This document shows, piece after piece, positions 1 to 64,000 of a stretch of 64,000 nucleotides of DNA; positions within the stretch are counted from its first letter, which is position 1; each line of letters starts with the position of its first letter. Source of the DNA: Bordetella pseudohinzii (GTDB taxonomy: Bacteria; Pseudomonadota; Gammaproteobacteria; Burkholderiales; Burkholderiaceae_B); contig NZ_JHEP02000006.1 in the NCBI RefSeq assembly GCF_000657795.2, positions 124,001 to 188,000 of the forward strand. The letters are read 5' to 3'. The translations under genes were made by a program, and so were the position numbers. The notes under the pieces are model-generated. The model worked only from the letters and a program-made list of their open reading frames with translations. It had not been told where the DNA came from and did not search any database.

Positions 1-2070
1 CATCCGACGCTGGCCCGCGCCGGGCGCGTGGCCCTGGTGGCGCAGTCGCGCTCCATCATGGCGGCCGTGATGGACTGGGCCGAGGATGTGCACATCGGCT
101 TCTCCCTGGCGGTGTCGCTGGGCGACGAGGCCGTGGTGGGCCTGTCCGAGGTGCTGGACTTTCTCGCCAGCGATCCGCGCACCGACAGCATCGTGCTCTA
201 CCTGGAAAACATCGGGCCGGCTCGCGAGTTCATGAGCGCCCTGCGCGCGGCGGCCAGCGTCAAGCCGGTCATTGTGCTCAAGGCCGGGCGCGGCGAGCCC
301 GGCGGCGCCGACGCGGTCTTCGATGCCGCCTTGCGCCGGGCGGGGGCGGTGCGCGTGCGTTACTTCGTGCAGCTCTTCTCGGCGGTCAAGGTGCTGGGTT
401 ATGCCCGGCGTCCGCGAGGCCGCCGCGTGGCGCTGCTGTCCAATGGCAGCGGGCCGCCGCAGCTCGCCCTCGATCTGATCGGCCCGGAGGCGGCCGTGCT
501 CAAGGCCGAACTGTCGCCGGCCACGCAGCGCACGCTGGCCGGCCTGCTGGAGCCCGACGCCCCGGCCGGCAATCCGGTCATCACCTATCCGCCGCTCACC
601 CCCGAGCGCCTGCAGCAATTGCTGGACTGCCTGATCGATGACACGGGCGTGGACGGGGTGCTGGTGCTGCTGGCGCCCGACGCGCTGGCCGATATGCCGG
701 CCGTGGCGCGCCAGCTGGCGCAGTTCGCGCCCAAGGCGCGCAAGCCGGTGGTCAGCTGTTTCATGGGCGATGCCGGCATGCGGCCGCTGCGGCGCATGCT
801 CGATGACGCCGGCACCCCGGCCTTTCGCACGCCCGAGTCCGCCGCCGACGCCTTCGGCGTGCTGGCCACCCACTATTACAACCAGCAGCTGCTTCTGCAG
901 ACTCAGCCGCCCGAGCCGCCTGGCCGCCTGCCCGACATGGCGGCCGCGCGCGCCGTGATCGCCGCCGCCCGCGAGGCGGGCCGGCTTGAGCTGACCCCGG
1001 CGGAGTGCCGCGCGCTGCTGGATGCGTTTCATGTGCCGCTGCGCGACGGCCCCCTGGACGTGCGTCCGGTCGAGCCCGAATCGCGGCCCATGGCCATCCG
1101 CGTGCGCACGGACGCCAAGTTCGGTCCGGTGATCCGCTTCGGCGCGGGCGGCCCCGATGCCTTGCTGTCGGTGGCCGAGCGCGGCATGGACCTGCCGCCC
1201 CTGAATAACTTCCTCGCCCGCCAGCTGATCGAGCGCAGCCGCATCTGGCGCCGGGTGCTGGCGCCGCAGGTCAGCAATGCCGCCACCGAGGCCTTGCAGC
1301 ATGCCCTGGTGCAGGTCTCCGAACTGGTTTCCGAGATGCCGGACATCCAGTCGCTGGACATCGATCCGCTCTATGCCGGCGAAAGCCGGCTGCGCGCCGG
1401 CGGGCTGCGCATGACGCTGACCGAGACCCCGGCCTGCGCCTCGCCGCAGACCTCGGGCTATCCGCATATGGCCATCCATCCCTATCCGGCGCGCCTGGTG
1501 CAGATGCGCCGCTTCGAGGATGGCACGCCCTGGGTGATCCGCCCCATCCGTCCCGAGGATGGCGAGCCCTTGCAGGAATTCATCCGCGGCTTGTCGGAGC
1601 GCTCGCGCTATATGCGCTTCGTGTCCATGATGCGCGAGCTGACGCCGCGCATGGTGGCCCGCTACACCCAGGTGGACTATCACCGCGAGCTGGCGCTGGT
1701 GGCGGCCACCCAGCTTCCCAATCCCGCCAACCGGGGGCATCCGCGCGAGGTCATCATCGGTTTCGCGCACTATCTGCGCAATCCGGATGGGCGCGGCGCG
1801 GAGTACGCCCTGGTGATCGGCGATGACTGGCAGCGCCGGCGCCTGGGCGGCCAGCTCATGAGCGCGCTTATCGCCGAGGCGCGCGAACAGGGGCTGGAGT
1901 ACATCGATGGCCTGGTGCTCTCGACCAACCGGCCCATGCTCACGCTCATGACGCGGCTGGGCTTCACCAACGATCCCGACCCGGAGGATCCGACCATGCG
2001 CCGGGTCTGGCTGTCCCTGCGGCCGGATCCGGAGGCCGCCATCAAGGCCGGCGAGGACGGGCCAGACTAG
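1..2070 (+). CDS. Pat-like acyl-CoA synthetase (ADP-forming type)/GNAT protein, 5' partial
   Basis: The frame is open from the first base, so the N-terminus (normally a CoA-binding Rossmann domain) lies outside the window. The visible part begins with succinyl-CoA-ligase-like domains that include an SIMAAVMDWA stretch. A short, degenerate ATP-grasp-like remnant follows, then a C-terminal GNAT acetyltransferase domain over roughly the last 170 residues. The acetyl-CoA loop QRRRLGGQLM and a late RLGFTND motif are visible. Proteins of this architecture (Pat/YfiQ) acetylate lysines on acyl-CoA synthetases and other metabolic enzymes. The ATP-grasp part looks too short to be catalytic, which supports regulation by acetylation rather than acetate activation. 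The gene converges on livF and shares its stop bases. Confidence 0.8.
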   Translation, partial: HPTLARAGRVALVAQSRSIMAAVMDWAEDVHIGFSLAVSLGDEAVVGLSEVLDFLASDPRTDSIVLYLENIGPAREFMSALRAAASVKPVIVLKAGRGEPGGADAVFDAALRRAGAVRVRYFVQLFSAVKVLGYARRPRGRRVALLSNGSGPPQLALDLIGPEAAVLKAELSPATQRTLAGLLEPDAPAGNPVITYPPLTPERLQQLLDCLIDDTGVDGVLVLLAPDALADMPAVARQLAQFAPKARKPVVSCFMGDAGMRPLRRMLDDAGTPAFRTPESAADAFGVLATHYYNQQLLLQTQPPEPPGRLPDMAAARAVIAAAREAGRLELTPAECRALLDAFHVPLRDGPLDVRPVEPESRPMAIRVRTDAKFGPVIRFGAGGPDALLSVAERGMDLPPLNNFLARQLIERSRIWRRVLAPQVSNAATEALQHALVQVSELVSEMPDIQSLDIDPLYAGESRLRAGGLRMTLTETPACASPQTSGYPHMAIHPYPARLVQMRRFEDGTPWVIRPIRPEDGEPLQEFIRGLSERSRYMRFVSMMRELTPRMVARYTQVDYHRELALVAATQLPNPANRGHPREVIIGFAHYLRNPDGRGAEYALVIGDDWQRRRLGGQLMSALIAEAREQGLEYIDGLVLSTNRPMLTLMTRLGFTNDPDPEDPTMRRVWLSLRPDPEAAIKAGEDGPD

Positions 2071-2771
2071 ACGCCGAGATAGCGGGTGAGCAGATGGGGC
2101 TGGCGGGCGAATCCGGCGCTGTCCCCGCCTTCGACCAGCCGGCCTTTTTCCATCACCACGCAGCGGTCGGTGTGGGCCAGCACGGCGCGGAAATTGCGGT
2201 CGACCACCAGGGTGGACATGCCCGAGGCGCGGATCAGGGCGATGATGCTCCAGATCTCGGCCACGATGAGCGGCGCCAGGCCTTCGGTGGCTTCGTCGAG
2301 GATGAGCAGGTCGGGATTGGTCATCAAGGCGCGCCCGATGGCCAGCATCTGCTGTTCGCCGCCGGAGAGCTGGTGGCCGCCATGGTCCAGCCGCTCCGCA
2401 AGCCGCGGAAAGGTGCGCAGCACGCGCGCGTAATCCCAGGACCGGTGCTTGCCGGGCCGGGCCGCCACCAGCAGGTTTTCGCGCACGCTCAGGTTGGGGA
2501 AGATGCCCCGGCCTTCCGGCACATAGGCCAGGCCCATGCGCGCCACCGCATGGGGCGCGGCGGCGGGACGGCCCTGCACGGCGACCGATCCGCGCGTGGG
2601 CCGCAGCAGCCCGGCCAGGGTGCGGATCAGCGTGGTCTTGCCCATGCCATTGCGTCCCAGCAGGCCGACGGACTCTCCGGCCTGGATCGCCAGGTCCACG
2701 CCGCGCAGCACATGGCTGGCGCCATAGTGCACATGCAGGTCCTGGGCCTGCACCAGCGTATTGGCGCTCAT
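2067..2771 (-). CDS. livF: ABC transporter ATP-binding protein, LivF type
   Basis: This 234-residue protein is one of two cytoplasmic ATPases of a branched-chain-type (HAAT) importer. The Walker A motif is at about residues 39-46 (GRNGMGKT). The signature LSGGEQQ and the Walker B LLILDEA follow. The usual LivF VEQN switch motif reads VVDRN here. The start is the ATG that overlaps the livG stop as ATGA, which is better supported than a frame extending far upstream in antisense sequence. As last gene of the benzoate operon it probably powers uptake of an aromatic acid rather than leucine; that substrate is inferred from the neighbours only. Confidence 0.93.
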   Translation of the reverse strand: MSANTLVQAQDLHVHYGASHVLRGVDLAIQAGESVGLLGRNGMGKTTLIRTLAGLLRPTRGSVAVQGRPAAAPHAVARMGLAYVPEGRGIFPNLSVRENLLVAARPGKHRSWDYARVLRTFPRLAERLDHGGHQLSGGEQQMLAIGRALMTNPDLLILDEATEGLAPLIVAEIWSIIALIRASGMSTLVVDRNFRAVLAHTDRCVVMEKGRLVEGGDSAGFARQPHLLTRYLGV

Positions 2772-3517
2772 GCCTGTTCTCCCAGATAGGCGGTCTGCAC
2801 CTGCGGGTCGGCGCGCACCGCGGCCGGGTCGCCGCTGGCGAGCACCGTGCCGTTGACCATGACGGTCACCCGGTCGGCCACGCGGAAGACGGCGTCCATA
2901 TCGTGCTCGACCAGCAGGATGGCGTGATCGGCCTTCAGGGTCTGCAGCAGTTCGAGAATGCGCCCGGTTTCTTCCGGACCCATGCCGGCCAGGGGTTCGT
3001 CCAGCAGCAGCACGGAGGGCGTGCCGGCCAGGCACATGGCGATCTCCAGCTGCCGCTTATGCCCATGGGGCAGGAGACCGGCCGGGCGATCGGCCGCCTG
3101 GCGCAGGCCCGTGCGCGACAGCGCCGCGTCGGCCTGGCCCGCGCTGTGCGGGCAGTCGGCGGCCCGGGCCGTCCAGCGCCAGAAGCGCTGGCGGCGCGAT
3201 TGCGCCGCCAGGCGGCAGTTCTCGAAGACGCTCAGGGACGGGAAGATGGTGGAGCGTTGGTAGGTCCGGCCCAGGCCGGCCTGGGCGCGCCGGGGCTGGG
3301 ACCAGGCGCTCACGTCCTTGCCGTCCAGCGTCACGCTGCCCGAGCTGGCCGCCAGCTCGCCGGACAGGATGTTGATGAGGGTGGATTTGCCGGCGCCATT
3401 GGTGCCGATGACGGCATGCACGGCGCCGCGCGGCAGCTCCAGCGATACGCCGTTGACGGCGACCAGGCCGCCGAAGCGGCGCGTGATGTCGCGCGCGCGC
3501 AGCAGGATGTCAGGCAT
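2768..3517 (-). CDS. livG: ABC transporter ATP-binding protein, LivG type
   Basis: This 249-residue ATPase is the partner of LivF. Walker A is at about residues 38-45 (GTNGAGKS). The Walker B is LLLDEPLAGM, and the signature region GHKRQLEIA is the relaxed form usual in LivG. The ATG at 3517 lies 8 bases inside the end of livM, and the stop overlaps the livF start as ATGA, so the transporter genes are translationally coupled. It should sit on the cytoplasmic face of the LivHM permease. Specificity is set by the receptor encoded upstream, not by this subunit. Confidence 0.93.
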   Translation of the reverse strand: MPDILLRARDITRRFGGLVAVNGVSLELPRGAVHAVIGTNGAGKSTLINILSGELAASSGSVTLDGKDVSAWSQPRRAQAGLGRTYQRSTIFPSLSVFENCRLAAQSRRQRFWRWTARAADCPHSAGQADAALSRTGLRQAADRPAGLLPHGHKRQLEIAMCLAGTPSVLLLDEPLAGMGPEETGRILELLQTLKADHAILLVEHDMDAVFRVADRVTVMVNGTVLASGDPAAVRADPQVQTAYLGEQA

Positions 3518-4544
3518 GGGAGTCTCCCGAGACGGGCAGCGTGTCGCCGGCGGCCTGGTCCGCCGCCGGCTTGCGGCGGAACTGGCCGGCCAGGCCGATG
3601 AGGCCTTGGGGCAGCCAGGCCACCAGGGCGATGATGGACAGCCCCAGGGGCAGGTGCCAGTGATCGGCGAACCCGCCAAAGATCTCCTGGGATTGAAAGA
3701 CCTCCTGCAGGAGCAGCAAGGCGGCCGCGCCCAGCACCGCGCCGCCCTGGCGGGTCTGGCCGCCCAGGATGACCATGAGCAGCACCAGCGCCGATTGCTC
3801 CCAGGCCAGCAGCTCCGGCGTGACAAAGCCGTCTTTCAGGGCATAGAGAAAGCCCGCCAGGCCGGCCAGCACGGCGGCGATGACATAGGCGGCCAGCTTG
3901 TAGGGATAGCTGGCATAGCCGGCGGCGCGCATGCGCTGTTCATTGATGCCGATGCCGGTCAGGGCCGCGCCGAACGGCGAGCGCCGCAACAGCGCCAGGA
4001 AGATCCACGCCGCCGCCAGGCAGCCCAGCACAAAGAAGTAAAAGCTGCGGGCCTCGCTCAGATCGAAGGGCAGCCAGCCGCCGATGGCCGGTTCGGGCCG
4101 GAAGTAAAGATAGATGCCGTCGCTGCCGCCGCCCAGCTTGGTGTCGTGCATGACGTAATACGCCATTTGCGAGAAGGCCAGCGTCACCATGATGAAGTAG
4201 ATGCCCTTGGTGCGCAGCGCCAGGGCGCCGGTGACCAGGGCATAGAGGCCGGCGGCGGCCAGCGCGGCCGGCAGCAGCCACCACAGCGAGGCCGCCGAGC
4301 CGGCCGGCGAGAGCAGGGCGGCGGCATAGGCGCCCAGGCCGAAGAAGGCGGCCTGCCCGAGACTGACCAGCCCGGCGCTGCCCACCAGCAATTGCAGGCC
4401 GAGCGCGAAGATGCTGTAGATCATGATCTTCAGCGCCAGGCCGGTGTAGTAGTCGCCGCCGATGAAGGCGAAGGCGGCCAGGGCCAGCAGGCAGAGCAGG
4501 GGCAGAGCCTGGCGCGCGACGCGCAGCGATGATGAATGCGACAT
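3510..4544 (-). CDS. livM: ABC transporter permease, LivM type
   Basis: This 344-residue inner-membrane permease has many hydrophobic segments and the LivM-like GLQLLVGSAGLVSLGQAAFFGLGAY pattern near residues 45-70 (quoted in parts: GLVSLGQ, FFGLGAY). A short polar C-terminal tail ends in sequence overlapping livG. It forms the translocation channel with LivH. The gene lies 10 bases after livH in the minus-strand operon that continues from bclA and the hydrolase, so it is probably co-induced with benzoyl-CoA metabolism. Confidence 0.92.
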   Translation of the reverse strand: MSHSSSLRVARQALPLLCLLALAAFAFIGGDYYTGLALKIMIYSIFALGLQLLVGSAGLVSLGQAAFFGLGAYAAALLSPAGSAASLWWLLPAALAAAGLYALVTGALALRTKGIYFIMVTLAFSQMAYYVMHDTKLGGGSDGIYLYFRPEPAIGGWLPFDLSEARSFYFFVLGCLAAAWIFLALLRRSPFGAALTGIGINEQRMRAAGYASYPYKLAAYVIAAVLAGLAGFLYALKDGFVTPELLAWEQSALVLLMVILGGQTRQGGAVLGAAALLLLQEVFQSQEIFGGFADHWHLPLGLSIIALVAWLPQGLIGLAGQFRRKPAADQAAGDTLPVSGDSHA

Positions 4545-4554
4545 GCGGCCCTCC

Positions 4555-5436
4555 TCAGCCCTGCCGGAACAGGCCTTCCGGCCGGAACAGCAAAATCGTG
4601 GCCATCAGCAGATAGACCAGCACACCGGCCGCGGCCGGAAACCATACCTGTCCGAAGGTCTCGACGGCGGCCACCAGCATGGCGGCCAGGAAGGTGCCTC
4701 GGATGGAGCCGATGCCGCCGATCACCACCACGACGAAGCAGACGATGAGCACGCCGTGGCCCATGCCCGGGTAGACCGACGACACGGGCGCGGCCAGCGC
4801 GCCGGCCAGCGCGGCCATGGCCACGCCGGCGGCGAACACCCAGCGGTAGAGCCGGTTGATATTGACGCCCAGGCTGCCGATCATCTCGCGGTTGCTCGCG
4901 CCGGCGCGCACCATCATGCCGACCCGGGTGCGGGCGATGACCCAATAGAGCAGGGCGGCGGCGGCCAGGGCCATCGCCGCCACGAAGAGGCGATAGACGG
5001 GATAGGTCATGACATCGCCCAGCGGCACCGTGCCGGCCAGCCAGGACGGCATGGGCACGCCATGCACGTCATTGCCGACCAGCAGGCTGCGCGCTTCCTC
5101 GAACACCAGGATGAGCCCATAGGTCATGAGCACCTGCTGCAGGTGGTCGCGCGTGTACAGAAAACTGAAAAACACGGCTTCCAGCACATAGCCCAGCAGC
5201 AAGGCGGCGGCCACGCAGAGCGCCAGCGTGAGGAAAAAGCCGCCGCCCAGATAGGCCTGCGCCACGGGTCCGAGCGCGAACGCCATGTACGCCCCTATCA
5301 TGTAGAAGCTGCCATGCGCCAGGTTGATGATGCCCATGATCCCGAAGATCAGCGTCAGGCCGCTGGCCACCAGGAACAGCAGCAGCCCGTATTGCAGCGC
5401 ATTCAGGGCGTGGATGAGGAAGATGCCCGGATCCAT
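4555..5436 (-). CDS. livH: ABC transporter permease, LivH type
   Basis: This 293-residue polytopic permease has the LivH hallmarks GLTLIFGIMGIINLAHG near residues 26-42 and GGIGSIRGTFLAAM toward the C-terminus. It is the second membrane subunit of the importer and precedes livM with a 10-base gap. The stop of the receptor gene lies only 6 bases upstream of its ATG, which indicates a single transcript. No truncation or frameshift is visible. Confidence 0.93.
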   Translation of the reverse strand: MDPGIFLIHALNALQYGLLLFLVASGLTLIFGIMGIINLAHGSFYMIGAYMAFALGPVAQAYLGGGFFLTLALCVAAALLLGYVLEAVFFSFLYTRDHLQQVLMTYGLILVFEEARSLLVGNDVHGVPMPSWLAGTVPLGDVMTYPVYRLFVAAMALAAAALLYWVIARTRVGMMVRAGASNREMIGSLGVNINRLYRWVFAAGVAMAALAGALAAPVSSVYPGMGHGVLIVCFVVVVIGGIGSIRGTFLAAMLVAAVETFGQVWFPAAAGVLVYLLMATILLFRPEGLFRQG

Positions 5437-5442
5437 GGCGCG

Positions 5443-6612
5443 TCAGAGCTTGCAGCCGCGGGCCGGGTCGGCCAACTGCTTGACGGCGACCTCGACCACT
5501 TTGTTTTCCAGCCCCTCCACCTTGCGCAGATAGATGTCCTGCACCGGGTTGCCGGCGGCCGACAGCGTGAAGGGCCCGCGCGGCGAGTCGATGGTGGCCG
5601 CCCGCATCGCGCGGCGCATCTCGGCCTTCTTGCCGATGTCGCCCTGCACCGCCGCCAGGCCCGCCTGCAGCAACTGGGCGGCGTCATAGCCCTGCACCGC
5701 ATAGACGTCGGGCGCCAGCTTGTAGGCCTTGTTGTAGTCGGCGCGGAAGGCGTTGTCGCGCGGCGTGTTCAGGCCATCGGCATAGTGCAGCGTGGTCAGC
5801 AGGCCTTGGGCCGAGGCGCCCTGGGCCTGCAGCGTGCCGTCGGTCAGGAATCCCGAGCCATACAGCGGGATGTTCTTGCCCAGGCCCGCGGCCGCATAGT
5901 CCTGCACGAATTTCACCGCGCCGCCGCCGGCAAAGAAGGTGAACACCATATCGGGCTTGCTGGCCGCGATCTCGGTCAGCACCGATTGGAACTCCACATT
6001 GGGAAAGGGCACGGTCAGGTCCTTGACCACCTTGCCGCCGGACTTTTCGAAACCTTCGCGGAAACCCGCCACGGCCTCGTCGCCGGCGGCGTATTTCCAG
6101 GTCACGGTGATGGCGGTCTTATGGCCCTTGGCCGCGGCCACCGGGCCCATGGCGTAGGCCGGCTGCCAATTGGTGAACGAGGTGCGGAAGATGCCCGGGC
6201 CGCACATGGGGCCCGTGATGGCGTCGGCGCCGGCATTGGCCACGATCAGCGTGGTGTCGCTGTCCTTGGCGGCCTTGGCCAGGGCCATGGCCACGCCGGA
6301 GTGCACCGTGCCGATGACCACATCGACCTTGTCGCGCTTGATGAGGCGGTTGGCGTTCTCGGGTCCCTTGGCCGGGTTGGATTCGTCGTCGACCTTGACG
6401 TATTCGACCTCGCGTCCGGCCAGCTTGCCGCCCTGTTGCTGCACATAGAGCTTGAAGCCGTTTTCGATGGCCGTGCCCAGGGCGGCATACGTGCCGCTGT
6501 AGGGCAGCATGAAGCCGACCTTGACGGGGTCGGCGGCCTGCGCCTGGTGGGCGGCCAGGACGAGGAAGGCGGCGCCGGCCAGCCTGGCGGCGCGTTGGGT
6601 GGTGGATGGCAT
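5443..6612 (-). CDS. Periplasmic ligand-binding protein of the Liv-type importer
   Basis: This 389-residue protein has a Sec signal peptide (hydrophobic core AGAAFLVLAAHQAQA, cleavage probably near residue 26) and then a type I periplasmic-binding fold starting VKVGFMLPYSGTYAALG. It belongs to the Leu/Ile/Val receptor family. Its place between the benzoate-activation genes and livHMGF suggests it binds benzoate or a related aromatic acid. This is inference: related receptors in other bacteria bind amino acids, amides or aromatics, and the pocket residues cannot be read from sequence alone. Confidence 0.88.
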   Translation of the reverse strand: MPSTTQRAARLAGAAFLVLAAHQAQAADPVKVGFMLPYSGTYAALGTAIENGFKLYVQQQGGKLAGREVEYVKVDDESNPAKGPENANRLIKRDKVDVVIGTVHSGVAMALAKAAKDSDTTLIVANAGADAITGPMCGPGIFRTSFTNWQPAYAMGPVAAAKGHKTAITVTWKYAAGDEAVAGFREGFEKSGGKVVKDLTVPFPNVEFQSVLTEIAASKPDMVFTFFAGGGAVKFVQDYAAAGLGKNIPLYGSGFLTDGTLQAQGASAQGLLTTLHYADGLNTPRDNAFRADYNKAYKLAPDVYAVQGYDAAQLLQAGLAAVQGDIGKKAEMRRAMRAATIDSPRGPFTLSAAGNPVQDIYLRKVEGLENKVVEVAVKQLADPARGCKL

Positions 6613-6631
6613 CGCGGGTCTCCTGTGCTTG

Positions 6632-7441
6632 TTATGGGCGGCCGGCCAGGCCGCCGACGAAGTCGGCGACAGCCTGGATGACGGCCTGGGGTTGGTCCCT
6701 GTGGGGGGAATGCCGGCACTCGGGCAGCGTCAGCAGGCGCGTCTGCGGCGCGTGACGCTGTATGCCTTCTATCTGGGCCAGGGTGCCGTATTCATCGTCG
6801 AGGCCCTGCATGGCCAGCGTCGGGCAGCGCAGGCCGGACAGCTGGTCCTCGATATTCCATTGCGCGAAGGCCGGGTCCAGCCAGACCTGGTTCCAGCCCC
6901 AGAAGGCCGAGTCCGGATCGGCGTGATAGCGCGCCAGCCTTTGCCGCAGATCGGTTTGCAGATAGGCCGCGCGCGCGGCCTCGATGTTCGCCAGGGTGAT
7001 GTCCTCGACGAAGATATGGGGCGCGGCCACCACGATGCCGGCCACCTTCTCCGGATACAGGGCGGCATACAGCAGGGCGATGGAGCCGCCGTCGCTGTGG
7101 CCGAAGAGCAGCGGCTTTTCCGCCTCCAGGCCCAGCGCGTCCAACAGGGCCGGCAGGACGTCCCTGGCTTCGCGCTGCATGAAGTCCACCGGCCAGCGCT
7201 CCCCGGTCGGCCGCGGTGTCGACTGGCCATAGCCGCGCCGCGAATAGACCAGGCCGCGGCAGCCGGCGCCCGCGCACAGGCGCGTCGGAAAGTCGCGCCA
7301 CATGGCGACCGAGCCCAGCCCCTCGTGCAGAAAGACCAGCAGGGGGCGGTCGCGGCGCTGCGGTTCGATCCAGGTGTATTCCAGATCAAAGCGCAGCCCG
7401 TGGGCCGAGATGCCCGCGCGCTCGACCAGGGCCGTGTTCAC
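6632..7441 (-). CDS. Alpha/beta hydrolase of the benzoate operon
   Basis: This 269-residue alpha/beta hydrolase has the nucleophile elbow GHSDGG with Ser116, an oxyanion-region LHEGLGS near residues 39-44 and a late ECRHSPHRDQP segment carrying the likely catalytic His. The start is a GTG overlapping the bclA stop as GTGA, so translation is coupled. Box clusters of other betaproteobacteria also carry a hydrolase of this kind, often called a lactone hydrolase. It might clear a lactone or thioester side product of ring opening. The true substrate is not known from the sequence. Confidence 0.85.
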   Translation of the reverse strand: MNTALVERAGISAHGLRFDLEYTWIEPQRRDRPLLVFLHEGLGSVAMWRDFPTRLCAGAGCRGLVYSRRGYGQSTPRPTGERWPVDFMQREARDVLPALLDALGLEAEKPLLFGHSDGGSIALLYAALYPEKVAGIVVAAPHIFVEDITLANIEAARAAYLQTDLRQRLARYHADPDSAFWGWNQVWLDPAFAQWNIEDQLSGLRCPTLAMQGLDDEYGTLAQIEGIQRHAPQTRLLTLPECRHSPHRDQPQAVIQAVADFVGGLAGRP

Positions 7442-8994
7442 AGGCCGGCCTCTTCCAGCTGGCGCAGGCGGAAGCGCTGGATCTTGCCCGTGGCGGTCTT
7501 GGGCAGCTCTTCGGTGAAATTGATCTGGCGCGGATACTTGAAGGGCGCCAGATGGGCTTTGACATAGTCCTGCAGGGCCGCGCCCGTGCTGGCGTCGGGC
7601 GCATAGCCCGGCCGCAGCACGACATAGGCCTTGGTCTTGACCAGCCCGTCATGGTCGGGCGCGCCGATGACGGCGGCCTCCAGCACGGCCTCGTGCTGCA
7701 CCAGCACGTTCTCGACCTCCACCGGCGAGACATATTGCCCGCTGACCTTTATCATGTCGTCGCTGCGTCCGGCGTAGACGTAATAGCCGTCCTCGTCGCA
7801 CAGATATTTGTCACCGCTCTTGAGCCAATCGCCCAGGAAGCACTGGCGCGTCTTGTCGCGGTTGTTCCAGTACATGAGCGCGGCGCTCGGCCCCTTGATA
7901 TAGAGGTCGCCGATGGCGCCGGGGGCCACGGGCAGTCCGGCCTCGTCGCGCAGCTGCACTTCGTAGCCGGGCACGGGCTTGCCCGTGGTGCCGTAGCGGA
8001 ACTGGCCCGGCTGATTGGACAGGAAGATATGCAGCATCTCGGTCGAGCCGATGCCGTCGAGGATTTGACAGCCGAAATGACGGGTAAAGCGCTCTCCGAT
8101 ATCGCGCGGCAGGGCTTCGCCGGCCGAGGTGCAGATGCGCATGGACACGGTGTCGCGCGCCGGCAGCTCGGGCGAGGCCATCATGCTGGCGTACAGCGTC
8201 GGCACGCCATAGAAGACCGAAGGGCGATGCGTGGTCAGGCGCTTGAAGACCGCCTGCGGAGTGGGGCGTTCGGCCATCAGGATGGTGGTCGCGCCCACCG
8301 ACAGCGGGAAGGTCAGGCCATTGCCCAGGCCGTAGGCGAAGAAAAGCTTGGCGGCCGAAAACGCCACATCGTCTTCGCGTATGCCCAGCACCGGCTTGGC
8401 GTAGAGCTCGGCCGTATGCCAGAGGTTGCCGTGGGTGTGGACCACGCCCTTGGGCTTGCCGGTGGAGCCCGAGGAGTAGAGCCAGAAGGCGATCTCGTCG
8501 GCCAGCGTGCGGGCCGCCGGCGCGATGGGCGCCTGGGCGATCAGGGTCTCGAAAGCATGCTGGCCCGCCGCCGCCTGCGCCGGCTGCGAGACGATGACGT
8601 GCTCGATATCGTGCTGGCCGCTGTCCAGCGCGGGCCGCAGCTGCGGCAGCAGGCTGGCGGAGACGACCAGCGCCCGCGCCCGGCAGTGGGCGGCGATATA
8701 GGCGTAGTCGTCCGGCGTCAGCAGGGTGTTGACGGCCACCGGCACGATGCCGGCGTGCAGGGCGCCCAGAAAGGCCACCGGCCAGTCCACCGTGTCGTGC
8801 ATCACCATGAGGATGCGTTCTTCGCGGCGCAGCCCCAGCTGGCGCAGGGCGCCGCCAAAGCGGGCCACGCGCTCGGCCAGCTCGCCGTAGCTGAGCTGGC
8901 GTTCATCGTCGATATACGCGGTCTTGGCGGCGCGCGGCGCATTCAGCGCGGCCAGGTGGCTGGCGAAATTCAGCTCATTGGGGCAGTCGTGCAT
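7438..8994 (-). CDS. bclA: Benzoate-CoA ligase
   Basis: This 518-residue member of the ANL adenylating superfamily carries the AMP-binding motif YSSGSTGKPKG at about residues 173-183 and the C-terminal catalytic lysine in TATGKIQ (about Lys504). It converts benzoate, ATP and CoA to benzoyl-CoA, AMP and PPi, the entry step of the box route. Overall length and the NELNFA/VNTLLTPDDY segments fit benzoate-CoA ligases better than acetyl-CoA synthetases. It sits between boxD and the hydrolase in the same operon. Activity on 2-aminobenzoate or fluorobenzoates is possible for the family. Confidence 0.93.
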   Translation of the reverse strand: MHDCPNELNFASHLAALNAPRAAKTAYIDDERQLSYGELAERVARFGGALRQLGLRREERILMVMHDTVDWPVAFLGALHAGIVPVAVNTLLTPDDYAYIAAHCRARALVVSASLLPQLRPALDSGQHDIEHVIVSQPAQAAAGQHAFETLIAQAPIAPAARTLADEIAFWLYSSGSTGKPKGVVHTHGNLWHTAELYAKPVLGIREDDVAFSAAKLFFAYGLGNGLTFPLSVGATTILMAERPTPQAVFKRLTTHRPSVFYGVPTLYASMMASPELPARDTVSMRICTSAGEALPRDIGERFTRHFGCQILDGIGSTEMLHIFLSNQPGQFRYGTTGKPVPGYEVQLRDEAGLPVAPGAIGDLYIKGPSAALMYWNNRDKTRQCFLGDWLKSGDKYLCDEDGYYVYAGRSDDMIKVSGQYVSPVEVENVLVQHEAVLEAAVIGAPDHDGLVKTKAYVVLRPGYAPDASTGAALQDYVKAHLAPFKYPRQINFTEELPKTATGKIQRFRLRQLEEAGL

Positions 8995-9044
8995 ATTTGT
9001 CTCCTCGAGGGGCGAGCCCGCGGCCTGATGGCTCTGATGGGCGG

Positions 9045-10610
9045 CTATTCGGCAAAGGCCGCGGCGCGCGCGGTAGGCAGGCTCTCCAGTCTGGCGGGCG
9101 CGCCTTGCACGGCGCTGCGGCGGTGATAGAAGTCCAGGGCTCGCAGTCCGCCGAGTTCCTGGCCGCCGCCGGCGCGGCCGGGCCCGCCATGCAGCGACTG
9201 CGGCATGACGTTGCCATGTCCGGTATGGCTCTTGGCCGCTTCCGGGCTGACCAGGTGCACGCGGCCGTGGCTTTCGGCCAGGGCCTGGGCGCCTTGCGCC
9301 AGGAAGTCGCTGTCATCGCTGTAGAGCGAGGCCACCAGCGACCCCTCGCCCAGCCGGGCCATGGCCCAGGCCTGCGCGGTGTCGCGATAGGGCATCAGCG
9401 TGGCGACCGGCCCGAACACCTCGGTCTGGTGCAGCAGGGCCTGGGGCTGGCGCGCGCCCAGCAAGGTGGGCGCCATGCAGGCGGCCACGGCGGGGTCGGC
9501 GTCCACCAGCGGCAGGCCCGCGCCGTCGTACAGCACCTCGGCCGCGCCGCGCAGCGCGGCCAGGCCGGATTGCACGTTGTCGAACTGGGCGCGGCTGACC
9601 AGGGCGCCCATCTTCACGCTGTCATGGCGCGGATTGCCCACGGTGATGCGGGCCAGCTGGGCCGAGATGGCGCCGGCCACGGCGTCATAGCGCTCGGCCG
9701 GCACCAGGATGCGCCGGATGGCCGTGCATTTCTGGCCCGACTTGGCGCGCATCTCGCGCACGACTTCACGCACCAGCGCATCGAAGGCGGGACCGCCTTC
9801 GGCGGCGTCCGGGCCGAGCACCGCGCTGTTGACGCTGTCGGTCTCGGCGTTCAGGCTCACCTCGCCGCGCAGCAGCGCCGGATGGGCGCGCAACTGGGCG
9901 GCCGTATCGGCCGAGCCGGTAAACGAGAGCAGGTCCAGCGGCCGCAGCGCGTCCAGGAGGCCGGCCGAGCCGCCGCAGACCAGGCTGAGCGCGCCGGGCG
10001 GCAGGATACCGGCCTGGATCACGTCGCGCACCATTTCGTGCGCGAGCCAGGCGGTGGACGTGGCGGGCTTGACCACGATGGGCACGCCCGACAGCAGGGC
10101 GGGCGCGGCTTTTTCCCACAGCCCCCACGAGGGGAAGTTGAAGGCGTTGATGAGCAGCGCCAGGCCGCGCGCGGGCGTGCGGACGTGCTGCACCGCATAG
10201 GCGTTGTCGCGGGCCAGGGCGTCGGCCGGGCCGTCCATGCGCCAGGCGTCTTCGGCCAGGCGCGATCCCTGCTTGGCGTAATAGCCCACGGTGTAGAGGG
10301 CGCCGTCGATGTCGATGGCCGAGTCGGCCTGCACCGTGCCGCTGTTGGCCAGCGCGATCTCGAAGTATTTGTCGCGATGGGCCGTCAGCACCTCGGCCAC
10401 ACGCGCCAGCAGGGCCGCGCGCTGCGCATAGCTCATGGCGCGCAGCGCCGCGCCGCCCTGTTGGCGGGCCCAGGCGAAAGCCGCGGGCAGATCCAGGCCC
10501 GCGCTGCTGGCGCCGGCCAAGACGGCGCCGGTGACCGGATCGTGCAGGCGGGCCGGCTGGCCCTGGCCCGCGCGCCATTGGCCGGCGACGTAGTTCTCCA
10601 GAATATGCAT
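9045..10610 (-). CDS. boxD: 3,4-dehydroadipyl-CoA semialdehyde dehydrogenase
   Basis: This 521-residue aldehyde dehydrogenase resembles the dehydrogenase half of PaaZ. The catalytic cysteine is Cys295 in GQKCTAIRR, the general base Glu256 is in LNAETDS, and a cofactor lysine is Lys181 in IVVKPATS. In the box pathway this enzyme oxidises the semialdehyde released by BoxC to 3,4-dehydroadipyl-CoA. Its position directly upstream of bclA and opposite boxCBA supports that assignment over a general aldehyde dehydrogenase. About 50 bases separate it from bclA. Confidence 0.92.
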
Positions 10611-10620
10611 GTCCCGTCCT

Positions 10621-11097
10621 TCAGGCCGTCTGGCGCGTGAATTCGATGGCGCCGTCCGGCAGGAGATAGAGCACCAGGGCCCGGCCCGCGCTGACCGTGG
10701 GGCTGTGGGCGGTGCCAGGCCCGTAGACCAGCCATCCCGCGCCCCGGCCGTCGAATCGCGCCTGATCCGACAGCGGCATGATCAGGTCGATTTCGCCCTG
10801 CGGATGGCGGTGATGCGGTCCGGCAAGATCGTTCATGTCCACCACATCGACCGAGTAGCCGCCCAGCGCGGCGTCGGGCTTGATGACGCGGCCATAGCGG
10901 ATGCCGCCGCCTTCGTGTTTGCACATCCAGCCGGCGGCGATGCCCTGGCGACAGGCGGCGAAAATGCGCGCGTACAGATCGCTGCCGGCGCCCAGCTCGC
11001 GATTGAGGCGGTCTTCCAGGGAGGCGTCCAGGGCGGCGGCGCCGATCTGGCCGGTGACCTCGCGCATCAGCGCGTGGAACTGTTCAGGCGTACTCAT
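10621..11097 (-). CDS. DUF4863 family protein (4-hydroxylaminobenzoate lyase-like)
   Basis: This 158-residue protein is first in the benzoate operon. It has an N-terminal helical part and a C-terminal cupin-like region with HHRHPQGEIDLIMP around residues 103-116 and a GWLVYGPGTAHSP segment. DUF4863 includes PnbB-type 4-hydroxylaminobenzoate lyases. A metal-binding cupin is suggested by the His/Glu cluster HRHPQGE. No nitrobenzoate reductase is nearby, so a role with nitroaromatics is not supported by context. A helper or detoxifying role in the box pathway is equally possible. Confidence 0.78.
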   Translation of the reverse strand: MSTPEQFHALMREVTGQIGAAALDASLEDRLNRELGAGSDLYARIFAACRQGIAAGWMCKHEGGGIRYGRVIKPDAALGGYSVDVVDMNDLAGPHHRHPQGEIDLIMPLSDQARFDGRGAGWLVYGPGTAHSPTVSAGRALVLYLLPDGAIEFTRQTA

Positions 11098-11204
11098 GGT
11101 GGCGTCCTATACACTTATCGTCCGGTGCCGGCGTCTCATGCAACAGAGTGCGTGTTTATGCCGGTGGGAGCGTCGTCAATGCATGTTTGGCGGCGATTGA
11201 TGGA

Positions 11205-11243
11205 AAAATAGTGCTTTATATGGTGAGCGTCAAGCACTATAGT
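11205..11243. promoter_or_regulatory. Divergent promoters and palindromic operator between the DUF4863-liv operon and boxR
   Basis: A perfect 9-bp inverted repeat ATAGTGCTT...AAGCACTAT lies at 11208-11216 and 11232-11240 with a 15-bp spacer. On the minus strand TTGACG (11233-11228) and TATTTT (11210-11205) are 17 bp apart, a good sigma70-type promoter for the long operon. On the plus strand TATAGT (11238-11243) could be the -10 for boxR. The repeat covers both promoters, so one bound dimer could control both directions. An ATGCAT at 11179-11184 lies further downstream on the operon side. Confidence 0.55.
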
Positions 11244-11280
11244 TCATGTTTTCTTAAGGGTTAGTGCGGAGTCGCAGACT

Positions 11281-12189
11281 ATGGAGCCAGCGCTGGAGCC
11301 GAACTTGGAAGAGCCGCGCCGTGACGTATTCCTGATCGCCCTGGGCGAACGGGTGCGGCGCCTGCGCGCGATACGGGGCATGACGCGCAAAAGCCTGTCG
11401 CAGGCCACGGGCGTGTCCGAGCGCCATCTGGCCAATCTGGAGCATGGGGTGGGCAATGCCTCCATCCTGGTGCTGCTGCAGATCGCCCGCGCCTTCAATT
11501 GCGCGCTGGCCGAACTGGTGGGCGACGTCACCACCGAATCGCCCGAATGGCTGCTGATCCGCGAGCTGCTCAGCGGCCGCAGCGAATCGGACCTGCAGCG
11601 CGCGCGCGAGTCCCTGTCCCAGCTGTTCGGCGTGGGGGCGGGCGCGCAGCGGCCCAACCGCACCCAGCGCATCGCGCTCATCGGCCTGCGCGGCGCGGGC
11701 AAATCCACCCTGGGGCAGATGCTGGCCGACGACCTGGGCTATCCCTTCATCGAGCTCAACCGCGAGATCGAGCGGGTGGCCGGCTGCAGCATCCTGGAAA
11801 TCCACAACCTGTATGGCCCCAACGCCTACCGCCGCTATGAGCGCCGGGCGCTCGAAGAGGCCGTGCAGATCTACCCGGAAATGGTGCTCGCCACGCCGGG
11901 CGGCCTGGTGTCGGAGCCGGCCACCTTCAACCTGCTGCTGGCGCACTGCTATACCGTGTGGCTGCGCGCCACTCCCGAAGAGCATATGGGCCGCGTCATG
12001 GCGCAGGGCGATTTCCGCCCCATGTCGGGCAATGCCGAGGCCATGGCCGATCTCAAGCGCATCCTGGCCGGCCGCGAGGCCTTCTACGCCAAGGCCGACC
12101 TGACCTGGGTCACCAGCGACCTGAGCCTGCCGGAGAGTTTCGCCGGCCTGCGCACCCAGGTGCGCAAGGCCTGCGGCCTGCCGCTCTAA
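11281..12189 (+). CDS. boxR: BoxR: HTH-shikimate kinase-like regulator of benzoate degradation
   Basis: This 302-residue regulator joins an N-terminal XRE-type helix-turn-helix (about residues 18-78, with TRKSLSQATGVSERHLANLE) to a C-terminal shikimate-kinase-like domain. The P-loop GLRGAGKST is at residues 135-143. This architecture is specific to BzdR/BoxR regulators, which repress benzoate-CoA genes and are released by benzoyl-CoA bound to the kinase-like domain. It lies between the two benzoate transcription units, 149 bp upstream of boxC. The long spacing and a fresh promoter there suggest separate transcription of boxC. Confidence 0.93.
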   Translation: MEPALEPNLEEPRRDVFLIALGERVRRLRAIRGMTRKSLSQATGVSERHLANLEHGVGNASILVLLQIARAFNCALAELVGDVTTESPEWLLIRELLSGRSESDLQRARESLSQLFGVGAGAQRPNRTQRIALIGLRGAGKSTLGQMLADDLGYPFIELNREIERVAGCSILEIHNLYGPNAYRRYERRALEEAVQIYPEMVLATPGGLVSEPATFNLLLAHCYTVWLRATPEEHMGRVMAQGDFRPMSGNAEAMADLKRILAGREAFYAKADLTWVTSDLSLPESFAGLRTQVRKACGLPL

Positions 12190-12213
12190 GCCTTCTCAAA
12201 AACTGCGTTTTTG

Positions 12214-12276
12214 TGCACGTCGGAGTTGACGTGCATTTTTTTCTGCACTATTCTGCATTTTAATTCATCACATGCA
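12214..12276 (+). promoter_or_regulatory. boxCBA promoter with TGCA-type BoxR operator
   Basis: A perfect palindrome TGCACGTC-N6-GACGTGCA occupies 12214-12235. More TGCA cores follow at 12244, 12254 and 12273. TTGACG at 12226-12231 and TATTCT at 12249-12254 are 17 bp apart and form a good sigma70 promoter inside the cluster of sites. BzdR/BoxR-family proteins are known to bind repeats containing TGCA, so repression by promoter occlusion and release by benzoyl-CoA fits. The transcript would carry a leader of about 80 bases before boxC. Confidence 0.65.
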
Positions 12277-12338
12277 GTATTGTGCGTATGCCGCCAGGCG
12301 GCAAAGCGCAGACCCGGAAGGTTTAGAGGAGACAGAGC

Positions 12339-13982
12339 ATGAGCACCCCCCCGGTGGATTTTCGGACCGAACCCCAGCAGTACCGTCATTGGCGTTTGAA
12401 TTGCGAAGGCGAGGTGGCCACCCTGGCCATGGATGTCTCCGAGGATGCCGGCCTGCGCCCGGGCTACAAGCTCAAGCTCAATTCCTATGACCTGGGCGTG
12501 GATATCGAATTGCACGATGCCTTGCAGCGCATCCGCTTCGAGCATCCCGAGGTGCGCGCCGTGGTGGTCACCAGCATGAAGGACCGCATTTTCTGTTCGG
12601 GCGCCAATATCTTCATGCTGGGCCTGTCCTCGCACGCCTGGAAGGTGAACTTCTGCAAGTTCACCAACGAAACCCGCAATGGCATGGAAGACGCCAGCCA
12701 GCACAGCGGCCTGAAATTCATCGCCGCGCTCAACGGCGCCTGCGCTGGCGGCGGCTATGAGCTGGCCCTGGCCTGCGACGAGATCTTCCTGATCGACGAC
12801 CGTTCTTCAGCCGTGGCCCTGCCCGAGGTGCCGTTGCTGGGCGTGCTGCCGGGCACCGGCGGCCTGACCCGGGTGACCGACAAGCGCCGCGTGCGCCATG
12901 ACCTGGCCGATATTTTCTGCACCCTGGTCGAGGGCGTGCGCGGCCAGCGCGCCAAGGATTGGCGGCTGGTCGATGCCGTGGTCAAGCCGGCGCAGTTCCA
13001 GGAGGCGGTGCAGGCCCGCGTGCGCGAACTGGCCGCCGGCAGCGACCGGCCGGGAGGCCCCGGCGTGGCCTTGACCCGCCTGGCGCGCGAGGACGGTCCG
13101 CAGGGATTGCGTTACCGCCATGTCGAGGTCAGCATCGACCGCGAAAAACGTCTGGCCACCTGGGTGGTGCGTGCGCCGCAAGCGCCGGTCGAGGCCGGGA
13201 TCGAGGCCATCCTCGCCGCCGGCGCCGATTGGTGGCCGCTGGCGATGGCGCGCGAGCTGGACGACGCCATCCTCTATATGCGCACCAACGAACTGGATAT
13301 CGGCACCTGGGTCATCAAGACCGAGGGCGATGCCGCGCAGGTGCTGGCCGCCGACGAGATCCTGCAGCGCCACGCCGCGCACTGGTTCGTGCGCGAGACC
13401 GCCGGCATGCTGCGCCGCACGCTGGCGCGCCTGGACGTGACCTCGCGCACCCTGTATGCCTGCGTGGAGCCGGGCTCCTGCTTTGCCGGCACGCTGCTCG
13501 AACTGGCCCTGGCCGCCGACCGCATCTACATGCTCGACGATGAAGAGCGGCCGGCCGCCCTGGTCATCGACGAGCGCAACTTCGGCGCCTACCCCATGGT
13601 CAACGGCCAGTCGCGCCTGCAGCGCCGCTTCCATGAAGAGGCCGGCCCGCTGGAGGCCGTGCGCGCCGCGGCCGGCCGGCCCGTCGGGCCGCGCGAGGCC
13701 CTGGAGCTGGGGCTGGTGACGTTCGCGCCCGACAGCCTGGACTGGGACGATGAAATCCGCCTGGCCCTGGAAGAGCGCCGCGCGCTCTCGCCCGACGCGC
13801 TCACCGGCCTGGAAGCCAATCTGCGCTTCAGCGGCCGCGAAAACATGCTCACGCGCATCTTCGGGCGCCTGACGGCCTGGCAGAACTGGATCTTCAACCG
13901 CCCCAACGCGGCGGGCGAGAAGGGGGCGCTCAAGCTCTACGGCAAGGGCGAGCAGGCCAACTTCGACTGGAACCGGGTCTAG
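12339..13982 (+). CDS. boxC: 2,3-epoxybenzoyl-CoA dihydrolase
   Basis: This 547-residue crotonase-superfamily enzyme cleaves 2,3-epoxybenzoyl-CoA hydrolytically to 3,4-dehydroadipyl-CoA semialdehyde and formate. The N-terminal half carries the crotonase oxyanion region (FCSGANIFMLG and GACAGGGYELALACDE). A second, weaker crotonase-like half follows, with FAGTLLELALAADR. Length fits known BoxC proteins, which are about twice as long as a normal enoyl-CoA hydratase. The ATG follows an AGAGGAGA ribosome site. It is the first gene of the boxCBA transcript. Confidence 0.95.
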   Translation: MSTPPVDFRTEPQQYRHWRLNCEGEVATLAMDVSEDAGLRPGYKLKLNSYDLGVDIELHDALQRIRFEHPEVRAVVVTSMKDRIFCSGANIFMLGLSSHAWKVNFCKFTNETRNGMEDASQHSGLKFIAALNGACAGGGYELALACDEIFLIDDRSSAVALPEVPLLGVLPGTGGLTRVTDKRRVRHDLADIFCTLVEGVRGQRAKDWRLVDAVVKPAQFQEAVQARVRELAAGSDRPGGPGVALTRLAREDGPQGLRYRHVEVSIDREKRLATWVVRAPQAPVEAGIEAILAAGADWWPLAMARELDDAILYMRTNELDIGTWVIKTEGDAAQVLAADEILQRHAAHWFVRETAGMLRRTLARLDVTSRTLYACVEPGSCFAGTLLELALAADRIYMLDDEERPAALVIDERNFGAYPMVNGQSRLQRRFHEEAGPLEAVRAAAGRPVGPREALELGLVTFAPDSLDWDDEIRLALEERRALSPDALTGLEANLRFSGRENMLTRIFGRLTAWQNWIFNRPNAAGEKGALKLYGKGEQANFDWNRV

Positions 13983-14040
13983 CCCGGTCCGGCGGCGGAA
14001 TCATCCGGCGGCCATGCGCGCCGCCCTTCAGGAGACAGAT

Positions 14041-15468
14041 ATGAGCGGTATCAACTACAGCGACAAGATTCCCAACAACGTCAACCTCTCCGGCGACCGC
14101 GCGCTGCAGCGCGCGCTGGAACACTGGCAGCCCAATTACCTGCAGTGGTGGCGCGACATGGGGCCGGATGGCTCGCAGGACTTCGATGTCTATCTGCGCA
14201 CCGCCGTCAGCGTCGAACCCGATGGCTGGGCGCACTTCGATCATGTCAAGATGCCGGACTACCGTTGGGGCATCTTCCTGGCGCCGCAGGACGGGCAGCG
14301 CAAAATCCATTTCGGCGAGAACATGGGCCGCGACGTCTGGCAGGACGTGCCGGGCGAGCATCGCGCCAACCTGCGCCGCATCATCGTCACCCAGGGCGAC
14401 ACCGAGCCGGCTTCCATCGAACAGCAGCGCCACCTGGGCATGACGGCGCCCTCGCAATATGACCTGCGCAATCTGTTCCAGATCAACGTCGAAGAGGGCC
14501 GCCACCTCTGGGCCATGGTCTATCTGCTGCATCGCTATTTCGGGCGCGATGGCCGCGAGGAGGCCGACGCGCTGCTGCAGCGCAGCTCGGGCGATGAAGA
14601 CAACCCGCGCATCCTGGGCGCCTTCAATGAGAAGACGCCGGACTGGCTGGCCTTTTATATGTTCACCTACTTTACCGACCGCGACGGCAAGTTCCAGCTC
14701 TGCGCCCTGGCCGAATCCAGCTTCGACCCGCTGGCGCGCACCACGAAGTTCATGCTGACCGAAGAAGCCCATCATATGTTCGTGGGCGAGTCCGGCGTCT
14801 CGCGCGTGATCCAGCGCACCTGCGAGGTCATGAACCAGCTCAAGACCGACGACCCTGCCGCCATCCGCGCCGCCGGCGTGATCGACCTGCAGACCATCCA
14901 GCGCTACCTGAATTTTCATTACAGCGTGACCATCGATCTGTTCGGCGCCGACCAGTCCTCCAATGCCGCCATCTTCTACAGCTCGGGCCTGAAGGGCCGC
15001 TTCGAAGAAGGCAAGCGCAACGATGACCACCAGCTCAAGAACGACAGCTACCGCGTGCTGACCGTGGCCGACGGCCGCTTGCGCGAGGTCGAGGTGCCCA
15101 TGCTCAATGCGCTCAATGAAGTGCTGCGCGACGACTTCATCCGCGACTCCATGGCCGGCGTGGGGCGCTGGAACAAGGTGATCGAGAAAAATGGCATCCC
15201 CTTCCGCCTGTCGGTGCCGCACAAGGCGTTCAACCGCCAGATCGGCACGCTGGCCGGCATCCGCGTCTCGCCCGAAGGCGAGGTCTTGAGCGAAAGCCAG
15301 TGGCAGGCCAACCGCGATAAATGGCTGCCCACGGCCGAGGACCGCGCTTTCGTGGCGTCGCTCATGGGCCGCGTGAGCGAGCCCGGCAAATTCGCCAACT
15401 GGATCGCGCCGCCCGTCATGGGCATCAATCGCCAGCCGGTGAACTTCGAGTACGTTCGTTTCAGCTGA
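14041..15468 (+). CDS. boxB: Benzoyl-CoA 2,3-epoxidase, oxygenase subunit
   Basis: This 475-residue di-iron oxygenase inserts one oxygen of O2 into benzoyl-CoA to give the 2,3-epoxide, using electrons from BoxA. The metal-site helix TEEAHH (Glu241, Glu242, His244, His245) is visible, as is an earlier [17 protein letters not shown] helix with Glu and His ligands (quoted here as [10 protein letters not shown]). The ATG at 14041 sits behind AGGAGACAG. An in-frame ATG 27 bases upstream lacks a comparable ribosome site. Length equals that of characterised BoxB proteins. The boxA start is 8 bases after its stop. Confidence 0.95.
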
Positions 15469-15476
15469 GCCCCGCC

Positions 15477-16688
15477 ATGAATGCGCCCGCCGAGCTGCTC
15501 AGGCAGCACCTCATCGATCCCGAGATCTGCATCCGCTGCAACACCTGCGAAGAGACTTGCCCGATCGACGCGATCACCCACGACAGCCGCAACTATGTCG
15601 TGAACGCGGATATCTGCAACGGCTGCATGGCCTGTGTGCCGCCGTGTCCGACCGGCGCGATCGACAGCTGGCGCCTGGTGGCGCGGGCGCAGGCCTACAG
15701 CCTGGATGAGCAGCTGGGCTGGGACGAGCTGCCCGCCGAGCAGCCGCCCCAGGCCGGGCAGGCCGAAACGGCGGCGGCGGTCGAGCCCCCGGCCGCGGCC
15801 GGCGCCGGGCCCAGCGCCACGGTGCCGCCCTGGTCGGCGGCCCATCCCTACGTCAACCTCTATACCCACAAGACGCCGGTCACGGCCACGGTGGTGGGCA
15901 ACTACCGCGTCACCGGCGCCGACACCGACAGCGATATCCGGCACATCGTGCTGGACTTCGGCGCGCGGCCTTTTCCGGTGCTGGAAGGGCAGTCCATCGG
16001 CATCCTGCCGCCCGGCGCCGACGAACACGGCCGGGCCCATCACGCGCGCCAGTACTCGCTGGCCAGCCCGCGCGACGGCGAGCGCCCGGGCTACAACAAT
16101 CTGTCCATCACCGTGAAACGGGTGACCGAAGGCCATGACGGGCAGGCGGTGCGCGGGGTGTGCTCCAACTATCTCTGCGACCTGGCCAAGGGCGATACCG
16201 TGCAGGTCATCGGGCCGTTCGGCAATACCTTCCTGATGCCCAACCATCCGGGCGCCAACCTGATGATGATCTGCACCGGCACGGGCGCCGCGCCCATGCG
16301 CGCCATGACCGAAAACAGCCGGCGGCGTCTGGCGCAGGGCGGGCTGGGCCAGCTCATGCTGTTCTTCGGCGCGCGCACCGAGCGCGAACTGCCGTATTTC
16401 GGGCCGCTGATGAAGCTGCCCAAGGATTTCATCGATATCAACCTGGCGCTGTCGCGCGAGGCCGGCCAGCCGCGGCGCTATGTGCAGGACGCCATGCGGC
16501 AGCGGGCGGCCGATGTGCTGCGGCTGCTGACCGCCGGCGACACCTATATCTACGTCTGCGGCCTCAAGGGCATGGAGCAGGGGGTGCTGCAGACGCTGGC
16601 GGAGATCGCCCGGGAAGGCGGCCACGATTGGGCCGCGCTATCCGAAACGCTGCGGCGCGAAGGCCGCATGCATTTCGAGACCTACTGA
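15477..16688 (+). CDS. boxA: Benzoyl-CoA 2,3-epoxidase, reductase subunit
   Basis: This 403-residue iron-sulfur flavoprotein passes electrons from NADPH to BoxB. The N-terminus holds two [4Fe-4S] ferredoxin motifs (Cys18, 21, 24, 28 and Cys47, 50, 53, 57). After an Ala/Pro-rich linker at about residues 80-120 comes a ferredoxin-NADP reductase-like unit with the FAD motif RQYSLASP and the nucleotide site [12 protein letters not shown]. The first ATG after boxB is used; longer in-frame options overlap boxB heavily. The order C-B-A matches other box clusters. Confidence 0.94.
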
Positions 16689-16689
16689 C

Positions 16690-17355
16690 TCAGCGCAGCA
16701 CGTCGCGCAGGAAGGCGCCGATATCCTGGATTTCTTCCAGGCAGACCGAGTGCGGCATGGGGTAGGTATGCCATTGAACCGCATAGCCCAGGCTCTGCAG
16801 CGCTGCGCGCGAAGCCTCGGCGCGGGCCAGCGCCACGACCGGGTCGTACAGGCCGTGGGCCAGGAAAATGGGCGTATCGGCGTTGGCCGGCAGGCGCTCG
16901 GCCCGGGCCGTATCGATCAAGGGCAGATAACCCGACAGGCCCACCATGCCGGCCAGCTTCTCGGGCAGCCGCAGACCGGTATGCAGCGTCATGGCGCAGC
17001 CCTGCGAGAAGCCGGCCAGCACGATGCGCGAGGTCGGTATGCCGCGGGCGTTTTCGCGCGCGATCAGCTTCTGGATGGCGGCTTCCGAGGCGCGGATGCC
17101 GGCGGCGTCTTCGTGGCGCACCAGGTCCATGACCAGGATGTCGTACCACGAGCGCATGGCCATGCCGCCATTGATGGTCACCGGCGCCACCGGCGCGTTC
17201 GGGAAAATGAAGCGCACCGGCGTGCGCAGGCCCAGTTCGGGCACCACGGGAACGAAATCATTGCCGTCGGCGCCCAGGCCATGCAGCCAGATCACGGCAT
17301 GGGCGGGATTGGCGCCGGTTTCGACTTCGATGCAGTCCAGCAGGTCTTGGCTCAT
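16690..17355 (-). CDS. Phospholipase/carboxylesterase family protein
   Basis: This 221-residue serine esterase of the alpha/beta fold has LHGLGADGNDF near residues 25-34 and the nucleophile motif GFSQG with Ser117. A likely catalytic Asp is in AHGLYDPVV and the His in MPHSVCLEE. The protein looks cytoplasmic, since no signal peptide is visible. It converges on boxA with almost no gap. It lies just downstream of yjgA on the same strand; the yjgA stop is 8 bases from its ATG, so the pair may be co-transcribed. Substrate is unknown; family members hydrolyse short-chain or acyl-thio esters. Confidence 0.88.
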   Translation of the reverse strand: MSQDLLDCIEVETGANPAHAVIWLHGLGADGNDFVPVVPELGLRTPVRFIFPNAPVAPVTINGGMAMRSWYDILVMDLVRHEDAAGIRASEAAIQKLIARENARGIPTSRIVLAGFSQGCAMTLHTGLRLPEKLAGMVGLSGYLPLIDTARAERLPANADTPIFLAHGLYDPVVALARAEASRAALQSLGYAVQWHTYPMPHSVCLEEIQDIGAFLRDVLR

Positions 17356-17362
17356 GGGGCGA

Positions 17363-17917
17363 TCATTGGGTGAGGGACTTGAGCGCCTGGAACAGGGCCC
17401 GGTATTGCTTGCGCTGCGGCTCCTGGCCTTGCTGCAGGGCGGCATTGTGCTGCGCTTCCTTGCGGGCGGCGCGGATGACGGCGCGCAGGTGCTGGACATC
17501 GGCCCCGGGGTAGCGCGCCAGCAGGTCGGTCAGCGCCTCGTCGTCCTGGATGAGCCGCTCGCGCAGGCCTTCCAGGCGGTGCATGGCGGCGGTTTCCTCG
17601 CGCGAGCCGTTTTCCCAGACGTCCAATTGGTGCCGGATTTCGTCGGCGGGCGCGGCGCGCATCAGCTTGCCCACGTAATGCGTCTGGCGGCGCAGGCCCT
17701 CGCGGCTGGTCGTGCGCTGGGCTTCGCGGATGGCCTCGTACAGCCGCTCTTCGAGCGGCAGCTGGCGCAGACGCTCGGGGGACAGGCCGATCAGCTGCTT
17801 GCCCAGGTCCAGCAGCGCGTGCATATCGCGCTTGACCTGGGATTTGCTGGGCCGGTCGTAGCCGTTTTCATCGTAGCCGTCGTCATCGACGGGGGTTTCG
17901 GAGTCTGGAAAGCTCAT
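17363..17917 (-). CDS. yjgA: Ribosome-associated protein YjgA/DarP (DUF615)
   Basis: This 184-residue acidic-then-basic helical protein of the DUF615 family associates with late 50S assembly intermediates. Characteristic stretches are [19 protein letters not shown] near the N-terminus (quoted as [11 protein letters not shown]) and [12 protein letters not shown] use the ATG at 17917, giving the usual family length; the longer frame would run into the pmbA promoter. yjgA and pmbA stand back to back here as in many proteobacteria, with start codons about 58 bp apart. Confidence 0.92.
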
Positions 17918-17975
17918 GGGACACTGCAAAAAGACGGACTTGGCTATGATAACCGTCTCTGCAAATTGGACAGCA

Positions 17976-19340
17976 ATGGTCACTTCCTCCTCCTCCCTGC
18001 CGATCGCCGCGAACCACGCGCGTTTTTCCGAACTCGTCGAACAGGTGCTGGCCTATGCGCGCCAGGTCGGCGCGAGCGACGCCGCCGCCGAAGTCTCCGA
18101 AAGCCTGGGCCTGTCGGTCTCGGTGCGCAAAAACGATATCGAAACGGTCGAGCAGACCCGCGACCGCTCGCTGGACCTGACGGTCTACGCCGGCCAGAGC
18201 CGGGGTTCGGCGTCCACCTCCGATTTCTCCGAGGCGGCCTTGCGCCAGACAGTGGAGGCGGCCTGGCACATCGCCCGCCATACGGCCGCCGACGAGGCCG
18301 CCGGCCTGCCGGATGCCGACATGCTGGCCACCGACCACGCCGACCTGGACCTGCATCATCCCTGGGCCATCGGCACCGAAGAGGCCGCCGAGCTGGCCCT
18401 GCGCGGCGAGCGCGCCGCCCGGGCGGTGGACCGCCGCATCACCAACACCGACGGCGCCGGCGTCAACACCTACGAAGGCCAGTTCGTCATGGGCAATACC
18501 CGCGGCTTCCTGGGCGGCTATGCCTATAGCCGCCACAGCCTGTCGGTGGCGCCCATCGCCGGGCGCGGCGGCAATATGCAGCGCGACTACTGGTATACCT
18601 CCGAGCGCGATCCCTCCCGCCTGGCCTCGCCCGAGGCCGTGGGCCGCTACGCCGCCGAACGCACGCTGGCCCGCCTGTCGGCGCGCCGCCTGCGCACTAC
18701 CAAGGCGCCCGTGCTGTTCGAGGCGCCGCTGGCCCTGGGCCTGCTGGGCGCCTTCACCCAGGCGGCCAGCGGAGGCGCGCTCTACCGCAAGGCGAGCTTT
18801 CTGGTCGACGCCCTGGGCAAACCCATCTTCGCCGACCACATCGACGTGCTCGAAGACCCGCATGTGCCCGGCGCCATGGGCTCCTCGCCCTTTGACGACG
18901 AAGGCGTGCGCACCCGCGCGCGCCGCGTGGTGGCCGCCGGCACCCTGGAAGGCTATTTCCTGTCCTCCTATACCGCGCGCAAACTGGGCATGCGCACCAC
19001 CGGCAATGCCGGCGGCTCGCATAACCTGTCCCTGACCTCGCGCCTGACCCGTCCGGACGACGACTTCCGCGCCATGCTGAAAAAACTGGGCACCGGCCTG
19101 CTGGTGACCGAGCTCATCGGCCAGGGCGTGAACTACCTCACCGGCGACTACTCGCGCGGCGCTTTCGGCTACTGGGTCGAAAACGGCGAAATCCAGCACG
19201 CCGTGGAGGAGATCACCATCGCCGGCAACCTGGCCGATATGTTCCGCCAGATCGTGGCGGTCGGCGCCGACACGCTGTCGCGCGGCACCAAGACCACGGG
19301 TTCCATCCTCATCGAACAGATGTCCATCGCGGGCGCCTGA
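17976..19340 (+). CDS. pmbA: Metalloprotease PmbA/TldE
   Basis: This 454-residue subunit pairs with TldD to form a peptidase that trims modified peptides and unfolded proteins. The TldE/PmbA family lacks the zinc site found in TldD. Typical segments are [16 protein letters not shown] near residue 40-55 and GNAGGSHNL late in the protein. A TATGAT -10-like box at 17945-17950 lies just before the chosen ATG, which argues against the upstream in-frame ATG at 17946. A strong terminator follows directly. tldD is not in the window. Confidence 0.92.
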
Positions 19341-19350
19341 CGCCGCCGCC

Positions 19351-19385
19351 AGCCTGCCCGAAAGCCCGGGCAGGCTGTTGTTTTC
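19351..19385 (+). terminator. Rho-independent terminator after pmbA
   Basis: A perfect 10-bp stem AGCCTGCCCG/CGGGCAGGCT (19351-19360, 19367-19376) with a 6-nt loop is followed by GTTGTTTT. It lies 10 bases after the pmbA stop. It separates pmbA from the tandem-repeat region further on. Confidence 0.85.
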
Positions 19386-19464
19386 AAAGAGAAATTTCTT
19401 TCCTGGCTCGGCGACGCGGCCGGCAGACAGGGCATGTCCGCGGCGGCCACACTTCCAAAGTCCA

Positions 19465-19656
19465 GGGTGCCCTGAGTTGGGTGCCCTGAGTTGGGTGCCC
19501 TGAGTTGGGTGCCCTGAGTTGGGTGCCCTGAGTTGGGTGCCCTGAGTTGGGTGCCCTGAGTTGGGTGCCCTGAGTTGGGTGCCCTGAGTTGGGTGCCCTG
19601 AGTTGGGTGCCCTGAGTTGGGTGCCCTGAGTTGGGTGCCCTGAGTTGGGTGCCCTG
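19465..19656. repeat. 14-bp tandem repeat array (GGGTGCCCTGAGTT), 13 full units plus a partial one
   Basis: Thirteen identical units GGGTGCCCTGAGTT run from 19465 to 19646, followed by a ten-base partial unit to 19656. No mismatch is seen between units, so the array is young or kept uniform. It lies in a 354-bp gene-free stretch (19341-19694) between the pmbA terminator and the methyltransferase gene and ends 38 bp before that ATG. On the plus strand TGA recurs in every frame, so it is not translated that way. On the minus strand no stop occurs, which creates a spurious long frame. Confidence 0.97.
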
Positions 19657-19694
19657 GATCGATCCATTGCCGGGGCGTCGCCAGGAGTCCCCCG

Positions 19695-20900
19695 ATGTCG
19701 GTCTTGGATTGGTCCGCCCTGCGCGCGCAGGGCGACGAGCGGCTGCGCTTCATCCGCCAGCTCGAAGGGTTCTACGTCTACGCGCACAGCGCCGCCAGCA
19801 CCATGACGCGCGCCCATCACCACCTGCTGTCGGGCATCTATCGCGACGATCCCCGTTTCTTGGGCTATTGCACGCTGGGCGCGCCTTCCAGCCTGCCCTG
19901 GCTGGCCGATGCCCGCTGGCCGGGGGCGGGCGAGTACCGGCCCCTGGCCGACGTGCTTCAGCAGCAGATGCGCGGCGGCGGCCGGATAGGCATGCTGACG
20001 TTCTGCGCAACGCCCGAGGAGCAAATGCTGCTGCACAGGTTCCGCGCCTGGACCTTCGACTACCTGGCCTATCTGGCCGAGCGCAACCGTCCCATGCTCT
20101 ACACGCCGCTGGCCGAGGAGCGCGAGCTGACGCTGGGCCGGCTGCCGGACTACCTCGCCCTGGTCGAGGACATGGACGCGCGCTCCCAGGGCGCGATGCG
20201 CGCGCGGCTGGCCGCGCTGGCCAGCCTGGATCGCCATCTGCTGCAGCGCGAGGCGACGCCTTTCGCGCATATGTACTTCAATGGCCTGAACGAGGCGGAT
20301 TCTTTCGTGCCCCATGCCTGGGAAAACTACGTGGATGTGGGCGCGACCAATGGGGCGGAGCTGCTCAGGCTGGCCAGCCTGGTCGACGACCTGGAGCGCT
20401 CCCGTTTCTGGGCCCTGGAGCCCAACGCGGTCGATTTCGCCCACCTCAAGCAGCTCAGGTTTTTCCTGCCCGCGCGGGTGGCGCGCGGCTTTGCCTGCGG
20501 GCGTCATGGCGGCAGCGTCGATTTCTACACCGATCCGCTCATCCAGGATGGCTCCCGCCTGGTGCCGCCGGCATGCGACCCGGCCTGGCGCCAGGCCAAT
20601 GCGGCGCATATCGAGTCCGTGCCTTGTGTGGCGCTCGATACTCTGGTGCCCGACCCCATCACCCTTCTGAAGATCGACGTCGAAGGCGGGGAGCTGGAAG
20701 TGCTGCAGGGCGCCATCGGCCATGTCGCCCGGCCGGACTGTCGGGTGGCCGTGGCCGCCTATCACTACCCCAAGGACGTGCTGGAGCTGTGCGCCTTCTT
20801 TCGGGAGCTGGGGCGCGGCCGCCTGCGCCTGCGGCAGCACGACGCCACGCTCTGGGACCTGATTCTCTACGTCGACGATCCCGCCCGGCCGGCGGCTTGA
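19695..20900 (+). CDS. FkbM-type methyltransferase-like protein
   Basis: This 401-residue protein has a C-terminal FkbM methyltransferase-like segment. LLKIDVEGGELEVLQGA near residues 325-341 is the family core, followed by VAVAAYHYPKD. FkbM domains transfer methyl groups from S-adenosylmethionine, often to sugar hydroxyls of glycans or secondary metabolites. The N-terminal 200 residues (charged helical, with YVYAHSAAST and HMYFNGLNEAD) I do not recognise. The canonical glycine-rich SAM loop appears only as VDVGATNGAELLR. An AGGAG ribosome site precedes the ATG. It stands alone downstream of the tandem array. Confidence 0.72.
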   Translation: MSVLDWSALRAQGDERLRFIRQLEGFYVYAHSAASTMTRAHHHLLSGIYRDDPRFLGYCTLGAPSSLPWLADARWPGAGEYRPLADVLQQQMRGGGRIGMLTFCATPEEQMLLHRFRAWTFDYLAYLAERNRPMLYTPLAEERELTLGRLPDYLALVEDMDARSQGAMRARLAALASLDRHLLQREATPFAHMYFNGLNEADSFVPHAWENYVDVGATNGAELLRLASLVDDLERSRFWALEPNAVDFAHLKQLRFFLPARVARGFACGRHGGSVDFYTDPLIQDGSRLVPPACDPAWRQANAAHIESVPCVALDTLVPDPITLLKIDVEGGELEVLQGAIGHVARPDCRVAVAAYHYPKDVLELCAFFRELGRGRLRLRQHDATLWDLILYVDDPARPAA

Positions 20901-20979
20901 ACCGCCCCGGCCGCCATGGCGGCGTGTAATATGCATTGCGGGTTATCTTCGGTAGTCTCAAGAGACGAGGAGCCAACAG

Positions 20980-22086
20980 ATGCAACGTCGTTCGTTCTTG
21001 AAGCATGCAGGCATGGGGGCGGTGGCCGGGGGCGCCGTGGTGGCCGCGCCGGTCTTCGCCCAGGACATGCCTTCGGTGAGCTGGCGCCTGGCCTCCAGCT
21101 TCAATCCCAAGCTCGAGACGCTCCATGGCGCCGGCGAGGCCTTCTGCAAGTATGTGGACGAGGCCACCGGCGGCAAGTTCAGCATCCGCCAGTCCCCGGC
21201 CGGCGAGGCCGCCCCGGACACGCCGCTGCTGGACGCGGTGTCCAACAACACCGTGGACTGCGGGCATGGTTTCTCTTCCGCCTACTTCGACAAGGAACCG
21301 GCGCTGTGCTTTGATTCCGCCGTGCCCTTCGGCCTGAATGCGCGCCAGATGAATGCCTGGATGTTCGAGGGCGATGGCCTGAAGCTCACGCGCGAGCTGT
21401 TCAAGCCGCACAAGGTCGTCAACCTGCCCATGGGCAATACGGGCGTGCAGATGGGCGGCTGGAGCCGCAAGGAGATCAAGACCCTCGAAGACCTCAAGGG
21501 CCTGCGCATGCTGACCTCCGGCCTGGCAGGCGAGGTGCTTGCGCGCCTGGGCGTGGCGCCGCAGCAGGTGGCCGCCGCCGAGCTGGCCGCCTCGTTCGAG
21601 AAGGACGCGCTGGATGCCGTGGAGGCCGCCAGCCCCGTCGACGACGAGGCCCTGGGCCTGCAGAAACTCGCCAGGTATTACTACTACCCGGGCTGGTGGG
21701 AGGGGGGCGCGCAAGCCTCGCTCTATATCAACGAAGCCGCCTGGGAAAAACTGCCCAAGCATTACCGCTCGGCGGTCGAATCGGCCAGCCGCGCCGTCCA
21801 CATGGGCGTGACCGCGCGCTACGATGCCCGCAACCCGGCTGCCCTGGGCCGCCTGACCGCGGCTGGCGCCGAGCTGCGCGCCTTTCCGCGCACCGTGCTG
21901 GACGCCGCCTTCGAGGCCAGCGCCCAGGTGTATCAGGCGTTGTCGGACAAGGATCCGAAGTTCAAGGCCCTGTACGAGAACTACATGGGCTTCCGGGACG
22001 ATCTCCTGCCCTGGTTCCGGATCAGCGAAAACGCCTACGATCAGTACTTGATGAGCATGGCCCTGGCCTTGCGCAGGCGCCGATAG
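20980..22086 (+). CDS. TRAP transporter substrate-binding protein (DctP family), orphan
   Basis: This 368-residue periplasmic receptor begins with a twin-arginine signal (RRSFLK at residues 3-8) followed by a hydrophobic stretch, with cleavage likely after VFAQ. The body matches DctP/TakP-like receptors: WRLASSFNPKLETL, NTVDCGHGFSSAY and GLKGLRM-type segments (DLKGLRMLTSG). Such receptors bind organic or keto acids and deliver them to DctQM. No dctQ or dctM gene lies nearby, so it must serve a permease encoded elsewhere or act alone. A TAATAT box at 20927-20932 may be its -10. Confidence 0.88.
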   Translation: MQRRSFLKHAGMGAVAGGAVVAAPVFAQDMPSVSWRLASSFNPKLETLHGAGEAFCKYVDEATGGKFSIRQSPAGEAAPDTPLLDAVSNNTVDCGHGFSSAYFDKEPALCFDSAVPFGLNARQMNAWMFEGDGLKLTRELFKPHKVVNLPMGNTGVQMGGWSRKEIKTLEDLKGLRMLTSGLAGEVLARLGVAPQQVAAAELAASFEKDALDAVEAASPVDDEALGLQKLARYYYYPGWWEGGAQASLYINEAAWEKLPKHYRSAVESASRAVHMGVTARYDARNPAALGRLTAAGAELRAFPRTVLDAAFEASAQVYQALSDKDPKFKALYENYMGFRDDLLPWFRISENAYDQYLMSMALALRRRR

Positions 22087-22137
22087 GTGCGTCCCTGTTT
22101 TGTTTTTCCCAGCCCGGGATGCCATGCCGCGGCGCGC

Positions 22138-22168
22138 TTGCACAAAAAATGAGCAGACGTGCTAAACT
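22138..22168 (+). promoter_or_regulatory. Putative promoter of rplM-rpsI
   Basis: TTGCAC at 22138-22143 and TAAACT at 22163-22168 resemble -35 and -10 boxes with a slightly long 19-bp spacing. They lie about 180 bp upstream of rplM in a 259-bp interval that otherwise contains no convincing gene. The long leader may hold autoregulatory structure, as ribosomal protein leaders often do, but I cannot define a fold. Confidence 0.45.
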
Positions 22169-22345
22169 AGCTAGCTTTCCCTTGTTCCGGCTTTGGCTTG
22201 AACATGGCTAAGGTCACCAGTACGGGCGGGTAATAACGCTTAGACGGGCGGCCAGTTCCCGGGGCAGTGCCACGGGTTTGCCATCGGGAAAGACCCCGGC
22301 CAGGATGTTCTGGCGGGCAACCTTTATTCAATTCTAGGAACCATC

Positions 22346-22774
22346 ATGAAGACCTTTGTGGCCAAGCCGCATGAAGTCAAGCGTGACTGGTTTGTGATCG
22401 ACGCCAAGGGCAAAGTCCTCGGTCGTGTGGCCAGCGAAGTCGCACGCCGTCTGCGTGGCAAGCACAAACCCGAATTCACGCCGCACGTTGATACCGGCGA
22501 TTACATCGTCATCATCAACGCTTCCGATATCGTCGTTACGGGTACCAAGGCGCAAGACAAGAAGTACTTCCGCCACACCACCTACCCGGGCGGTATCCGC
22601 GAAACGAACTTCGAGAAAATGCAAGAGCGTTTTCCCGGCCGCGCCATCCAGAAGGCCGTCAAGGGCATGCTGCCCAAGGGTCCGCTGGGCTACGCCATGA
22701 TCAAGAAACTCAAGGTGTACGCTGGTGCCGAGCATCCGCACACCGCTCAGCAGCCCAAGCCGCTGGATATCTAA
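22346..22774 (+). CDS. rplM: 50S ribosomal protein L13
   Basis: This 142-residue protein has the canonical L13 sequence ([15 protein letters not shown] at the start, [12 protein letters not shown] near residue 108). It binds 23S rRNA early in large-subunit assembly. The codon use is noticeably less GC-biased than in the neighbours, as expected for a highly expressed gene. It is followed after 9 bases by rpsI, the standard bacterial pairing. Confidence 0.98.
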
Positions 22775-22783
22775 GGAAACGCC

Positions 22784-23176
22784 ATGATCGGTAACTGGAA
22801 CTACGGAACCGGCCGTCGCAAAACCTCGGTGGCTCGTGTTTTCATCAAGAAGGGTACGGGCAAGATCGTCGTCAACGGCAAGCCCGTCGACGAGTTCTTC
22901 GCTCGCGAAACCGGCCGCATGGTCGTGCGCCAGCCCCTGGCGCTGACCGGCCACCTCGAATCGTTCGACATCAAGGTCAACGTGATCGGTGGCGGCGAGA
23001 CGGGCCAGGCTGGCGCGGTTCGTCACGGCATCACGCGTGCCCTGATCGACTACGACGCGACCCTGAAGCCGGCGCTGTCGCAAGCGGGCTTCGTGACCCG
23101 CGACGCGCGCGAAGTTGAACGTAAGAAGGTCGGTCTGCGCAAGGCGCGCCGCCGCAAGCAGTTCAGCAAGCGTTAA
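22784..23176 (+). CDS. rpsI: 30S ribosomal protein S9
   Basis: This 130-residue protein has the typical [14 protein letters not shown] start and the basic C-terminal tail ending in [11 protein letters not shown], whose last residues reach into the decoding site of the small subunit. It is co-transcribed with rplM and ends at a strong hairpin terminator. No anomalies are visible. Confidence 0.98.
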
Positions 23177-23187
23177 TCGCTGTATGC

Positions 23188-23216
23188 AAAAAGGCCGCGC
23201 AAGCGGCCTTTTTGCT
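23188..23216 (+). terminator. Rho-independent terminator after rpsI
   Basis: A perfect 11-bp stem AAAAAGGCCGC/GCGGCCTTTTT (23188-23198, 23203-23213) with a GCAA loop runs into further T residues. It ends the ribosomal protein operon 11 bases after rpsI. The A-rich left flank would also allow termination from the other strand. Confidence 0.93.
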
Positions 23217-23372
23217 TTTAGGCCCGGCCCCGGGGGAACCCTGGGCCGCCTAGCCTGTCTCACCCTGCGGCAGTCCTCAGGATGGCCGCGGGTGTCGGAG
23301 CGATACAATTCATTCAGGCGTGTCGCGCCCAGTGCCACACTCCAGCGTGCCTCACACCCAGGAAAAGCTACC

Positions 23373-24440
23373 ATGGCCCAAGCAAGTCATTCCCGCATCA
23401 AGGTCGGCATTGTCGGCGGCACCGGATATACCGGCGTCGAGCTGCTGCGCTTGCTGTCTCAGCACCCCAATGTCGAACTCACCGCCATCACCTCGCGCAA
23501 GGAAGACGGCCTGCCCGTGGCGGACATGTACCCCAATTTGCGCGGCCGCGTGAAGCTGGCTTTTTCCGCGCCGGAAAAGGCCACGCTGACCGACTGCGAC
23601 GTGGTGTTCTTCGCGACGCCGCATGGGGTGGCCATGGCCCAGGCCCAGGAGCTGACCGCCGCCGGCACCCGCGTGATCGACCTGGCCGCCGACTTCCGCC
23701 TGCAGGACACCGCGATGTTCGAGCGCTGGTACAAGATGCCGCATAGCTGCCCGGACATCCTGGCCGGCCAGTCGGCCTACGGCCTGGTCGAGCTCAATCG
23801 CGCCGCCATTGCCGGCGCCAAGGTGATCGGCAACCCGGGCTGCTATCCCACGACCGTCATCCTGGGCCTGGCGCCGCTGATCGAAGGCGGCAAGAAGCTG
23901 GTCGATACCCAGACCCTGATCGCCGACTGCAAGTCGGGCGTCTCGGGCGCCGGCCGCAAGGCCGAGGTGGGCTCGCTGTTTTCCGAGGCCAGCGATAACT
24001 TCAAGGCCTATGGCGTGGCGGGCCACCGCCATCATCCCGAGATCGTCGAGCAGCTTGAAAAGCTGGCCGGCGGCAAGGTCGGCCTGACCTTCGTGCCGCA
24101 CCTGGTGCCCATGATCCGCGGCATGTTCTCCACCATTTATGCCCGCATCCTGCCCGAAGCCCGCGACACCGACTTCCAGGCCCTGTTCGAGGCCCGCTAT
24201 GCCGACGAGGCCTTCATCGACGTGATGCCGGCCGGCAGCCTGCCCGAGACCCGCTCCGTGCGCGCCTCCAACAACCTGCGCATCTCGGTGCAGCGTCCGG
24301 GCAATGGCGACCAGCTCGTCATCCTGGTGATCCAGGACAACCTGGTCAAGGGCGCGGCGGGCCAGGCGGTGCAGAACATGAACCTGATGTTCGGCCTGCC
24401 CGAGGCTACCGGCCTGGACCAGGTCGCCATTCTTCCTTGA
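23373..24440 (+). CDS. argC: N-acetyl-gamma-glutamyl-phosphate reductase
   Basis: This 355-residue enzyme reduces N-acetylglutamyl phosphate with NADPH in arginine synthesis. The dinucleotide motif GGTGYTG is at residues 14-20 and the catalytic Cys157 is in NPGCYPT. I chose the ATG at 23373, preceded by AGGAAAAG, over a frame that extends back through rpsI. A TACAAT box near 23304 could be its -10. The other arg genes are not in the window. Confidence 0.96.
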
Positions 24441-24490
24441 TTTTTCGCAGTCCGCCCAGGGGCGCCCGCGGCGCCCGGGCCTGAGCATCC

Positions 24491-25315
24491 ATGTCCGAGC
24501 ATCCCGCTTCCGCTGTTCTGCCCCGCAAACGCGGGTGGCGGCGCGTGGCCTGGATGGCGCTCACGCTGGGTCTGGGGCTGGCCGCCGGCGCCGGCCTGGG
24601 CTATCAATACGCCCTGGGGCCGGGCCGGCCTGGGCAGATGGTGATGCTCACCGAGGAGCAGGTCCAGGCCCAGGATGCCAGCCTGCGCCAGCGCGAGGCC
24701 GAGGCGCGCTTTCTGCGCGCCCAGCTCGATACCGCTGATGGCGAAATCGCCGTCGAGCGGGCCGCCCGCCAGGAGCTCGAGACCCAGCTGCGCGCCTCGC
24801 AGGCCGAGGTGGGCCGCGTGCGGGACCAGCTGGCCTTCTATGAGCAATTGCTGCCGCCGGGGCCGGCGGGCTCCATCGATATCCGCGGCGCGGAGTTTTC
24901 GCGCGTCGGCAGCGGCCTGCGGTATCGCGTGCTGCTGATGCGCAGCGGCCGCGGCGGCGAGAGCGCCTTCAGCGGCGAGCTGCGCTTCCAGGCCAACGGC
25001 ATCCAGCAGGGCCAGATGGTGACCGTCGAACTCAGCCCGCAGCAGGTCAAGACGGACGAGGCCGCGGCGCCCGCGGCCGTCCTGCCGCCGGCGGCCGCGC
25101 AGGCCGTGCCCGCCGAAGAAGCGCCGGCCGCCACGGTGGCCAATGGGGCCAACGGCGGCAACGGGACGGGCTTGCTGGCCCTGAATTTCGATCAGTTCCA
25201 GCGCAGCCAGGGCGTGCTGGCCTTGCCCGAGGGCTTCGTCCCCGAAAGCGTGACGGTCACGGTTCTCGAAGAGGGAACGGTGCGCGCCACGCGAAATGTC
25301 AAATTGGAATTTTGA
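24491..25315 (+). CDS. DUF6776-like membrane-anchored coiled-coil protein
   Basis: This 274-residue protein has one N-terminal transmembrane segment at about residues 19-40 (VAWMALTLGLGLAAGAGLG). A heptad-like coiled coil over about residues 58-118 is rich in Glu, Gln, Arg and Ala. The C-terminal part is beta-rich and interrupted by an Ala/Pro/Glu-rich, then Gly/Asn-rich, linker near residues 190-225. The end LEEGTVRATRNVKLEF is typical of this family of unknown function found beside argC/erpA in Burkholderiales. Topology suggests a periplasmic or cell-envelope role. No enzyme motif is visible. Confidence 0.7.
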   Translation: MSEHPASAVLPRKRGWRRVAWMALTLGLGLAAGAGLGYQYALGPGRPGQMVMLTEEQVQAQDASLRQREAEARFLRAQLDTADGEIAVERAARQELETQLRASQAEVGRVRDQLAFYEQLLPPGPAGSIDIRGAEFSRVGSGLRYRVLLMRSGRGGESAFSGELRFQANGIQQGQMVTVELSPQQVKTDEAAAPAAVLPPAAAQAVPAEEAPAATVANGANGGNGTGLLALNFDQFQRSQGVLALPEGFVPESVTVTVLEEGTVRATRNVKLEF

Positions 25316-25402
25316 GGCGCGGCCCGGCTGCGCTATAGTGATCTTATTCGCGCGGCCCAGGCCGCCATCCGGAATTCGGCCCTCGCGGCCAGGAGTGTAA
25401 AC

Positions 25403-25774
25403 ATGAATGCTGTTACCGAAACCGTGGATCTTCAAGCTCCCCCGCCGGCGCCGCTGATCTTCACCGATTCGGCTGCCGCCAAGGTCAAGGACCTGCTGGC
25501 CGAAGAGGGCAACCCCGAGCTCAAGCTGCGCGTCTTTGTGCAGGGCGGCGGCTGTTCGGGTTTCCAGTATGGCTTCACCTTCGACGAGGTCGTCAATGAA
25601 GACGACACCGTGCTCGACAAGGAAGGCGTGCAGCTGCTGGTCGACCCCATGAGCTTCCAGTACCTGGTGGGCGCCGAGATCGACTACAAAGAAGACCTCG
25701 AAGGCGCGCAGTTCGTCATCCGCAATCCCAATGCGACGACGACCTGCGGCTGCGGTTCGTCCTTCTCGGTCTGA
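25403..25774 (+). CDS. erpA: Iron-sulfur cluster insertion protein ErpA
   Basis: This 123-residue A-type carrier delivers [4Fe-4S] or [2Fe-2S] clusters to apo-enzymes. The three cluster ligands are Cys51 in GGGCSGFQY and Cys115 and Cys117 in TCGCGSSF. Length and motifs match ErpA/IscA. Fe-S targets encoded in this same window include BoxA and NirB, though a direct link is only inference. A hairpin terminator follows the stop. Confidence 0.95.
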
Positions 25775-25795
25775 GGCCGCGCGCGTCCGCCAGCC

Positions 25796-25822
25796 AAGAG
25801 CCCCTTCGGGGGCTTTTTTGTT
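25796..25822 (+). terminator. Terminator between erpA and anmK
   Basis: AGCCCC/GGGGCT (25799-25804, 25809-25814) with a TTCG loop is extended by weaker A-T and G-T pairs and followed by a run of T. The A-rich left flank could let it serve convergent anmK as well, since anmK ends at 25827. Confidence 0.85.
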
Positions 25823-25826
25823 TGCC

Positions 25827-26954
25827 TCAGCGGCCTGGGTACAGCGCGCCCAGGATGCGCGGCCCGCGCGCGCCGGTGACTTCGGGCACGCCGGCGGCCT
25901 GGCGGTCGACACAGGCCCGGGCCAGCCAGGCGAAAGCCATGGCCTCCACCCATTGGCCCGGCACGCCTTCGCTGTCGGTCGGGGCGACCGGGCAGGGCAG
26001 GGCCTGCGCCAGGGCCGCCATCAGGCTTGGATTGCGCGCGCCGCCGCCGCAGACGAGCAAGCTGGTCAGCGTCTCGCCGGCCACGGCGCGGGCCACGGTC
26101 TGGGCCGTGAGGGCCACCAGCGTGGCCTGCACGTCCTGAGGCTTGAGCGCGCGGCCATGGCTGGCCAGGCGCTGCTGCAGCCAGGCCAGCCCGAAGAGAT
26201 CGCGCCCGGTGGACTTGGGCGCGGGCAGCGCGAACCAGGGTTCGCTATCGAGCAGATGCCGCAGCAGGCCGGCGTCGGCCGTGCCGCCGGCGGCCCATAG
26301 GCCGTCGCGGTCGTAGGCCTGGCCGGTGTGCAGCTGGCACCAGGCATCGAGCAGCACATTGGCCGGACCGGTATCAAAGCCGCGCGGGGGGCGTCCCGGC
26401 GCCAGCAGGGTGACGTTGCCGATGCCGCCCAGATTGAGCACGGCGCGCGGCGCGCCGTGGTTGAACATGGCGTCGTGGAACGGCGGCACCAGGGGCGCGC
26501 CCTGGCCGCCGGCGGCCACGTCGCGGCTGCGGAAGTCCGCCACGACGTCGATGCCGCATTGTTCGGCCAGCAGCGCCGGGGCGTTCAGCTGCAGGGTATA
26601 GCCCAGGTCGGGGCGATGCCGCACGGTCTGGCCATGCGCGCCGATGGCGCGCACCTGTTCGCGCGGCAGGCCGCTGGCCGCCAGCAGGCGCTCGCAGGCC
26701 TGGGCATAAAGGCGCGCCAGGTCATTGGCCGCCAGCGCGGCGCGATGCAGCTCGTCGGGGCCGCTGGTGTTCAGGGCCAGCAAGGCGGCGCGCAGCGCCT
26801 CGGGCATGTCCAGGCTGGTGCTGGCCAGCAGCTGTGGCCCGGGGTCCAGGCGCAGCAGCACGCCGTCCACCCCGTCCATGCTGGTGCCCGACATCAGGCC
26901 GATGAAACAACGGCCCGGCAGCGGGCTGCTCGGGCCGTTGGCGGATCGCGTCAT
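25827..26954 (-). CDS. anmK: Anhydro-N-acetylmuramic acid kinase
   Basis: This 375-residue sugar kinase of the ASKHA fold converts 1,6-anhydro-MurNAc plus ATP to MurNAc-6-phosphate during peptidoglycan recycling. The phosphate-binding motif GLMSGTSMDG is at residues 19-28, and GGIGNVTLLAPG is also typical. The ATG at 26954 gives the family length; a longer frame runs through the upstream peptidase gene. It follows the LytM peptidase gene by 8 bases on the same strand, so two murein genes are co-transcribed. Confidence 0.95.
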   Translation of the reverse strand: MTRSANGPSSPLPGRCFIGLMSGTSMDGVDGVLLRLDPGPQLLASTSLDMPEALRAALLALNTSGPDELHRAALAANDLARLYAQACERLLAASGLPREQVRAIGAHGQTVRHRPDLGYTLQLNAPALLAEQCGIDVVADFRSRDVAAGGQGAPLVPPFHDAMFNHGAPRAVLNLGGIGNVTLLAPGRPPRGFDTGPANVLLDAWCQLHTGQAYDRDGLWAAGGTADAGLLRHLLDSEPWFALPAPKSTGRDLFGLAWLQQRLASHGRALKPQDVQATLVALTAQTVARAVAGETLTSLLVCGGGARNPSLMAALAQALPCPVAPTDSEGVPGQWVEAMAFAWLARACVDRQAAGVPEVTGARGPRILGALYPGR

Positions 26955-26962
26955 GGCCGGAC

Positions 26963-28378
26963 TCAGCGGCTGGCCACGTTGGTCATCGATTCCGGCAGGG
27001 TCTGCTGGAATTCGGTCAGCAGCTGGATCTGCTGCTTGAAGGGCGCGACCGTCTTGGCGAAGGCGCGGGCCTCGGCGGGCTCCAGCTTGCGCGCCACGGG
27101 CAGGTCCACCGACAGCGGATCGACCGGCTGGTTGTCGATGCGGAACTCGTAGTGCAGGTGCGGGCCGGTGGCCCAACCGGTGGCGCCCACATAGCCGACC
27201 AGGTCGCCCTGGGCGATCTTGTCGCCTTTTTTCAGGCCCGGCCGAATGCGGCTCTGGTGCGCATACAGCGTGGAGTACTTGCCGTGGTGCTTGACGATGA
27301 CCACATTGCCGTAGCCGTTCTGCCAGCCGGCGAACTCGACCGTGCCGTCCGCCGTGCTGTGGATGGGCGTGCCCGAGGGCGCCGCATAGTCCACGCCCTT
27401 GTGGCCGGTCCAGGTGCGGTGGATGGGGTGCATGCGCATGCCGAAGGTCGAGCTGATGCGGGTGAACTTCAGGGCCGTGCGCAGGAAGGCGCCGCGCAGG
27501 CTGGTGCCATCGAAGTCGTAGTAGCTGCCGCTCTTGTTGTCGGCGCTGAACCAGACCGCGTTGTAGACCTTGTCGTTGTTGATGAACTCGACCGCCAGCA
27601 GGCGGCCGGCGCCGGCATAGCGGCCATCGTGCGAGCGGACCTCGTAGACGACGCGGAACTGGTCGCCCTGGCGCAGGTCGCGCAGGAAGTCGATCTTGGC
27701 GCCGAGGATGTCGGCCATCTGCAGCGTGATCGAATCGGGGATGCCGGCCGCGTCGGTCGCCGCGAACAGCGAGGAGCGGATGGTGCCCACGGCCACGCGG
27801 GTCTGCAGGTCGGTGTTCTCGGTGATTTCCTCGGCCTTGAAGCCCTCGCCCTCGGGTTGGACGTGCAGCATCTTGGTGTAGACCTGGCCGTCGACCTCGT
27901 TGCCCGGGGTGTGGATGTAGCGCAGCCAGACCAGGTTGCCTTGCTCGTCCGTGGCGGCCTGCACCGAGCGGCCCGGATAGAGGCGGTAGATGCTGCGGGC
28001 GCTGGCGTCGTGGGTCAGGAAGCCCTGCAGCTTGCTGTCGTCGAGATCCAGGCGCTGCAGCACGCTGGCCAGGGTGTCGCCGGAGCGGATGCGGGTTTCG
28101 CTGATGTAGGGGGCGGGGGCGCTGGCGCTGACCTGCATCTGCCCGGGTTCGAGCGGCAGTTCGCTGTTGATCAGGCGCAGGGGAGGGAGTTCGGTGCGGT
28201 CGGGCTGCTGGACCATGCCCAGCGCGGCGGCGCCGGCGAACAGGCCAAGGGCGGAGACAACCAGGGTGCGGCGGACAAGCGCGCCGCCGCGGGAGGTTCC
28301 GGGTTCGACGGCGGGGGCGAACAGGGCGGCAACCTTGCGGCTCAGGCTACGCACCAGACTGTTGAAGCCTCGATTCAT
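26963..28378 (-). CDS. M23/LytM peptidoglycan endopeptidase
   Basis: This 471-residue protein has an N-terminal membrane anchor at about residues 38-58 (LVVSALGLFAGAAALGM) and a LysM/OapA-like segment (IRSGDTLASVLQRLDL). The C-terminal zinc peptidase domain carries the first metal ligands in HKGVDYAAP and the HLHYEFRI motif. It resembles MepM-type D,D-endopeptidases that cut cross-links to let new glycan strands in. It looks periplasmic and anchored in the inner membrane. The ATG at 28378 places the anchor at the N-terminus; an upstream in-frame start would overlap the divergent tyrS promoter region. Confidence 0.92.
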   Translation of the reverse strand: MNRGFNSLVRSLSRKVAALFAPAVEPGTSRGGALVRRTLVVSALGLFAGAAALGMVQQPDRTELPPLRLINSELPLEPGQMQVSASAPAPYISETRIRSGDTLASVLQRLDLDDSKLQGFLTHDASARSIYRLYPGRSVQAATDEQGNLVWLRYIHTPGNEVDGQVYTKMLHVQPEGEGFKAEEITENTDLQTRVAVGTIRSSLFAATDAAGIPDSITLQMADILGAKIDFLRDLRQGDQFRVVYEVRSHDGRYAGAGRLLAVEFINNDKVYNAVWFSADNKSGSYYDFDGTSLRGAFLRTALKFTRISSTFGMRMHPIHRTWTGHKGVDYAAPSGTPIHSTADGTVEFAGWQNGYGNVVIVKHHGKYSTLYAHQSRIRPGLKKGDKIAQGDLVGYVGATGWATGPHLHYEFRIDNQPVDPLSVDLPVARKLEPAEARAFAKTVAPFKQQIQLLTEFQQTLPESMTNVASR

Positions 28379-28654
28379 TAGGCGGACCTTAGATGGGTAC
28401 AAATGCACAAATAACGCCTGACCGCGGCTATCCCCCTGTCGGCCTGTGGGCTGAAGGTGGGTTGCGCCGAGGCGGCGGTATCGTGGACTGACTTTGGAAG
28501 AACGGGCGGCTAGCAGGGACGTCAACCGGCACGAATATGACAGTTGCGTATGATTAGGGCAGTATCCTAGCCGAATAAGCTAGAATTTTCGACAGATTTC
28601 TACAGTTTTTACACCTTTTTCTCGCTTAACTCCCGTCTTCCGGGTCCTATCATC

Positions 28655-29884
28655 ATGTCGCAAGCCGAATTTCCCATCACTCCCGAAGTTGAAGCAGATC
28701 TGCGTGTCGCGCGTCGCGGCTGCGACGAACTCCTGGTGGAGTCCGAGTTCGCCCGCAAGCTGGCGCGCAGCCGCGCCACCGGGGTGCCCTTGCGCATCAA
28801 GCTGGGCCTGGACCCGACCGCGCCGGACATCCACCTCGGCCATACCGTGGTGCTGAACAAGATGCGCCAGCTCCAGGACCTGGGCCATTCGGTCATCTTC
28901 CTGATCGGCGACTTCACCTCGACCATCGGCGACCCCAGCGGCCGCAATTCCACCCGCCCGCCGCTCACGCGCGAGCAGATCGAGCACAACGCCCAGACCT
29001 ATTACGCCCAGGCCAGCCTGGTGCTGGACCCGGCCCGCACCGAGATCCGCTACAACTCCGAGTGGTGCGACCCGCTGGGCGCGCGCGGCATGATCCAGCT
29101 GGCGTCGCGCTACACCGTGGCGCGCATGATGGAGCGCGAGGACTTCACCCGCCGCTTCAAGACCGGCGTGCCCATCGCCGTGCATGAATTCCTCTACCCC
29201 CTGATGCAGGGCTACGACTCGGTCGCGCTCAAGGCCGACCTGGAGCTGGGCGGCACCGACCAGAAGTTCAACCTGCTGGTGGGCCGCGAACTGCAAAAGG
29301 AATACGGCCAGGAGCCGCAGTGCATCCTGACCATGCCGCTGCTGGTGGGGACCGACGGCGTCGAGAAAATGTCCAAGTCCAAGGGCAATTACATCGGCAT
29401 TTCCGAGTCGCCCGACTCCATGTTCGGCAAGCTGATGTCGATCTCGGACACCCTGATGTGGCGCTATTTCGAGCTGCTGTCCTTCCGTTCGCTGGAGGAT
29501 ATCGCCGCCCTGAAGGCCGAGATCGATGCCGGCCGCAATCCGCGCGACGCCAAGGTGCTGCTGGCCCAGGAGATCATCGCGCGTTTCCATAGCCAGAAGG
29601 ACGCCGAACAGGCGCTGGCCAATTTCGAGGCGCGCTTCCGCGACGGCGCTATCCCGGACGATATTCCGGAGGTCCAGCTGCCGGGCGCGCCCATGGGCGT
29701 GCTGCGCGTGCTGCGCGAGGCCGGCCTGTGCGCCTCCAGTTCCGAGGCGCAGCGCGCCGTGGAGCAGGGCGGCGTCAAGATCGACGGCGTCAAGGTCGAA
29801 GACAGATCGTTGCAATTGGCCCCGGGTTCGTATGTGATCCAAGTCGGCAAACGGAAGTTTGCGCGTGTTAACTTGGTGGCGTGA
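28655..29884 (+). CDS. tyrS: Tyrosyl-tRNA synthetase
   Basis: This 409-residue class I synthetase charges tRNA-Tyr. The HIGH-type motif HLGH is at residues 60-63, KMSKS is at 238-242 and a C-terminal S4 RNA-binding domain ([14 protein letters not shown]) is present. It is of the TyrRZ-like type with the S4 domain immediately at the end. Transcription diverges from the LytM gene across a 276-bp interval in which I see only a weak CTAGC...GCTAG repeat (28567-28583) and no clear -35 box. Confidence 0.96.
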
Positions 29885-29922
29885 CTGGCCTGGCGCCAGC
29901 GGTTTGATTAAGGAGCACGACC

Positions 29923-30579
29923 ATGAAACTCGCGAGCCTGTCTTTTGCCGACAATGAGTCCATCCCCGAGCGCTACGCCTTCGGCAGGATAGACCCGCAA
30001 TCCCGTATTGCATTGGCCGACAATTTCAATCCGCAGTTCTCGTGGGACGACGTTCCCGAGGGCACGAAGTCCTTTGCGTTGCTCTGCCATGACCCGGACG
30101 TGCCGTCCAAGCCGGACGACGTCAACCAGGACGGCCGCGAGGTGCCCGCCTCGCTGCCGCGCGTGGATTTCTTCCACTGGGTCCTGATTGATCTGGCCCC
30201 AGAATTGCGAGAAATCCAGGAAGGCGCGTTTTCCAGCGGCATCACGCCCCGCGGCAAGGGTGGGCCGCTGGCGCCCAACGAGGCGCGCCAGGGCCTGAAT
30301 GACTACACCGGCTGGTTTGCCGCCGACCGCGACATGAGCGGCGATTATTTCGGCTACGACGGCCCTTGTCCGCCCTGGAACGACGCCATCGTGCACCGCT
30401 ACGTCTTCACGCTCTACGCGCTGGATGTGGCCAAGCTGGACGTGCAGGGCAAGTTCACGGGCGCCGATGTGCTCAAGGCCATGCAGGGCCATGTGCTGGC
30501 CCAGGCCGCGGTCACGGGCACCTACACGCTCAACCCGGCGCTGGCGCCGCGCCAGATCGGCGACACCTCGGCGTCCTGA
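29923..30579 (+). CDS. YbhB/YbcL (PEBP) family protein
   Basis: This 218-residue protein has the phosphatidylethanolamine-binding-protein fold. Recognisable parts are SFALLCHDPDVP, the FFHWVLIDL segment and the YDGPCPPWNDAIVHRYVFTLYAL segment (quoted as YDGPCPPWND). The bacterial members are cytoplasmic and of unclear function; some inhibit proteases or bind small anions. It is 38 bp downstream of tyrS and probably co-transcribed. A GC-rich hairpin and further repeats follow it. Confidence 0.88.
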   Translation: MKLASLSFADNESIPERYAFGRIDPQSRIALADNFNPQFSWDDVPEGTKSFALLCHDPDVPSKPDDVNQDGREVPASLPRVDFFHWVLIDLAPELREIQEGAFSSGITPRGKGGPLAPNEARQGLNDYTGWFAADRDMSGDYFGYDGPCPPWNDAIVHRYVFTLYALDVAKLDVQGKFTGADVLKAMQGHVLAQAAVTGTYTLNPALAPRQIGDTSAS

Positions 30580-30588
30580 TGGGCGGTC

Positions 30589-30610
30589 GGCCGGCGCCCC
30601 GGCGCCGGCC
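30589..30610 (+). terminator. GC-rich hairpin after the PEBP gene
   Basis: GGCCGGCGCC/GGCGCCGGCC (30589-30598, 30601-30610) forms a very stable stem just after the PEBP stop. It lacks a T tract, so it may slow polymerase or protect RNA ends rather than terminate by itself. Confidence 0.5.
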
Positions 30611-30613
30611 AAA

Positions 30614-30648
30614 CATGAGCCTGGCTCATGGCTCGCATGAGCCGTTTT
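30614..30648 (+). promoter_or_regulatory. Alternating CATGAGCC/GGCTCATG repeats able to form competing hairpins
   Basis: CATGAGCC at 30614-30621, GGCTCATG at 30623-30630 and CATGAGCC at 30636-30643 are three copies in alternating orientation. The middle copy can pair with either neighbour. Pairing with the third gives an 8-bp stem, a 5-nt GCTCG loop and a GTTTT tail, so it looks like a weak terminator. Pairing with the first would prevent it. This lies 140 bp before glyA. Confidence 0.45.
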
Positions 30649-30663
30649 CCAGTAAGCGGCGGG

Positions 30664-30739
30664 TTGGCGGTTTTTGCCAACGGATTGCCGGTTTTTGCCC
30701 CCATCCCGGCCGGGATGGGCGGCCCGGACGGGGTACACT
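30664..30739 (+). promoter_or_regulatory. glyA upstream region: 21-bp-phased repeats, 20-bp palindrome and -10 box
   Basis: Two near-identical TTGSCGGTTTTTGCC elements start at 30664 and 30685, exactly 21 bp apart. They are followed by a perfect 20-bp palindrome at 30700-30719 whose left half is CCCATCCCGG. TACACT at 30734-30739 is a plausible -10 for glyA, about 45 bp before the ATG. The expected -35 position falls inside the palindrome and lacks a good consensus, which would fit control by a bound regulator. Confidence 0.45.
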
Positions 30740-30784
30740 AGCGGCATTGCTTTTGCCCTTTCTCCGTTCCAGGAACCTCCCTCC

Positions 30785-32035
<1,251 letters not shown>

Positions 32036-32052
32036 TCCCGGCGCTGCCAGGC

Positions 32053-32083
32053 AACGGGCCCCCTAGCGGGGCCCGTTTTGTTT
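32053..32083 (+). terminator. Rho-independent terminator after glyA
   Basis: AACGGGCCCC/GGGGCCCGTT (32053-32062, 32068-32077) with a CTAGC loop is followed by TTTTGTTT. It lies 18 bases after the glyA stop and separates glyA from nrdR. Confidence 0.9.
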
Positions 32084-32114
32084 GGAAGGCAGCGCGCGGC
32101 GCGGGGATGGGCGC

Positions 32115-32181
32115 ATATTTGTGCACCGGACGCAACAAATATCCCCGATTGGCGCGTGGCGCGTGAAGCTGTCATTACAAT
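32115..32181 (+). promoter_or_regulatory. nrdR upstream inverted repeat and -10 box
   Basis: ATATTTGT at 32115-32122 and ACAAATAT at 32135-32142 form a perfect 8-bp inverted repeat with a 12-bp spacer, conspicuous in this GC-rich setting. TACAAT at 32176-32181 is a likely -10, about 28 bp before the nrdR ATG. The repeat does not match the usual NrdR box, so the binding factor is unknown. Confidence 0.45.
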
Positions 32182-32209
32182 ATCGCGATTACAGGCACGG
32201 GGGAGCGAG

Positions 32210-32695
32210 ATGAGGTGCCCATTTTGCGGAAATGCGGATACCCAGGTGGTCGATAGCCGGGTATCCGAAGAGGGCGACACCATACGGCGGCGCAGGCGCT
32301 GCCTGTCCTGTGATAAACGCTTCACCACCTATGAACGGGTCGAGCTGGCCATGCCCACCGTGGTCAAGCGCGATGGCAGCCGCAGCGAGTACGACACGGC
32401 CAAGCTGCGCGGCAGCCTGGTGCTTGCCCTGCGCAAGCGGCCGGTGAGCACCGAGGAAGTCGATGGCGCCGTGGCGCGCATCGAGGACACCTTGCTGGCC
32501 AGCGGCGCGCGCGAGGTGCCCAGCGAACACATCGGCGAGCTGGTCATGAGCGAGCTCAAGCGCCTGGACAAGGTGGCCTATGTGCGCTTTGCCTCGGTCT
32601 ACAAGAGCTTCGAGGATATCGGCGAGTTTGTCGAAGCCATCCGCGAGATGCAAGGGCCGCTGCGGCCCTCGGGCGGCAAGCTGCGCAAGGAGTGA
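32210..32695 (+). CDS. nrdR: Transcriptional repressor NrdR
   Basis: This 161-residue regulator has an N-terminal zinc ribbon (Cys3, Cys6, Cys31, Cys34) and an ATP-cone domain starting [14 protein letters not shown] that senses ATP/dATP. It represses ribonucleotide reductase genes. The ATG at 32210 follows GGGGGAGCGAG; the ATG puts the first zinc cysteine at residue 3, as in all family members. No reductase gene is in the window. Confidence 0.96.
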
Positions 32696-32699
32696 AGCA

Positions 32700-33662
32700 T
32701 CAGGCCCCGGCGCGCAAGGCGCTGGGCGGCTGTTTTTCGTAGCGGCGCCAGACGCGCCGCATGTGATGGGCCGAGCCGAAACCGGCGCGTTCTGCCACGC
32801 GCTCCAGGTCCAGGCGGGTCTCGCGCAGCAATTCCTTGGCCAGCGCCAGGCGCACCTGGTAGAGGTAGTCCATGGGCGTGCAGCCCGCGTGTTCGGAGAA
32901 CAGGCGGTTGAGATGGCGGGCGCTGGTATGCGCCTGGTCGGCCAGGGCCTGGGCCGACCAGTCCGCGGCCGGATTGCGCAGGACGGCATCCTGCACCCGG
33001 TGCACGCCGGGGTGCAGATGGTTGCGGTGGTCCAGCCAGGGCGAGAGCGCCGCGTCGCTGCCGGCGCGGCGCATGTACACCACCATTTCGCGCGCCACGG
33101 CGCTGGCCACGCGCGGGCCGCAATCGCGCGCCACCAGATAAAGGGCCAGGTCGATGCCGGCGGTGATGCCGGCGCTGGTCCATATCCCGGCCGATTCGAC
33201 GAAGATGCGGTTTTCGAGCACCCGGGCCCCGGGCGCCAGGGCGCGCAGCGCATCCAGGCAGCTGTGGTGGCTGGTGCAGTCGCGGCCGTCAAGCAGGCCG
33301 GCGGCCGCCAGCATCAGGGCGCCGGCGCAGACCGACATGATGTCAAAGCCGTCGGCCGGCGCGCGGCGCGCCAGCCAGTCGATGAGGGCGCGGCGATCGG
33401 GGCGGTCCAGCGCGTACTGGGATCCGACCAGGCCGCTCACCACGACCAGGGCATGGGATGGCAGGCGTTCGGGCAACGGCGCCAGGCGCGACAGGTACAG
33501 GCCTTGCAGGCCGCTCTCGACTTCTTCTTGCGGGCCGCAGTAATGCAGCTGGTAACGGCCTGGCGCGAACCGGTTGGCGATGCGCAGGGCCTCGGCGGGG
33601 CCGGCCAGGTCCAGCAGGACGATGCCCTCCTGGACCACGAAATAGACCGGCGTGGCCTGCAT
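32700..33662 (-). CDS. GlxA-type AraC regulator with DJ-1/PfpI domain
   Basis: This 320-residue regulator has an N-terminal DJ-1/PfpI-like sensor domain (YFVVQEGIVLLDLAGPAEAL and the nucleophile-elbow-like SVCAGALMLAAAGLLDG, quoted in parts). The C-terminal AraC HTH pair includes TSARHLNRLFSEHAG and VAERAGFGSAHHMRRVW. Members regulate catabolism or stress genes in response to amidated or nitrogenous metabolites. Its start overlaps the stop of the cysteine hydrolase gene as TGATG, so the two are one unit and the hydrolase may be under its control. Confidence 0.88.
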   Translation of the reverse strand: MQATPVYFVVQEGIVLLDLAGPAEALRIANRFAPGRYQLHYCGPQEEVESGLQGLYLSRLAPLPERLPSHALVVVSGLVGSQYALDRPDRRALIDWLARRAPADGFDIMSVCAGALMLAAAGLLDGRDCTSHHSCLDALRALAPGARVLENRIFVESAGIWTSAGITAGIDLALYLVARDCGPRVASAVAREMVVYMRRAGSDAALSPWLDHRNHLHPGVHRVQDAVLRNPAADWSAQALADQAHTSARHLNRLFSEHAGCTPMDYLYQVRLALAKELLRETRLDLERVAERAGFGSAHHMRRVWRRYEKQPPSALRAGA

Positions 33663-34222
33663 CAGTCGTCCAGGGCCCGCGCGGCCGGCACGATCTGCGC
33701 GAAGCGTCCGGCCAGCACCAGTTCGGTGCAATCGCGGATCTCGGCCGGGGTGTAGTGCTTGCCGGCCGGGCTTTGCATGGCGAAGGTCAGGGTGGCGTCG
33801 GTGGCGAAGCGCACCTTGTAGCCGCTGTCCGAAGCGTGGCGCGCCGTGGTTTCGCAGCATTGCTCGGTGCGGATGCCGGTCACGATGATCCGCTCGATGC
33901 CATGCTGTTCCAGCCAGGATTGCAGCGTGCCGCCGTCGGCCGCGCGCGCGAACAGGGAGGAGTGCACCGTCTTGTGGAAGACCGCGGTGGGCGCCACGTT
34001 CAGCTCTGCGAGCGTGCGCACATGGCCGGAGGCCGGCGAGAAGGGCGATTGCGGATTGCCTTCGGCGATATGGAAGACCTGCAGCAGCGGGATGCCGCGC
34101 GCCTGGGCGGCATCGATCAGGCCCTGGGTGTTGCGGACGAAGGCCGGCAGCTCGCTGGCATCCCAAAACGGACGTTGGCGGAAGGACTCCTGGGCGTCGA
34201 TGAGGATAAGGGCTGTCTTCAT
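33662..34222 (-). CDS. Isochorismatase-family cysteine hydrolase
   Basis: This 186-residue hydrolase has the triad of the family: Asp9 in LIDAQESF, Lys84 in VFHKTVHSS and Cys122 in TEQCCETT. Members hydrolyse amides such as nicotinamide, N-carbamoyl compounds or isochorismate. It is the first gene of a two-gene minus-strand unit with the GlxA-type regulator. Together they lie between nrdR and ribD, an order these genes usually keep without interruption. Substrate cannot be deduced. Confidence 0.87.
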   Translation of the reverse strand: MKTALILIDAQESFRQRPFWDASELPAFVRNTQGLIDAAQARGIPLLQVFHIAEGNPQSPFSPASGHVRTLAELNVAPTAVFHKTVHSSLFARAADGGTLQSWLEQHGIERIIVTGIRTEQCCETTARHASDSGYKVRFATDATLTFAMQSPAGKHYTPAEIRDCTELVLAGRFAQIVPAARALDD

Positions 34223-34377
34223 GGTGATAGGAACCAGAGTGGGGAATGAAGCCATTCTGCGCGCCTGGCGGCCGGCCTGGCGAGCCCGCCGCGGGACCAG
34301 GATGGGCCCGAAACGGACATGATAATGCGATTCCGCGGGGCGGGCCGCCCGGCCGGGGCAAGCCCCCAGGGGCCGGA

Positions 34378-34383
34378 TACAAT
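34378..34383 (+). promoter_or_regulatory. -10 box TACAAT placed for a leaderless ribD transcript
   Basis: TACAAT ends 7 bp before the ribD ATG at 34391. A transcript starting at the usual distance would begin at or next to the start codon. No purine-rich ribosome site is seen in the intervening bases. The -35 region is GC-rich and not consensus. Confidence 0.4.
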
Positions 34384-34390
34384 CGTTGGC

Positions 34391-35533
34391 ATGAGCGAGC
34401 CCCAAGATATTCTCTGGATGCGGCGCGCCCTGGACCTGGCCCGGGGCGTGATCTATACCACCACGCCCAATCCGCGCGTGGGCTGCGTCATCGTGCGCGA
34501 TGGCCGAATCCTGGGGGAGGGGGCCACCCAGCCGCCGGGCGGCCCGCATGCCGAAATCATGGCCCTGCGCGCCGCCCAGGCCGCCGGCCATGATCCGGCG
34601 GGCGCCACGGTCTATGTCACGCTCGAACCCTGCAGCCATTTCGGCCGCACGCCGCCTTGCGTGGACGCCCTGGTGGCTGCCGCGCCCGCGCGCGTGGTCG
34701 TGGCCCTGGGCGATCCCAATCCGCGCGTGGCGGGCCAGGGCTTCGCGCGGCTGCGCGCCGCCGGCATCGCCGTGAGCGCCGGCGTGTGCGAAAACGAGGC
34801 CCTGGCCCTGAATGCCGGCTTCGTGGCGCGCATGAGCCGGGGCACGCCCTGGCTGTGGCTCAAGCTGGCCGCCTCGCTGGATGGCCGCAGCGCCCTGCAC
34901 AATGGGGTGTCGCAATGGATTACCGGCGAGGCCGCCCGCGCCGACGGCCACGCCTGGCGCGCGCGCGCCGACCTGGTGCTCACCGGCATGGGCACGGTGC
35001 TCAAGGACAATCCGCAACTGAATGTGCGCGCGATCCAGACGCCGCGCCAGCCGCGCAAGGCGGTGGTCGATGGCCAGTTCCGCGTGCCCGAGGATGCGCG
35101 CCTGTTCGACGGCACGCCGGCCTGGGTGTTCACGGCGCGCCAGGACGCGGACAAGGCGGCCCGGCTGGCCGACAAGAATGTCGAGGTGGTCTGCCTGCCG
35201 GATGCCGGCGGACAGCGCGTGGACCTGGCCGCCATGATGCGCTGGCTGGGCGAGCATGAATGCAATGAGGTCCATGTGGAGGCCGGCGCCGGCCTGTCGG
35301 GGGCCTTGCTGGCGGCCGATTGCGTGGATGAGCTGCTGATCTATCTGGCGCCGGTGATGCTGGGCGATGCCGCCGGCATGGTCCAGATGCCCCTGCTGGA
35401 GCATCTGGACGCCGCGCGCCGCTTCCGTTTTACCGATCTGGCGCGGGTGGGCGAGGATGTCCGCCTGCAGGCGCGCGATCCTTCGCGCTGGCTGGCGTTG
35501 CTGGCCAGCGCGCGCCGCGCGTCAGAGAACTAG
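34391..35533 (+). CDS. ribD: Riboflavin biosynthesis deaminase/reductase RibD
   Basis: This 380-residue bifunctional enzyme deaminates and then reduces the pyrimidine intermediate of riboflavin synthesis. The N-terminal zinc deaminase has His53 and Glu55 in PHAEIMAL plus Cys81 and Cys90 in EPCSHFGRTPPC. The reductase domain starts near residue 155 (LKLAASLDGR). The ATG at 34391 gives the normal length; an upstream in-frame ATG at 34319 would place coding sequence over the apparent promoter. No FMN riboswitch is visible upstream. Confidence 0.94.
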   Translation: MSEPQDILWMRRALDLARGVIYTTTPNPRVGCVIVRDGRILGEGATQPPGGPHAEIMALRAAQAAGHDPAGATVYVTLEPCSHFGRTPPCVDALVAAAPARVVVALGDPNPRVAGQGFARLRAAGIAVSAGVCENEALALNAGFVARMSRGTPWLWLKLAASLDGRSALHNGVSQWITGEAARADGHAWRARADLVLTGMGTVLKDNPQLNVRAIQTPRQPRKAVVDGQFRVPEDARLFDGTPAWVFTARQDADKAARLADKNVEVVCLPDAGGQRVDLAAMMRWLGEHECNEVHVEAGAGLSGALLAADCVDELLIYLAPVMLGDAAGMVQMPLLEHLDAARRFRFTDLARVGEDVRLQARDPSRWLALLASARRASEN

Positions 35534-35553
35534 TTTTATCTGGGAGAAATCGC

Positions 35554-36195
35554 ATGTTTACGGGTTTGGTCGCGGCCGTGGGCCGCATCGTGTCGGTCAA
35601 GCCGCTGCCTGGCGAAGAGGCCGGCGTGCGCCTGAGTATCGACGCCGGCGAGCTCGGGCTGGACGACGTCGCCATCGGCGATTCCATCGCGGTGCAGGGC
35701 GCCTGCATGACGGTCATCGAGCTGTCGGCGCGGGGTTTCGCGGTCGATGTCTCGCGCGAGAGCCTGAATCGCACGGTCGGGCTGGAGCGCGAGGGCGAGG
35801 TCAATCTGGAGAAATCCCTGGGCCTGGGCGACAAGCTGGGCGGCCATCTGGTGTCCGGCCATGTGGACGGCCTGGGCGAGATCCTGCGGTTTTCCGATGT
35901 GGGCGAGTCGCGCGAGCTGGTGATCGCGGTGCCCAAGGCGCTGGCGCGTTTCCTTGCCTACAAGGGCTCGATCACGGTCAATGGCATCAGCCTGACCGTC
36001 AATCGGGTCGAGGACACCGCGGACGGTTGCGAGATCAGCATCAACATCATCCCGCATACGCAGGCCGTGACGACGCTGCGCAATGTCAAGGCCGGCGACA
36101 AGGTCAATCTCGAAATCGACATGATCGCGCGCTATGTCGAGCGCATGCTGAGCGCCTCGGGCGCCGTGGAGGGGCGCGCGCCGGCCTGGCTGTAA
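35554..36195 (+). CDS. ribE: Riboflavin synthase, alpha subunit
   Basis: This 213-residue enzyme dismutates two molecules of 6,7-dimethyl-8-ribityllumazine to riboflavin. It shows the internal duplication of the family: MFTGLV at the start of the first lumazine-binding barrel and GDKLGGHLVSGHVDG leading into the second. It lies 20 bp after ribD in the same direction. A tiny open frame begins 8 bases after its stop, followed by a terminator hairpin. Confidence 0.95.
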   Translation: MFTGLVAAVGRIVSVKPLPGEEAGVRLSIDAGELGLDDVAIGDSIAVQGACMTVIELSARGFAVDVSRESLNRTVGLEREGEVNLEKSLGLGDKLGGHLVSGHVDGLGEILRFSDVGESRELVIAVPKALARFLAYKGSITVNGISLTVNRVEDTADGCEISINIIPHTQAVTTLRNVKAGDKVNLEIDMIARYVERMLSASGAVEGRAPAWL

Positions 36196-36203
36196 AGCGC
36201 GTC

Positions 36204-36275
36204 ATGAACGGCAACATCCGTTCATATGCTTATGCCGGCGCGTTGCGCGATCGCGAATCCGCTTGCTGTTGTTAG
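36204..36275 (+). CDS. Putative 23-codon leader ORF ending in Cys-Cys-Cys
   Basis: An ATG 8 bases after the ribE stop opens a 23-codon frame whose last five residues are SACCC (codons TGC TGT TGT TAG). The stop is 7 bases before the left arm of a strong terminator hairpin. A run of one amino acid just ahead of a terminator is the geometry of ribosome-mediated attenuation. The ribosome site is weak (TAAAG), but coupling to ribE translation is possible. Chance occurrence cannot be excluded without conservation data. Confidence 0.35.
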   Translation: MNGNIRSYAYAGALRDRESACCC

Positions 36276-36282
36276 CACTCCC

Positions 36283-36317
36283 AAGCCGTGGCTGCTATTG
36301 CTGCCACGGCTTTTTTT
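36283..36317 (+). terminator. Terminator (possible attenuator) between ribE and prkA
   Basis: AAGCCGTGGC/GCCACGGCTT (36283-36292, 36303-36312) with a 10-nt loop runs into TTTTT. It can end the rib transcript. Because the Cys-triplet frame stops 7 bases upstream, a ribosome held on those codons could reach the left arm and affect hairpin formation. Confidence 0.88.
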
Positions 36318-36394
36318 CATGCGGATGACAGGCGCGCGGAACTTGTCGCGAGCAATAGGGGCCTAAACAAAACAGGCGTCTTCGATCCTGCCTA

Positions 36395-36445
36395 TTGTGT
36401 GTGGTGAAAGTACGACGACTACATAATGTGTGTTGTGCGATCGCA
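36395..36445 (+). promoter_or_regulatory. Direct repeats and palindrome upstream of prkA
   Basis: TTGTGTGTGGTG at 36395-36406 and ATGTGTGTTGTG at 36426-36437 match at 10 of 12 positions and are 31 bp apart, close to three helical turns. A TGCGATCGCA palindrome follows at 36436-36445. The 343-bp interval 36196-36538 otherwise holds the two small frames and the terminator. I find no convincing sigma70 or sigma54 promoter here, so an alternative sigma factor or activator may be used. Confidence 0.35.
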
Positions 36446-36480
36446 ATAAGGACTGGCGAGGCTGGTATAGGAGGAACACA

Positions 36481-36546
36481 ATGGCCATACGGACCCGTGT
36501 TTTGGACCCGTGCTCTAAGTACTGTAGGAGGGTTTGCCGTGCATAG
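36481..36546 (+). CDS. Putative 21-residue cysteine-rich upstream ORF overlapping prkA
   Basis: A consensus AGGAGG (36471-36476) precedes an ATG at 36481 that opens a 21-residue frame. Its end carries three evenly spaced cysteines (PCSKYCRRVC). Its AGG AGG arginine codons are also the ribosome site of prkA, and its TAG overlaps the prkA GTG start region by 8 bases. The good ribosome site and tight overlap suggest it is translated and couples or gates prkA translation. No family is recognised. Confidence 0.5.
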   Translation: MAIRTRVLDPCSKYCRRVCRA

Positions 36547-38464
36547 CATCCTCGAAGGCTTCAAGTCGCAGTATGCGCGTGACCAGGAAGCAGAACTCTC
36601 GCTGGAAGAGTATCTGACACTGGCCAGGCAGGATCCCATGGCCTATGCCAGCCCGGCCGAGCGCATGCTCGCCGCCATAGGCGAGCCGGAACTTGTCGAT
36701 ACACGCAATGATCCCCGCCTGTCGCGCCTGTTTTCCAATCGATTGATTCGGCGCTACCCGGCATTCAAGGAGTTCTACGGCATGGAGGAGGTGATCGACC
36801 AGATCGTCTCTTTCTTCAAGCATGCCGCGCAGGGGCTGGAGGAACGCAAGCAGATACTCTATCTGCTGGGCCCGGTAGGCGGCGGCAAATCATCCATCGC
36901 CGAGCGCCTGAAAGCGCTGATGGAGACCTATCCCATCTATGCCCTGAAGGGCTCTCCCGTCAACGAATCCCCGCTGGGGCTGTTCAATCCCGAGCGCTTC
37001 GGCGAGACGCTCGAGAAGGAATACAACATCCCCCGGCGCTATCTGAGCGGTATCATGTCGCCTTGGGCCGTCAAGCGCTTGAAGGAGTTCGACGGCGATA
37101 TTTCGCAGTTCCGCGTGGTGCGCGTCAATCCTTCGGTGCTGCGCCAGGTCGCCATCGCCAAGACCGAGCCGGGCGACGAGAACAACCAGGACATCTCTTC
37201 GCTGGTGGGCAAGGTCGATATCCGCAAGCTCGATCGCTATTCGCAGGACGATCCAGACGCCTACAGCTATTCGGGCGGCCTGTGCCTGGCCAACCAGGGC
37301 CTGCTGGAATTCGTCGAAATGTTCAAGGCGCCGATCAAGATGCTGCATCCGCTCTTGACCGCCACCCAGGAGGGCAACTTCAAGGGGACCGAGGGCTTCT
37401 CGGCCATTCCCTTCAATGGGACCATACTCGCGCACTCGAATGAATCCGAGTGGCAGACCTTCCGCAACAACAAGCACAACGAGGCCTTCCTCGACCGCAT
37501 CTATATCGTCAAGGTGCCTTATTGCCTGCAGGTCACCGAAGAGGTCCACATCTACGAAAAGCTGCTGCGCAACAGCTCGCTGTCCAAGGCGCCCTGCGCG
37601 CCGGGCACGCTGGACATGATGGCGCAGTTCTCGGTGCTCACGCGCCTGAAGGAGCCGGAGAATTCCAGCATCTATTCCAAGATGCGTGTCTACGACGGCG
37701 AGACCCTGAAGGACGTCGACCCCAAGGCCAAGGCCCTGCAGGAGTACAAGGACTACGCCGGCACCGATGAGGGCATGAACGGCGTGTCGACGCGCTTTGC
37801 GTACAAAATCCTCTCCAGCGTCTTCAACCACGACCAGACCGAGGTGGCGGCCAATCCCGTGCACCTGATGTATGTGCTGGAGCAGCGCATCGCGCGCGAG
37901 GACTTCCCCGAGGAAGTGCGCCGCCGCTACCTGGAGTTCATCAAGGGCTATCTGGCGCCGCGCTATGCGGAGTTCATCGGCAAGGAGATCCAGACCGCCT
38001 ATCTCGAGTCGTACTCGGAGTACGGGCAGAACATCTTCGACCGCTACGTCACGTTCGCCGATTGCTGGATACAGGACGAAGAGTTCCGCGATCCGGAAAC
38101 CGGCGAGAGCTTTGACCGCAGCGCGCTCAACGACGAGCTCGAGAAGATCGAAAAGCCCGCGGGCATCGCCAATCCCAAGGACTTCCGCAACGAGATCGTC
38201 AATTTCGTGTTGCGCGCCCGCGCCAACAATGGCGGACGCAACCCGACCTGGACCAGCTACGAGAAGCTGCGCGAGGTGATCGAGAAGAAGATGTTCTCCA
38301 ACACCGAGGATCTGTTGCCCGTCATCTCGTTCAACGCCAAGGCTTCGGCCGAGGACAGAAGCAAGCACCAGAGCTTTGTCGACCGCATGGTGGACAAGGG
38401 CTACACCGAGAAACAGGTCCGGCTGCTTTGCGAGTGGTATCTGCGGGTGAGGAAGTCGTCCTAG
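36539..38464 (+). CDS. prkA: PrkA AAA+ serine kinase/protease (YeaG type)
   Basis: This 641-residue protein has an N-terminal AAA+ domain with Walker A GPVGGGKSS at residues 111-119 and a C-terminal kinase-like part. It matches YeaG/PrkA along its length (SLEEYLTLARQDPMAYASPAERML near the start, quoted as SLEEYLTLAR). I use the GTG at 36539: the residues align with the family N-terminus, and AGGAGG lies 7 bases upstream. Family members act in nitrogen starvation, stationary phase and sporulation; both kinase and protease activities have been reported. It leads prkA-yeaH-spoVR. Confidence 0.94.
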   Translation: MHSILEGFKSQYARDQEAELSLEEYLTLARQDPMAYASPAERMLAAIGEPELVDTRNDPRLSRLFSNRLIRRYPAFKEFYGMEEVIDQIVSFFKHAAQGLEERKQILYLLGPVGGGKSSIAERLKALMETYPIYALKGSPVNESPLGLFNPERFGETLEKEYNIPRRYLSGIMSPWAVKRLKEFDGDISQFRVVRVNPSVLRQVAIAKTEPGDENNQDISSLVGKVDIRKLDRYSQDDPDAYSYSGGLCLANQGLLEFVEMFKAPIKMLHPLLTATQEGNFKGTEGFSAIPFNGTILAHSNESEWQTFRNNKHNEAFLDRIYIVKVPYCLQVTEEVHIYEKLLRNSSLSKAPCAPGTLDMMAQFSVLTRLKEPENSSIYSKMRVYDGETLKDVDPKAKALQEYKDYAGTDEGMNGVSTRFAYKILSSVFNHDQTEVAANPVHLMYVLEQRIAREDFPEEVRRRYLEFIKGYLAPRYAEFIGKEIQTAYLESYSEYGQNIFDRYVTFADCWIQDEEFRDPETGESFDRSALNDELEKIEKPAGIANPKDFRNEIVNFVLRARANNGGRNPTWTSYEKLREVIEKKMFSNTEDLLPVISFNAKASAEDRSKHQSFVDRMVDKGYTEKQVRLLCEWYLRVRKSS

Positions 38465-38476
38465 TCGAGGTGGATC

Positions 38477-39736
38477 ATGAATTCGCTCATTGATCGTCGC
38501 CTGAACGGCCGCAACAAAAGCGCGGTGAATCGCGAGCGCTTTCTGCGGCGCTATAAAGACCAGATCCGCAAGGCGGTGCAGGATATGGTCCGTGAACGCT
38601 CGATCTCGGATATGGACCAGGGCGCGGAGATCAATCTGCCCGCCCGCGACATCTCCGAGCCGCATTTCCGCCATGGCGCCGGCGGAGACCGCGAGATCGT
38701 GCACCCGGGCAACCGGGAGTTCGCCAAGGGCGACACCATCGACCGCCCGCAAGGCGGCGAGGGCGAGGGAGGCTCCGAACCGGGCGAGGGCGAATCGGTG
38801 GACCAGTTCACCTTCAGCCTTTCCCGGGCGGAGTTCCTGCACCTGTTCTTTGACGACCTGGAGCTGCCGCACCTGGTGCGTACGCAACTGGGCGATGTCT
38901 CGCAGAAGAAATGGCAGCGGGCGGGCTATACCACCACGGGCTCGCCCAGCCTGCTGTCGGTCAACCGGACCCTGAGAGCTTCGCTGTCGCGCCGTGTGGC
39001 CCTGGGGCTGAACGCCCGCAACGATGTCGAGGAGGCCGAGCTCAGGCTGGAAGAAGCCATCGCGCGCAAGGCGGACGAGGAAGAGCTCGCCACGCTGCGC
39101 GCGGCCCTGGAGGAGTGCCGCCGGCATGCCGCGCGCGTGCCCTTCCTGGACGACCTGGACCTGCGCTACCGCAACCGCGTGCCCGTGGTCACGCCGGTGG
39201 CGCGCGCGGTGATGTTCTGCCTCATGGACGTGTCCGGCTCCATGGACGAAGGCAAGAAAGACCTGGCCAAGCGCTTCTTCACGCTGCTGTATCTGTTCCT
39301 GTCGCGCAAGTACGAGAAAGTGGAGGTGGTCTTCATCCGGCACACCGACAATGCCGAGGAGGTGGATGAACAGGCCTTTTTCTACGATCCCAAGAGCGGC
39401 GGGACCATCGTGCTGTCGGCCCTGGAGCTGATGCACGAGATCGTGCAGGAACGCTATCCGCCTTCGGCCTGGAACGTCTACGCCGCCCAGGCCAGCGACG
39501 GCGACTCTTTCGGGGCCGACGCGGGCAAGAGCGCGCGTTTCCTGGCAGAGAACCTGCTGCCGGCCACGCGCTACTTCGCCTATATCGAGGTGCCGGATTC
39601 GCCGGAGGCGCGCAAGAGCAGCCTCTGGGCGGAGTACGAACAGGAAGCCGCGCCGCATTTCGCCATGCGCCGCATCAGCCAGCGCAGCGAGATCTTTCCG
39701 GTCTTCCATGAGTTGTTCAAGAAGGAGGCCGTATGA
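38477..39736 (+). CDS. yeaH: YeaH/YhbH family protein (DUF444, vWA-like)
   Basis: This 419-residue protein has an N-terminal basic region (RRLNGRNKSAVNRERFLRRY), an acidic Gly/Glu-rich linker at about residues 90-112 and a C-terminal von Willebrand A-like domain. The metal-site DVSGSMD is at residues 251-257. It belongs to DUF444, always found with PrkA and SpoVR. By analogy with other MoxR/vWA pairs the vWA protein may be an adaptor or substrate of the AAA+ partner; that is inference. It starts 12 bp after prkA with GAGGTGG as ribosome site. Confidence 0.93.
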   Translation: MNSLIDRRLNGRNKSAVNRERFLRRYKDQIRKAVQDMVRERSISDMDQGAEINLPARDISEPHFRHGAGGDREIVHPGNREFAKGDTIDRPQGGEGEGGSEPGEGESVDQFTFSLSRAEFLHLFFDDLELPHLVRTQLGDVSQKKWQRAGYTTTGSPSLLSVNRTLRASLSRRVALGLNARNDVEEAELRLEEAIARKADEEELATLRAALEECRRHAARVPFLDDLDLRYRNRVPVVTPVARAVMFCLMDVSGSMDEGKKDLAKRFFTLLYLFLSRKYEKVEVVFIRHTDNAEEVDEQAFFYDPKSGGTIVLSALELMHEIVQERYPPSAWNVYAAQASDGDSFGADAGKSARFLAENLLPATRYFAYIEVPDSPEARKSSLWAEYEQEAAPHFAMRRISQRSEIFPVFHELFKKEAV

Positions 39737-41253
39737 ACGCGATCGCCACCGGATGGGAAGTGGGCGCCCCGCTTTCCGAGGGCTCGGACTGGACCTTCGA
39801 GCTGTTGCAGCGCTATGACGACGCCATCAGCGCCATTGCACGCGACTATGGCCTGGACACCTACCCCAACCAGATCGAGGTCATCACCTCCGAGCAAATG
39901 CTCGACGCCTATGCCTCGGCCGGCCTGCCCATCGGCTATCCGCATTGGTCGTATGGCAAGGAGTTCATCCGCAACGAGCAGTATTACCGCAAGGGCATGC
40001 AGGGGCTGGCCTACGAGATCGTCATCAACTCCAACCCTTGCATCTCCTACCTGATGGAAGAGAACTCCATGGCGATGCAGGCGCTGGTGATCGCGCATGC
40101 CTGCTATGGGCACAACTCCTTTTTCAAGGGCAATTATCTTTTCCGGCAATGGACCGATGCCGACGGCGTGCTCGATTACCTGGTGTTCGCCCGCAAGTAC
40201 GTAATGGACTGCGAAGAGCGCTATGGCATCGAGGCCGTGGAGGCCATCCTGGACTCCTGCCACGCCCTCAGCCTGCACGGGGTGGACCGCTACAAGCGCC
40301 CGCCGCCCATCTCGCTGCGCGAAGAGGCCCAGCGCCAGGCCGAGCGCGCCGAGCATGCGCGTCTGCAGTACAACGACCTCTGGCGCACCCTGCCGCGCGT
40401 GGAGACCGCGCCCGAGACCCAGAAGCGCAGCGTCTTCCCGCCCGAACCCGAAGAAAACCTGCTCTATTTCATCGAGAAGTACTCGCCCAGGCTGGAGCCC
40501 TGGCAGAAAGAGCTGGTGCGCATCGTGCGCAAGGTGTCGCAGTATTTCTATCCGCAGACCCAGACCAAGGTCATGAACGAAGGCTGGGCCACTTTCTGGC
40601 ACTACACCCTGCTCAACCGCTTGCACCAGCTGCGCATGGTGACCGACGGTTTCATGATCGAGGTCTTGCAGAGCCACACCAACGTCGTGAGCCAGCGCGG
40701 CTTCGATGAACGCGGATATGGCGGCATCAATCCCTATGCCCTGGGCTTCGCCATGATGAGCGACATCCGCCGCATCTGCGAATCGCCCAACGACGAGGAC
40801 CGCAAGTGGTTTCCGGATATCGCGGGTTCGGATTGGCTCAAGACGCTGGACTTCGCCATGCGCAACTTCAAGGACGAGTCCTTCATCTCGCAGTATCTCT
40901 CGCCGCGCCTGATACGCGAATTCCGCTTCTTCGCGATTGCCGACCACATGGCCAATCCCAAGCTGGAGGTCGCCGCCATCCACGATGACGAGGGCTATCG
41001 AGAGATCCGCAAGCTGCTGGCCGCCCAGCACAACCGCGACAACCAGGTGCCCGATATCCAGGTGGTGCGCTATCAGCGCGAATCGGACCGCGCCCTGGTG
41101 CTGCGGCACCAGCAAAGCCGCGGGCGGCCCCTGGACGGCGACGAGGCCGACCAGGTCATGAAGCATCTTGGCCGGCTATGGGGCTTCCGGGTGCGGCTGG
41201 AAGAGACCACGCCCGACGGCACGGTGCTGTCCTACCGGCAGATCGAGCCCTAG
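39733..41253 (+). CDS. SpoVR family protein (YcgB)
   Basis: This 506-residue protein belongs to the SpoVR/YcgB family: WEVGAPLSEGSDWTF at the start, MEENSMAMQALVIAHACYGHNSFF-type segments (IAHACYGHNSFF) and NEGWATFWHY in the middle. The His/Glu-rich helices resemble a metal-dependent hydrolase, but no function is established. In Bacillus it is needed for spore cortex; in non-sporing bacteria it goes with PrkA and YeaH. Its ATG overlaps the yeaH stop as ATGA, showing coupled translation. It converges on a Bug receptor gene. Confidence 0.94.
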   Translation: MNAIATGWEVGAPLSEGSDWTFELLQRYDDAISAIARDYGLDTYPNQIEVITSEQMLDAYASAGLPIGYPHWSYGKEFIRNEQYYRKGMQGLAYEIVINSNPCISYLMEENSMAMQALVIAHACYGHNSFFKGNYLFRQWTDADGVLDYLVFARKYVMDCEERYGIEAVEAILDSCHALSLHGVDRYKRPPPISLREEAQRQAERAEHARLQYNDLWRTLPRVETAPETQKRSVFPPEPEENLLYFIEKYSPRLEPWQKELVRIVRKVSQYFYPQTQTKVMNEGWATFWHYTLLNRLHQLRMVTDGFMIEVLQSHTNVVSQRGFDERGYGGINPYALGFAMMSDIRRICESPNDEDRKWFPDIAGSDWLKTLDFAMRNFKDESFISQYLSPRLIREFRFFAIADHMANPKLEVAAIHDDEGYREIRKLLAAQHNRDNQVPDIQVVRYQRESDRALVLRHQQSRGRPLDGDEADQVMKHLGRLWGFRVRLEETTPDGTVLSYRQIEP

Positions 41254-41271
41254 CGCCGGCCCTGATGGCGC

Positions 41272-42249
41272 TTACTGGATCTTGATATTGCGTTCCTTGA
41301 CCAGCCTGGCCCACAGCGTGGTTTCCTTGGCCAGGTGGTCGCGCAAAGCCTCGGGGCTGCTGCCGATGGGCTCGGCGCCGATGGAGTCCAGCGTGCCGCG
41401 CACCTTGGGATCGGCCATGGCCTGGCGCATGGCCTCATTGAGCTTTTGCACGATTTCCGGCGGGGTGCCGGCCGGCGCGAAGGTGCCGAACCAGGGCATC
41501 AGCTCATAGCCCGGCACGCCGGCTTCGGCCACCGTCGGCACATCCGGCAGGGCCGAGGAGCGCTTGCTGGTCGTGACGGCCAGGGCCTTGAGCTTGCCCG
41601 ACAGGATATGCGGCTTGGCCGAGGTGATGCTGTCGAACATATAGTCCACTTGCCCGCCCAGCAGATCGGCCATGGCCGGACCGCTGCCCTTGTAGGGGAC
41701 GTGCAGCATGTCCACCTGGGCCATGGAGACAAAGAGTTCGCCGGCCAGGTGGATGGAGGTGCCCACGCCCGCCGAGGCGAAGGTGTAATGCCCCGGCTTC
41801 GCCTTGGCCTGGGCGATCACATCGGCCACGCTGCCCACCTGGTTGCGCGCCGGATTGGTCACCAGCACATTGGGCACCACGGCCAGCAGCGAGATGGGCG
41901 CGAAATCCTTTTGCGGGTCATAGCCCATATCGCCGTAGAGCGCCGGATTCACCGCCATGCCGTTGGCCGCGATCATGATGGTGTAGCCATCGGGCGCCGA
42001 GCGCGACACCGCCATGGCGCCGATATTGCCGCCCGCGCCGGCGCGGTTCTCCACGATGAAGGTGGTGTTCAGCGCGCGGCCCATGGATTCGCCCAGGGTG
42101 CGGGCGATGGCGTCCATGGCGCCGCCGGGCGGGAAGGGCACCACCCATTTGACGGGATGGTCGGGGTAGCCCCCGGCCTGGGCGCCGGCGGCGCCCAGCA
42201 GGCAGGTGGCGGCCAGCGCGGCGCGCGCGAAGGCTTGGGTAATACGCAT
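41272..42249 (-). CDS. Bug-family tripartite tricarboxylate transporter receptor
   Basis: This 325-residue periplasmic receptor starts with a Sec signal peptide (AALAATCLLGAAGAQA, cut near residue 26), then the Bug hallmark YPDHPVKWVVPFPPGGAMDAIAR (quoted as VPFPPGGAMD) and VDMLHVPYKGSGPAM. Bug proteins bind carboxylates and related anions and are greatly expanded in Bordetella and relatives. It lies 44 bp downstream of the muconate-cycloisomerase-like gene on the same strand, so its ligand may be the substrate or precursor handled by that enzyme. No TctA/TctB gene is nearby. Confidence 0.92.
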   Translation of the reverse strand: MRITQAFARAALAATCLLGAAGAQAGGYPDHPVKWVVPFPPGGAMDAIARTLGESMGRALNTTFIVENRAGAGGNIGAMAVSRSAPDGYTIMIAANGMAVNPALYGDMGYDPQKDFAPISLLAVVPNVLVTNPARNQVGSVADVIAQAKAKPGHYTFASAGVGTSIHLAGELFVSMAQVDMLHVPYKGSGPAMADLLGGQVDYMFDSITSAKPHILSGKLKALAVTTSKRSSALPDVPTVAEAGVPGYELMPWFGTFAPAGTPPEIVQKLNEAMRQAMADPKVRGTLDSIGAEPIGSSPEALRDHLAKETTLWARLVKERNIKIQ

Positions 42250-42293
42250 AATGAGTCTCCTGTGTCTTTATCTCAGCGGCGGGGCCGCTGGCG

Positions 42294-43415
42294 TCAGCCG
42301 CGCCGGTAGAAGGCCAGCTTGTCCTCGTCCAGCGTCAGGCCCAGGCCCGGGCCGGGCGGCAGGCGCATGGCGAAATCTTCGTAGCGCGGCGGCGTGGCCA
42401 CGATGTCGTCCTTGAGCAGCAGCGGCCCGAAAAGCTCCGTGCCCCAGGCCAGGGTCGGCAGGGCGCAAAAAGCATGCGCCGAGGCCACCGAGCCGATGGA
42501 ACCCTCAAGCATGGTGCCGCCATACAAGGCCATGCCGGCGGCGTCGCCCACGGCGGCGCAGCGCGTCACGCCGTACAGACCGCCCGACTTGGCGATCTTC
42601 AGCGCCAGCACGTCGGCCGCGCCCAGGCGCGCGAGCTCCAGCGCGTCTTCCGGCGTGGCCACGGCCTCGTCGGCCATGATGGGCACCACGAAGCGCGCCG
42701 CCAGGCGCGCCATGCCGGCGCGGTTCTCGCGCGCGATGGGCTGTTCGATCAGGTCCACGCCGGCGGCCTCCAGGCTCGCGATGGCGCCGGCCGCTTCGGC
42801 CTCGTTCCAGGCCTGGTTGACGTCCACCGTCACCCGGGCGCGCTCGCCCAGCGCTTCTTTGATGCGCGACACATGGCGCACATCCTCGGCCACCGCGCGG
42901 CGGCCCACCTTCAGCTTGAAGGTATTGTGGCGGCGCGCGGCCAGCAGCGACTCGGCTTCCTCGATGTCGCGCGCGGTGTCGCCGCTGGCCAGCGTCCACA
43001 GCACCGGCAGGGCCTCGCGCACCCGGCCGCCCAGCAGGGCCGAGACCGGCACGCCCAGGCGCTTGCCCTGGCCGTCCAGCAGCGCGGTCTCCAGCGCCGA
43101 CTTGGCGCAGCGGTTGCCGCGCGCCACCTTGTCCAGGCGGCGCATGGCGCCATGGATATTGCTGGCGTCCTGGCCGATCAGCGCGGGCGCCAGATAGGTG
43201 TCGATGGCCAGCTTCATGCCCTCGGGGCTCTCTTCGCCATAAGCCAGCCCGCCTATGGTCGTCGCCTCGCCCAGGCCTTCGATATCGTCGCTGGCGCGCA
43301 GCCGCACGATGACCATGGTCTGCTTCTGCATGACGGCCATGGCCAGTTGGTGGGCGCGGATGGTGGGCAGATCGACCAGCAGGGTCTCGATCGCCACAAT
43401 AGTGGGGGAAGTCAT
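42294..43415 (-). CDS. Muconate/chloromuconate cycloisomerase-like enzyme (enolase superfamily)
   Basis: This 373-residue protein matches the muconate-lactonising branch of the enolase superfamily. Catalytic lysines are Lys167 and Lys169 in FKLKVG and Lys273 in LKIAKSGG. Metal ligands are Asp198 in DVNQAW, Glu224 in IEQP and Asp249 in MADEA. All positions coincide with those of characterised muconate cycloisomerase. No catA or catC lies beside it, so the classical catechol route is not complete here and the natural substrate may differ. A LysR regulator is divergent. Confidence 0.87.
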   Translation of the reverse strand: MTSPTIVAIETLLVDLPTIRAHQLAMAVMQKQTMVIVRLRASDDIEGLGEATTIGGLAYGEESPEGMKLAIDTYLAPALIGQDASNIHGAMRRLDKVARGNRCAKSALETALLDGQGKRLGVPVSALLGGRVREALPVLWTLASGDTARDIEEAESLLAARRHNTFKLKVGRRAVAEDVRHVSRIKEALGERARVTVDVNQAWNEAEAAGAIASLEAAGVDLIEQPIARENRAGMARLAARFVVPIMADEAVATPEDALELARLGAADVLALKIAKSGGLYGVTRCAAVGDAAGMALYGGTMLEGSIGSVASAHAFCALPTLAWGTELFGPLLLKDDIVATPPRYEDFAMRLPPGPGLGLTLDEDKLAFYRRG

Positions 43416-43496
43416 ACCTGAAACGAGGGAGAAACAGCCAGTCTAAAGTATCGCAATGGAAAAATAGGGCGTCCAAGACTATATTGGTTGCTTTCG

Positions 43497-43511
43497 ATAC
43501 CTTTAAGGTAT
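43497..43511. promoter_or_regulatory. LysR-type operator ATAC-N7-GTAT
   Basis: A perfect dyad ATAC-CTTTAAG-GTAT lies just before the LysR ATG (43516) and about 90 bp upstream of the cycloisomerase start. This is the recognition half of CatM/BenM-type sites. From here the regulator could repress itself and activate the divergent gene; an AGTATCGCA near 43446-43454 could be a weaker second site. Confidence 0.65.
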
Positions 43512-43515
43512 AGGT

Positions 43516-44412
43516 ATGGAACTCCGACACCTGCGCTATTTCCAGACCGTGGCGCGCGAAGGCAGCTTCACCCGGGCCGCTGCCATCCTGCACATCGCCC
43601 AGCCGCCGCTGTCGCGCCAGATCCGTCAACTCGAAGAGGAGCTGGGCGTTATCCTGATCGAGCGCGGCAGCCGCGGCCTCAAGCTCACCGAGGCCGGGCG
43701 TTTTTTCCATGAGCAATCCCTGCAGCTGACCGCCCGCCTGGACGAGATCGTCGCCGGCACGCGCCGCCTGGGCGCCCAGGCGGCGCGCTGGTTCAGCATC
43801 GGCTTCGTGCCGTCCACCCTCTACGGCTTCGTGCCCAAGCTCATCCGCTACCTGCGCCAGGCCGACGCCCAGGTCGAAGTGGGTTTAAGCGAAATGACCA
43901 CGCTGCCCCAGATCGAAGCCCTCAAGAGCGGGCGCATCGACCTGGGCATCGGCCGCATCCCCTTCGACGACCCCGCCATCGAGCGCCGCGTCCTGATGGA
44001 AGAACCCCTGGTCGCCGCGCTGCCGCCCAGCCATCCCCTGGCCGGGCGCAGGCCGCTGCAAGTCGCCGAACTGGCCGCCCAGCCCTTCGTCCTCTATCCC
44101 GCCAGGCCCCGGCCCAACTACGCCGACCACGTCCTGGGCCTGTTCCGCGCCGCCGGCCATCAGCCCACCGTCGTCCAGGAAGCCAACGAGCTGCAGACCG
44201 CCCTGGGCCTGGTCGTCGCCGGCGTGGGCCTGACCCTGGTGCCGGCCAGCGTCCAGCGCTCCAATCGGGCGGACATCGTCTGCCTGCCCGTGGACGCCCC
44301 GGCCTTCACGTCGCCCGTCATCCTCAGCTGGCGGCGCGGCGATTCCTCCCCCTTCCTGGCCCAGGCCCTCGCCGCGGCCGAAGACCTGTCCCGCCAGGAA
44401 GCCTCGCCATGA
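43516..44412 (+). CDS. LysR-family regulator, CatR/BenM-like
   Basis: This 298-residue regulator has the winged HTH at residues 1-60 (MELRHLRYFQTVAREGSFTRAA, quoted as MELRHLRYF) and a C-terminal effector domain with GFVPSTLYGFVP typical of the CatM/BenM/CatR group. These respond to muconate or benzoate-type ligands. It is divergent from the cycloisomerase gene with the operator between them. A tRNA-Ser gene follows about 100 bp downstream. Confidence 0.9.
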   Translation: MELRHLRYFQTVAREGSFTRAAAILHIAQPPLSRQIRQLEEELGVILIERGSRGLKLTEAGRFFHEQSLQLTARLDEIVAGTRRLGAQAARWFSIGFVPSTLYGFVPKLIRYLRQADAQVEVGLSEMTTLPQIEALKSGRIDLGIGRIPFDDPAIERRVLMEEPLVAALPPSHPLAGRRPLQVAELAAQPFVLYPARPRPNYADHVLGLFRAAGHQPTVVQEANELQTALGLVVAGVGLTLVPASVQRSNRADIVCLPVDAPAFTSPVILSWRRGDSSPFLAQALAAAEDLSRQEASP

Positions 44413-44514
44413 GCGCTTATGGGGCCGGTACGCCAAAGCCGCCGCATTTCTGCTAGAATCGCGGATTCGCATTTTTCGCAGCGGAAATCCCTGCGATTTG
44501 AGCGACCCAAATCA

Positions 44515-44605
44515 GGACAGGTGGCCGAGTGGTTGAAGGCGCACGCCTGGAAAGCGTGTATACGTGATAAGCGTATCGGGGGTTCGAATCCCCCTCTGTC
44601 CGCCA
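44515..44605 (+). tRNA. tRNA-Ser (anticodon GGA)
   Basis: A complete class II tRNA of 91 bases. The acceptor stem GGACAGG pairs with the 3' CTGTCC side, and CCA is encoded at 44603-44605. The anticodon loop CTGGAAA (44547-44553) between CACGC and GCGTG gives anticodon GGA at 44549-44551. A long variable arm and the GGTTCGAATC T-loop are visible. It reads UCC and UCU. Confidence 0.96.
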
Positions 44606-44633
44606 AGAATTTGTCCGGCATGGCCGGAATGCC

Positions 44634-44674
44634 AAAAACCCCGCAGACGCGATGCCTGCGGGGTTTTTGTTTTT
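44634..44674 (+). terminator. Rho-independent terminator after tRNA-Ser
   Basis: A 13-bp perfect stem AAAAACCCCGCAG/CTGCGGGGTTTTT (44634-44646, 44656-44668) with a 9-nt loop is followed by GTTTTT. It lies 29 bases after the tRNA and could work in both directions, also serving the PACE gene. Confidence 0.92.
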
Positions 44675-44713
44675 ACCGGCTGGCCGACCGCCACCCGCAC
44701 CTGGAATAGCCGT

Positions 44714-45169
44714 TCAGGCGTCGGCGTAGCGCTCGCGCCGGGCCAGCCAGCGCAGGACCCGGCCGCGCGCCTTGTCGTAGCCCAGGTTGTAGAAAAAGGC
44801 GTAGGGCAGGTAGAAGAGCACCAGGGCGATATCCAGCACAAAGGCCTGCCAGAGGCTGATGTGCAGCCACCAGGCGGCCAGCGGGATCACGATGAGGATG
44901 AGCCCGGTCTCGAAACCCACGGCGTGCACCACCCGCAGGCGCAGGGTGCGCGTCCAGCCCATATGGTTTTCCAGGCGGTCGAAGCCGGCGTTGTAGACCA
45001 TGTTCCAGAGCAGGGCGATCCAGGCGATCACCGCGGTGAGCACGCCCATCTCGAACAGAGACGTGCCCATGGCCCAGGCGGCCACGGGCGCGCACAGGCC
45101 GATGGCGAGGATTTCGAACAGGAATGCGTGGAAAAAGCGTTCTTTGAGTGTTTTCTTGGCTTGCGTCAT
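44714..45169 (-). CDS. PACE-family efflux transporter (AceI-like)
   Basis: This 151-residue inner-membrane protein has four transmembrane segments in two tandem repeats, as in the proteobacterial antimicrobial compound efflux family. The conserved acidic residue of helix 1 is present (FLFEILAIGL, Glu19), as are WNMVYNAGFDRLE and the repeat-two FYNLGYDKARG. Members export chlorhexidine, acriflavine and short diamines with proton exchange. I start at the ATG at 45169; a TTG two codons upstream is possible. A LysR regulator is divergent, as for AceI/AceR. Confidence 0.9.
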   Translation of the reverse strand: MTQAKKTLKERFFHAFLFEILAIGLCAPVAAWAMGTSLFEMGVLTAVIAWIALLWNMVYNAGFDRLENHMGWTRTLRLRVVHAVGFETGLILIVIPLAAWWLHISLWQAFVLDIALVLFYLPYAFFYNLGYDKARGRVLRWLARRERYADA

Positions 45170-45203
45170 GACCAACCTCGGTCTTCAAGGCGGCTATTGT
45201 CTG

Positions 45204-45250
45204 CGATAAAGCCGATACGATAAAGTTGGGTTTCATCGGAAAAACCGATA
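45204..45250. promoter_or_regulatory. Candidate LysR binding region between the PACE gene and its regulator
   Basis: A perfect dyad ATCGG-AAAAA-CCGAT lies at 45235-45249. Two CGATAAAG copies start at 45204 and 45218, 14 bp apart. The interval is only about 100 bp, so these should overlap the promoters in both directions. Confidence 0.45.
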
Positions 45251-45271
45251 GTCACAGCCAAGGAGAGCGCC

Positions 45272-46135
45272 ATGCGCCATTCCCTGGAGTCGCTGGCGAC
45301 CTTCGCCGAGGTCGCCGCCGCCGGGTCTTTTTCGGCCGCCGCGCGCGCACTGGGCAAGAGCCAGTCCACGGTCAGCGAAACCATCGCCAATCTGGAGGTG
45401 GATCTGGACCTGACGCTGTTTGACCGCAGTCAGCGCCAGCCGGCGCTGACCGAGGCCGGCCGGACCCTGCTCGGCCACGCCCATCAGGTGCTGGCGGCCA
45501 ATGACCGCCTGAACCGCGCCGCCAGCCAGTTGGCCGAGGGCCTGGAGCCGCGCCTGACGGTGGTGTTGTCGGATACGTTTCAGTCGGACACCTTCGAGAG
45601 CACGCTCAGCGAGATCGACCGGCGCTATCCGGCGCTGCGCTTCGAGTGCCTGATCGCCGAGTACGAGGACGTGGTGGCGTTGGTGCAGCAGGGCCGCGCC
45701 CATCTGGGCCTGATGGCCGCGCAGGCGGACTATCCGCCCGATGTGGCGCACGCCACCTTGCCCGAGCTGTCCGAGATCGCGCTATGCGTGGGGGCTGGGC
45801 ATGCGCTGGCGGCCTTGCCGCAAGTCGGTCTGCAAGATCTGGCTGGCGCGCGCGAGTTGCGTCTGAGCACGTTTGCGCTGGCCGACAAGGAGACGCCGCC
45901 GGCGCGTCCAACCTGGTCGGCGCCCGGCTATCTGATGCTGCTGGAGATGGCCAGCCTGGGGTTCGGCTGGACCGAGTTGCCTCGCTGGATGGTGCAGCGT
46001 TTTGGCCAGGAGCGCCTGCGCGAGCTGGCCGTGCCGGGCTGGCCCCGGCATATCAAGGTCGATGCGGTGTGGTCCACGCGGCGCACGCTGGGGCCGGCGG
46101 GCGCCTGGCTGCTGCGGCGCCTGGTGGGCGAGTAA
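45272..46135 (+). CDS. LysR-family regulator beside the PACE efflux gene
   Basis: This 287-residue LysR protein has the HTH at residues 1-60 (LATFAEVAAAGSFSAAARALGKSQSTVSETI region, quoted as GSFSAAARALGKSQ) and a substrate-binding domain thereafter. It is divergent from the PACE transporter gene with about 100 bp between starts, which argues it controls that gene. Known AceR proteins respond to the pumped compound. The specific effector is unknown. It converges on the gntR gene. Confidence 0.88.
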   Translation: MRHSLESLATFAEVAAAGSFSAAARALGKSQSTVSETIANLEVDLDLTLFDRSQRQPALTEAGRTLLGHAHQVLAANDRLNRAASQLAEGLEPRLTVVLSDTFQSDTFESTLSEIDRRYPALRFECLIAEYEDVVALVQQGRAHLGLMAAQADYPPDVAHATLPELSEIALCVGAGHALAALPQVGLQDLAGARELRLSTFALADKETPPARPTWSAPGYLMLLEMASLGFGWTELPRWMVQRFGQERLRELAVPGWPRHIKVDAVWSTRRTLGPAGAWLLRRLVGE

Positions 46136-46141
46136 GCGGGC

Positions 46142-46816
46142 TCAGCGGGCCAGGAATTTGCCGCGCACCGAGCTGATGTGCTCGTGCATGAGCGCCACCG
46201 CGCTCGTCTTGTCGCCCTCTCGCACTTTGTCGTAGAGCTCTTCGAGCTCGGCCACATTGGGGCGGCTCTCGGGAACGGGCGGCTTGTACCAGAGGCGCAT
46301 GGAGCGATCCAGCAAATGGCCGGCGAACTCGGCCAGGATGTCATTGCCCGACTGGGCATAGAGCGCCTGGTGGAATTGGCGGTCGGTCATCATGCCGCCC
46401 AGGCGATCCTGTTGGCGGTGATGGTCCCAGCCCTGCGCGAGGATGGCCGCCAGGCGTTCCAGGAGTTCGGGCGTGGCGCGCTCGACCGCCAGGCCCGTGA
46501 GGTGGGGCTCGACCAGCAAGCGCGCGGCAATGAGTTCGAGAAAGCTGTCCAGCGTCTCGCCCTTGACCAATATCCCTTTGCGCGGCAGCACATCGACCAG
46601 GCCCTCGTCGTCCAGGCGCAAGATGGCCTGGTGGACGGGGCTGCGGCCCAGGCCCAGTTGTTCGCACAACTGGGCGACATTGATCTGGTCGCCGGCGCGC
46701 AGTTCCTGCTTGAGGATCTGCCCCTTGATGGCCACATAGGCCTGCTCGCTGAGCGAGGGGGCCTGCGCGCGTTTGCGTGGTGGCTTGCTGGGCGAAGAGA
46801 GAATGTCGTCGGGCAT
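46142..46816 (-). CDS. GntR-family (FCD) regulator
   Basis: This 224-residue regulator has a GntR winged HTH (SLSEQAYVAIKGQILKQELRAGDQ onward, about residues 22-85; GRSPVHQAILRL is the recognition region) and a C-terminal FCD ligand domain. Such proteins usually repress a catabolic operon and are released by its substrate. It is the last gene of a minus-strand operon with RidA, FAH and Bug genes. The ATG at 46816 gives the standard length; longer frames overlap the Bug gene. The dyads upstream of ridA are its likely sites. Confidence 0.9.
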   Translation of the reverse strand: MPDDILSSPSKPPRKRAQAPSLSEQAYVAIKGQILKQELRAGDQINVAQLCEQLGLGRSPVHQAILRLDDEGLVDVLPRKGILVKGETLDSFLELIAARLLVEPHLTGLAVERATPELLERLAAILAQGWDHHRQQDRLGGMMTDRQFHQALYAQSGNDILAEFAGHLLDRSMRLWYKPPVPESRPNVAELEELYDKVREGDKTSAVALMHEHISSVRGKFLAR

Positions 46817-46865
46817 GGCGTAAGGGTAGGCGGCGTCGGGGATTATAGCGAGCCGCCTGTCGCGC

Positions 46866-47825
46866 TCATTCGAGCGTGATGTTCGCCGCGCGGATGATTT
46901 CCGCGTTGGCCTTGTCTTCCTGGGCCATGAAATCGGCAAAGGCCGCCGGCGTGCCGGGCCGGGCTTCCAGGCCGAATTGCAGCAGCAGCGTCTTGACCGA
47001 GGGCTGGGCCAGCGCGTCGGCAAACAGCCGGTTCAGGCGTTCGATGCGGTCGGGCGCGACGCCGGCCTTGGTGATCAGGCCCACCCAGGTCTGCGAGACA
47101 AAGCCGGGCATGCCCGCTTCGGCGAAGGTCGGGACATTCGGCAGCGCCTCGGAGCGGTGTTCGCCGGCCACCGCGATGGCGCGCAGCTTGCCTGTCTTGA
47201 TATAGGGCATGACGGCCCCGACGTCGGCGAAGCTGGCTTCGACTTCGCCGCTCAGGACGGCGGTGGCCGCGGGCGCCGCGCCCTTGTAGGGGACGTGCAG
47301 CAGATCGATGCCGGCGGCGCTCTTGAAGCGTTCGAAACCCAGATGGCCCGAGGAGCCGACGCCGAAGGAGGAATAGCTGGCCTGCCCCTTGTGACTCTTG
47401 GCCCACTCGATAAAGCTCTTCAGGTCGGTGGCCGCCACCTTGGGCGAGACGACCAGCACATGGGGATTGGAGAACAGCAGCGTGACGGGCGCCACGTCGC
47501 GCGCCGCGTCGTAGGGCGATTTGGGCAGGAGGTGGGGCACGACGACGAAGCTGGCGGCGGCCAGGTTGATGGTCTGGCCGTCGGCCGGCTGGGCCAGCAT
47601 GGCCTGGGTGCCGATGACGGTGCCGCCGCCGGGACGGTTCTCGACGACGACGCTCTGGCCGGCGGCCTTGGCGACTTCCTGGCCCAGGGCGCGGGCCACG
47701 ACATCCGAGGGACCGCCGGGCGCGTAGGGGACGATAAAGCTGATGGTGCGGCTGGGGAAGGTCTCGGCCTGGGCCAGGCCAAAAGCCAGGCAGGCCAGCA
47801 GGGAGGCAAGCAATCGGGATTTCAT
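46866..47825 (-). CDS. Bug-family tripartite tricarboxylate transporter receptor
   Basis: This 319-residue receptor has a clear Sec signal peptide (LLASLLACLAFGLAQA, cut near residue 20) and the Bug motifs ISFIVPYAPGGPSDVVAR (quoted as VPYAPGGPSD) and LLHVPYKGAAPAATA. It lies between the FAH gene and gntR with about 50-bp gaps. By context it should bring in the organic acid degraded by the RidA-FAH pair. It is about as divergent from the other Bug receptor of this window as family members usually are. Confidence 0.92.
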   Translation of the reverse strand: MKSRLLASLLACLAFGLAQAETFPSRTISFIVPYAPGGPSDVVARALGQEVAKAAGQSVVVENRPGGGTVIGTQAMLAQPADGQTINLAAASFVVVPHLLPKSPYDAARDVAPVTLLFSNPHVLVVSPKVAATDLKSFIEWAKSHKGQASYSSFGVGSSGHLGFERFKSAAGIDLLHVPYKGAAPAATAVLSGEVEASFADVGAVMPYIKTGKLRAIAVAGEHRSEALPNVPTFAEAGMPGFVSQTWVGLITKAGVAPDRIERLNRLFADALAQPSVKTLLLQFGLEARPGTPAAFADFMAQEDKANAEIIRAANITLE

Positions 47826-47876
47826 GAGGGCGCTCCAGGGTAGGGCCGCGAGGGCCGGGCATAAGGGAGTTGTCGA

Positions 47877-48758
47877 TCAGGCCGCGGGCGCCGTCGCGCG
47901 CAGCAGGCCGGCGCGCACGGTATTGCGCAACATGCCTATGCCCTCGACTTCGCATTCGACCACATCGCCGTCGCGCAGGAAGACCGGCGGCGTGCGCGCC
48001 GCGCCCACGCCTTCCGGCGTGCCGGTAAGAATCACATCGCCAGGCAGCAGCGTCAGGCCGGCCGAGAGCTCGGCGATGATGCGGGCCACCGGGAAGATCT
48101 GGCGGCTGGTGTGGCCTTCCTGCATGGCGGCGCCATTGACGCGGCAGGCCAGCGCCAGGCCCTGCGGGTCGGGGATGTCGTCGGCGGTCACCAGCACGGG
48201 GCCCAGCGGGCAGGTGGCGTCCAGGCTCTTGCCCTTGAACCACTGCGCGCCGTGCGCGCGTTGCAGCTCGCGCGCGCTCAGGTCATTGGCCACCGTGTAG
48301 CCGAAGACATGGGACAGCGCCTCGTCGGCCGGGATGTCGCGCCCGCCCTTGCCGATCACGACGGCCAGTTCGACTTCCCAGTCGAGCTTGGCGGTGTAGG
48401 CCTCGTGCAGGGGCAGGTCGTCGTGGGGCCCCGCTATCGTGGTGGGCAGCTTGGTGAACAGCGTGGGATGGTCGGGCAGGTCGACTTCCTGGCCTTCACG
48501 CTTGCCCTTGCTTTCGTCGTAGTGCTTCAGGTAGTTCCAACCCACGCAGATCAGATTGCGCGGCGGCTGGACCGGGGCCAGCAGGCGCACCGATTGCGCG
48601 GCCACCGCCGCCGATGCGTCAGAGGCCGGCAGCTTGCCGGTGGCCTCGAACTGCGCCAGCAGTTCGGGCAGGGAGGCCAGCGGCAAGGGCTGGATGCGGC
48701 CGGCGACCCATTCGCCCAGACGCGGACCTTCGCCGGCTTCATAACGCACGAGCTTCAT
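47877..48758 (-). CDS. Fumarylacetoacetate hydrolase family protein
   Basis: This 293-residue enzyme has the FAH fold: ICVGWNYLKHYDE, the metal ligands in DWEVELAVVIG (Glu-x-Glu) and the Asp in VANDLSAR, then GDVILTGTPEGVG. Members hydrolyse, decarboxylate or isomerise acylpyruvates and related keto acids using Mg or Mn. It sits directly downstream of the RidA gene (2-base gap), so an enamine or imine product of that protein may feed into it. The precise substrate is not deducible. Confidence 0.9.
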   Translation of the reverse strand: MKLVRYEAGEGPRLGEWVAGRIQPLPLASLPELLAQFEATGKLPASDASAAVAAQSVRLLAPVQPPRNLICVGWNYLKHYDESKGKREGQEVDLPDHPTLFTKLPTTIAGPHDDLPLHEAYTAKLDWEVELAVVIGKGGRDIPADEALSHVFGYTVANDLSARELQRAHGAQWFKGKSLDATCPLGPVLVTADDIPDPQGLALACRVNGAAMQEGHTSRQIFPVARIIAELSAGLTLLPGDVILTGTPEGVGAARTPPVFLRDGDVVECEVEGIGMLRNTVRAGLLRATAPAA

Positions 48759-48760
48759 GA

Positions 48761-49162
48761 TCAGCCCTCGATGTCCAGGCGGGCCTGGCCCTGGATTTCG
48801 AGCAGGATCTCCGGCTGGGCCAGTCCTTTCACTTCGATCAGGGCGCAGGCCGGGAAGTCGCCGGTAAAGAACTCGCGGCGGGCGCGCCAGATCTCCTTGT
48901 TGTCCGCCATGTTGGTGACGAAGATGGTCAGCGTGACGACATCGTCGATCTTGCCGCCGCCGGCTTCGACCAGATGCTTGAACTTGGTGAAGATCACCTT
49001 GGCCTGCTCATAGGCGTTTGCGCCCAGGATAGTCACGCCGTCGTTGGCGCGGGAGGTCAGCCCGGAGATGTAGAGCGTGTCCTTGACGCGCAGGCAGTTG
49101 GACCACAGGCCGGGGGCGGCTTCGGCGACTTCGGGGCTGATGACGCGGACTTTCTGAACCAT
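48761..49162 (-). CDS. RidA/YjgF/UK114 family deaminase
   Basis: This 133-residue trimeric-type protein keeps the YISGLTSRA beta strand and a C-terminal ILLEIQGQARL segment. The usual conserved catalytic Arg near residue 105 is not obvious in FPACALIEVKGLAQP: a Lys occupies the area. So it may belong to an Rid subfamily without general imine deaminase activity, such as 2-aminomuconate-deaminase-like proteins. It heads the RidA-FAH-Bug-GntR operon. AAGGAGG lies 4 bases before the ATG. Confidence 0.85.
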   Translation of the reverse strand: MVQKVRVISPEVAEAAPGLWSNCLRVKDTLYISGLTSRANDGVTILGANAYEQAKVIFTKFKHLVEAGGGKIDDVVTLTIFVTNMADNKEIWRARREFFTGDFPACALIEVKGLAQPEILLEIQGQARLDIEG

Positions 49163-49186
49163 GGCTGCCTCCTTGGGGCGTGTGAA

Positions 49187-49214
49187 ATATCAGTGATATG
49201 TCAGAAACATATCA
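49187..49214. promoter_or_regulatory. Overlapping dyads upstream of the RidA operon (candidate GntR operator)
   Basis: ATATCAGTGATAT (49187-49199) is a perfect dyad. It shares its right half with a second one, TGATATG-N7-CATATCA (49194-49200, 49208-49214). They lie 25 to 52 bp upstream of the first start codon in an AT-rich patch, a promoter-like position. FCD-type GntR regulators bind such dyads. Confidence 0.6.
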
Positions 49215-49294
49215 ATAAAGGACCATGCCAGTCAAAGGCTTGCGGTGATGAGAAACCCGGATTGACCCTGGGGCGGGCGATGGGCGATCACGCG

Positions 49295-49323
49295 CGGGCG
49301 CGCGGGGCGGCCCCGCGCGCCCG
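49295..49323 (-). terminator. GC hairpin after the AMP-phosphorylase-like gene
   Basis: Two 14-bp complementary arms, CGGGCGCGCGGGGC and its complement, flank a single base (49295-49308, 49310-49323), 6 bases beyond the stop on the minus strand. There is no T tract, so this is at best a Rho-assisted terminator or an RNA-stabilising hairpin. Confidence 0.5.
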
Positions 49324-49329
49324 GGCAGC

Positions 49330-50847
49330 TCAGGCTTGGATGGTGATGATGTCGCCCGCATGGCGGGCGTATTCGAGCGCGTAGGCCATTTCGCCGCGCG
49401 TCTGCGCATGCAGGAAGAGCCAGGGCTGTCCGCGCGAAACCTCGTCGCCCAGCCGCAGGCGCAGCGAGACGCCGGCGGCGGGCCGTTCGGGCGCGCCGGC
49501 CAGTTTGGCCAGCCGCGACAGCTTGCGGTTGTCGATGTGGACCACGCGGCCGGCCTGCGGCGCCACCAGGGGCTCGACGTGCGCGGCCTGGGGCGGTTCG
49601 CGCAGCCCGCCCTGGGCGGCGCAGATGCGGGCGAACTTCTCCCATGCCAGGCCGCTGTCCAGGGTCCGCAGGGCCAGGGCCTCGCCTTGTCCGGCGGGCG
49701 CGGCGCCGCCCAGCTCAAGCACGGCGCCCGCCACCAGCGCGGCGCGCTCGCGCAGGTCCTGCGGCCGGCCCGGCTCGTTGCGCAGCACGGCTAGCACATC
49801 GCGGGCTTCCAGCGCCGGCCCTATGCCCTGACCCACGGGCTGGCTGCCGTCGGTATAGAGGCAGCGCAAGGCCAGCCCGAAGTGCGAGGCGGTTTCCGTG
49901 AGGTGGGCGGCCAGGCGTTCGGCGGCCTCGCGGCTGCGGACCTTGGCCGTGGGGCCGATGGGGATGTCGATCACCACATGGGTGGCGCCGGCGGCGATCT
50001 TCTTGGACAGCACCGAGGCAATCAGCTGGCCTTCGGTGTCGATGTCGAGTTCGCGCTCCACGCGCACGAAGATATCGTCGGCCGGGCTCAGGTGCATGGC
50101 GCCTCCCCAGGCCACGCATCCGCCTTCGGCGCGGACGACCTGCTGCAGCTGCTCTATGCTCAGGTCGACCGGGGCCAGCATTTCCATGGTGTCGGCGGTG
50201 CCGGCGGGCGAGGTGATGGCGCGCGAGGAGGTCTTGGGCATGACCAGGCCATTGGCCGCGGCGATGGCGACCACCAGCGGCGTGGTGCGGTTGCCGGGCA
50301 GGCCGCCCACGCAATGCTTGTCCACGACGATGGGCGCATCCCAGCTCAGGCGGCCGCCGACATCGACCATGGCGCGGGTCAGGAAGATGGTCTCGTCGAT
50401 GCTCAGCGGCAAGGTGGCCGTGGCGGTGAGAAAGGCCGACAAGTGCACATCGGTATAACGGCCGCGCACCACGTCGCGGACGATGGCCGTCATGTCCTCC
50501 TGGCCGAGCCGCCGGCCGTAGATGCGCTGGCGCACGCCGGCCAGGGATTCGAGCACCGGGGGATGGCGCACCTGCACGATGGCGCCGTCGGCGATGCCCA
50601 GCGCATCCCAGGCGTCTTCGGACAGGGCGACTTCGTCCTCCGCCAGCAGTTCGCTGTCCACCTGGTACAGCAGGGCCTGGACCTCGCGGCCATCGGCCGT
50701 GATCAGCACTTGCGAGCGCGACGACAGGCCTTCGGAGCGGCTGACGTGGCAGTCGGCGCGCATCAGGGCGATGGGCTGGTGCTGCGCATGCAGGCGCATG
50801 CGGGTGGCGCGCATGGCGGGCGGTTTGAGACCGGGGATGCTGCTCAT
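49330..50847 (-). CDS. Long-form thymidine/AMP phosphorylase family protein
   Basis: This 505-residue phosphorylase has an extra N-terminal domain of about 90 residues before the nucleoside-phosphorylase II fold. The phosphate/nucleotide loop reads DKHCVGGLPGNRTTP, as in the AMP phosphorylase branch, not the KHSTGG of DeoA. Related archaeal enzymes phosphorolyse NMPs to base plus ribose-1,5-bisphosphate. The ATG overlaps the preceding stop as ATGA. Being last of four genes that also encode PRPP-synthetase-like and phosphoketolase-like proteins, a role in nucleotide-derived pentose phosphates is likely. Confidence 0.87.
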   Translation of the reverse strand: MSSIPGLKPPAMRATRMRLHAQHQPIALMRADCHVSRSEGLSSRSQVLITADGREVQALLYQVDSELLAEDEVALSEDAWDALGIADGAIVQVRHPPVLESLAGVRQRIYGRRLGQEDMTAIVRDVVRGRYTDVHLSAFLTATATLPLSIDETIFLTRAMVDVGGRLSWDAPIVVDKHCVGGLPGNRTTPLVVAIAAANGLVMPKTSSRAITSPAGTADTMEMLAPVDLSIEQLQQVVRAEGGCVAWGGAMHLSPADDIFVRVERELDIDTEGQLIASVLSKKIAAGATHVVIDIPIGPTAKVRSREAAERLAAHLTETASHFGLALRCLYTDGSQPVGQGIGPALEARDVLAVLRNEPGRPQDLRERAALVAGAVLELGGAAPAGQGEALALRTLDSGLAWEKFARICAAQGGLREPPQAAHVEPLVAPQAGRVVHIDNRKLSRLAKLAGAPERPAAGVSLRLRLGDEVSRGQPWLFLHAQTRGEMAYALEYARHAGDIITIQA

Positions 50848-52202
50848 AGCTCATACCTCTGGTCTTGCCGGGGCACGGTGGCCGACCAATTGAGATCGCG
50901 CAGGATGCGGTCGCGCAGCGCTTCCGATGCCTCGGGCTCGCCATGGACGATGAAGACTTGGCGCGGCGCCTCGCGAAAGCCCGACAGCCAGCGTATCAGC
51001 TCGTCGCTGTCGGCATGGGCCGACAGCATGGGCAGCTCCGTGACCTCGGCGGCGATGGGCATCCATTGGCCGTAGATCCGGGTCTGCCCCGCGCCGTCGA
51101 GCAGTTTGCGTCCGCGGGTGCCGGCGGCCTGGAAGCCCGAGAACAGCAGGGTGTTGCGATGATCGCCGCCAAAGGCGGCGATGTGATGCAGGACGCGGCC
51201 GCCGGTCGCCATGCCGCTGGCCGAGATGATGACCTTGGGATAGCGGTTGGCCGACAGCGCCTTGGACGCCTCGACGTCGCGCACATAGTTCACGGCCGAG
51301 CAGGCGGCCACATACTCGTGCTCGGACAGCTTGTGCTCGTCGGGATGGCGGCTCAGCAGCTCGGTGGCGCTGGTGGCCATGGGGCTGTCGAGATAGACCG
51401 GCACGTTGTCCAGGCGGCCGGCCTGGCGCAGCTTCCACAGCCCGTAGATCAGCATCTGGGCGCGCCCGACGGCGAAGGCCGGAATAACCACGGTGCCGCC
51501 GCGCCTGATGGTGCGCTCTATGACCGCGCCCAGCGCGTCGAAGGGGTCGGCGGGATCATGCCGCCGATTGCCGTAGGTCGATTCAATGACGATGTAGTCG
51601 GCCAGCGGCACGCTCTCCGGGTCGTGCATGACCGGGTCGTTGTAGCGTCCCAGGTCGCCGGAGAACACCACGCGCATGCCGCCGATGTCGACCTGCGCGG
51701 TCGTCGCGCCGAGGATGTGGCCGGCGCGGCGCAGCACCAGCCTGGCGCCGCCGGGCAGGGCGGTTTCCTGGTGCAGCGCCGTCTCGGAAAAGTGTGTCAG
51801 CGCATGCTCGGCGTCCACGACGCGATAAAGCGGCAGGGCCGGCTTATGTTTGGAGAAGCCCTTGCGGTTGGCGTACTCGGCGTCTTTTTCCTGGAGATTG
51901 GCGCTGTCGAGCAGGATCAGTTCGGCGACATCGCGGGTGGCCGCGGTGGCATGGATGGCGCCCTTGAAGCCCTCGGCCACCAGCCGGGGCAGATAGCCGC
52001 AATGATCCAGGTGGGCATGGGTCAGCACCACGGCGTCGATATCGGCCGGCGCGAGGGGCAGGCTCTGCCAGTTCAGTTCGCGCAGGTTCTTCAGGCCCTG
52101 GAACAGCCCGCAATCGACCAGGATGCGGGTATCGCCATGGGTCAGGAGGTGTTTGGAGCCGGTGACAGTGCCGGCGCCGCCCAGGCAGGTCAGTGAGAGC
52201 AT
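50844..52202 (-). CDS. Beta-CASP metallo-beta-lactamase fold protein
   Basis: This 452-residue protein has the HxHxDH zinc motif THAHLDHCGY (His62, His64, Asp66, His67), later ligands in RRAGHILGA and FSGDLG, and a beta-CASP domain with IPAFAVGRAQ and YLDSPMA. The C-terminal RMMBL part has VIISASGMATGGR and SAHADSDELI. The fold is that of CPSF-73/RNase J-type nucleases, so RNA is the expected substrate. It is the third gene of the operon, 12 bp after the phosphoketolase-like gene, which is an unusual place for a nuclease. Confidence 0.92.
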   Translation of the reverse strand: MLSLTCLGGAGTVTGSKHLLTHGDTRILVDCGLFQGLKNLRELNWQSLPLAPADIDAVVLTHAHLDHCGYLPRLVAEGFKGAIHATAATRDVAELILLDSANLQEKDAEYANRKGFSKHKPALPLYRVVDAEHALTHFSETALHQETALPGGARLVLRRAGHILGATTAQVDIGGMRVVFSGDLGRYNDPVMHDPESVPLADYIVIESTYGNRRHDPADPFDALGAVIERTIRRGGTVVIPAFAVGRAQMLIYGLWKLRQAGRLDNVPVYLDSPMATSATELLSRHPDEHKLSEHEYVAACSAVNYVRDVEASKALSANRYPKVIISASGMATGGRVLHHIAAFGGDHRNTLLFSGFQAAGTRGRKLLDGAGQTRIYGQWMPIAAEVTELPMLSAHADSDELIRWLSGFREAPRQVFIVHGEPEASEALRDRILRDLNWSATVPRQDQRYEL

Positions 52203-52214
52203 GGTGTCGCAGCG

Positions 52215-54560
52215 TCAGAGGTCGGAGACGAGCAGGTCGTCGGGATGGCCTTGGCCGTCGAGGGCGCGCCGGCGCGCCGCGTCCAGCACGTCCTCGCGGC
52301 GCCAGCCGGCCACGGCGGCGGCCGCGTCGACGGCGTGGGCCCAGGTCGAGCGGTTGGCGAACAGCATGCCGGCCACATCCAGCGTGCCGCCGCGGCTGAT
52401 ATAGCCCAGGGCCCGCGTGCGCGCCGGGCCGTCGTCCAGGCGGCGCAGCACGCCCAGCATGGGCTCGGGCCGGGTGTGGCAGAGCAGCACGCGCGGCAGG
52501 CCGGGCGGAAAGAGGGCATGCACGGCGGCATCGGGCAGCACGAAGTCCGCCTCGATGCCGTCGCGCGGGGCGCGCAGGCGGCCGGGCTCCAGGATCACGC
52601 TCACGCAGCATTCATGTCCCAGCCGGGCGAGATGGGCGCGCGCCTTGAGCGCCTCTTCGAGCTGGTAGGCGCCGATGGCGACGAACTGCAGCGCGCTGGC
52701 CGCCGGGTCGCCGGCGACATGGGCCGCGCCTTGCTCGGCCAGGGCTTGCGCGGCGCGGCCATCGAAGCGCCGCCGGCCGTCGCGCTTGGAGACGACCACG
52801 CAGGCCACTTGCGCGCGCTGGCCGTAGAGGGCGCGCAGCGCCGCCACGGCGCTATTGCCGTCCACCGGAAAGAGCACGCGCGCGGTATCGGACATCTCGC
52901 CCAGCAGCGCTTCGCCTATGGTCGGATCCTGGTGCGACTGCTCGTTCTTGGCGTTTTCCCAGGTATGGGAGGTGACCACCAGCGGCACCGACAGCCAGGC
53001 CGGCGATTGTCCGAACTCCTTCTGGCGCCGCGCGAAAATAATCTCCTGGCGCAGCAGGCCCAGCATCTTCACGGCGAAGGCTTCGTAGCTGACGATGAGA
53101 TTCAGCCCGGCCTTGTTGGCCAGCGCGGCGGCGGCCACGGCCTCTTCGTTGAGCGCCGTGATCACCGCACCGTGCAGGTCCTCCGGCACGCCGTCTTCGG
53201 GATGGTTGACGCGATGCTTGAGCAGCGCGAGGGTGCCGCCCATCTTGTTGCTGGCCAGCTCATCCGGATTGCCCACGCGCACGCGCAAGGCCGGATTGGC
53301 GCGCAGCAGCGCGATAAACCAGCCGTCCAGCGCGGCCATGGCGCTGCCCTGGCCGCCGACCGCCTCCCAGGCCGGCGCGGGCAGCGCGGGCGCCGGCGGC
53401 TGGCGGTGCGCCATGGGATGGCCGCTTTCGAGGGGGCGCCCCTGGGCGCGGTGATTGGCCAGCGCGGCCAGCGCGGCGTCCAGTTCGGGGCCGGGCACGT
53501 AGAGCCGGCGCGCGCTGTCATTGAAGGCCTGGCGGGCCGCGGCGTCCGTGCGGGGGTTGGCGGCCAGCGGCAGGTTGTGGGCCGCATTGGTGCCGGCGCC
53601 CGGGAAGCCATAGCCTTTTTCGGTCACGGCGATCACATAGGGCAGCCGCGCGGGATAGGCAAAGCCGGGGGCGGCCAGGCTGGCGGCGAGCTTTTCCTCG
53701 GCCGTCAGGATGGCCCAGGCGATGGCCGAAGGATCGCGGCCGTCGACCACGAGCGGCTCGAAGCCGTTGTGCCACAGGTCGTCGGCCAGCCATTGCGCGC
53801 CGCCTTCCTGCACGATCTGGGTGCGCTGCTCGATGCGCCGGCCGTTGAGGATCATGACCGGCACGGCCGTGCCGCAATCCTCGGCCCGCCACCAGCGCGT
53901 GGCCCAGTCGCTGCCGCGCTGCTCTTCGAAAGCGCCATCGCTCAGAAAAGCCACCAGCCCTTCGCCGGGCAGCGGCATGTGCACATACTGCAGACCGGCA
54001 AAGCCCAGGTAGCCGCCTTCCGAGACCGCGCCGGCGGTGTTCGGCCCGGCATGGCTGCCCAGCGGCACGGCCGGCAGCCCCTGCGCGTCGATGGCATAGG
54101 AATAGAAGTCATTGAGCAGGCGCGCCAGGCCCTCGGCGCTGCGGTCGTAGCGGCCGCGCTGGGCCGGCGAGACATCGCCGGTCAGGGCATTGACGGCCTC
54201 GATGGCGGCCACGCAATGGCCCTGTCCCATCAGCCAGCCGCGCGTCTTGCCGCTCAGGGCATTGGCCAGCAGATAGCCCACGAAGGCGGGCACCATATTG
54301 AGCGAGCCGCCGGTATGCCCCTCGGGATTGGGCTTGAAATCCTCGGCGGCCAGCGGCGCGCCATCCAGGTCGATGCGCCGCGCATAGGTCATGTGGGCGA
54401 CCACGCTCATGGCCGCGCAGCACAGCCGGTCGGCCGCGGCCAGGAGCGCATAGGGATCGTCGGCCGCCAGGCCGGCGGCCAGCGCCTCCATGCGGGCCAC
54501 GGTGTCGGCGTGGTGCTGGATGGGACCATGGCCGGCCTGCCATTGCTCGCGCTGCGTCAT
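52215..54560 (-). CDS. Phosphoketolase (XFP)-like thiamine-diphosphate protein
   Basis: This 781-residue protein has the three-domain layout of xylulose-5-P/fructose-6-P phosphoketolase: EGHTGGSLNMVPAFVGYLL, GQGHCVAAIEAVNALTGD, LSDGAFEEQRGSDWA (cofactor region), then SHTWENAKNEQSHQDPT and a transketolase C-like end (each quoted in part). True phosphoketolases have GPGHGGPA and GDGEAETG in place of the second and third. The changes at substrate and cofactor loops suggest a different reaction. Relatives have been annotated as xylulose-5-phosphate 3-epimerase; I cannot verify this. It is the second gene, 27 bp after the PRPP-synthetase-like gene. Confidence 0.8.
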   Translation of the reverse strand: MTQREQWQAGHGPIQHHADTVARMEALAAGLAADDPYALLAAADRLCCAAMSVVAHMTYARRIDLDGAPLAAEDFKPNPEGHTGGSLNMVPAFVGYLLANALSGKTRGWLMGQGHCVAAIEAVNALTGDVSPAQRGRYDRSAEGLARLLNDFYSYAIDAQGLPAVPLGSHAGPNTAGAVSEGGYLGFAGLQYVHMPLPGEGLVAFLSDGAFEEQRGSDWATRWWRAEDCGTAVPVMILNGRRIEQRTQIVQEGGAQWLADDLWHNGFEPLVVDGRDPSAIAWAILTAEEKLAASLAAPGFAYPARLPYVIAVTEKGYGFPGAGTNAAHNLPLAANPRTDAAARQAFNDSARRLYVPGPELDAALAALANHRAQGRPLESGHPMAHRQPPAPALPAPAWEAVGGQGSAMAALDGWFIALLRANPALRVRVGNPDELASNKMGGTLALLKHRVNHPEDGVPEDLHGAVITALNEEAVAAAALANKAGLNLIVSYEAFAVKMLGLLRQEIIFARRQKEFGQSPAWLSVPLVVTSHTWENAKNEQSHQDPTIGEALLGEMSDTARVLFPVDGNSAVAALRALYGQRAQVACVVVSKRDGRRRFDGRAAQALAEQGAAHVAGDPAASALQFVAIGAYQLEEALKARAHLARLGHECCVSVILEPGRLRAPRDGIEADFVLPDAAVHALFPPGLPRVLLCHTRPEPMLGVLRRLDDGPARTRALGYISRGGTLDVAGMLFANRSTWAHAVDAAAAVAGWRREDVLDAARRRALDGQGHPDDLLVSDL

Positions 54561-54587
54561 CGCATGCTCCTGTGGGTGGACGGGGGT

Positions 54588-55460
54588 TCAGTCGCGCATC
54601 AGCGCGCCGGCCAGAAGCGGCGCGAGTTCGATGCGGTTGCTGGGATGGGGCACGGCGTCGGTGGACACGACGCGCTCGAAGCAGCCCGACACCTGGCTCC
54701 AGGCGTCTTCGGCAAAGAGGGCGTGGACCACCACGCATTGCGCCGGTTTCATGCCGGCCAGCTTGCCGGCGGCCGCCACCAGCGTGCGTCCCGATGAGGC
54801 GATGTCGTCGACCAGCACCGGCGTGCGCTCGCGCCAGGCGCTCAGGTCGGGCGCCTCGATCTCCACCTGGCGGTCGCCGTGGCGGACCTTGCGCAGCACC
54901 ACATGCGGCGCGCCGATGCGCGCGGCGATGGAGCCGGCCCATTGCTCGCTTTCTTCATCCGGGCCGATGATGAGCGGGGCCTGCACATTGGCGGCGATCC
55001 AGTCGCCCAATAGCGGCGCGGCGTGCAGCGTGACCGCCGGGATGCGGTAGAGCGAGGCCAGCGTCGGATGGCGGTGCAGATGCGGGTCCACCGTGATCAG
55101 GCGGTCGAAGGTCGTCGAGATCAGCCGGGCAAACGAATGCGAGCTGATGCTCTCGCCCGGCAGAAAGCGCTTGTCCTGGCGCATATAGGCCAGGTAGGGC
55201 GCCACCAGGTTGACCTCGGCCGCGCCGAGTTCGCGCGCGGTGTCGGCCACGAAGACCAGACTCAGGAAAGCGGGATCCGGATGGGCCAGGGTGCAGAACA
55301 CGTCCACGGCGCGCCCGCGAGGGTCGCCGTGCAGGCGCACATAGCTTTCGCCATCGGGAAAGCGGCGGGTCTCGACCGTGCCGAGTTCGCCGCCGCAGGC
55401 CGCGGCCAGGCGGGCCGCGGAGGCTTCATTGCCGGGAAGAGGAAGGATCAGTCTCTGCAT
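54588..55460 (-). CDS. Ribose-phosphate diphosphokinase-like protein (short form)
   Basis: This 290-residue PRPP-synthetase paralogue has RRFPDGESYVRL near the start, the metal-site region TVDPHLHRHPTL, the flexible-loop lysine in VVLRKVRHGD and the PRPP loop VLVDDIASSGRTL. The canonical bacterial loop is VDDxxDTxGT, so this one differs. At 290 residues it is shorter than housekeeping Prs (about 315) and nearer to archaeal forms; the allosteric parts seem reduced. It is the first gene of a four-gene operon. A CATAAT at 55529-55524 may be its -10. A separate housekeeping prs is expected elsewhere. Confidence 0.87.
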   Translation of the reverse strand: MQRLILPLPGNEASAARLAAACGGELGTVETRRFPDGESYVRLHGDPRGRAVDVFCTLAHPDPAFLSLVFVADTARELGAAEVNLVAPYLAYMRQDKRFLPGESISSHSFARLISTTFDRLITVDPHLHRHPTLASLYRIPAVTLHAAPLLGDWIAANVQAPLIIGPDEESEQWAGSIAARIGAPHVVLRKVRHGDRQVEIEAPDLSAWRERTPVLVDDIASSGRTLVAAAGKLAGMKPAQCVVVHALFAEDAWSQVSGCFERVVSTDAVPHPSNRIELAPLLAGALMRD

Positions 55461-55565
55461 GCGCGCCGCCGGTGAGTGGAGGGGCCCGGTCGCACATGCT
55501 GCCTGCCGGGCCTATGCGCATCGATTATGCGCCCAAGCGCGCGCGCCGGGGGAGGGCTTGTTGGG

Positions 55566-55594
55566 CCAAACCTTGAACTAACGCAAAGGTTTGG
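55566..55594. promoter_or_regulatory. 9-bp inverted repeat upstream of the PRPP-synthetase-like operon
   Basis: CCAAACCTT (55566-55574) and AAGGTTTGG (55586-55594) are perfect arms with an 11-bp spacer. They lie between the stop of the exported lyase gene (55615) and the operon start (55460). It could be an operator or an RNA hairpin; there is no T tract on the minus strand to make it a clear terminator. Confidence 0.45.
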
Positions 55595-55614
55595 GGATTC
55601 GGCCGCCGGCCCGG

Positions 55615-57156
55615 CTAGCGCCCCGCGGCCAGCAGTTTGTCGAAGTCCTGGTCCAGGCGGGCCAGCGAGCGCTGGATGTGCTCGCGCCGCGCCTTGATCC
55701 AGGCGTCGTCGTCGGCCAGGCGCTGGCGAGCCTCCTTGAGCATGCGCGTCATTTCGGCCGGCTGCGGGCCGCCGGCGGTGGCCCGATGCTGGATGATGGC
55801 CACCGGGTCCAGCGTGGCGCGGAATTCAGCCTCGTTCATGGGCAGCTCCTGCGGGTATTTGCTGCCCTGGACGGCCTCGTGATAGATGCGGCGCGCCTCG
55901 GCGTAGGGGAAGTCCAGCGGCTTGATGTTCTTGGCGCGCGCCAGGGTCACGATCTCGGAGGCGAAGTGATGGCCGACGCGGAAAGGCAGCTGGTATTTGC
56001 GCATCAGCACATCGGCCAGCTCCTGCGAGGCGGTCCAGTCGCTGTTGAGTTCTTCGAGGGCGCGCTCACGGTTGATGACCAGGGCCTTCATCACCCTATC
56101 CCATTTCTTGAGCACCTTGATGGCGCTTTCGACCATGGCGCTGTTCTGGTCGACTTCCTTGGGGTCCGGCATGCCGGGGGTGATGTTGTGCATCTGGAGG
56201 ATGGGGCCCATGGCCAGCGTCACGGCCGTCGAGGCGTCGCTGCGCAGCGAGTTCAGCAGACCGGGGTTGCGCTTTTGCGGCATGGCGCTGGAGACATAGG
56301 TGTTGCCGCCGCCTTCTTCCAGCAGGATCCAGGGCCGGGTCTGCGAATACTGCGGCATGATGTCCTGCACGAAGTTGCCGGCATGCAGGGAGATGGCCGT
56401 CACGATGGAGGCGACTTCCACGGGCTCGTCCATGGACGAAATCTGCGAGGCGTCGTAGGCGTTGTCCACCAGGGCCGCAAAACCGAGATAGTCGGCCATG
56501 CGCTTGCGGTCCAGCGGCCAGCTGCTGCCGTTGAGCACGGTGGTGCCCATGGGCGAGCGGTCGATGCGGGCATAGGCCTCGCGGATGCGCTGGGCGTCGC
56601 GCGCCAGGCCGGCCGCGTGGCCCAGCAGGTAATGCCCATAGCTGTTGGGCTGGGCCGCCACGCCATTGGTGTAATTGGGCACCACGGTGTCGGCGTGCCG
56701 CGCGGCCAGCTCCACCATCGTGGCGGCGCTGCGGTTGAGCTGCTCGGCCAGGGCCAGCATGTTCTCGCGCAGGATGGCGGCCCGGTAGGTGGCGTGCATG
56801 TCCTGGCTGGAGCGTCCGGCGTGCAGCAGGGTGACGTCCTGGCCGGCCGCCTTGATCATCAGGGGCTCGAAGGTGATGACGCTGGAGGGGCGCTTGCCGC
56901 CGGGCTGGTTGCCGGCCTCGATCACCTGGGCCACGCCGGCGGCGATCTTGGGCGCCAGCGTCTTGTCCAGCAGGCCCTGGTCGGTGTTGATGACGGCGCT
57001 GGCCTTGTTGATTTCGCCCAGCCAGAAAAATTCATCGCGCGGCGGCTTGGGAGCGGGCGCGGAAGCGGCGGCGGCCGGGGCGGGCGGCGCGGCGGTCTGG
57101 GCGGCGGCGGTCGCGCTGCCCAGGGCCAGGGCAAGCAGGCAAAGAGTGTGTTTCAT
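55615..57156 (-). CDS. Exported argininosuccinate lyase-like protein
   Basis: This 513-residue member of the aspartase/fumarase superfamily starts with a Sec signal peptide (LCLLALALGSATAAAQ, cut near residue 20) and an Ala/Pro-rich linker, so it is probably periplasmic. The superfamily signature reads SSAMPQKRNPG; LHAGRSSQDMHATYR corresponds to the second conserved region. Cytoplasmic ArgH makes arginine and fumarate; an exported relative is unusual and must act on a periplasmic substrate. It follows an M14 deacylase gene by 19 bp, suggesting sequential steps on an N-acyl or N-succinyl compound. Confidence 0.85.
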   Translation of the reverse strand: MKHTLCLLALALGSATAAAQTAAPPAPAAAASAPAPKPPRDEFFWLGEINKASAVINTDQGLLDKTLAPKIAAGVAQVIEAGNQPGGKRPSSVITFEPLMIKAAGQDVTLLHAGRSSQDMHATYRAAILRENMLALAEQLNRSAATMVELAARHADTVVPNYTNGVAAQPNSYGHYLLGHAAGLARDAQRIREAYARIDRSPMGTTVLNGSSWPLDRKRMADYLGFAALVDNAYDASQISSMDEPVEVASIVTAISLHAGNFVQDIMPQYSQTRPWILLEEGGGNTYVSSAMPQKRNPGLLNSLRSDASTAVTLAMGPILQMHNITPGMPDPKEVDQNSAMVESAIKVLKKWDRVMKALVINRERALEELNSDWTASQELADVLMRKYQLPFRVGHHFASEIVTLARAKNIKPLDFPYAEARRIYHEAVQGSKYPQELPMNEAEFRATLDPVAIIQHRATAGGPQPAEMTRMLKEARQRLADDDAWIKARREHIQRSLARLDQDFDKLLAAGR

Positions 57157-57175
57157 CGTGATTCCGGAAGGCGGC

Positions 57176-58114
57176 TCAGGCCGCTTGTGTCAGATAGACC
57201 GCCTCGCGCCCGACGATGGGCTGGCGGGTCGGCATGAAGATCGTGCAATCGGGGCAGGGCGAGCGGATTTCCTCGTCGCCGTTGCGGGCGATGAGTTCGT
57301 CCTGGCCGAAGGTCTCGAAGCCGATGACCGGCCGCGCAAAGCGGAAGTCCTCCGACTTGACCATGTGGATCTCCAGCAGGCGGAAACGCTGCGGCGCGAC
57401 TTCGCCGCGCGGCCGCGCCTCGGTCAGCCCCAGGTGGGCCAGGAAGCGCAGCGTGGTGTCGGTGGCGAGGTCGGCCGCCGATTGCGCGAAATGCTGGCCG
57501 CACTCGACGACCAGAGCGCCCTTGCTGGCCGAGACGGCCTGGCCGTGATGGCCATAGCCGATGATGGGCGCGCCCGGACCCTTGCCGCCCGGCATGAGCA
57601 GGTGCACGCCGGGCGCGCCCACGGCGGCGGCCAGCTCGGCATTGCGCGGCAGGTCGTAATAGACCCAGAAAGGCTGCACCGGCGCGCTGGTCGAGTGGAT
57701 GTCCAGCACATAGTCGGCCGCTTCCAGCACTGGCCGCAGTTCCCGCGCCCGGCGCAGCTCGGGGCTTTGCTCCGGGCCATCCAGCCATTCGGGCGACCAG
57801 ATGCGGTTCAGGTTGTGGACCAGCTGGCGGTTCTCGTAGGGACGCTCGCTGTCGAAGGCCTCATAGGCTTCGACATTGGCGAAGCTGATGGTCAGGGTGC
57901 CGATCCGGGGCCGCAGGCCGCTGTCCAGCAGGTGGGTGGCCGCGACCATGCCGCAGATCTCGTTGCCATGGGTCAGGGCGTTGATCAGCACGTGCGGGCC
58001 CGGCTTGCCGGAAGCAAAGCGATGGACATAGTCGATGCCGGTATTGCCCTGGCGATAGGCGGACAGATCGCGCGGCAGGACTTCGAGCGGAGGAGAGGTG
58101 TTGCTGGGGTTCAT
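57176..58114 (-). CDS. Succinylglutamate desuccinylase/aspartoacylase-family (M14) protein
   Basis: This 312-residue zinc hydrolase has His49 and Glu52 in THGNEICG and His140 in LDIHSTSAP, the M14 metal triad. VVECGQHF probably supplies the catalytic Glu. It removes acyl groups from amino acids in known relatives (N-acetylaspartate, N-succinylglutamate). No signal peptide is visible, so it should be cytoplasmic, unlike its neighbour. It lies first in a two-gene unit with the exported lyase-like gene. None of the other ast genes are near, so the AST arginine route is not supported. Confidence 0.88.
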   Translation of the reverse strand: MNPSNTSPPLEVLPRDLSAYRQGNTGIDYVHRFASGKPGPHVLINALTHGNEICGMVAATHLLDSGLRPRIGTLTISFANVEAYEAFDSERPYENRQLVHNLNRIWSPEWLDGPEQSPELRRARELRPVLEAADYVLDIHSTSAPVQPFWVYYDLPRNAELAAAVGAPGVHLLMPGGKGPGAPIIGYGHHGQAVSASKGALVVECGQHFAQSAADLATDTTLRFLAHLGLTEARPRGEVAPQRFRLLEIHMVKSEDFRFARPVIGFETFGQDELIARNGDEEIRSPCPDCTIFMPTRQPIVGREAVYLTQAA

Positions 58115-58165
58115 GGTCGCCCTGTGAGGTGGAGTGCCTCCAGAGCATAGCGCCTGGCTCCCCGC

Positions 58166-59407
58166 TCAGGAACGGTGGGTTTTCAGCAGGTGGCGCGCGA
58201 TCTCGACCAGCGGCCGTCCGCTCTGCATGGCGGCCTGCTGCAGCTGGGCATGGGCGGCGGGCTCGGAGAGCTGGCCGCGCGTCATGAGCAGATGCTTGGC
58301 CCGATGGATGTCGCGCTGTTCGTCCAGGGCGCCGCGCGCCTGGGCCAGCGCCTCGCCGGCCTTGTGCAACTGCTCCGTCTGGGCCTGGAGCGTGTCCAGC
58401 AGGGAGCGTTCCATGGACGGCCCGACACCGTCGGCCGCCGGCTGGTCCAGCGAGCGGCCCTGCACGTTGAACAGCATGGCGGGCGGGACGAGCGCCGGAT
58501 CGAAACGGCCGGGCGGCAGGCGGGGGTCGCGCAGCGCGTCGCGCGCCTGGCCGATGCGCTGCCGGCAGCGCGCGGCCAGGTCCTGGGTCAGCCCGGCCGC
58601 GATGGGCAGCATGGCGTCGATGCGCGCCGTGCATAGATCGAACCAGAGCTCGGCCAGATCCGGATCCAGGGTGTGGCTTGCGTCGGTCACGGCCGCCATG
58701 GCGCGCAGGCGCGCGACCGGCGCTTCGTGCTGGCGCGCTTGCCGCCAGGCCTGCAGGATGGCCGCGGGCGCATGGCGCTCGAAGCTTTCGAAGCTGCGCT
58801 CCTGGTCGGCGGCAAGTCCGGTCATCCTGGCTTTTTGCGCCGCATCAAAATGCCCGGCCGTATAGCCCATGACGCCATGGGCTCTTTCCTGGCCAGCCAG
58901 CTCCTTGCCCTGCATGAAGTTCAATAGGGCCACCAGCGCCCGGGTGATGTCGGCGTCCAGGGCGGTATCGGCCGCCTCGAACACCACGGCCAGCAGGTGG
59001 GCGATCAGGCGCGTGAAGGCGGCGCTGGCCTGCGGGGCGTCGATGCGCTGCTGGCGCAGGCGCGCGCGCAGCTCGGGCAGCTCGTCCAGGCCGTACAGCG
59101 CGTGGGCGATGCGGTTGTACAGCCGGGCCTTGCCGCCTTCGCGGCCGCAGTCCATGCCGTCGAGGAAACGCCGCAGCTCGCCCTCGCGTTCCTCGGCCTG
59201 GGCGCTGAGCGCATCGAGCGTGGCGCGCTGCCCGTCGCGGGCAAGGCAGAGATAGAGGTTGGACCAGCCGCGCTCCTTCTGGAGCGCATGCACGAGCTCG
59301 CTGGCCAGGGTCACGAAACTGCAGATGTGGGCCAGCGCTTCCAGGTCGCGCAGCTCGGACTGGCGCGCCGCCAGCAGGAATTTGAGTGTCGGTGCGACGC
59401 GGCTCAT
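58166..59407 (-). CDS. nasR: NasR-type nitrate/nitrite-responsive antiterminator
   Basis: This 413-residue protein has an N-terminal NIT sensor domain (about residues 25-300; LVHALQKERGWSNLYL is its conserved start) and a C-terminal ANTAR RNA-binding domain over about the last 65 residues (IHRAKHLLMTRGQLSE). In Klebsiella NasR, nitrate or nitrite binding to NIT lets ANTAR disrupt a leader terminator. The gene is last in the nirB-nirD-nirC-kinase-cobA run. Its RNA target should lie in a leader outside this window, since none of the visible gaps holds a two-hairpin ANTAR site. Confidence 0.88.
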   Translation of the reverse strand: MSRVAPTLKFLLAARQSELRDLEALAHICSFVTLASELVHALQKERGWSNLYLCLARDGQRATLDALSAQAEEREGELRRFLDGMDCGREGGKARLYNRIAHALYGLDELPELRARLRQQRIDAPQASAAFTRLIAHLLAVVFEAADTALDADITRALVALLNFMQGKELAGQERAHGVMGYTAGHFDAAQKARMTGLAADQERSFESFERHAPAAILQAWRQARQHEAPVARLRAMAAVTDASHTLDPDLAELWFDLCTARIDAMLPIAAGLTQDLAARCRQRIGQARDALRDPRLPPGRFDPALVPPAMLFNVQGRSLDQPAADGVGPSMERSLLDTLQAQTEQLHKAGEALAQARGALDEQRDIHRAKHLLMTRGQLSEPAAHAQLQQAAMQSGRPLVEIARHLLKTHRS

Positions 59408-59410
59408 GAC

Positions 59411-60169
59411 TCAGGCGCAGGCCGCGCGCGCGGCGGCCCAGCCCGCATCGGGGCCGAACAGCCGCAGGCCCGCCACCGCGCCGATCACGACGATGGCCGG
59501 ACTGCGCAGGCCGGCGGCGGCCGCGTCGGCACGGAGCTGGGCCAGCGTGGAGCGGATCTCGCGCTGGCCGGGCAGGGAGGCTTGTTCGACCATGGTGACC
59601 GCAGTATCGCCGGCCATGCCAGCCTGCCGCAAGCCGCCGGCCACCTCGTCCAGCTTGGCCACGCCCATATAGATCACCAGGGTGGTGCCGCCGGCCGCCA
59701 GCGCCCGCCAGTCCGGCGCGCCGCCATCCTCGGTGTGCGCGGTGACCAGGGTGACGCCGCGCGCCAGGCCGCGATGCGTGAGCGGGATGCCGGCCTGCGT
59801 GGCCGCGGCCAGACCCGACGTGATGCCGCTGATGACCTCGCAGGCCACGCCGCGCGCGCCCAGCCAGGCCGCCTCCTCGCCGCCGCGCCCGAAGATGCAG
59901 GGGTCGCCGCCCTTCAGGCGCGCCACGCGCCAGCCTTGGCGGGCATAGCGCAGCATGAGCCGCTGGATGAAGTCCTGCGGGGTGGAACGGCAGCCGCCGC
60001 GCTTGCCCACGCGCAGGATGCGCGCCTGCGGGCAGTACGCCAGGATCTCGGGATTGACGAGGTCGTCGACCAGGACGACCTCGGCCTGCCGAAGCGCCTT
60101 GACGGCCTTGAGTGTGAGCAGTTCGGGGTCGCCGGGGCCGGCGCCGATGAGGGTGATGGCGGGAATCAT
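59411..60169 (-). CDS. cobA: Uroporphyrinogen-III C-methyltransferase (SUMT)
   Basis: This 252-residue SAM enzyme makes precorrin-2 for siroheme. It has the expected ITLIGAGPGDPELLTLKA start, LKGGDPCIFGRG in the middle and IPLTHRGLARG. The start ATG at 60169 is 2 bases from the kinase stop; longer frames lie within that gene. Siroheme is the cofactor of NirB, which explains its place in the operon. It lacks the CysG dehydrogenase domain, so later steps are done elsewhere. Confidence 0.93.
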   Translation of the reverse strand: MIPAITLIGAGPGDPELLTLKAVKALRQAEVVLVDDLVNPEILAYCPQARILRVGKRGGCRSTPQDFIQRLMLRYARQGWRVARLKGGDPCIFGRGGEEAAWLGARGVACEVISGITSGLAAATQAGIPLTHRGLARGVTLVTAHTEDGGAPDWRALAAGGTTLVIYMGVAKLDEVAGGLRQAGMAGDTAVTMVEQASLPGQREIRSTLAQLRADAAAAGLRSPAIVVIGAVAGLRLFGPDAGWAAARAACA

Positions 60170-60171
60170 GA

Positions 60172-61833
60172 TCAGCGATAGGCAAAGGAGATAAACAGGG
60201 CGAGGGCCAGGAGCAGGCTGAGGACTTTCCAGAACCGCAGCGGGTCGCGCTCGGCCAGCGGCGGCGGCCCCGGGGGCCGGGCCGGGTGGCGCAAGGCGTG
60301 GGCAAACTCGGCCGCATCCTGGAAGCGCCGCGCCGGATCGGGATGCACGGCCTGCGCCAGCACGGCGTCCAGCCAGGCGGGGATTTCCGTGGCCTGCTGG
60401 TAGCGCAGGCGCAGGAGGTCGGCGCGGCTGCGGACCTTGGCGGTCTGCGCGCCGTAGGGCAGGCGGCCGGTGAGCAGCTGGTAGGTAATGACGCCGAGGG
60501 AATACAGATCGGCGCGGGGGCTGCCGGGCTGGCCAAGAAAATACTCCGGCGCGGCGTAGGCGATGTCGCCCGGCACGCCGGGCGCGGCGGGCAGCGCTTC
60601 CTGGCCGCTTGCCGCCTGGGCCGACCCCATGTCGATGATCTTGACCTCGCCCTGCGGCGTCAGGATGAGATTGTCGGGGCGCAGATCGCGATGCAGGATG
60701 TCCAGGCGGTGGAAGGCCGCCAGGCCCCGGGCGGCCTGTTCCGCGATGTCCAGGGCCTCTTGCAGGCCTGGGCGGTAATGGGCCAGCGTGCGGCCTTCGA
60801 TGTATTCGCTGACGATGTACAGGGACTGGCGCGGCCGCGTCTGCGGCCAGGCGCGCGCCACGTGGCGGCTGTCGATGCGCCGGGCCAGCCATTCTTCCAG
60901 CAGCAGGCGCTCCAGGTAGGCCGGGTCATGCCGCTGGTCCAGGGACGGGATCTTGATCGCCACGGGCGATTGGCCATCGCGGGCGAGATAGACATGGCTG
61001 CGGGCGCTGGCGTGCAGCTCGCGCTCGATCACGAAACCCTCGAAACCCATGCCGGGACTGAGCAGCGGCGGGCAGGGCAGGGTGCCCGCCTGGCGGGCCA
61101 GGTCGGCCGGCGTGGCCGTCATCGGCGCGTCCACGCGCAGCAATTGCACGGTGAGATTGTCATTGCTGCCCTCGTGCAGGGCCTGGCGGACCAGCGCGCG
61201 CGCCGCCTCGTCCAGGCTGTCATGGTCGCTCAGGGCCTGCCGCAGGTGTTCGGCGCGCAGATATTCATGCGCGCCGTCGGTGGCCAGCATGAAGACATCG
61301 CCTTGCGCCACGCCGCGGGTGTGATAGTCGATCTCCAGATGCGGGCGCAGGCCCATGGCGCGCGTCAGATAGTGGCGCCCCTGGCCGACCCACAGCCGGT
61401 GTTCTTCGGTGAGCGGCTCCAGCACGCCGTCGCGCAGCCGGCTGATGCGCGCATCGCCCACATGCAGAATGTGCGCGGTGGCGCCCTTGAGGATGAGCAC
61501 GCTCATGCCGCAGACATAGCCCTGGTCGGCGCCGCGGTGGCCCAGGCGCGTCTGGGCATGGAGCCAGCCATTGGTCGCGCTCATCACCCGCTGCGCGGAT
61601 TTGCGCACCGACCAGGTCTGCGGCGTGCTGTAGTAGTCCTCGAGAAAACTCGCCACCGCGGTCTCGCTGGCGACGCGGCTGACATCGCTGCTGCTGATGC
61701 CATCGGCCAGCGCGGCCGCGATGCCCTTGGCGCCCAGCAAGGGTTCCGCGGGGATGCACAGCCCATGGAAATCCTGATTTTCGGCCTTGCGGCCTGCTTC
61801 CGAGTGCTGGCCCGTGGCCACCGGCGCGCGCAT
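60172..61833 (-). CDS. PP2C phosphatase-Ser/Thr kinase fusion, membrane-anchored
   Basis: This 553-residue protein joins a PP2C domain (ADG at 43-45, HVGD at 124-127, TDG at 185-187, SNDN at 223-226) to a Hanks-type kinase (Lys294 in VAIK, HRDLRPDN at 381-388, DMG at 401-403), ending in a transmembrane helix at about 535-551. The kinase has Arg385 where the usual HRDxKPxN lysine stands and no Gly-rich loop before Lys294, so it may be weak or a pseudokinase. Similar genes sit in nitrate-assimilation operons of other proteobacteria. Role there is unknown. Confidence 0.9.
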   Translation of the reverse strand: MRAPVATGQHSEAGRKAENQDFHGLCIPAEPLLGAKGIAAALADGISSSDVSRVASETAVASFLEDYYSTPQTWSVRKSAQRVMSATNGWLHAQTRLGHRGADQGYVCGMSVLILKGATAHILHVGDARISRLRDGVLEPLTEEHRLWVGQGRHYLTRAMGLRPHLEIDYHTRGVAQGDVFMLATDGAHEYLRAEHLRQALSDHDSLDEAARALVRQALHEGSNDNLTVQLLRVDAPMTATPADLARQAGTLPCPPLLSPGMGFEGFVIERELHASARSHVYLARDGQSPVAIKIPSLDQRHDPAYLERLLLEEWLARRIDSRHVARAWPQTRPRQSLYIVSEYIEGRTLAHYRPGLQEALDIAEQAARGLAAFHRLDILHRDLRPDNLILTPQGEVKIIDMGSAQAASGQEALPAAPGVPGDIAYAAPEYFLGQPGSPRADLYSLGVITYQLLTGRLPYGAQTAKVRSRADLLRLRYQQATEIPAWLDAVLAQAVHPDPARRFQDAAEFAHALRHPARPPGPPPLAERDPLRFWKVLSLLLALALFISFAYR

Positions 61834-61841
61834 GGACCGGC

Positions 61842-62654
61842 TCAGTTGAAGCTGCGTTTGGGGGCGGTCTTCATATGCGTGGTGTAGAGCGTCAGGCCGG
61901 TAAGCGAAACGCCGCCCACCAGGTTGCCCAGCACCACCGGGATCTCATTCCAGATCAGGTAGTCCATGATCGAGAAATTGCCGCCCATGATGAGGGCCGA
62001 GGGGAAGAGGAACATATTCACCACCGAGTGCTCGAAGCCCATGGCGAAGAACAGCATGATGGGCATCCACATGGCGATGACCTTGCCGCTCACGCTGGTG
62101 GAGATCATGGCCCCGACCACGCCCAGCGATACCATCCAGTTGCACAGCACGGCCCGGATAAAGATGGTCAGCATGCCGGCCGCGCCGTATTCCTTGTAGC
62201 CCAGGGTGCGGTTCTCGCCGATATGCGAGATGACCTCGCCCACTTTGTTGGGCGGGGTCGAAAAACCGTAGGTGAAGACGATGGACATCATCAGGGCCAC
62301 GGTCAGCGCGCCCAGGAAGTTGCCGGTGAAGACCACGCCCCAATGCTTGAGCACGGCCTTGGGCGTGACGCCCGGGCGGCGTTCGATGAGGGCCAGCGGC
62401 GTGAGCACGAAGACGCCCGTCAGCAGGTCGAAACCCATGAGGTAGAGGATGCAGAAACCCACCGGGAACAGCGCCGCGCCCAGAATGGCCGAGCCGGTCT
62501 GCACGGTGACCGTGACGGCGAAGACCGCCGCCAGGGCGAGGATGCCGCCCGCCATGTAGGAGCGGATCAGGACATCGCGCGTGGCCATGTGGATCTTGGA
62601 CTCGCCGGCGTCGACCATCTTGGTGACGAACTCGGAAGGAACAATGTAGGACAT
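61842..62654 (-). CDS. nirC: Formate/nitrite transporter family protein (NirC type)
   Basis: This 270-residue pentameric-channel-family protein has six predicted transmembrane helices, and the MFFAMGFEHSVVNMF segment (quoted as FFAMGFEHSVVNM) carries the central FNT histidine. Near the middle, GNFLGAL is the second FNT signature. Between nirD and the kinase gene in a nitrite-reductase operon it most likely imports or exports nitrite. It follows nirD by 36 bases. Confidence 0.92.
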   Translation of the reverse strand: MSYIVPSEFVTKMVDAGESKIHMATRDVLIRSYMAGGILALAAVFAVTVTVQTGSAILGAALFPVGFCILYLMGFDLLTGVFVLTPLALIERRPGVTPKAVLKHWGVVFTGNFLGALTVALMMSIVFTYGFSTPPNKVGEVISHIGENRTLGYKEYGAAGMLTIFIRAVLCNWMVSLGVVGAMISTSVSGKVIAMWMPIMLFFAMGFEHSVVNMFLFPSALIMGGNFSIMDYLIWNEIPVVLGNLVGGVSLTGLTLYTTHMKTAPKRSFN

Positions 62655-62690
62655 GATGGAACCCCTTGCTTGGTATGGGACAACGTGGAA

Positions 62691-63026
62691 TCAGGCTGTG
62701 AAGCAGACCTCGACGGTCTCGCCATTGAGCCGGGCGGGCCAGGCCGGCAGGTGTTCGGCGGGCTGCTCCACGCAGGAGCCGTCGCGCAAACGGAAGTGCT
62801 GTTTGTAGAGCGGCGAGGCCACGACCAGCTCGCCCGCCATCCGGCCGAGAATGCCGCGGCCGATGACATTGGCGCCGGAGCGCGGATCCCGGTTGCCCAC
62901 GGCGTAGACGGCCTCGTCTTCGGGCAGGTAGAAGAGGGCGATCTGCTGCCCGTCCAGCCAGGCCACCACGCCGGAATGGGCCACCAGGTCACGGCGCAGG
63001 CAGAGCGCTTGCCAGTCTTGGCTCAT
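62691..63026 (-). CDS. nirD: Nitrite reductase (NADH) small subunit
   Basis: This 111-residue Rieske-like protein pairs with NirB. It shows the NirD pattern with AVGNRDPRSGANVIGRG and a late LRDGSCVEQP stretch. NirD has a Rieske fold but lacks the Cys/His ligands, which holds here. The start overlaps the nirB stop as TGATG, so translation is coupled. Confidence 0.94.
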   Translation of the reverse strand: MSQDWQALCLRRDLVAHSGVVAWLDGQQIALFYLPEDEAVYAVGNRDPRSGANVIGRGILGRMAGELVVASPLYKQHFRLRDGSCVEQPAEHLPAWPARLNGETVEVCFTA

Positions 63027-64000
63027 CAGGTCTGCTCCTCGACAGCCAGGGATTCGGCGCGCGCCGGCCGGCGCTGGCCTCTTTCCTCGACAAAGCGGAT
63101 ATCGGGATCGGCGCGCCCGTCATTGACAAAGGTGCGGAAGCGCTTGAGTTTCTCCGGGTCGGACAGGGTGTTGGCCCATTCGCATTCGTAGCGGTCGACG
63201 ACGTCCTGCATCTGCTGCTCCAATTCCGCGCCCAGGCCCAGGCTGTCCTCGAGCACCACGGCTTTCAGGTAGTCCAGCCCGCCTTCCAGCGATTCGCGCC
63301 ATACCGATGTGCGTTGCAGCTTGTCGGCGGTGCGGATGTAGAACATCAGCAGGCGGTCGATGGCGCGGATCAGCGCGGCGTCGTCCAGGTCGGTGGCGAA
63401 GAGCTCGGCATGGCGCGGGCGCATGCCGCCGTTGCCGCAGACATAGAGGTTCCAGCCTTTCTCGGTGGCGATGACGCCGATGTCCTTGCTCTGGGCCTCG
63501 GCGCATTCGCGGGTGCAGCCCGAGACCGCGAACTTCAGCTTGTGCGGCGCGCGCAGGCCCTTGTAGCGGTCCTCCAGGCGCAGGGCCATGGCCACGCTGT
63601 CCTGTACGCCGTAGCGGCACCAGGTGCTGCCCACGCAGGATTTCACGGTGCGCGTGGCCTTGCCATAGGCATGGCCGGTCTCGAAACCCGCGGCGATGAG
63701 TTCGGCCCAGATGTCGGGCAGTTCGTGCAGTTGCGCGCCGAACAGGTCGATACGCTGGCCGCCGGTGATTTTCGTGTAGAGCTGGTATTTCCTGGCCACC
63801 GTGCCGATGGCGATGAGGCCTTCGGGCGTGATTTCGCCGCCCGGGATGCGCGGCACCACGGAATAGCTGCCGTTTTTCTGCATATTGGCCATGAAGGTGT
63901 CATTGGTGTCCTGCAGCGGCACCAGCGGGGGATCCTGGATGGGCTGGTTCCAGCAGGAAGCGAGAATGGAGGCCACGGCGGGTTTGCAGATATCGCAGCC
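63026..64000 (-). CDS. nirB: Nitrite reductase (NADH) large subunit, 3' part
   Basis: The last 324 residues of assimilatory NirB are visible; the 5' part lies beyond the window. The stretch GCDICKPA marks the end of the bacterioferritin-associated-ferredoxin-like [2Fe-2S] domain. The siroheme/[4Fe-4S] domain follows, with cluster ligands in SCVGSTWC and GCTRECAEAQSKD. The enzyme reduces nitrite to ammonium in the cytoplasm using NADH. Reading stays open to the window edge. Confidence 0.95.
   Translation of the reverse strand, partial: GCDICKPAVASILASCWNQPIQDPPLVPLQDTNDTFMANMQKNGSYSVVPRIPGGEITPEGLIAIGTVARKYQLYTKITGGQRIDLFGAQLHELPDIWAELIAAGFETGHAYGKATRTVKSCVGSTWCRYGVQDSVAMALRLEDRYKGLRAPHKLKFAVSGCTRECAEAQSKDIGVIATEKGWNLYVCGNGGMRPRHAELFATDLDDAALIRAIDRLLMFYIRTADKLQRTSVWRESLEGGLDYLKAVVLEDSLGLGAELEQQMQDVVDRYECEWANTLSDPEKLKRFRTFVNDGRADPDIRFVEERGQRRPARAESLAVEEQT

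Follow-up and report, generated by a model that had tools for sequence, protein, structure and literature searches.

Four adjacent genes of Bordetella pseudohinzii may make up a low-oxygen catabolic module that converts the ribose of RNA to acetyl phosphate and ATP, a reading to which we give slightly less than an even chance. Its inseparable core is a pair of genes, one for an AMP/NMP-phosphorylase-type protein and one for a PRPP-synthase paralogue (Prs-like); the phosphoketolase-like (XFP-like) and beta-CASP genes are variable members of the cluster.

The operon and its conserved core

The window, the whole 64,000-nt stretch of DNA that was analysed (assembly GCF_000657795.2, contig NZ_JHEP02000006.1, positions 124,001-188,000 of the forward strand), carries the following genes:

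49330..50847, minus strand: AMP/NMP-phosphorylase-type protein, 505 aa (open reading frame, profiles and diagnostic motifs)
50844..52202, minus strand: MBL/beta-CASP/RMMBL protein, 452 aa (open reading frame and domain profiles)
52215..54560, minus strand: XFP-like protein, a divergent phosphoketolase, 781 aa (open reading frame, profiles and active-site alignment)
54588..55460, minus strand: Prs-like protein, 290 aa (open reading frame, family profiles and alignment)

The one-strand layout given in the first-pass annotation, with gaps of 27 and 12 bp and a 4-bp overlap, was reproduced together with its coordinates, and profile searches left all four family assignments standing. Its view that the genes belong together also holds, as the linkage is widespread: the operon is more than a chance arrangement and is not peculiar to the B. 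pseudohinzii genome. Taken as a whole that reading was right in part, since the linkage is conserved but only two of the four genes form the obligate core.

Among 199 genomes of the phylum, the phosphorylase and the Prs-like protein occur in an identical set of 26, spanning 18 genera and 14 families (chance of identical sets 4e-33, with kinship ignored). Rare co-occurrence had been named beforehand as grounds for abandoning the idea; for this pair the search returned the same genomes throughout (26/26). The two genes are clustered in all 27 places where they occur in these genomes, always on the same strand, and are immediate neighbours in 25. The same search did not bear out a fixed foursome, as beta-CASP is present in 13 and the divergent XFP in 4 of the 27 pair loci, and all four together are just one of several arrangements.

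Seen from the XFP side, in the best 80 of 537 relatives (alpha-, beta- and gammaproteobacterial records), all four genes are present in 40/80 loci; merging near-identical loci left 54 groups, 30 of which have both phosphorylase and Prs-like genes. Genes in these loci were called by codon scoring, and one locus without called genes was left out, giving 79. A LOG-family gene, with the motif PGGxGTxxE in every case, lies in 11 XFP loci that lack the pair (five non-redundant groups) and in none of the 48 with the phosphorylase, again within the best 80 of 537.

The module also recurs on plasmids, 46 of 115 being typed as conjugative. It is highly improbable, in our view, that the cluster is a stress or metal-resistance island gathering unrelated low-oxygen genes with no common pathway. 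Some clusters do sit on plasmids, with metal ATPases and transposases as neighbours, and many other genes appear among those that depend on FixK2, but such an island would leave the identical genome sets unexplained. Moreover, the two core genes share one replicon even where they are unlinked; they lie 26-46 kb apart in 4 of the 49 plasmid records listed for both proteins.

The phosphorylase

The phosphorylase falls below the AMP phosphorylase cut-off (TIGR03327, 473 vs 535 bits) and exceeds those of the broader models NF003338 (660 vs 434 bits) and TIGR02645 (566 vs 434.6 bits). With the Thermococcus kodakarensis enzyme as reference, the motifs PGN[KR]T, PKTSSRAITS, C..WGG and ER.L..D are all present, and they are missing from eight DeoA/PyNP sequences. 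Profile scores and motifs together thus support the first assignment of this protein as probably of AMP-phosphorylase type. A thymidine or pyrimidine nucleoside phosphorylase was rejected on scores far below cut-off (TIGR02643, 141 vs 570.7 bits; TIGR02644, 176 vs 409 bits) and on the contrary motifs. The equilibrium of the phosphorylase reaction favours NMP, so a pull on its other product, ribose-1,5-bisphosphate (R15P), would be needed.

The Prs-like protein and the fate of R15P

The Prs-like protein exceeds the cut-offs of the PRPP synthase models TIGR01251 (182.9 vs 113 bits) and NF005537. In a 66-row family alignment, adenine, metal, R5P and catalytic residues are retained: equivalents of Phe35, Asp37, His131, Asp170, Lys194, Arg196, Asp220 and Asp221 are found in 63-66 of the rows, and of these we take Lys194 and Arg196 to be catalytic in Prs. 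The substrate-contact residues of PRPP synthase were those of PMC9232217. The loop after the Asp170 equivalent is changed from GG..R, the state of the genome's own canonical Prs, to ES..W (Glu in 65, Ser in 63 and Trp in 65 of 66 rows, counts that include one row with G, G and R that is probably the canonical Prs of locus L096). The protein is annotated as a PRPP synthase; with this loop it may be no ordinary one, and the alteration argues for chemistry other than PRPP synthesis.

One could still see in it a low-oxygen isoform of ordinary PRPP synthase, which together with the phosphorylase would recycle bases via PRPP, as the profile cut-offs and retained catalytic residues would allow. This strikes us as decidedly unlikely, given that B. 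pseudohinzii already encodes a canonical Prs and that GG..R is replaced in 63-65 of the 66 family rows.

A second possibility, the PRPP branch of the first-pass annotation, is that the Prs-like protein turns R15P into PRPP as PhnN does, feeding NMP ribose into nucleotide, His, Trp and NAD synthesis. The retained R5P and adenine-nucleotide sites agree with it, as does the scarcity of PhnN itself, which exceeds its cut-off in only five of the 26 pair genomes. A loop after Asp170 in which the glycines are gone and an acidic residue has come in should, however, disfavour a 1-diphosphate, and the link to phosphoketolase and acetate kinase would be left unexplained; we consider this rather improbable. 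PhnN was itself rejected as a general partner of the phosphorylase on the same 5/26 count. B. pseudohinzii is one of the five, so that there R15P could reach PRPP without the Prs-like enzyme.

The archaeal route, which runs through R15P isomerase and Rubisco, was likewise set aside. The isomerase exceeds its cut-off in none of the 26 pair genomes, the homologues that score below it (139-180 bits, in 15/26) being taken for MtnA-type proteins; Rubisco occurs in 14/26, and neither enzyme has a match in the B. pseudohinzii genome, in keeping with the initial description of a counterpart without Rubisco.

A more specific proposal, tentative and improbable in its complete form, takes the Prs-like protein for a new kind of enzyme, an R15P:AMP phosphotransferase (R15P + AMP -> R5P + ADP). 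Together with the NMP phosphorylase, its partner, it would turn NMPs into R5P with the bond energy kept as ADP. Aerobes would use it to ferment their own RNA once oxygen is gone, drawing also on phosphoketolase and acetate kinase in the forms that include XFP.

The XFP-like protein, the acetate kinase link and the nuclease

Both Pfam domains of the XFP-like protein exceed their cut-offs (XFP, 133.7 vs 22 bits; XFP_N, 40.4 vs 23.7 bits). Six NCBIfam phosphoketolase models matched at 54-110 bits, none reaching its cut-off (777-1518 bits; best match 109.9 vs 962). Thirteen active-site positions were taken from PMC10547157: His64, His97, His142, His320, His553, His548, Glu479, Tyr501, Ser440, Gly155, Asn549, Gln321 and Gln546. 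In the family alignment ten are kept in 82-83 of 83 rows, one of which is probably the canonical phosphoketolase of locus L102: four of five His and the equivalents of Glu479, Tyr501, Ser440, Asn549 and Gly155 in all 83, the fifth His in 82. The His548 equivalent is Lys, those of Gln321 and Gln546 are Asn, and that of Arg442 is variable.

Acetate kinase is encoded within 10 kb of XFP in 44/79 loci, phosphotransacetylase occurs in 17/79 and Usp in 14/79 (all from the best 80 of 537 relatives), and this link makes acetyl phosphate a likely end product. In three genomes the pair has a canonical phosphoketolase nearby, at about 0.7 kb in G076 and, accompanied by acetate kinase, at 9 kb in G122 and 20 kb in G182; the acetate kinase of B. 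pseudohinzii is on another contig. Among the 26 pair genomes, XFP was not found in 16 and acetate kinase not in seven, which precludes the acetate branch as the general fate of R15P.

The absence of XFP from those 16 genomes fits a reversed, PRPP-free salvage, in which the Prs-like protein would make R15P from R5P and the phosphorylase would couple this with free bases to form NMPs. The obligate pair and the altered loop suit this equally well, and so does the lack of an R15P isomerase above cut-off in the pair genomes. The neighbours, on the other hand, have energy-yielding or degradative roles (acetate kinase, phosphotransacetylase, beta-CASP nuclease), and one plasmid carries arginine deiminase, carbamate kinase and adenylate kinase beside the cluster. 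On this evidence salvage appears unlikely.

The nuclease has MBL, Beta-Casp and RMMBL domains and the HxHxDH motif, and its nearest solved relative is the RNase TTHA0252; identity as a type VII CRISPR Cas14 was rejected (388 bits vs a cut-off of 800).

Proposed low-oxygen control

Two elements lie upstream of the operon:

55524..55529, minus strand: CATAAT, possible -10 hexamer, 43 bases after the FNR-like core
55569..55592, minus strand: palindromic element AAACCTTTGCGTTAGTTCAAGGTT, compared with Achromobacter

Achromobacter relatives have AAACCTTTGAGTTACATCAAGGTT, with an FNR-type core, at the same place, and in four of their loci the hexamer follows the core by 42 or 43 bases. The core in the window is degenerate, with three mismatches to TTGATNNNNATCAA, and no FNR site with two or fewer mismatches was found upstream of the window operon; the FNR-like box would be centred near -62. 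The palindrome pattern gave zero chance matches, which mean little since it was drawn from the same upstream sequences. As an RNA structure the palindrome is nothing unusual (z -0.36). In the upstreams of the best 80 of 537 relatives, FNR-type boxes with one mismatch allowed occur in 10 vs 0.4 in shuffles, and 19 decoy palindromes gave 0-1 boxes each; the strict TTGA-N6-TCAA is the weaker test, with 4/80 vs 0.6 in control windows. Of the ten upstreams with a box, six come from XFP loci where the search found no pair. From these comparisons we infer FNR-type control of the window operon.

Low-oxygen induction has been published for relatives in Bradyrhizobium diazoefficiens. According to PMC6515984 and PMC9104804, bll3117-bll3116-bll3115 form an operon that unites the phosphorylase, Prs-like and MBL families as in the window; unlike in the window, the phosphoketolase (bll2518) is in a separate operon with acetate kinase (bll2517), which shares the FixK2 dependence of the triplet. 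Microoxia raises transcripts of bll3115, bll3116 and bll3117 15.4-, 7.7- and 5.1-fold and their proteins by log2 2.9, 4.4 and 2.1 (PMC6515984), and without fixK2, bll3115, bll3117, bll2518 and bll2517 fall 30.6-, 6.6-, 10.0- and 10.2-fold (PMC9104804). PMC6515984 classes the triplet and bll2518 as neither directly targeted by FixK2 nor induced in bacteroids, so that the effect of FixK2 may be an indirect one; the available text of the two papers gives no function for the triplet. Three genomes of one genus in our sample share the triplet order and are taken for Bradyrhizobium on that ground; their XFP matches, near 300 bits, are in the canonical range and none is divergent.

A proposed route

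Based on these comparisons we can outline a route. The beta-CASP nuclease, judging from its family, would aid RNA degradation, and the phosphorylase, by its kinship to AMP phosphorylase, would convert NMP and phosphate to base and R15P. The Prs-like protein, its obligate partner, would clear R15P by acting on the C1 phosphate, most likely as R15P + AMP -> R5P + ADP, a form suggested by the pairing and the altered loop. Prs chemistry is an attack on the beta phosphate with AMP leaving, and the proposed step would be that chemistry on one phosphate in place of two. Housekeeping Rpi and Rpe are assumed to supply xylulose-5-phosphate, from which the XFP-like phosphoketolase, given its active site, would yield acetyl phosphate and glyceraldehyde-3-phosphate, and acetate kinase would then form ATP and acetate.

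If true, this would give aerobes a route to ATP from RNA in anoxia, would account for a published part of the low-oxygen response in Bradyrhizobium that has lacked an explanation, and would correct two common annotations, thymidine phosphorylase and ribose-phosphate pyrophosphokinase.

Comparison with known systems

Most of what is known about R15P metabolism comes from archaea. The bacterial version recurs over alpha-, beta- and gammaproteobacterial records and plasmids, and none of the 26 pair genomes has the archaeal isomerase above its cut-off. In the archaeal NMP shunt, or pentose bisphosphate pathway, AMP phosphorylase is followed by R15P isomerase and Rubisco (PMC9700705). The module has an NMP-phosphorylase-type first enzyme in common with it, and of 33 family-diagnostic residues 24 are shared by the window protein and the T. 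kodakarensis enzyme and missing in the eight DeoA/PyNP; the module differs in the two later enzymes, as described above, and in its obligate Prs paralogue and its association with phosphoketolase and acetate kinase. The archaeal route, Rubisco included, has already been published for bacteria, in WOR-3 and in the bacterial species cited in PMC9700705.

In or next to the low-oxygen lxa locus of Burkholderia cenocepacia are the MBL-fold protein M0300 and six Usp proteins; phosphorylase, Prs-like and XFP were not found in the available text of PMC6127331 and PMC9104464. With the phosphoketolase pathway of bifidobacteria and lactic bacteria (XFP and acetate kinase), the module shares most active-site residues and the acetate kinase neighbour, and it departs from that classic pathway in its divergent XFP subfamily and in what would be a nucleotide feed.

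Operon layout and genomic setting

The operon consists of four minus-strand genes at 49330-55460, separated by 27 bp, 12 bp and then a 4-bp overlap, just as the first-pass annotation described it. Their products, by Pfam and NCBIfam, are:

54588-55460, minus strand, Prs-like protein
52215-54560, minus strand, XFP-like (phosphoketolase family) protein
50844-52202, minus strand, MBL/beta-CASP/RMMBL protein
49330-50847, minus strand, phosphorylase of PRK04350/TIGR02645 type

The layout is ordinary; the gene content is unusual. The host genome comprises 4.54 Mb in 48 contigs, and the nearest XFP relatives among the matches listed are from Achromobacter (84-86% identity). Directly upstream of the operon lies an argininosuccinate-lyase-like protein (55615-57156; 189 of 279.5 bits, under the argH cut-off) with an apparent N-terminal signal peptide, as judged by eye. 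A NIT-ANTAR protein upstream on the same strand (58166-59407), with a nitrate/nitrite-sensing domain, is likely to be an RNA-binding antiterminator.

A conserved phosphorylase and Prs-like pair

A search for the phosphorylase across a sample of 199 genomes of the phylum gave two classes of match: a strong one, at 27 places in 26 genomes (at least 41% identity, more than 370 bits), and a DeoA/PyNP-like one below 132 bits. At E <1e-40 the Prs-like protein also occurs at 27 places, in exactly those 26 genomes, which span 18 genera and 14 families (families counted from the table). The two genes share one strand in all 26 fetched stretches, lying less than 400 bp apart in 25 and 3.8 kb apart in one; in the window, the 27th place, 3.7 kb and two genes separate them. 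A beta-CASP gene is found within the pair cluster at 13 of the 27 places and a divergent XFP at four, both counts including the window. The earlier idea that the four families belong together holds for the phosphorylase and Prs-like genes, and not as a rule for the other two. The conserved module, whose presence and pairing are direct observations, is founded on an obligate pair.

Plasmids were compared through two listings of 60 records, one per protein. Among the 49 records common to both, the genes are at most 6.5 kb apart in 45 and 26-46 kb apart in four. On one of these four, from Sphingobium sp. YBL2, IS6100 copies lie between the Prs-like gene on one side and the phosphorylase and MBL genes on the other (L134:8220-10833, 34284-38165); on two others the fetched stretches held no nearer copy.

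One scan with the XFP protein as query supplied 80 loci, the best among 537 relatives, from alpha-, beta- and gammaproteobacterial records; the own-genome fragments L001 and L002 were excluded from the gene-content count. All four genes are present in 40 of these 80 loci, while only Prs is missing in seven, only the phosphorylase in two and only beta-CASP in one. The remainder have XFP with beta-CASP (19, in some of which beta-CASP is about 4 kb off and 41-42% identical), XFP with Prs (two) or XFP alone (nine). Merging near-identical loci gives 54 groups, including some contigs that end early, with both the phosphorylase and Prs-like genes in 30, neither in 19 and one in five. Clusters at L032, L036, L037, L039, L040, L041 and L066 are highly similar, by shared k-mers, across Thauera, Achromobacter, Variovorax, Brachymonas and Tolumonas records; several have an ORF (cluster c21) resembling an integrase by eye, and these similar gene clusters are probably a mobile island.

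Residue patterns and a possible reaction

The best solved relative of the phosphorylase is 4ga5 (336 bits), which we take to be the T. kodakarensis enzyme; thymidine and pyrimidine phosphorylases reach at most 124 bits. At 33 positions the 71 family members share a conserved residue that none of the eight DeoA/PyNP proteins examined has, and 24 of the 33 match the T. kodakarensis enzyme. Since the phosphorylase scores 473 of the 535 bits of the curated AMP_phos cut-off, we call it an AMP/NMP-phosphorylase-type enzyme rather than a proven member. A second match to it was absent from its own genome at E 1e-20.

A canonical Prs (399 bits) is also present in that genome, and the Prs-like paralogue is closest to 1u9y, a short archaeal enzyme presumably from Methanocaldococcus. 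We aligned 66 Prs-like family rows to the canonical Prs, with E. coli numbering by alignment. Phe35, Asp37, Arg96, Asp98, His131, Asp170, Lys194, Arg196, Asp220, Asp221 and Thr228 are kept in 63-66 of the 66 rows; Lys194 and Arg196 are catalytic residues of Prs. Ligand contacts of Prs given in PMC9232217 are F35, D37, R99, H131, D170, D220, D221, T225 and T228. The Prs-like rows substitute Glu for Gly172 (65 of 66), Ser for Gly173 (63), Trp for Arg176 (65), Ser for Asp224 (64) and Ser for Thr225 (57), and Arg99 is variable. The glycine loop of Prs holds the PRPP diphosphate. The substitutions are observed; we infer, as we do every reaction of the route, that the Prs-like enzyme may handle a single C1 phosphate, as in ribose-1,5-bisphosphate (R15P). 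If so, attack on the beta phosphate, as usual for Prs, would read R5P (ribose-5-phosphate) + ADP = R15P + AMP, a reaction that would be reversed in energy-poor cells.

An archaeal R15P isomerase scores over the cut-off in none of the 26 pair genomes; sub-cut-off homologues occur in 15, and none in the own genome. PhnN is over its cut-off in five, the own genome among them, and Rubisco is present in 14 and was not found in the own genome. The Prs-like gene is the only one of the searched R15P-removal candidates common to all 26.

Phosphoketolase and a possible acetate branch

The XFP-like protein, the single XFP of its genome, is under the cut-off of all six phosphoketolase models matched. Ten of the 13 residues listed for the Bifidobacterium phosphoketolase in PMC10547157 are kept in 82-83 of 83 XFP rows. 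Of the other three, the His548 equivalent is Lys, and Gln321 and Gln546 are Asn. Arg442, a further phosphoketolase residue outside that list, is variable in the XFP-like rows.

Of 79 XFP loci, taken from the best 80 of 537 relatives scanned, 44 carry acetate kinase in flanks of up to 10 kb, 17 phosphotransacetylase, 14 Usp and 10 archaeal-type GAPDH. The own genome has acetate kinase in a run on another contig:

L130:2804-8284, own-genome contig C5, DUF3141-pta-ackA-fabI run (fabI is our name; Pfam gives enoyl-ACP reductase)

Upstream of this run, about 100 bp from the first ATG, is a 1-mismatch FNR-like site, TAGATTAGGATCAA, read by eye. The run is a probable partner operon for acetyl phosphate.

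Any XFP occurs in 10 of 26 pair genomes against 26 of 173 others (p 0.011, with genomes counted without kinship correction). A divergent XFP lies inside the pair cluster in three of the ten (G000, G003, G145); in G076 a canonical phosphoketolase scoring 1492 bits lies about 0.7 kb from the pair, in G122 and G182 a canonical XFP adjoins acetate kinase at 9 and 20 kb from the pair, and in G035, G111, G149 and G108 the XFP is elsewhere in the genome. The G076 gene run (L102:345-7609) has this phosphoketolase and the beta subunit of an alternate-type F1F0 ATPase (TIGR03305) beside the pair. On a Rhizobium rosettiformans plasmid the four genes have adenylate kinase and an arginine deiminase operon upstream, and a Variovorax sp. 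WDL1 plasmid carries rpe, gnd and tal no more than about 13 kb from the three-gene form.

LOG enzymes cleave NMPs to base and R5P, so a LOG gene may stand in for the pair as a one-enzyme step. Eleven XFP loci without the pair (five non-redundant groups; best 80 of 537 scanned) carry a LOG-family gene with PGGxGTxxE, together with a divergent beta-CASP gene in eight and acetate kinase in ten; none of 48 phosphorylase loci has a LOG-family gene.

Possible low-oxygen control and comparison with Bradyrhizobium

Among 80 non-redundant upstream regions out of 110 loci, TTGATNNNNATCAA occurs with at most one mismatch in 10; 40 dinucleotide shuffles give a mean of 0.4 (maximum 2), random windows of the same loci a mean of 1.0, and 19 decoy palindromes composed of these letters 0-1. 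Four of these boxes are upstream of pair loci (L003, L055, L058, L087), and the other six head XFP loci without a detected pair, two on short contigs. The window operon is preceded by:

55569-55592, palindrome that matches its counterpart in Achromobacter, also in its distance to CATAAT

Because the palindrome core has three mismatches and no TTGATNNNNATCAA site at two or fewer lies upstream of this operon, FNR-type control of the window copy is only suggested.

Searches of open-licence literature for the combination turned up the Bradyrhizobium tables and archaeal work, and none of the papers listed presents the pair or route in its title or abstract. In B. diazoefficiens, relatives of the phosphorylase, Prs-like and MBL genes form the triplet bll3115-bll3117. 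According to PMC6515984, microoxia raises the transcripts of bll3115, bll3116 and bll3117 by 15.4-, 7.7- and 5.1-fold and their proteins by 2.9, 4.4 and 2.1 (log2), and the three are marked as unchanged in bacteroids and as not direct FixK2 targets. The PMC9104804 table gives fold decreases on fixK2 deletion of 30.6 for bll3115, 6.6 for bll3117, 10.0 for bll2518 and 10.2 for bll2517, and lists a FixK2-like motif for both operons, bll3115-bll3117 and bll2518-bll2517. Low-oxygen regulation is in print for one relative of the module.
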